NCBI GenBank assembly: GCA_019314425.1
Contig: JAFCZI010000097.1
Span: forward strand, 1-15,425
Direction of reading: 5' to 3'
DNA from: Deltaproteobacteria bacterium
GTDB taxonomy: Bacteria > Desulfobacterota > DSM-4660 > Desulfatiglandales > Desulfatiglandaceae
Length of the DNA: 15,425 bases
A program made the translations under genes and the position numbers. The first letter of the stretch is position 1; each line of letters begins with the position of its first letter. Under the pieces are notes generated by a model. It was not told the origin of the DNA. It did not search any database and saw only the letters and a program-made list of their open reading frames with translations. Positions 1 through 15,425 of this stretch are shown in pieces.

Positions 1-176
1 CCGGGGCAACGCCCCGGGAACCGGTTGCAAGGAGCGTTGAGCCCTGTAAGGGCGTGACAATATACGAATAAGTACAGACAAGATAATTCATGTAACGCCC
101 TTACAGGGCTGATATTATTGTTAAATCCTCACCCAGGGCATTGCCCTGGGCTAATATGTAGTGCCCTTACAGGGCT
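1..176. repeat. cluster of REP-like palindromic repeats
   Basis: The first 176 bases are built from short GC-rich hairpins. CCGGGGC (1-7) pairs with GCCCCGG (11-17). CCCAGGGC (132-139) pairs with GCCCTGGG (143-150). The 13-mer GCCCTGTAAGGGC at 41-53 recurs as its reverse complement GCCCTTACAGGGC at 97-109 and 163-175, each followed by CT. The spacers are AT-rich and differ from one another, and spacing is irregular. No ORF is supported here. This is typical of REP-type intergenic repeats. A transcript could fold here and affect mRNA ends, but no function is shown. The cluster may extend to the left of the window. Confidence 0.8.
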
Positions 177-312
177 GGATCAGGAAGGTATCAATTCAGT
201 TGCGAAGTAGATTGTGGGCGAAGTTAGGACCAAGCCCCAAAAGTGCATGGGGGGCAGGCTTTCATCCAAACCCATTTCCCGCAATGAGTCGATACCATGG
301 CTTTTTTATTTT

Positions 313-317
313 AAGGA
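313..317 (+). promoter_or_regulatory. ribosome binding site deciding the HDOD start
   Basis: AAGGA lies 7 bases before the ATG at 325. The longer open frame back to a GTG at 214 has no Shine-Dalgarno match, and its extra N-terminus does not look like protein. The 325 start is therefore preferred. Confidence 0.7.
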
Positions 318-324
318 TTTTTTG

Positions 325-1383
325 ATGGGCCAAAAGCTTTCCTACGAAGAACTGGAACAAAAGATTTTAGCGTTACAACAAGAGGTCAATACCCTCAAAC
401 AGGGGAAGTCTCCGCAAGAGGCGTCTCCGCAAAAGAAGCCCCCGCAAAAAAAGAAAGAGAAAATTAATATTCCGGTGAAACCTTCCACTGTTTTAAAGAA
501 GCACAACCAAAAATCCCCTCCCGGGACCCCATTAAACGGTCGTGCGCTAAAATTGAAATTGTTGGGAACCTTGAAGGATTTGCCCGCAATGTCTCAGGTT
601 CTTACCCAGGCGCAACGGGTTATGGCAGACCATCGATCGAGCCTTAAAGATCTTGCGAATATCATGAAAACCGACCCGGCAATTGTTACCAAGGCGTTAA
701 GAATCGCCAACTCCGCGTATTACGGCATGAGAGGAGAGGTCTCTTCAATTGAACATTGTTCCGTTATGCTGGGACATAAAGGCTTTGGCGAGCTCGTTAC
801 CATGTCGGCTGCTTCGAGATTTCTCAGCAAAAAGCTGAAGGGATATGGCGTGGAGGCGGGAGTGCTTTGGCAGCATTCACTGGCCGTTGCCTTCGGGGCA
901 AGGATCATCGCTAACAGGACAACCCCTGCTTTGGCGAATGATGCGTTTATTGCGGGGATTATTCATGACGTGGGTAAAATAATTCTGGATAAGCCTATCT
1001 TTGAAAGGAAAAGTGAATTCGAGGCGTTAATGGCCGATTGGGCGCTAACTTTTCTGGAGGCTGAAAAAGAGATCCTGGGATTTAATCACGTGGAGATCGC
1101 GTATGCTATGTGCAAGCGGTGGCATTTCCCCCCGGGCATAACGCTCCCCATCAAATACCATCATTCCCCATCCCTGTCGGGAGGAAATAAGCTGGCGTAC
1201 ATCATCCATGTTGCGAACGCCATTGCCTTGATGAGTGACGTTGAAGCCGATGATGATATGGATATGTGGGATCTGTTGGACGATTCGGCTGCGGAATTTC
1301 TGGGTCTCCACCATGAAGATGTGAGCGACATTATGACGAAAGTGGTTAAATCCGTTGAAGAAGTGAAATTAAAGTACACATAG
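325..1383 (+). CDS. HDOD domain signalling protein with N-terminal coiled coil
   Basis: This is a 352-residue cytoplasmic protein. Residues 5-25 (YEELEQKILALQQEV) are a short coiled coil of the kind seen at the front of many deltaproteobacterial sensor proteins. Residues 28-68 form a Lys/Pro/Gln-rich linker with near-repeats of PQKK. Residues about 78-300 match the HDOD domain: an ALRIANSAYYG segment (about 124-134), 'AGIIHDVGK' with H214-D215, then 'NHVEIAYAMCKRWHFP' and the H279-H280 pair. HDOD proteins are HD-superfamily relatives that usually act as regulatory output modules in chemotaxis, surface motility or stress control rather than as proven phosphohydrolases. There is no receiver, PAS or GGDEF domain. 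It stands alone, with repeats on both sides, so context gives no partner. The family call is firm; the process it controls is unknown. Confidence 0.9.
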   Translation: MGQKLSYEELEQKILALQQEVNTLKQGKSPQEASPQKKPPQKKKEKINIPVKPSTVLKKHNQKSPPGTPLNGRALKLKLLGTLKDLPAMSQVLTQAQRVMADHRSSLKDLANIMKTDPAIVTKALRIANSAYYGMRGEVSSIEHCSVMLGHKGFGELVTMSAASRFLSKKLKGYGVEAGVLWQHSLAVAFGARIIANRTTPALANDAFIAGIIHDVGKIILDKPIFERKSEFEALMADWALTFLEAEKEILGFNHVEIAYAMCKRWHFPPGITLPIKYHHSPSLSGGNKLAYIIHVANAIALMSDVEADDDMDMWDLLDDSAAEFLGLHHEDVSDIMTKVVKSVEEVKLKYT

Positions 1384-1509
1384 TGGGCTGCGGCGAATTT
1401 CCGCTTGATTCCGGGGATGCCTAAACCCTAACCCGGATAAACCGGAAAAGTGACTAATCCCCATGTCTTGCAGGCACAACAAAACATGAAAATGAGATAG
1501 TACACAACA

Positions 1510-1649
1510 TTGATGACCTCGTAAAAAGTCACGAATTTGTCTACAGATGGCATTGTAAAAGGTCCCATATACAAGGCGTAGGGGCAGACCTGTGTGTCTG
1601 CCCTTGTTTTCTGCAACGCAGTAGATGGGATTTTTTACGGCGCCATCAA
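1510..1649. mobile_element. 140-bp terminal-inverted-repeat element (MITE-like)
   Basis: The sequence begins TTGATGACCTCGTAAAAAGTC (first base 1510) and ends with its imperfect inverse at 1629-1649, with 17 of 21 positions matching. It encodes no protein, fills most of the gap between two converging genes, and ends 4 bases from the stop codon of the TrpF-like gene. Its right end (1612-1649, read on the minus strand) is nearly identical to the sequences flanking the 130-bp palindrome at 2710-2839. Part of it is therefore a dispersed repeat present twice here. The GGGCAGAC hairpin at 1582-1603 is nested inside it. The mobile origin is inferred from structure only. Confidence 0.6.
1578..1603. 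repeat. CGTAGGGGC-type hairpin repeat, copy 1
   Basis: GGGCAGAC (1582-1589) and GTCTGCCC (1596-1603) form a perfect 8-bp stem with a 6-base loop, preceded by CGTA. The same CGTAGGGGC-RGACCT start recurs at 6553 after the GshB-like gene. A T-rich stretch follows (CTTGTTTT), so it could end transcripts from the HDOD gene, but it looks more like a dispersed repeat than a dedicated terminator. Confidence 0.65.
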
Positions 1650-1653
1650 CCCT

Positions 1654-2577
1654 TCAGATATCATCAAAAGCCATTCTGTAGCCCGAAAGCTCATTTTCCA
1701 GTGCCTCGATTTCGTCTTCAAGGGCTTCGATGGTCAGCATCTGGTGCGGTCGAATGGAATGGGCCGGCAACGCCTTCTCCCGGTCTGAAAGCGCCTCCCT
1801 TAAAGACACCAGGTGCGCCGATTTTTCTTCTTTTTCCTCCCGCAGCAGCGTTGCCACTTCCCGCACTGCTTTGACAAAATCACTGACCCTGCCAAAGTCC
1901 TTTTCAAATCGGATGGATGAACCCGAAGGGTCTACCCGGTTGGTTAGCGTGCAGCTGTCGGCCCCCGCAGCCTTCACCGACGTTAACGCATCCTGCACAT
2001 TCTCAGGGGACAGTCCGCCGGCCAGGATAACCGGGATTGTACTTTGGAGAACAAGCGCCTGCGCTGTTTCCCGGTCCACCGGCTCTCCCGTTATGCCGAT
2101 AAAGCCCTCCACCGGTGCGTCTTCCCGCCATGTGTCGGTCAAAAAGATATCGCTGGTATGTTCAAAAGCCTCGGCCATTTCCAGTGATGGAAAATCGGGG
2201 GAAATCCCTTTTTGTGGGATAGGAATGCTTCGGATGATGCCGATTTCGGGAAATTTCCGCTTCACGGCTGTCTGGAATTCAATCAATTTTTCCAGCCCCT
2301 TGATGCCCCCGTTTTCGTCCGTCAGGGCATCGCAGAAATGGATGTAATCGGGCCGGTAGTAATCCAGCACCCGGTAAACGGTGTCCGGATCCCGGAAAAG
2401 AGGGATCATGCTGCTTTTGTGCGGGGTCTTTTCGGTCAACCCGACGGCCTCCCGCAGCAGCGGCAGGCGCCACTCATCCCGGCTCAGAATGACGCTCCCC
2501 AGGTGATCCACCCCCAGTTCAATGCATTTTTCCGCCTCTTGAGGCGTTTGGATTTCATATATTTGAACAATTATCAT
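1654..2577 (-). CDS. TrpF-fold protein (phosphoribosylanthranilate isomerase-like) lacking the catalytic Cys
   Basis: This protein has 307 residues. Residues 1-240 follow the TrpF (beta/alpha)8 pattern. The start MIIVQIYEIQ aligns with MxxVKICGIT, LGVDHLGSVI is at 21-30, LTDT with D148 sits where the TrpF catalytic Asp (LLDT) is, VILAGGLSPENVQDAL is at 183-198, and an IRFEKDFGRV stretch follows. TrpF normally isomerises phosphoribosylanthranilate in tryptophan synthesis using a Cys in KICG and this Asp. Here the Cys position is Tyr7 and the next Gly is Glu8, so normal TrpF activity is doubtful. Residues about 241-307 are an extra tail, coiled-coil-like at its end (EALEDEIEALENELSGY); usual TrpF proteins are about 200-220 residues. 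The start is set by GGAGGC 7 bases upstream. No other trp gene is nearby. It is most likely a repurposed TrpF paralogue of unknown substrate. Confidence 0.8.
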   Translation of the reverse strand: MIIVQIYEIQTPQEAEKCIELGVDHLGSVILSRDEWRLPLLREAVGLTEKTPHKSSMIPLFRDPDTVYRVLDYYRPDYIHFCDALTDENGGIKGLEKLIEFQTAVKRKFPEIGIIRSIPIPQKGISPDFPSLEMAEAFEHTSDIFLTDTWREDAPVEGFIGITGEPVDRETAQALVLQSTIPVILAGGLSPENVQDALTSVKAAGADSCTLTNRVDPSGSSIRFEKDFGRVSDFVKAVREVATLLREEKEEKSAHLVSLREALSDREKALPAHSIRPHQMLTIEALEDEIEALENELSGYRMAFDDI

Positions 2578-2584
2578 GGTTCGT

Positions 2585-2590
2585 GCCTCC
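2585..2590 (-). promoter_or_regulatory. ribosome binding site of the TrpF-like gene
   Basis: Read on the minus strand this is GGAGGC, 7 bases before the ATG at 2577. It rules out a longer reading frame to 2733, whose first 52 residues would be encoded partly by repeat DNA. Confidence 0.8.
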
Positions 2591-2687
2591 AGAAAATTAC
2601 CATAAAAGAGCCACCAGCATATTTTATTTTTTCCCAACCGGAAAGCATAAAATTGCGGGTTGCCATGACAGATCAGAGAGACTATAA

Positions 2688-2863
2688 TTGATGGCGTCGT
2701 AAAAAGTCCGTAAATATTCGGCCAGCACCCCATCTTCGCCTATTTCGGCCTGCTCACATAGCATTAGTATGCTACGCAGTCCCAAATAGACGAATATGAA
2801 GCACTGGCCAAACATTTACATTGTAAGCCGAATATTTACAAAAGTCCCATCTACTGCGTTGCA
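2688..2863. repeat. dispersed repeat interrupted by a 130-bp element
   Basis: Bases 2688-2709 and 2848-2863 together match the minus strand of 1612-1649: 20 of 22 bases in the left part and 16 of 16 in the right part. At 1612-1649 the two parts are contiguous; here they are split by the palindrome at 2710-2839 plus one extra copy of AAAAGTCC. The gap between the divergent TrpF-like and radical SAM genes (2578-2899) holds this composite, and I see no other gene or clear promoter in it. Confidence 0.75.
2710..2839. mobile_element. 130-bp MITE-like palindromic element with 8-bp target duplication
   Basis: The element begins GTAAATATTCGGC (2710-2722) and ends with the exact inverse GCCGAATATTTAC (2827-2839), a perfect 13-bp terminal inverted repeat. 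It is flanked on both sides by AAAAGTCC (2702-2709 and 2840-2847), as expected for an 8-bp target-site duplication. Most of the interior is an imperfect palindrome (CCTATTTCGG near 2741 against its near-inverse near 2783), centred on TAGCAT-TAGT-ATGCTA near 2765. The right arm carries about 18 extra bases. It has no coding capacity. The parent transposase cannot be named. Confidence 0.75.
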
Positions 2864-2899
2864 TCAATTTTATTCGAGTACTTTGAGGTAGATCCCCCT

Positions 2900-4585
2900 T
2901 TGAGCCGCCCAAAAGTTATTTTTATCGCTCAGAATCAGCCTCTGAACAATGATGTTCAGTTGAGGCAGAGGATGGCGGGTGCGGTCGAGAGGGCCGCGCG
3001 GCAGTCACACCGGTTTCCGGGCCTGGATCTTTCCGCCATGCAAGCGCAGGTGCATGAAAATACCCGCGCTTCCCTGTTGTTTATGGGGGGGCGTTACATG
3101 GATCTGCCGGACCTCATGAATTATGTGAAGGCCGGTTGCCGCCCCATCGAAATTACCCCCGACAATGTGACCCGGCACTATTCCCTGGCCAATACGGTAA
3201 CCCTGAACGGGATTTACATGTATCAATACCTGTCGGCCCATGGATATGACCCCATCATCATTCAAAACTATGCCACGGACGACCTGGAAGGGCTGCTCCG
3301 GGAGTCCCCTCTGGCGGTCTGCATCTCATCAAATTTTATCATGATGAACGACATCAGGGACATGGCCGTTAGAATCAAAAACCTGGCGCCCGACGTCGCG
3401 GTCATTGCCGGCGGCATGCTGGTCAAAAAGGTCATGCACGCCGGGGAGAATCTCACCCAAGGGACCCTCGAATTCCTCTCCACCTTCCACGAAAAAGTGG
3501 ATGCGTTTGTTGTGGAGGCAAAAGGGGAGCAGAGCCTTGTGAAATTGCTGGGCGCCATTAAGAACGGCGACGATTTGAGCACGATCCCCAATCTGGCCTG
3601 TTTTGATGAAAAAGGCCGTGTAACCTTCACCGTCCGGACCGAGGAAGAGATTCACATGGACGAGACGGCCATTGACTGGGGCAAAATTCCAAAAGCCTAT
3701 CTGCGCCACACCCTTCCCGTTAACAGCAGCCGGGGATGCTATTACCGGTGTCGTTTCTGCACGTACCACTGGTTGTTTCCCAAAGTCCATTACCGGTCTC
3801 CGGATGTCCTTCAACAGGAGCTGAAAGCCATCAACAACCTGGGGTTTGTGAGGCATGTGCGGTTTACAGACGACAACTTCACCGCCAGAAGTGACCGGAT
3901 TAAGGCGGTTCTGGAGATGATGATCCATGAAAAATTTTCATTTTCGTGGTCGTCATTTGCTCGCGCAAGCGCCTTGACGCCTGAGCTCGTAAAGCTGATG
4001 AAGCGGTCGGGATGTGAATTTCTGGATCTGGGGCTGGAATCGGGAAGCCAGACTATCCTGGACAATATGGATAAACAGCTGAGCCGGGAGCAATCGCTGG
4101 AAGCCATCCGCATGCTCAACGATTACGGCATCATCAGCCGTGGCAGTTTCATTATCGGTTACCCGGGGGAAACGCGTGATACATTCCTTGAAACCATTGA
4201 TTTCATAAACGACAGCGGCCTTCCTTATTATCAGCCCTATCTCTTCTATTACACCGCAAATACCCTGGTGCATGAGGAGCGAAAAGCGCTGAATCTGAGA
4301 GGTCTCGGTCTGGCATGGGCCCATGAGACCATGGATTCGGTAGACGCCTCCCGGCTTTTGATGCAAATGATTGAGCGGATTCCCGAAAGCTTTACCGATG
4401 GCCATTCCTATGTGGAAGAAATCTATAAATCGCTCAGGGGTGACGGGTATGCACCAGAGGATATCCGGGAACTGTTCAGGGTGAAGCGGCAGTTGCAGCT
4501 GACCTTGAGGGAACATCCCTCCGCCGGTCCATTCTCTCCGGAGATAGCACCCATACTCGAGAAGATGGGAGGGCTGATCCGCTAA
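2900..4585 (+). CDS. B12-binding-type radical SAM protein
   Basis: This is a 561-residue protein starting at TTG, with GAGGT 11 bases upstream. Residues about 90-190 form a Rossmann-like cobalamin-binding-type domain (GIYMYQYLSAHGYDPIII, then AVCISSNFIMMND, then VAVIAGGML). The DxHxxG motif of base-off cobalamin enzymes is not visible, as in many B12-radical SAM proteins. The radical SAM core starts at residue about 270: SSRGCYYRCRFC carries the [4Fe-4S]-binding C280, C284 and C287. It is followed by RFTDDNF, the FLDLGLESG strand and GSFIIGYPGET. The first about 90 residues and the last about 100 are family-specific. B12-radical SAM enzymes methylate, ring-contract or rearrange unreactive carbons; the substrate here is unknown. 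The stop overlaps the next gene's start by one base, so the RimK-like ligase is very likely its functional partner. Confidence 0.9.
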   Translation: MSRPKVIFIAQNQPLNNDVQLRQRMAGAVERAARQSHRFPGLDLSAMQAQVHENTRASLLFMGGRYMDLPDLMNYVKAGCRPIEITPDNVTRHYSLANTVTLNGIYMYQYLSAHGYDPIIIQNYATDDLEGLLRESPLAVCISSNFIMMNDIRDMAVRIKNLAPDVAVIAGGMLVKKVMHAGENLTQGTLEFLSTFHEKVDAFVVEAKGEQSLVKLLGAIKNGDDLSTIPNLACFDEKGRVTFTVRTEEEIHMDETAIDWGKIPKAYLRHTLPVNSSRGCYYRCRFCTYHWLFPKVHYRSPDVLQQELKAINNLGFVRHVRFTDDNFTARSDRIKAVLEMMIHEKFSFSWSSFARASALTPELVKLMKRSGCEFLDLGLESGSQTILDNMDKQLSREQSLEAIRMLNDYGIISRGSFIIGYPGETRDTFLETIDFINDSGLPYYQPYLFYYTANTLVHEERKALNLRGLGLAWAHETMDSVDASRLLMQMIERIPESFTDGHSYVEEIYKSLRGDGYAPEDIRELFRVKRQLQLTLREHPSAGPFSPEIAPILEKMGGLIR

Positions 4586-5475
4586 TGCATGTCGCTATCC
4601 TCAGCGTAAGAGATAAGACGTATCACCCCAACAGCCGGCTTATGGCGGCGGCGGTTGAAATGGGGCACAGGATTTCACTCATCCATACGCGGGACGGTCT
4701 TTCCTGCATTCAGGGGGGGCGGCAGGCGGTCCGATTGCCTGAGCCTGATTTTCCGGAGACTGATCTGCCGGATATCCTCCTGCCGAGAGTGGGGGCGACC
4801 ATCAACGACTATGCCCTGTCGGTGGTGAGGCATTTCGCGCTTTCCGGAACCCGGGTGGTCAACGGATTTGAATCAATCCTGATGGCGCGAAACAAATTTA
4901 TGGGCCTTCAACGCCTGGCAAAACATGGCATCAGCGTTCCTGATTCATACCTGGTTGTAACGCTGGAAGGTTTTGAACGGGCTGTGGAACAGTTGGGAGG
5001 GTATCCGGTTGTGGCCAAAATGCCCGGCAGCCGCCAGGGTGACGGGGTGATGCGGGTCGAAAACCAGGCCACCGCTTCCTTTGTTATGAACAATCTCATG
5101 GACAATGCCCGGGGGATTCTGGTTCAGGAATATATTCCGCCTGAAGGGCGCACCGACATCCGCGCTTTTGTGCTGGGAGACCGGGTTTTAGGCGCGATGG
5201 CCCTGGAACCGGGTCCGGCGGATTTCAGGACCAACATCCATCTCACGGGACAGGGACGGATGATAACGCTCAGTCCCGACCTTTCGAAACTGGCGGTGCG
5301 GTCATCCCGCGCCCTCGGCCTTGAAATTTCGGGTACGGATATCATCATCGATAAAAATGGTTTTCCCAACGTGATTGAGGTCAATTATTCGCCGGGATTC
5401 CGGGGGCTTGAAGAAGCTACCGGCATCAATATTGCGGAGCGGATTATTCATTATGTGACAAAGCCGCAGGGTTAG
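4585..5475 (+). CDS. RimK-like ATP-grasp carboxylate-amine ligase
   Basis: This 296-residue cytoplasmic protein is collinear with RimK/LysX enzymes (about 300 residues) over its whole length. MHVAILS and PRVGATINDYA (67-77) match the RimK N-terminal domain. The ATP-grasp region has VVAKMPGSRQGDGV (142-155, K145), VQEYI (180-184), DIRAFVLG with D191, DFRTNIH (213-219), the metal-binding D252, and VIEVNYSPG (263-271, E265 and N267). It closes with ATGINIAERII. Such enzymes use ATP to make an acyl-phosphate and join a carboxylate to an amine, for example adding glutamate to a protein or peptide. It is coupled to the radical SAM gene by a one-base overlap (TAATG). Its last codons and stop fall inside the repeat that begins at 5462, so the C-terminus may have been trimmed. 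The amine and acid substrates are unknown. Confidence 0.9.
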   Translation: MHVAILSVRDKTYHPNSRLMAAAVEMGHRISLIHTRDGLSCIQGGRQAVRLPEPDFPETDLPDILLPRVGATINDYALSVVRHFALSGTRVVNGFESILMARNKFMGLQRLAKHGISVPDSYLVVTLEGFERAVEQLGGYPVVAKMPGSRQGDGVMRVENQATASFVMNNLMDNARGILVQEYIPPEGRTDIRAFVLGDRVLGAMALEPGPADFRTNIHLTGQGRMITLSPDLSKLAVRSSRALGLEISGTDIIIDKNGFPNVIEVNYSPGFRGLEEATGINIAERIIHYVTKPQG

Positions 5476-5570
5476 GTTTTAAGTTTTAGGTTTTGGGTTT
5501 TAGGTTTTAAGTTTTTCAGCCCATGAGCTTCTTATTTTTTGTGATAGAACACCAGGCGATAAGGTACTAA
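5462..5570 (+). repeat. TTTTRRG heptamer plus 59-bp core repeat, copy 1
   Basis: It starts AGCCGCAG, then runs a degenerate heptamer: GGTTAGG, TTTTAAG, TTTTAGG, TTTTGGG, TTTTAGG, TTTTAAG (5470-5511). A 59-bp core follows (5512-5570) that matches 9531-9589 at 52 of 59 positions. The core includes ATGAGCTTCTTATTTTTTGT and ends AGGTACTAA. It fills the gap between the two ATP-grasp ligase genes. Its first bases supply the last codons and TAG stop of the upstream gene, and its last two bases form part of the downstream AAGGAG. Confidence 0.8.
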
Positions 5571-5574
5571 GGAG
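5569..5574 (+). promoter_or_regulatory. ribosome binding site of the GshB-like gene
   Basis: AAGGAG lies 5 bases before the ATG at 5580. Its first two bases belong to the end of the heptamer-core repeat, so the repeat boundary and the translation signal overlap. Confidence 0.75.
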
Positions 5575-5579
5575 TTTTT

Positions 5580-6557
5580 ATGCATATCGGTTTTTTGATG
5601 GATCCGCTTACGTCCATAGATCCCGAAAATGAAACGACCAGCTATCTCATGTATGAATGCAACCAACGGGGGCATACGGTCTACTTCCTGGAACCTCACG
5701 ACATTTATATTCGGGAAAATGAGGTCGTGGCCAGGATGCGCAATATTTCGGTATCACCGAATCTGTCCATGAAAAAGTATTGGCGTGCGTTGATACGCTG
5801 TCTCAAGAAAGATGAACTCATATTTGAGACCATCGCGGATCTGGACGCGCTCTTTTTGAGAAAAAATCCGCCCATGGTTTATCAAACCGTGGAGTTTTTG
5901 TCATCGGTCAGTGACAAAGTGTTTATGATCAACAACACGACGGGCCAAATCAGGGCCAACAGCAAACTCTATATCCTCAATTTCCCGGAAATCATTCCTG
6001 AGACCCATGTGTCTCGTGATCCGGCACGCCTCAGAAAAATCATCAATAATTTCGGCGGCGCCATGGTGGTAAAGCCCCTTCAACGCTACGGTGGCGAAGG
6101 GGTGATTAAAGTGAGCCTCAAGGACCAGGAGAATCTGAATTCCCTGATTAACTATTATGTGCGGGCCTATCGGGCATATCCGGAGCGGGAACCCATTATG
6201 GTCCAGGAATATCTGGAAGAAGTTCAGATAAAAGGTGATGTGCGGATTCTTCTGCTCAATGGGGAAATTGTCGGCGCCATGCGGCGAAAACCGAGACAAG
6301 GGGATTTTCGAACCAATATCCATGCGGGCGCCCGGGCCTATAAACATGACATTACGGATCAGGATCGCGCCATCTGCCGGGCGATCCGGGACAGCTTGAG
6401 AAAAGAGGGCCTGTTTTTCGTAGGGGTTGACGTGATCGGTGATAAGATGGTAGAAATCAACTGTCTGAGCCCCGGCGGTATTCCGCGTATTAACCGTTTG
6501 GATGATGTGAAAATCGAAGTTCAGGTGATTGATTTCATTGAACAAAAGGTTTCGTAG
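5580..6557 (+). CDS. GshB-like (glutathione synthetase-type) ATP-grasp ligase
   Basis: This 325-residue protein is close in length and order to bacterial GshB (about 316). MHIGFLMDPLTSI matches the GshB start, ADLDALFLRKNPP (86-98) matches its DLDVILMRKDPP region, and PEIIPETHVSRD (136-147) matches the PETLVTR region. The ATP-grasp core has VVKPLQRYGGEGV (163-175, K165), VQEYLEEV (208-215), GDVRILLLNGEIVGAM (219-234), DFRTNIHAG (242-250), FVGVDVIGD with D284, and VEINCLSPGGI (291-301, E292 and N294). GshB joins gamma-glutamylcysteine to glycine. A nearby GshA is not seen, so another acid-amine ligation is as likely. It shares DFRTNIH with the RimK-like neighbour, suggesting two consecutive ligation steps. 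Its TAG stop lies at the left edge of a CGTAGGGGC repeat. Confidence 0.88.
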   Translation: MHIGFLMDPLTSIDPENETTSYLMYECNQRGHTVYFLEPHDIYIRENEVVARMRNISVSPNLSMKKYWRALIRCLKKDELIFETIADLDALFLRKNPPMVYQTVEFLSSVSDKVFMINNTTGQIRANSKLYILNFPEIIPETHVSRDPARLRKIINNFGGAMVVKPLQRYGGEGVIKVSLKDQENLNSLINYYVRAYRAYPEREPIMVQEYLEEVQIKGDVRILLLNGEIVGAMRRKPRQGDFRTNIHAGARAYKHDITDQDRAICRAIRDSLRKEGLFFVGVDVIGDKMVEINCLSPGGIPRINRLDDVKIEVQVIDFIEQKVS

Positions 6558-6623
6558 GGGCGGACCTCGGGTGTCCGCCTTGATTATACCGGATGCACAT
6601 TACGGGCGAATGGTTGTTCGCCC
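6553..6623. repeat. CGTAGGGGC-type double hairpin repeat, copy 2
   Basis: GGCGGAC (6559-6565) pairs with GTCCGCC (6573-6579), and GGGCGAA (6604-6610) pairs with TTCGCCC (6617-6623). The start CGTAGGGGC-GGACCT is shared with 1578-1591. TAG at 6555-6557 is both part of the repeat and the stop of the GshB-like gene. The hairpins could act as a weak transcript end or mRNA stabiliser, but no T-tract follows. Confidence 0.75.
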
Positions 6624-6645
6624 CCAACCCAAAAATGCAACAGAA

Positions 6646-6787
6646 GAGCCAATTTCAAAATGTTCAATTTTGTTCGAGGTCAAGGAAGGCGAAAATTTTA
6701 ACCGCAGGAATATATTGGATATTTCGAGGATTAAAATTTTAGTCTGACGCAGAGATCGGGCAAAAGGGGGCGTTTTGAAACTGGCTC
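6646..6787. mobile_element. 142-bp long imperfect palindrome (MITE-like), in front of the transporter genes
   Basis: The left 32 bases (starting GAGCCAATTTCAAAATG) match the inverse of the right 32 bases (starting GAGCCAGTTTCAAAACG) at 24 positions. A second inner inverted repeat pairs AAAATTTTAA (6692-6701) with TTAAAATTTT (6731-6740). AGAA flanks both ends (6642-6645 and 6788-6791), which may be a 4-bp target duplication or chance. There is no credible ORF. It ends 17 bases before the substrate-binding protein start, so any promoter for the transporter would have to lie in or beyond it. Confidence 0.7.
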
Positions 6788-6804
6788 AGAAGAAAGGATG
6801 ATAA

Positions 6805-8434
6805 ATGCCCCGTATGAATGGAAAAACAAACAGATTTTTTGGTGGGTGGGTCACGATGAGTTTGTGTGTCCTGATGTTGATGGCGGGCTTTCATTTTTCA
6901 GTATCGAAGGCTTCCGCCGCAGATACGCTTAAACTGGGTGTTTTGCAGGAACCCAAAACCTTGAACATCTGGAGCGCCGGTGATCGCTGGTCACTGAAAA
7001 TCCTGGGGTTAATCTATCAACCCCTGTATGTGAGGGATCCCAAGACGCTGGATTTGGTTCCCTGGCTGGCGGCGGCACCGCCTGAGTTTGATTCAAAAAA
7101 TCTCTGCTACACGGTTAAACTGAGGCCCGCCAGATGGTCGGACGGCACGGAACTGACCTCCGAAGACGTGGCCTTTACCGGACGGATAATTCAGGAATTC
7201 AAAATCCCCAGGCATATTTCCAAGTGGCAGTTTGTCAAAAGAATTGAAACCCCGGACAAACACACCATAAAGTTCTACCTGGAAAGCCCCCAAGCCATCT
7301 TTGTCTCTCGAACGCTCACCACGCCTATTGTGCAGAAAAAGCAATGGGAGGAAATAATCCAAAAAGCCAAAGGAACGGAAAAACCCCTTCGAACGCTTTT
7401 GCGGCACAAGGTTAAGAAACCCATAGGCATCGGTCCTTTTACGTTGAAGGACTGGCGGTCGGGCGCCTATCTTTACGTGGTAAAGAACGAGGATTTTTTC
7501 GGTTCCGGCAAGACCATCGGCGGGCACCTTTTAGGGCCTCACATCGACGGGATCATTTTCAAGATCTATGGCACGTCGGATGCTGCTATTCTGGCATTGA
7601 AGAAAGGGAGCATCGATATGTTCTGGTGGGGAATTCAGCCGGGATATATGGAAGACCTGAAAGCGAACCCCGATATGGAGGTCTTCACCAACGAAAAAAG
7701 TGCGCCAGGGGTATGGTTTGAAAATGTATTCCATTGTTCCTCCCGGCAACACGTTCTGGTGCTGCCCGGACGTTCCGAAGTACGGCGTGGGGCTTAGCCG
7801 GGAAGGCCGCATCAAAAAGGCCTACCGGATCCTTTCGGATGCCGGTTACACCTGGCAGATACCCCCCATCGACAACTCGGGGAATGTGGTTAACGGCGAA
7901 GGCATTATGCTGCCTGACGGGAAGCTCATGGGGAAATTCACCATCCTGACGCCCCCGGCCGATTACGACCCCCATCGCGCCATGTGCGGCATGATGATGC
8001 AGGAATGGCTCCGGATGCTGGGGATTCCCGCATATTCCAAACCCATGGCCTTCGGAGCACTGATCGAACAGGTCCAAGTGCGCAGGGATTTTGATACATT
8101 CATCCTGGGGTACGGCAGCTTGTCGCTGGATCCCGATTATCTGCGAAACTTTTTTATTTCAACAAACGACAAGCGCAGAGGCTGGAACATGAGCGGGTAT
8201 AACAATCCCGCATTTGATAAAATTGCGACCCAATCCGCGAAAACCATGAACCGGGACGAACGGCGAAAACTCATCTGGGAAATGCAGAAGATTGTCATGG
8301 GTGATGTGCCCTATATGCCCCTGTATAATCCAAAACTGATTGAGGCCGCCCGGAAAGGCAAATTCACGGGGTGGGTTCAAATGATTGGTGGCGTTGGCAA
8401 CTTGTGGTCTTTTTGTCAGTTGAAACCGCTTTAA
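6805..8434 (+). pseudogene. family 5 ABC substrate-binding protein (Dpp/Opp type), disrupted
   Basis: The N-terminal part is 6805 to about 7702 and the C-terminal part is about 7703-8434, in another frame. ATG 6805 has AAAGGA 6 bases upstream. Residues 1-39 are a signal peptide: basic start, hydrophobic GWVTMSLCVLMLMAGF, then SASAA-like cleavage near ASA/ADT, so export to the periplasm is expected. KLGVLQEPKTLNIW, RWSDGTELTSEDVAFTG and IGIGPFTLKDW are typical of peptide-binding proteins. The second part has VPPGNTFW, DFDTFILGYG, SLDPDYLRNFF, RGWNMSGYNNPAFDKI and PYMPLYNPKLIEA. The frames meet around 7700-7705. The usual block with the pattern FN...PF.D..VR.A...AIDK (about 35-40 residues) is absent between KSA and QGYGLKMYS. 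This is an out-of-frame internal deletion, or a sequence or assembly error. As written, the product would stop at 7797 after 330 residues and lack the C-terminal lobe. Confidence 0.85.
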
Positions 8435-8452
8435 TTTAGGTATCAATTTTCT

Positions 8453-8478
8453 CGTTCCCACGCTCCAGCGTGGGAACG
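8453..8478. repeat. REP-like perfect palindrome
   Basis: CGTTCCCACGC (8453-8463) and GCGTGGGAACG (8468-8478) make a perfect 11-bp stem with loop TCCA. It lies between the substrate-binding protein and the first permease. This motif is a widespread dispersed bacterial repeat in my recollection. It lacks a T-tract, so mRNA stabilisation or attenuation between the binding protein and permeases is more plausible than termination. Confidence 0.75.
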
Positions 8479-8515
8479 GCTTGAGGTCTAACACCTTATG
8501 GTTCGGTAAAGCGCC

Positions 8516-9493
8516 ATGGAATTAAGAAGATATATTCTCCGCAGGCTGGTCCAGATCACCATCATTTTTTTTGTGATCCTTACGGTGCTCTTCCTGCTGT
8601 TCCGCCTGGCCCCGGGGGACCCGGTTTCCCGAATGGTGGACACGGATATGACGCCCGAGGATTCACAGCGCCTCATTGTTCAGCTGGGGCTGGACAAACC
8701 CCTGGGCGTACAATACCTCATATATCTCAAGAATTTTTTTAGGGGTCAATTCGGGTATTCATTCCACTACGGAGAACCGGTGGTGGACATCATCTGGGCC
8801 CGGCTTCCCAATACGGTTCTGCTCTTTACCACCAGCATTATTTTATCCGCCCTGGTGGGTATTTTCCTGGGGAAGATTGCGTCCTGGTACAAGGGGAAAA
8901 GGACCGACAGCATCATGACCGTGGGGGCGCTGGTGACCCATACGCTCTTCCTGCCTTGGCTCGCGTTGATCCTGATTTGGGTTTTTGCTTATAAATTCAG
9001 TTGGTTCCCCATTAACGGCATGATTTCGGAGGAGGTATGGCTGGACCCTGACAGCGGTGTCATCGCCAAAGCGCTGGATGTTATGTACCATATGGTGTTG
9101 CCGCTCTCCACCCTGTTTCTGATCCATTTCGGCGCTTATCTCTTAATCATGCGAAGCGCCATGCTGGAAACCCTCAAAGAGGATTATATCCTCACTGCAA
9201 GGGCCAAGGGCCTGGATGAAAAGACGATTCGGAACAAACACGCCGCCCCCAACGCGGCGCTTCCGGTGGTCACCAGCGTGGGCCTCAGCCTGGCTTTTTC
9301 CATCAACGGGGGGGCGCTGACGGAGACGGTTTTCACCTGGCCCGGCATTGGCCGGGAATTGGTGTTTTCGGTCAGTCAGAACGATTACCCTTTGGCGCAG
9401 GCCTCTTTTCTGCTGATTGCCATTGTGGTTTTGCTTGCCAACCTGGTGGTGGATGTTCTGTACGCTTATCTTGATCCAAGAATCAGATACTAA
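8516..9493 (+). CDS. ABC transporter permease, DppB/OppB type
   Basis: This 325-residue inner-membrane protein has the standard DppB layout. An N-terminal membrane helix (about 9-30) is followed by the family signature FRLAPGDPV (29-37) and the periplasmic loop with QLGLDKPLGVQY and NFFRGQFGYS. Further helices lie at about 99-120, 137-160, 192-213, 249-266 and 297-316. The EAA-type coupling loop reads YILTARAKGLDEKTIRNKHAAPNAALPV (split near 224-251), and LTETVFTWPGIGR is the usual C-terminal signature. It forms the membrane channel with the DppC-type protein encoded downstream. The ATG has only a weak ribosome site (GGTAA about 9 bases upstream); translation may depend on upstream reading. 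All expected domains are intact, in contrast to the binding protein before it. Confidence 0.93.
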   Translation: MELRRYILRRLVQITIIFFVILTVLFLLFRLAPGDPVSRMVDTDMTPEDSQRLIVQLGLDKPLGVQYLIYLKNFFRGQFGYSFHYGEPVVDIIWARLPNTVLLFTTSIILSALVGIFLGKIASWYKGKRTDSIMTVGALVTHTLFLPWLALILIWVFAYKFSWFPINGMISEEVWLDPDSGVIAKALDVMYHMVLPLSTLFLIHFGAYLLIMRSAMLETLKEDYILTARAKGLDEKTIRNKHAAPNAALPVVTSVGLSLAFSINGGALTETVFTWPGIGRELVFSVSQNDYPLAQASFLLIAIVVLLANLVVDVLYAYLDPRIRY

Positions 9494-9501
9494 CGCGGCA
9501 G

Positions 9502-9589
9502 AGCCGCAGTTTTAAGTTTTAGGTTTTAGGTTTTTCAACCAATGAGCTTCTTATTTTTTGTGACAGAAAACCAGGTAATGAGGTACTAA
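9502..9589 (+). repeat. TTTTRRG heptamer plus 59-bp core repeat, copy 2
   Basis: AGCCGCAG (9502-9509) is followed by heptamers TTTTAAG, TTTTAGG, TTTTAGG (9510-9530) and the 59-bp core (9531-9589), with 52 of 59 positions equal to 5512-5570. This copy has three heptamers against six in copy 1, so the tandem part varies in length. It fills almost all of the gap between the two permease genes. Confidence 0.8.
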
Positions 9590-9601
9590 ACGGAAACCGT
9601 C

Positions 9602-10534
9602 GTGACAGCCGCTCCTTCAAACAATAAAATAAACGCCCGCGAGCGCTATCCATGGCTCAATTCATTCCTGGATGGGTGGGCCATATTCAAACAGAACCTT
9701 CTGGGTCGAATCGGCCTGACCCTGCTGATCATATTTGCGTTGATGGCCATTTGCAGTTACATCCCACCGCTGATCAACCCCATGTATAACCCCATGACCG
9801 GTGTGGATCCGGATATTACCTGCTGTATGTCACCCAGTTGGCGGCACTGGCTGGGAACGGATTTCATGGGACGGGACATCTTCAGCCAACTCCTGGCGGG
9901 CGCACGTGTCGCCTTCATGGTCGGTGTTTCCGCTGCCGTCATGAGTGTGGTCCTGGGAACGGCCATCGGCATGACCGCCGGGTACATGGGAAAATTCATA
10001 GATACCCTGCTCATGAGAATGGCCGACATGATCATGGTGATGCCCACCTTGTTGTTTGTTTTGATCATCTCTTCCGTTTTTGGCCAGCTTAGCATCTGGA
10101 CCATTGTTATTATCATCGCCCTGTTCCGGTGGCCGGGTGTCTCCCGGATGATTCGCGGTCAGACCCTTTCTCTTAAGCATCGCCCGTTTATCGAAGCGGC
10201 CAAAGTGGCGGGGGCCGGCCATTTCCGGATTATCTTCAGGCATATCATGCCCAATGTGTTGCCCCTGGCGTTTTTGTTCATGACATTCCGGGTGACGTCC
10301 GCCATTATTATTGAAGCGTCGCTGGCATTCTTAGGGTTTGGTGATCCGGGAACCGTCAGTTGGGGGATGATGTTGCAGTGGGTCTGGAAAACCGGCTATA
10401 TGTTCAAAGCCCCTTACTGGCTTCTTCCGCCGGGGATTTGCATTTCATTGATTACCCTCTCTTTTTATATGCTGGGTCGCGCCATGGATGAAGTGTTGGA
10501 CCCGAGACTGCGAAAGGAGGACCAGACAGATTAA
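9602..10534 (+). CDS. ABC transporter permease, DppC/OppC type
   Basis: This 310-residue inner-membrane protein starts at GTG, with no strong ribosome site close by. The N-terminal cytoplasmic stretch precedes a membrane helix at about 33-56. HWLGTDFMGRDIFSQLLAGAR (split around 82-102) is the DppC signature GTDxxGRDxxSRxxxGAR. Several helices follow, including about 103-125 and 140-175. The coupling loop is FIEAAKVAGAGHFRIIFRHI with MPNVLPL, then EASLAFLGFG and SWGMML. The C-terminus DEVLDPRLRK is typical. It pairs with the DppB-type permease. Its stop codon directly abuts the ATG of the next ATPase, whose ribosome site lies in its last codons. Confidence 0.93.
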   Translation: MTAAPSNNKINARERYPWLNSFLDGWAIFKQNLLGRIGLTLLIIFALMAICSYIPPLINPMYNPMTGVDPDITCCMSPSWRHWLGTDFMGRDIFSQLLAGARVAFMVGVSAAVMSVVLGTAIGMTAGYMGKFIDTLLMRMADMIMVMPTLLFVLIISSVFGQLSIWTIVIIIALFRWPGVSRMIRGQTLSLKHRPFIEAAKVAGAGHFRIIFRHIMPNVLPLAFLFMTFRVTSAIIIEASLAFLGFGDPGTVSWGMMLQWVWKTGYMFKAPYWLLPPGICISLITLSFYMLGRAMDEVLDPRLRKEDQTD

Positions 10535-11485
10535 ATGGCCCTACTTGAAGTTGACAATTTAAGCATCGGGTATCACACCAAACAAGGCTACCTCAAGGCC
10601 GTGGATGGGATCTCCTTTTCCCTGTATGAGGGGCAAACCCTCGGTTTTGTGGGTGAATCGGGCTGTGGAAAAACCACCATCGGCATGGCCCTGATGGGAT
10701 TGATGCCCCCCAACGGTTCTATCCGGCAGGGACGTATTCTCTTTGAAGGGCAGGATCTTCTGGAAATGACGGAAGCTGAACGAAGAGCGACGCGTTGGAG
10801 CCGGATTGCCATGATTTTTCAGGCTGCCATGAATGCTATGAACCCGGTGCAGCGCGTGGGGGATCAGGTTGCGGAAGCCATTTTGGTGCATAACCGGGAG
10901 GTGGAAAAGGACGCGGCCTTAAGCCAGGTGGAAGCGCTGTTCGATCTGGTGGGAATCCCCCGGGATCGCTTGAGAGATTACCCCCACCAATACAGCGGCG
11001 GGATGAAACAGCGGGCGATTATCGCCATGGCCCTGGCCTGCCGGCCCAGGTTGATTATTGCGGATGAGCCCACCACCGCGCTGGACGTTATTGTTCAGGA
11101 TCAGATTCTATCGGAAATCAAGGCGCTTCAGAAAGAGTTCAATATCGGTGTTATCTTTATCTCACACGACATTTCCATTGTCGCTGATATGTGTCAGAAT
11201 ATCGCGGTGATGTATGCCGGGCAGATGGTGGAATACGGTTCCCGGGAGGCTATTTTTGAATCACCCGTACATCCCTACACCAAAGCACTGCTCTCTTCAT
11301 TCCCGACGATTACCGGCGAAAAAAGTGATCTGATCCCCATCCCGGGGGAACCCCCCAACCTGATCCATCCCCCTTCAGGGTGCCGGTTTGGAGCGCGTTG
11401 TCCTGAGGTTTCCCCAGCCTGCTCAGAAGCGCCCCGATGGATCCTGATAGGGCCCGGGCACAAAGCGCTCTGTTGCCATTGCTAG
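10535..11485 (+). CDS. ABC transporter ATPase, DppD/OppD type
   Basis: This is a 316-residue cytoplasmic ATPase. Walker A is GESGCGKT (40-47), the Q-loop is IFQAAMN (Q96), the signature is YSGGMKQR (153-160) with Tyr in place of the usual Leu, Walker B is LIIADEP (173-179), and the H-loop is H211. The C-terminal peptide-transporter extension is present: [21 protein letters not shown] and further cysteines to the end (CCHC), the region that binds an iron-sulfur cluster in some DppD-type proteins. ATG follows the preceding TAA with no gap. AAGGAGG sits 14 bases upstream, far for a ribosome site, so translational coupling is likely. It works as a heterodimer with the next ATPase. Confidence 0.93.
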
Positions 11486-11520
11486 AATAAAAGGGACATT
11501 GGAATTCACCCGAGGTCAGC

Positions 11521-12504
11521 ATGAATACGAACGGTAAACCGGCCCTCGAAATCAGGGACGTCAGCAAAATTTACAAAGCCAAGGTGGGTCTTCTTTCCGG
11601 CCGTGGCAAAGATGTGGTGGCCCTGGATCGGGTCTCCTTTGAGATTAACAAGGGTGAAATTTTCGGACTGGTGGGGGAAAGCGGCAGCGGGAAAACAACG
11701 GCGGGCCGCTTGATTGTGAGCCTGGAGGAGACTGACTCCGGTGAAATCCTTATGGATGGCCAACCGGTTACGGGGTTGAAAGGAAAAACACTCAAGAAGT
11801 TTCGAAGCAAGGCTCAGATGATATTCCAGGACCCTTATCAATCCCTCAATCCCCAACGGTCTATTCTGGACACGGTTGCCGAGCCTTTGAACATTCATCG
11901 CGTGGGGGATGCCGCCGGCAGAAAAGATCGTGTCCGGGAGGTCCTCAGCTCCGTAGGCTTGTCGCCGCCGGATGATTTTCTCTATCGTTACCCCCATCGA
12001 CTCAGCGGCGGGCAGCGCCAGCGGGTGGCCATTGCACGGGCCATGGTGCTGAACCCCGAGTTTGTCATTGCCGATGAGCCCACGTCCATGTTGGATGCGT
12101 CCATTTCCGCCCAGATATTCAACATCCTTTTGAAGATGCGGAACGAGCTGGGCGTCACCCAGCTTTTTATTACACACAGCCTTGCCGCAGCCCGCTATCT
12201 GTGCGATCGGATTGCCGTCATGTACCACGGCCGCCTGATGGAAGTGGGCCAGGCCGACCAGGTTATCCGGAACCCCAAGCATCCTTATACCAAAGCGCTC
12301 ATTGATGCCCTTCCCAAATTCGGTCATAGCGGTGACCGAAAGCGGTACGGCACGCTTTTGACCCGGGAACGAACGGATGCTCAGGATGTGGGGTGCAATT
12401 TTTTTTCGAGATGCGCCCTGGCGCAGGAAAACCGGTGCAATCTGGAAAAGCCTGTTTTAGAAGACAATGGAAACCGGAATATGGTGGCTTGTTTTCTGCG
12501 CTAG
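11521..12504 (+). CDS. ABC transporter ATPase, DppF/OppF type
   Basis: This is a 327-residue cytoplasmic ATPase, the second subunit of the pair. Walker A is GESGSGKTT (52-60), the Q-loop is IFQDPYQSLNP (101-111), the signature is LSGGQRQR (161-168), Walker B is FVIADEP (181-187), D-loop SMLDAS and H-loop H219 follow. The QDPYxSLNP stretch separates DppF/OppF types from DppD types. A short insert KVGLLSGRGK (21-30) near the start is common in OppF proteins. The C-terminal extension has CNFFSRC (cysteines near 292 and 298). GAGGT lies just upstream of the ATG. The next gene starts 29 bases after its stop, which supports one transcript with the ATP-grasp gene. Confidence 0.93.
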   Translation: MNTNGKPALEIRDVSKIYKAKVGLLSGRGKDVVALDRVSFEINKGEIFGLVGESGSGKTTAGRLIVSLEETDSGEILMDGQPVTGLKGKTLKKFRSKAQMIFQDPYQSLNPQRSILDTVAEPLNIHRVGDAAGRKDRVREVLSSVGLSPPDDFLYRYPHRLSGGQRQRVAIARAMVLNPEFVIADEPTSMLDASISAQIFNILLKMRNELGVTQLFITHSLAAARYLCDRIAVMYHGRLMEVGQADQVIRNPKHPYTKALIDALPKFGHSGDRKRYGTLLTRERTDAQDVGCNFFSRCALAQENRCNLEKPVLEDNGNRNMVACFLR

Positions 12505-12533
12505 TTATAACGTACCGTTTTATCCAGGCCGTC

Positions 12534-13991
12534 ATGTTCATTCACAACATACATCAGATCAGCACCCTTCTTCAATCGTTGCCCGGAACCTTCGTGGGGG
12601 TGGGGATGACCGCATTTTCCCGAATTCTCCCCGCATCCTTTCTGACGTCTTACCACATTGTTGCCCTTCACAAGACGGGAGACCTGCCGCTGCTGCGGAA
12701 AAAAGCACACGTTTTCTGTCTTGAGGAGGAAACGGAAAACCCGAACCTGACACCGGGGCAGAATTCCGAGGGTCTTCTGATGCACCCCCGAACCAGGCGT
12801 TTTCTGGATGGCATTTCCCGGCCAAAATATTTTTTTTTATACCAGGATTATCCTGAGTTGAGATCCGCTGCCGAGGCCAATGGATGGATTTTGTTGGCCA
12901 ATCCACCGCAACTTCGCCAAACGGTTGGAAAAAGAAAGTTTTTCAAAAAAATGGCCGCTGCGCTGGGCCTCCATCAAGCGCCTGGCGGTATTTATCCCAT
13001 AGCGGTCATTCACGACAAGGGGTATGAAGCGTGGCGCCGGTCGTTGGGACCCGCTTTTGTGGTTCAGCTCCCGGAAATCGAACAGGGTGGCGGCAGGGGA
13101 ACATTTTTTGTGCGGTCTAGGGAAGACTATCGGCAGCTTCAAGGCAGGCTTGCGGAAAACCGGTGGCGGGATACCCCGCTGGAATCGATTTCGGTTCATC
13201 GGTTTCTGGACGGAATACCGGCGAGCATGGTGGTTTGTGTGACCCGTCACGGCACGCTGGTGTCTGCCCTGCAACGGCAGCTGCTGGATCTTCCCTATGG
13301 CAGGGGTTTTGCTGAAGATGGCGTGTTTTGCGGCCATGCCTGGGGTGTTTCCCCTGGGTCTGAGGCCGTCCGGAAATCGGCGTTTGAACAAGCGTGCCGC
13401 ATTGGCGACTTTCTGGGGACCCTTGGGTACAAAGGGATTCTGGGCATTGATTTCATTGTTCAAGAACAGCGGGGGGCGGCCTGCCCCATTGAAATCAATC
13501 CGCGTCTGACCGGCGCCCTTCCCATGCTGTCATTGCGCCATCTTGAATCAGGTATTGTGCCGCTGGAAGCCTTTCATATACTGGAATTCCTGGGGCTTTC
13601 GTACCAAATAGACCGGGATGCGCTGAACCGGCAGTACGCCGAACCCGTGCGGGGAAGTCACTTATTGCTGTTCCGATCTCCCATTGTGGAGGAGAAAGGC
13701 ATCGTCCCTCTGAGAGCCGGTCTTTACGAATATGAACCGGTGAACGGGGGCTATCGTTTTTTAAAGGAGACACTGGAATACCCGGACATTCAAAGCGAAA
13801 ACCAGTTCATCCTGTCGGATGGTCCCAGGCTTACCGCCGATAAAACATTGCATGGTCAGGACTCCCACAGCCGCTTGTGCCGGCTTCTTTTCTCTTATCC
13901 GATAATGGACATGAAAGGCGCCCTGTCGCCACAGGCACTTCTGGCAGCAGAATGGGTGGGTGGTAAAGACATGAAAGGCGATGCATTGTGA
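12534..13991 (+). CDS. divergent ATP-grasp domain enzyme
   Basis: This 485-residue protein is predicted to be cytoplasmic. Residues 1-120 form an alpha/beta N-terminal domain (FVGVGMTAFSRILPASF, RPKYFFLYQDYPELR). Residues about 128-335 are ATP-grasp: the lid KRKFFKKMAAALGL, FVVQLPEIEQGGGRGTFFV with a glycine-rich loop (185-190), a hinge around SISVHRFLDGIPASMVV, GYKGILGIDFIVQ with D306, and CPIEINPRLTGALPML with E320 and N322. The last 150 residues match no family I recognise. It is closer to the carbamoyl-phosphate-synthase/biotin-carboxylase style of ATP-grasp than to the two ligases upstream. An ATG at 12393 is also open, but that start would run 112 bases inside the ATPase gene. ATG 12534 is preferred despite a weak ribosome site. 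It overlaps the downstream hydrolase gene by 4 bases (GTGA), so ligase and hydrolase are probably made together. Confidence 0.85.
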   Translation: MFIHNIHQISTLLQSLPGTFVGVGMTAFSRILPASFLTSYHIVALHKTGDLPLLRKKAHVFCLEEETENPNLTPGQNSEGLLMHPRTRRFLDGISRPKYFFLYQDYPELRSAAEANGWILLANPPQLRQTVGKRKFFKKMAAALGLHQAPGGIYPIAVIHDKGYEAWRRSLGPAFVVQLPEIEQGGGRGTFFVRSREDYRQLQGRLAENRWRDTPLESISVHRFLDGIPASMVVCVTRHGTLVSALQRQLLDLPYGRGFAEDGVFCGHAWGVSPGSEAVRKSAFEQACRIGDFLGTLGYKGILGIDFIVQEQRGAACPIEINPRLTGALPMLSLRHLESGIVPLEAFHILEFLGLSYQIDRDALNRQYAEPVRGSHLLLFRSPIVEEKGIVPLRAGLYEYEPVNGGYRFLKETLEYPDIQSENQFILSDGPRLTADKTLHGQDSHSRLCRLLFSYPIMDMKGALSPQALLAAEWVGGKDMKGDAL

Positions 13992-14758
13992 GACTTCCAT
14001 TTGTTATTTCTCTGCCCCATTGCTCCGGTGAAATACCCGCGCGGATTCGGCCCGACGTTGTTCTGACCCAGGCGGAAATGGTCGATTCGGTTGATGTGGG
14101 CACCCGGGAAATTTTCGGATGTCTGCCGGCTGAGCGAATTCTGTGCGCGCAATGGAGCCGGCTTGTGGTGGACTTAAACAGATCCCCCGACCAGCGTGGC
14201 GCCAAAGGGCTGGTTGTACGGGTAGACTACCATGGTCGCACGGTGTACGGTCCGCACGCGGCCCCCGATGAAAAAGAGATCCAAGATCGCCTGACGGCAT
14301 ATTATCAGCCTTATCACCGCCAACTGCAAGCGTCCCTTCAACTGCCTAAGATTAAAGGCCTTCTGGATTGTCATTCCCTTAAGGGCATCGGCCCCCCCGA
14401 GGCCCCCGATGCAGGAAAGAAGCGGAAGGATATCATTCTGGGCAACAATGGCGGCCCGAATGGAGAGGTAAACCCGGTCCGGGGGGAAATCATTTGCCCA
14501 TCGGCGCTGCTGAACTTCATGAAGCAGGTATTTGAGGATGCCGGTTTTTCCGTATCCTTGAATGTTCCCTATGCGGGCGGATTTATTGCCACCCATTATG
14601 GGCGCACTTTGGTGGCCAACGGCCAAATGGCCCTTCAAATTGAGATCAATCAGGGTCTCTATGTGGACCCTCTGACGGAAAAAATCATGCCGTCAAAAGT
14701 AACCGATGTCAGAACCGGAATTTTTGAATGTCTTCTGAAGGTCGGGAAGGCGATCTGA
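13988..14758 (+). CDS. N-formylglutamate amidohydrolase-family hydrolase
   Basis: This 256-residue protein starts at GTG, inside the stop of the preceding gene. Family motifs appear in order: SLPHCSGEIP with H11 (8-17), LVVDLNRSP (59-67, D62, N64, R65), GLLDCHSLKGIGP (124-136, D127 and H129, likely metal ligands), LNVPYAGGFIATHYG (191-205) and ALQIEINQGLYVD (215-227). Members cleave the amide of N-formyl- or N-acyl-amino acids with a bound metal, as in the HutG-type step of histidine breakdown. No hut gene is present. The tight coupling to an ATP-grasp enzyme suggests it trims or recycles an amide made in this cluster instead. The metal site appears complete. Confidence 0.9.
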   Translation: MRLPFVISLPHCSGEIPARIRPDVVLTQAEMVDSVDVGTREIFGCLPAERILCAQWSRLVVDLNRSPDQRGAKGLVVRVDYHGRTVYGPHAAPDEKEIQDRLTAYYQPYHRQLQASLQLPKIKGLLDCHSLKGIGPPEAPDAGKKRKDIILGNNGGPNGEVNPVRGEIICPSALLNFMKQVFEDAGFSVSLNVPYAGGFIATHYGRTLVANGQMALQIEINQGLYVDPLTEKIMPSKVTDVRTGIFECLLKVGKAI

Positions 14759-14847
14759 GGGCTTCGGGAAAATGCTTTTTGGGTTTTTCCTTTTCCTTAC
14801 CCTTTTTTTTTGATATTCTTCAGGGAATGAAAATTTTTGCACATATC

Positions 14848-14854
14848 AGGAGGG
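14848..14854 (+). promoter_or_regulatory. ribosome binding site deciding a GTG start
   Basis: AGGAGGG is 5 bases before GTG 14860. An in-frame ATG at 14827 has an AGGGA almost touching it, which is too close, and would put a charged stretch ahead of the signal peptide. The GTG start is preferred. Confidence 0.7.
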
Positions 14855-14859
14855 TCATT

Positions 14860-15425
14860 GTGTCCAATACATCGAAATCCATAAAGAAAACAGTTGTTTT
14901 GTTTTTGATGGCCTTTGTTTCGGCCCTCTTTTTACCCATGGCGACATCGGCCCTTGAACAAAACGTTACCAATTCCCTGAGCATGGAATTTGTTCTGATA
15001 CCGGCCGGAACTTTCACCATGGGCAGTCCGCCGGATGAGCCGGGCCGAAAACGGGATGAAGTGGCGCACCCGGCGAAAATCAGCCGACCTTTTTATTTGC
15101 AAACCACTGAAGTGACGGTCAAGCAATGGCGGCTCATTATGGGAAAACCCTTTTTTGGCGGCAAAAAAGGATCTGAGGATATGCCGGTGGTAAGGGTTTC
15201 CTGGCAGGACTGCACGAAGTTCATAAAAAAGCTGAACGCCCGCAATGACGGTGTTTACCGGCTTCCCACCGAAGCGGAATGGGAATACGCGTGCCGGGCC
15301 GGCAATACGACTGCCTACGGCATAGGGAACAGCATCGATTGCGACCATGCCATGTATGCCAACAATACCCTCAAAACCGAGGATTGCGTGGATGTCGTTA
15401 AATCAAAAGGATTGCCCACGGACCA
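14860..15425 (+). CDS. secreted formylglycine-generating-enzyme/SUMF1-domain protein (partial, runs off window)
   Basis: 188 codons are visible and the 3' end is missing. Residues 1-31 are a signal peptide: SKSIKK, then VVLFLMAFVSALFLPM, then ATSA before LEQ, so export is expected. From residue 39 on, it follows the FGE-sulfatase domain: SLSMEFVLIPAGTFTMGS, then PAKISRPFYLQTTEVTVKQW, then MPVVRVSWQDCTKFIKKLN, then the hallmark YRLPTEAEWEYACRAG (133-148). True formylglycine-generating enzymes convert a sulfatase Cys to formylglycine with copper and two C-terminal cysteines. That part lies outside the window, so catalysis cannot be judged; many bacterial members are non-catalytic or act in other modifications. 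A 101-base gap and its own strong ribosome site suggest it is separate from the cluster upstream. Confidence 0.88.
   Translation, partial: MSNTSKSIKKTVVLFLMAFVSALFLPMATSALEQNVTNSLSMEFVLIPAGTFTMGSPPDEPGRKRDEVAHPAKISRPFYLQTTEVTVKQWRLIMGKPFFGGKKGSEDMPVVRVSWQDCTKFIKKLNARNDGVYRLPTEAEWEYACRAGNTTAYGIGNSIDCDHAMYANNTLKTEDCVDVVKSKGLPTD

Follow-up and report, generated by a model that had tools for sequence, protein, structure and literature searches.

A conserved cluster of ATP-grasp ligase and Opp-type transporter genes with a GshB-like enzyme of a separate clade in relatives of strain NaphS2

Operons that combine several ligases for the production of peptide metabolites are reportedly the subject of a 2009 survey by Aravind and co-workers. 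In the parts of their work drawn on here, such multi-ligase operons unite several ATP-grasp ligases, modifying enzymes, PP-loop amidotransferases and peptide-binding proteins, features shared with the locus described below, whereas the combination of an SPGG-type GshB-like ligase, a RimK-like ligase, an Opp transporter and an NTT-like protein is absent from the same parts of those descriptions (PMC2922099, PMC4431377). The NAGGN osmolyte pathway (AsnO, Ngg), in the part of PMC8070244 drawn on here, comprises an acetyltransferase/peptide ligase and an asparagine-synthase-like amidotransferase. It shares with the present system ATP-dependent peptide ligation, a GNAT, an asparagine-synthase-like amidotransferase and a hydrolase, but the present window adds an Opp importer, RimK- and GshB-type ligases and a B12-type radical SAM protein. 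Searches of an open-access library turned up no description of the system, and neither 'Desulfo' nor 'glutathione synth' occurs in the main text of the graspetide survey PMC8939145.

The window, the whole stretch of 15,425 nucleotides that was analysed, lies on contig C79 of a draft genome (G000; 2.8 Mb in 475 contigs, 80% complete) from a relative of the naphthalene degrader NaphS2. Homology, catalytic motifs, gene order, co-occurrence and the separation of the GshB-like clade were computed here. An earlier note on this DNA had described nine consecutive plus-strand genes; all are on the plus strand, but they number ten (Table 1). The overlaps and zero gaps it described were confirmed: the radical SAM and RimK-like genes share 1 nt, the gap between PerC and AtpD is 0, and AG3 and the FGase gene share 4 nt. 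Profile matches also bore out its radical SAM protein, putatively of B12 type, its RimK, GshB-like and divergent ATP-grasp ligases and its FGase. Of the full peptide-transporter set that it listed, the two permeases and two ATPases are present, but an intact SBP is not. The membership of the FGE-sulfatase-domain gene in the system is uncertain; its domain was called on the homologue L046:3300-4244.

Table 1. Features of the window
Feature	Coordinates	Strand	Remarks
B12-type radical SAM protein	2900..4585	+	561 aa; CxxxCxxC motif CYYRCRFC at residue 280; exchangeable module
RimK-family ATP-grasp ligase	4585..5475	+	296 aa
GshB-like ATP-grasp ligase, SPGG clade, not canonical glutathione synthase	5580..6557	+	325 aa
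Opp/Dpp-type SBP, N-terminal part	6805..7797	+	frame lost at 107-nt deletion near 7704
Opp/Dpp-type SBP, C-terminal part, different frame	7700..8434	+	
PerB, Opp/Dpp-type permease	8516..9493	+	325 aa
PerC, Opp/Dpp-type permease	9602..10534	+	310 aa
AtpD, Opp/Dpp-type ATPase	10535..11485	+	Walker A GESGCGKT
AtpF, Opp/Dpp-type ATPase	11521..12504	+	Walker A GESGSGKT
AG3, third, divergent ATP-grasp	12534..13991	+	485 aa; most likely start
FGase-family (PF05013) hydrolase, not HutG equivalog	13988..14758	+	256 aa
FGE-sulfatase-domain protein, start uncertain	14728..15425	+	runs off contig end

Within the window's family the cluster is one conserved system. The order RimK > GshB-like > SBP > PerB > PerC > AtpD > AtpF was kept at all testable places (24-29 of 24-29 for each pair), with RimK > GshB and GshB > SBP both found at 29 of 29 by the criterion of lying within 2 kb. 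This supports the proposal that the genes form one system; scattered homologues with ligases and transporter rarely adjacent, named beforehand as the pattern that would refute it, are the opposite of what the family displays. AG3 came next in 27 of 28 testable places and the FGase gene in 17 of 21, the latter being movable, with four misses. These order counts exclude Opp-gene matches below 45% identity, set aside places near contig ends, and omit L029 (equal to L033), L102-L106 and L111. A PP-loop gene sits between RimK and GshB in L092 and L093, and neither RimK nor AG3 adjoins the copy in G041 (L099). The GshB-like gene was found in 29 of the 46 genomes and 14 of the 23 genera of the family, the cluster-negative genomes being mostly whole genera and the co-occurrence tests ignoring relatedness; a GshB fragment (G032:C157) matched in the family search and was left out of the fetched loci. 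The intergenic repeats, earlier considered as possible sites of transcript breaks, are dispersed-repeat insertions that are missing at the same junctions in NaphS2, and hence are no marker of operon borders.

The deletion in the SBP gene was recognised by comparison with four loci, which come from three genomes in the genus. A single ORF of 562-598 aa occurs in 20 loci of relatives. These include one NaphS2 stretch twice, as L029 and L033, and also L042, which is truncated where its contig ends. The importer (SBP, two permeases, two ATPases), complete in relatives, is not complete in the window, so it may be dead in this genome, or the assembly may be wrong. The closest solved relative of the NaphS2 SBP by sequence is the oligopeptide-binding protein AppA (1xoc, 130 bits), and the Opp-type transporter is predicted to be a peptide importer.

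The RimK-like protein reached TIGR00768 (191.9 against a cut-off of 143.4) and has both the N- and C-terminal Pfam domains, a likeness to the RimK alpha-L-glutamate ligase family (5ZCT, 7QYR). Unlike the RimK ribosomal S6 ligase it remained far below the equivalog model NF007764 (163.3 against 331), and its operon partner is GshB-like. AG3 matched PF02655 (31.5 against 23.2), and its GGGxG and ExNxR positions do not vary in an alignment of 20 rows (20 of 20); its start is most likely at 12534, which gives the length found in close relatives, rather than at the mechanically called GTG at 12393. It is rare in the phylum, being found in 16 of 395 genomes, eight of them from the window's family. 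In the co-occurrence comparison a weak match in G031 (E 1.8e-4) did not count as AG3. The FGase reached the broad family PF05013 (151.8) only, scoring 73.8 against the 278.75 of the HutG (N-formylglutamate deformylase) model TIGR02017.

Beyond the family the modules come apart: GshB > SBP was kept at 9 of 21 places, RimK > GshB at 5 of 11, AtpF > AG3 at 9 of 16 and AG3 > FGase at 2 of 7. The GshB-like clade extends to other families of the phylum, where its further partners are an ATP/ADP-translocase-like (NTT-like) cNMP-binding membrane protein, a GNAT and a PP-loop protein. In the families f86 and f27 it is kept with these three while Opp is absent, and importer and ligases are therefore not necessarily one pathway; at L116 the GshB-like gene has no partner at all. 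Genomes of the window's own genus carry GNAT, NTT and PP-loop genes on other contigs, so that the set as first delimited was too small; in G000, which is 80% complete, there were no NTT or PP-loop matches. In family f26 the cluster is adjoined by AsnB and accompanied by an L-amino-acid-ligase-like ATP-grasp and a CP_ATPgrasp_2 protein, with a class III aminotransferase additionally in L085 and L086.

The radical SAM protein, taken earlier as a defining part, did not hold that position: the window type was present in 21 of the 46 family genomes, as against 29 for the GshB-like gene. Other family genomes carry a different B12-type radical SAM protein joined to a GNAT (the GNAT frames of G010, G011 and G021 being unsorted between fused and stand-alone), and one or other type is present in most cluster genomes. 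The window's radical SAM protein is an exchangeable module. The GNAT-linked protein of G016 has no Pfam radical SAM match, indicating that the fused form can be degenerate. The window protein matched PF04055 with 103.9 bits; its B12-binding match (PF02310, 18.4 bits) lay under the cut-off of 32.1. The closest NCBIfam model was that of the PhpK P-methyltransferase (TIGR04479), yet the score of 312.4 over residues 89-499 did not reach the cut-off of 600, and there is no phosphonate gene among the ten cluster genes.

We consider the chances about even that the cluster encodes a single conserved pathway whose product is a small peptide-like metabolite, with successive ATP-grasp ligases and a dedicated Opp-type importer. 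In what follows the substrates, the sequence of the reactions, the cap and the direction in which the system works are all inferred. The RimK-like ligase would activate a carboxylate and couple an amino acid to it, and the GshB-like ligase would extend this product, a dipeptide other than GshA-made gamma-Glu-Cys, by a small amino acid. AG3 may form a further amide bond that varies by lineage, and the B12 radical SAM enzyme may methylate or otherwise alter a building block in many lineages. The peptide is probably N-capped, a cap to which only the GNAT and FGase classes point: a GNAT encoded elsewhere would cap the amine, and the FGase-family hydrolase would take off the cap or split an amide during turnover. 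The Opp transporter could then return released product or fragments to the cell, and the NTT-like cNMP-binding membrane protein might serve the system as an additional transporter or as a sensor. The amino-acid conjugate proposed in the earlier note would fit these enzyme classes.

A compatible solute consisting of an N-acylated di- or tripeptide, recovered by Opp after leakage and working like NAGGN without being homologous to it as a pathway, is an unlikely alternative. It would account for the shared classes (ATP-grasp, GNAT, PP-loop/AsnB, hydrolase, reuptake transporter), for AsnB beside the cluster in f26, and for the presence of the PP-loop protein in 12 of the 46 family genomes, every one cluster-positive. 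Nevertheless, all Pfam matches of the PP-loop protein are sub-threshold (Asn_synthase 13.2 against 21), and no window protein reaches the NAGGN synthetase model TIGR03103, the RimK-like and GshB-like proteins, for which scores are given, having 20.8 and 18.3 against a cut-off of 569. Moreover, NAGGN synthesis, in the part of PMC8070244 drawn on here, proceeds without a radical SAM step.

We also regard as improbable a peptide natural product or metallophore that the cell secretes after its assembly by the ligases and radical SAM enzyme and that Opp imports, with metal. Opp-type transporters do import a metallophore together with its metal in staphylopine-type systems, and the SBP is NikA-like, although it is AppA- and GsiB-like too. 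B12-type radical SAM proteins of either type in most cluster genomes, and the extra genes of f26, which resemble a biosynthetic cluster, are consistent with such a product, as is the much greater variability between species of RimK, AG3 and FGase than of GshB and the permeases. However, neither an exporter nor an outer-membrane receptor is found among the ten genes; the mean column identity of GshB, 83%, is unusually steady for secondary metabolism, and its spread over more than half of the family's genera looks more like core metabolism.

A salvage operon, in which Opp would import peptides for FGase to cleave, the pieces then being turned back into cell material by the ligases, appears quite doubtful. 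Transporter and FGase genes do adjoin the ligases in most family loci, but at least three ligases are many for salvage, and f86 and f27 keep the GshB-like gene with its NTT, GNAT and PP-loop partners in the absence of Opp.

Public sources that name proteins of this clade call them glutathione synthase. The window protein matched PF02955 (185.8 bits), has the GshB fold (matching 1gsa) and the ATP-grasp catalytic motifs, and exceeded the cut-off of the glutathione synthase equivalog NF003573 (286.1 against 272). It fell below TIGR01380 (261.9 against 299.05). Among four cluster-type proteins, this one included, three reached NF003573 and none TIGR01380, whereas canonical GshB of the same phylum reached both in 5 of 5 cases (five read of 13 canonical-type matches). 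The loop after the Mg-binding Asn, which we take to contact substrate, reads SPGG in 29 of 29 cluster-type sequences and SPT in 5 of 5 canonical ones. The enzyme falls in its own clade, apart from canonical GshB, and, in contrast to GshB of E. coli (1GSA), its gene lies in a RimK/Opp operon with no GshA partner found: glutamate-cysteine ligase models were silent in all 46 (PF04262) and in 43 of the 46 (PF04107) family genomes, while control genomes matched, and G000, 80% complete, matched neither. Ordinary glutathione synthesis lying by chance beside a peptide importer is, despite the fold, the public names and NF003573, highly improbable given TIGR01380, the loop and the GshA searches, and the database label of the key enzyme is probably wrong.

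Returning to a conserved peptide pathway, we suggest, with somewhat less than even confidence, a wider form of it: the whole 'glutathione synthase'-labelled clade, found in anaerobic relatives of this genome that range from the NaphS2 family as far as Geothermobacter ehrlichii, may be the core of an unknown, widespread small-peptide metabolite made independently of GshA. The importer, the cNMP-binding NTT-like protein and a capping GNAT would belong to it, B12 radical SAM and ATP-grasp enzymes would decorate it in particular lineages, and the peptide would be thiol-, solute- or signal-like and of a new kind in the phylum. If so, a metabolite shared by many bacteria of one phylum has escaped description, and annotation pipelines mask it by naming its core enzyme glutathione synthase. 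NaphS2 is in culture, and G. ehrlichii, a named species, carries the GshB/NTT/GNAT/PP-loop form; the occurrence of the system in both makes enzymology and metabolomics possible.

A scan for a conserved precursor peptide, as a graspetide or other RiPP cluster would have, restricted to ATG starts and to gaps between genes, returned 570 small ORFs in 76,630 gap bases. Among the 12 largest families shown, the multi-genus ones overlie SBP, FGE or cyclase genes and were taken as shadows from this position.

Gene calls and domain searches on the window, one entire contig of the draft genome G000 (2.8 Mb, 475 contigs, 80% complete), identified ten consecutive plus-strand genes. In order, they encode a radical SAM protein, RimK-like and GshB-like ligases, an Opp-type substrate-binding protein (SBP, in two pieces), two permeases (PerB, PerC), two ATPases (AtpD, AtpF), a third, divergent ATP-grasp enzyme (AG3) and an FGase-family hydrolase. 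The radical SAM and RimK-like genes overlap by 1 nt, the AG3 and FGase genes by 4 nt, and PerC and AtpD abut (0 nt). Motif checks on the window proteins found Walker A motifs in the Opp ATPases, CxxxCxxC in the radical SAM protein, GGGRG and EINPR in AG3, and PHC, DCHS and QIE in the FGase. A deletion shifts the SBP frame in this assembly; three genomes of the genus, with four loci between them, retain the absent DNA, and an intact SBP reading frame of 562–598 aa was found in 20 loci of relatives (L029 and L033 being the same stretch of NaphS2, a relative in the window's genus).

Features of the window and their positions
Feature	Position	Strand
Near-palindromic repeats	40-59, 91-110, 156-177	
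Rfam Acido-Lenti-1 RNA match	132-176	
24-nt inverted repeat, 96% complementary	1612-1635/2840-2863	
PRAI-domain gene	1654-2733	minus
Ten-gene row	2900-14758	plus
Dispersed repeat, two copies	5477-5570, 9509-9589	
GshB-like gene	5580-6557	plus
SBP deletion, 107 nt	near 7704	
AG3 gene	12534-13991	plus
FGase gene	13988-14758	plus
FGE-sulfatase-domain gene	14728-15425	

Gene order was assessed in 42 loci from 31 genomes of the window's family, chosen for having GshB-like or AG3 matches, by counting successive genes at most 2 kb apart and leaving out places at contig ends. RimK was followed by GshB in 29/29 places, with a PP-loop gene intervening in L092 and L093. The pairs GshB–SBP (29/29), SBP–PerB (26/26), PerB–PerC (27/27), PerC–AtpD (24/24) and AtpD–AtpF (25/25) were always kept, AtpF–AG3 in 27/28 and AG3–FGase in 17/21. 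AG3 matches occurred in 37 of 99 relatives (E 1e-3, weak matches counted) and in all five genomes of the window's genus, delta proteobacterium NaphS2 among them. The block also occurs in another family, f26 (L084, L085; GshB 56–58%, AG3 29–30% identity). Since the order is kept in the family and the same block recurs in f26, the row is not due to chance. One family locus (L099, genome G041) has GshB, Opp and FGase, with AG3 and RimK both missing from the row, a natural variant useful for testing the roles of the genes. The cluster or GshB-like gene is present in two to three copies in some genomes (L030 and L031 in G002; L092, L098 and L099 in G041), and in L100 (G032, contig C93) the GshB-like gene is partly duplicated in tandem at a contig end, which may be an assembly artefact.

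Wider partners were traced in the 46 family genomes. An ATP/ADP-translocase-like (NTT-like) gene was found in 29, 27 of them shared with the GshB-like gene, and 15 genomes had neither; GNAT (26/46) and PP-loop (12/46) genes always accompanied a GshB-like or AG3 match. Fisher tests, uncorrected for kinship, gave P = 3e-8 for GshB with NTT, 3e-8 for the cluster with GNAT and 0.004 for the cluster with PP-loop. In the window's genus all three partners lie on contigs other than the cluster's, and neighbourhood alone would therefore miss them. The 80% complete G000 draft carries GNAT on contig C316 and yielded no NTT or PP-loop match. Stand-alone GNAT in this genus adjoins genes that, judged by eye, resemble those for heterodisulfide-reductase subunits (L132, L134, L144, L146, L150).

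The window-type radical SAM was found in 21/46 family genomes, the G014 copy at only 34% identity. In eight of the ten cluster genomes without it, GNAT lies in a frame of >500 aa, joined to a different radical SAM-type protein, indicating that the B12-radical SAM step is common but exchangeable. The window type was present in 13/14 genomes with stand-alone GNAT and 1/9 with the long form (three genomes unclassed). The long-form protein of G018 has B12-radical SAM and GNAT domains; that of G016 gave no Pfam match, so the long form can be degenerate. The closest curated model to the window protein, PhpK P-methyltransferase, has a cut-off of 600 and gave only 312.4 bits, and named homologues bear mixed labels; the name was not adopted.

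A GshB search of 395 genomes of the phylum (Desulfobacterota, judging by NaphS2 and by named homologues), at 1e-60, gave 38 with a match, 25 at ≥56% identity and 13 at 39–43%. All 17 high-identity genomes outside the family were examined, and in 16 the fetched stretch contained one or more genes of the Opp, RimK, NTT, FGase and GNAT types; the L116 stretch had none of these near its GshB-like gene, nor did any of the five canonical-type genomes examined of the 13. AG3 was narrower (16/395 at 1e-15, eight in the window's family). Family f21 usually has two facing operons, radical SAM2–RimK–Opp–NTT and GshB–FGase (L115, L117, L119; variants L113, L114, L116, L118), and f86 and f27 keep the GshB-like gene with GNAT, PP-loop and NTT-like (TLC/HEAT/cNMP domains) proteins, without Opp. 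One f86 protein carries the name Geothermobacter ehrlichii. The f26 cluster adds an L-amino-acid-ligase-like ATP-grasp, a CP_ATPgrasp_2 protein and AsnB (L084, L085, L086), and a class III aminotransferase (L085, L086), a make-up like that of a biosynthetic gene cluster. Against a single system, modules come apart outside the family (GshB–SBP 9/21, RimK–GshB 5/11, AtpF–AG3 9/16, AG3–FGase 2/7), and within it L099 lacks AG3 and RimK in the row. We judge one functional system very probable.

Beyond the observed gene content, order, co-occurrence, motifs and folds, we infer substrates, step order, cap and reuptake from what the enzyme classes suggest. The RimK-like, GshB-like and AG3 enzymes would form successive amide bonds, GNAT would add a cap, the FGase-family enzyme would remove it or cleave, Opp would take back the compound or its fragments, and the NTT-like, cNMP-binding protein would be a second transporter or sensor. 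We give this full scheme an even chance. Against it, the importer is broken in this assembly through the lost SBP frame, and the AG3 fold is compatible with almost any ATP-grasp. Operons making peptide metabolites with ATP-grasp enzymes are a known kind (PMC2922099, PMC4431377); no account of this gene set was found in the open-access literature searched. The product could instead be an N-acyl peptide osmolyte resembling NAGGN, pathway steps for which are described in PMC8070244, or a secreted peptide or metallophore, or the row could be a salvage operon. Plain glutathione synthesis is a further, improbable rival, in whose favour most cluster-type GshB proteins examined pass NF003573; the glutathione synthase label on this group is probably a widespread misannotation. 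The 120 GshB-like proteins P0121-P0240 are called glutathione synthase wherever the source gives a name. Among the 38 of these 120 that are in alignment A7, P298, G299 and G300, within SPGG, are invariant.

The FGase gene is followed by an FGE-sulfatase-domain gene, as in 12/17 family loci with room (NaphS2 counted once). The PRAI-domain gene, flanked by the inverted repeat, likewise precedes the cluster in NaphS2 and two further genomes of the genus. The Acido-Lenti-1 match (40.3 bits, cut-off 37) lies in a region holding the near-palindromic repeats. G000 contains at least 40 copies of the dispersed repeat. The two in the window share 88% identity over 81 nt and are insertions, since the matching NaphS2 gaps are only 10 and 12 nt; the second copy adjoins TACTAA, also the terminal sequence of the repeat.
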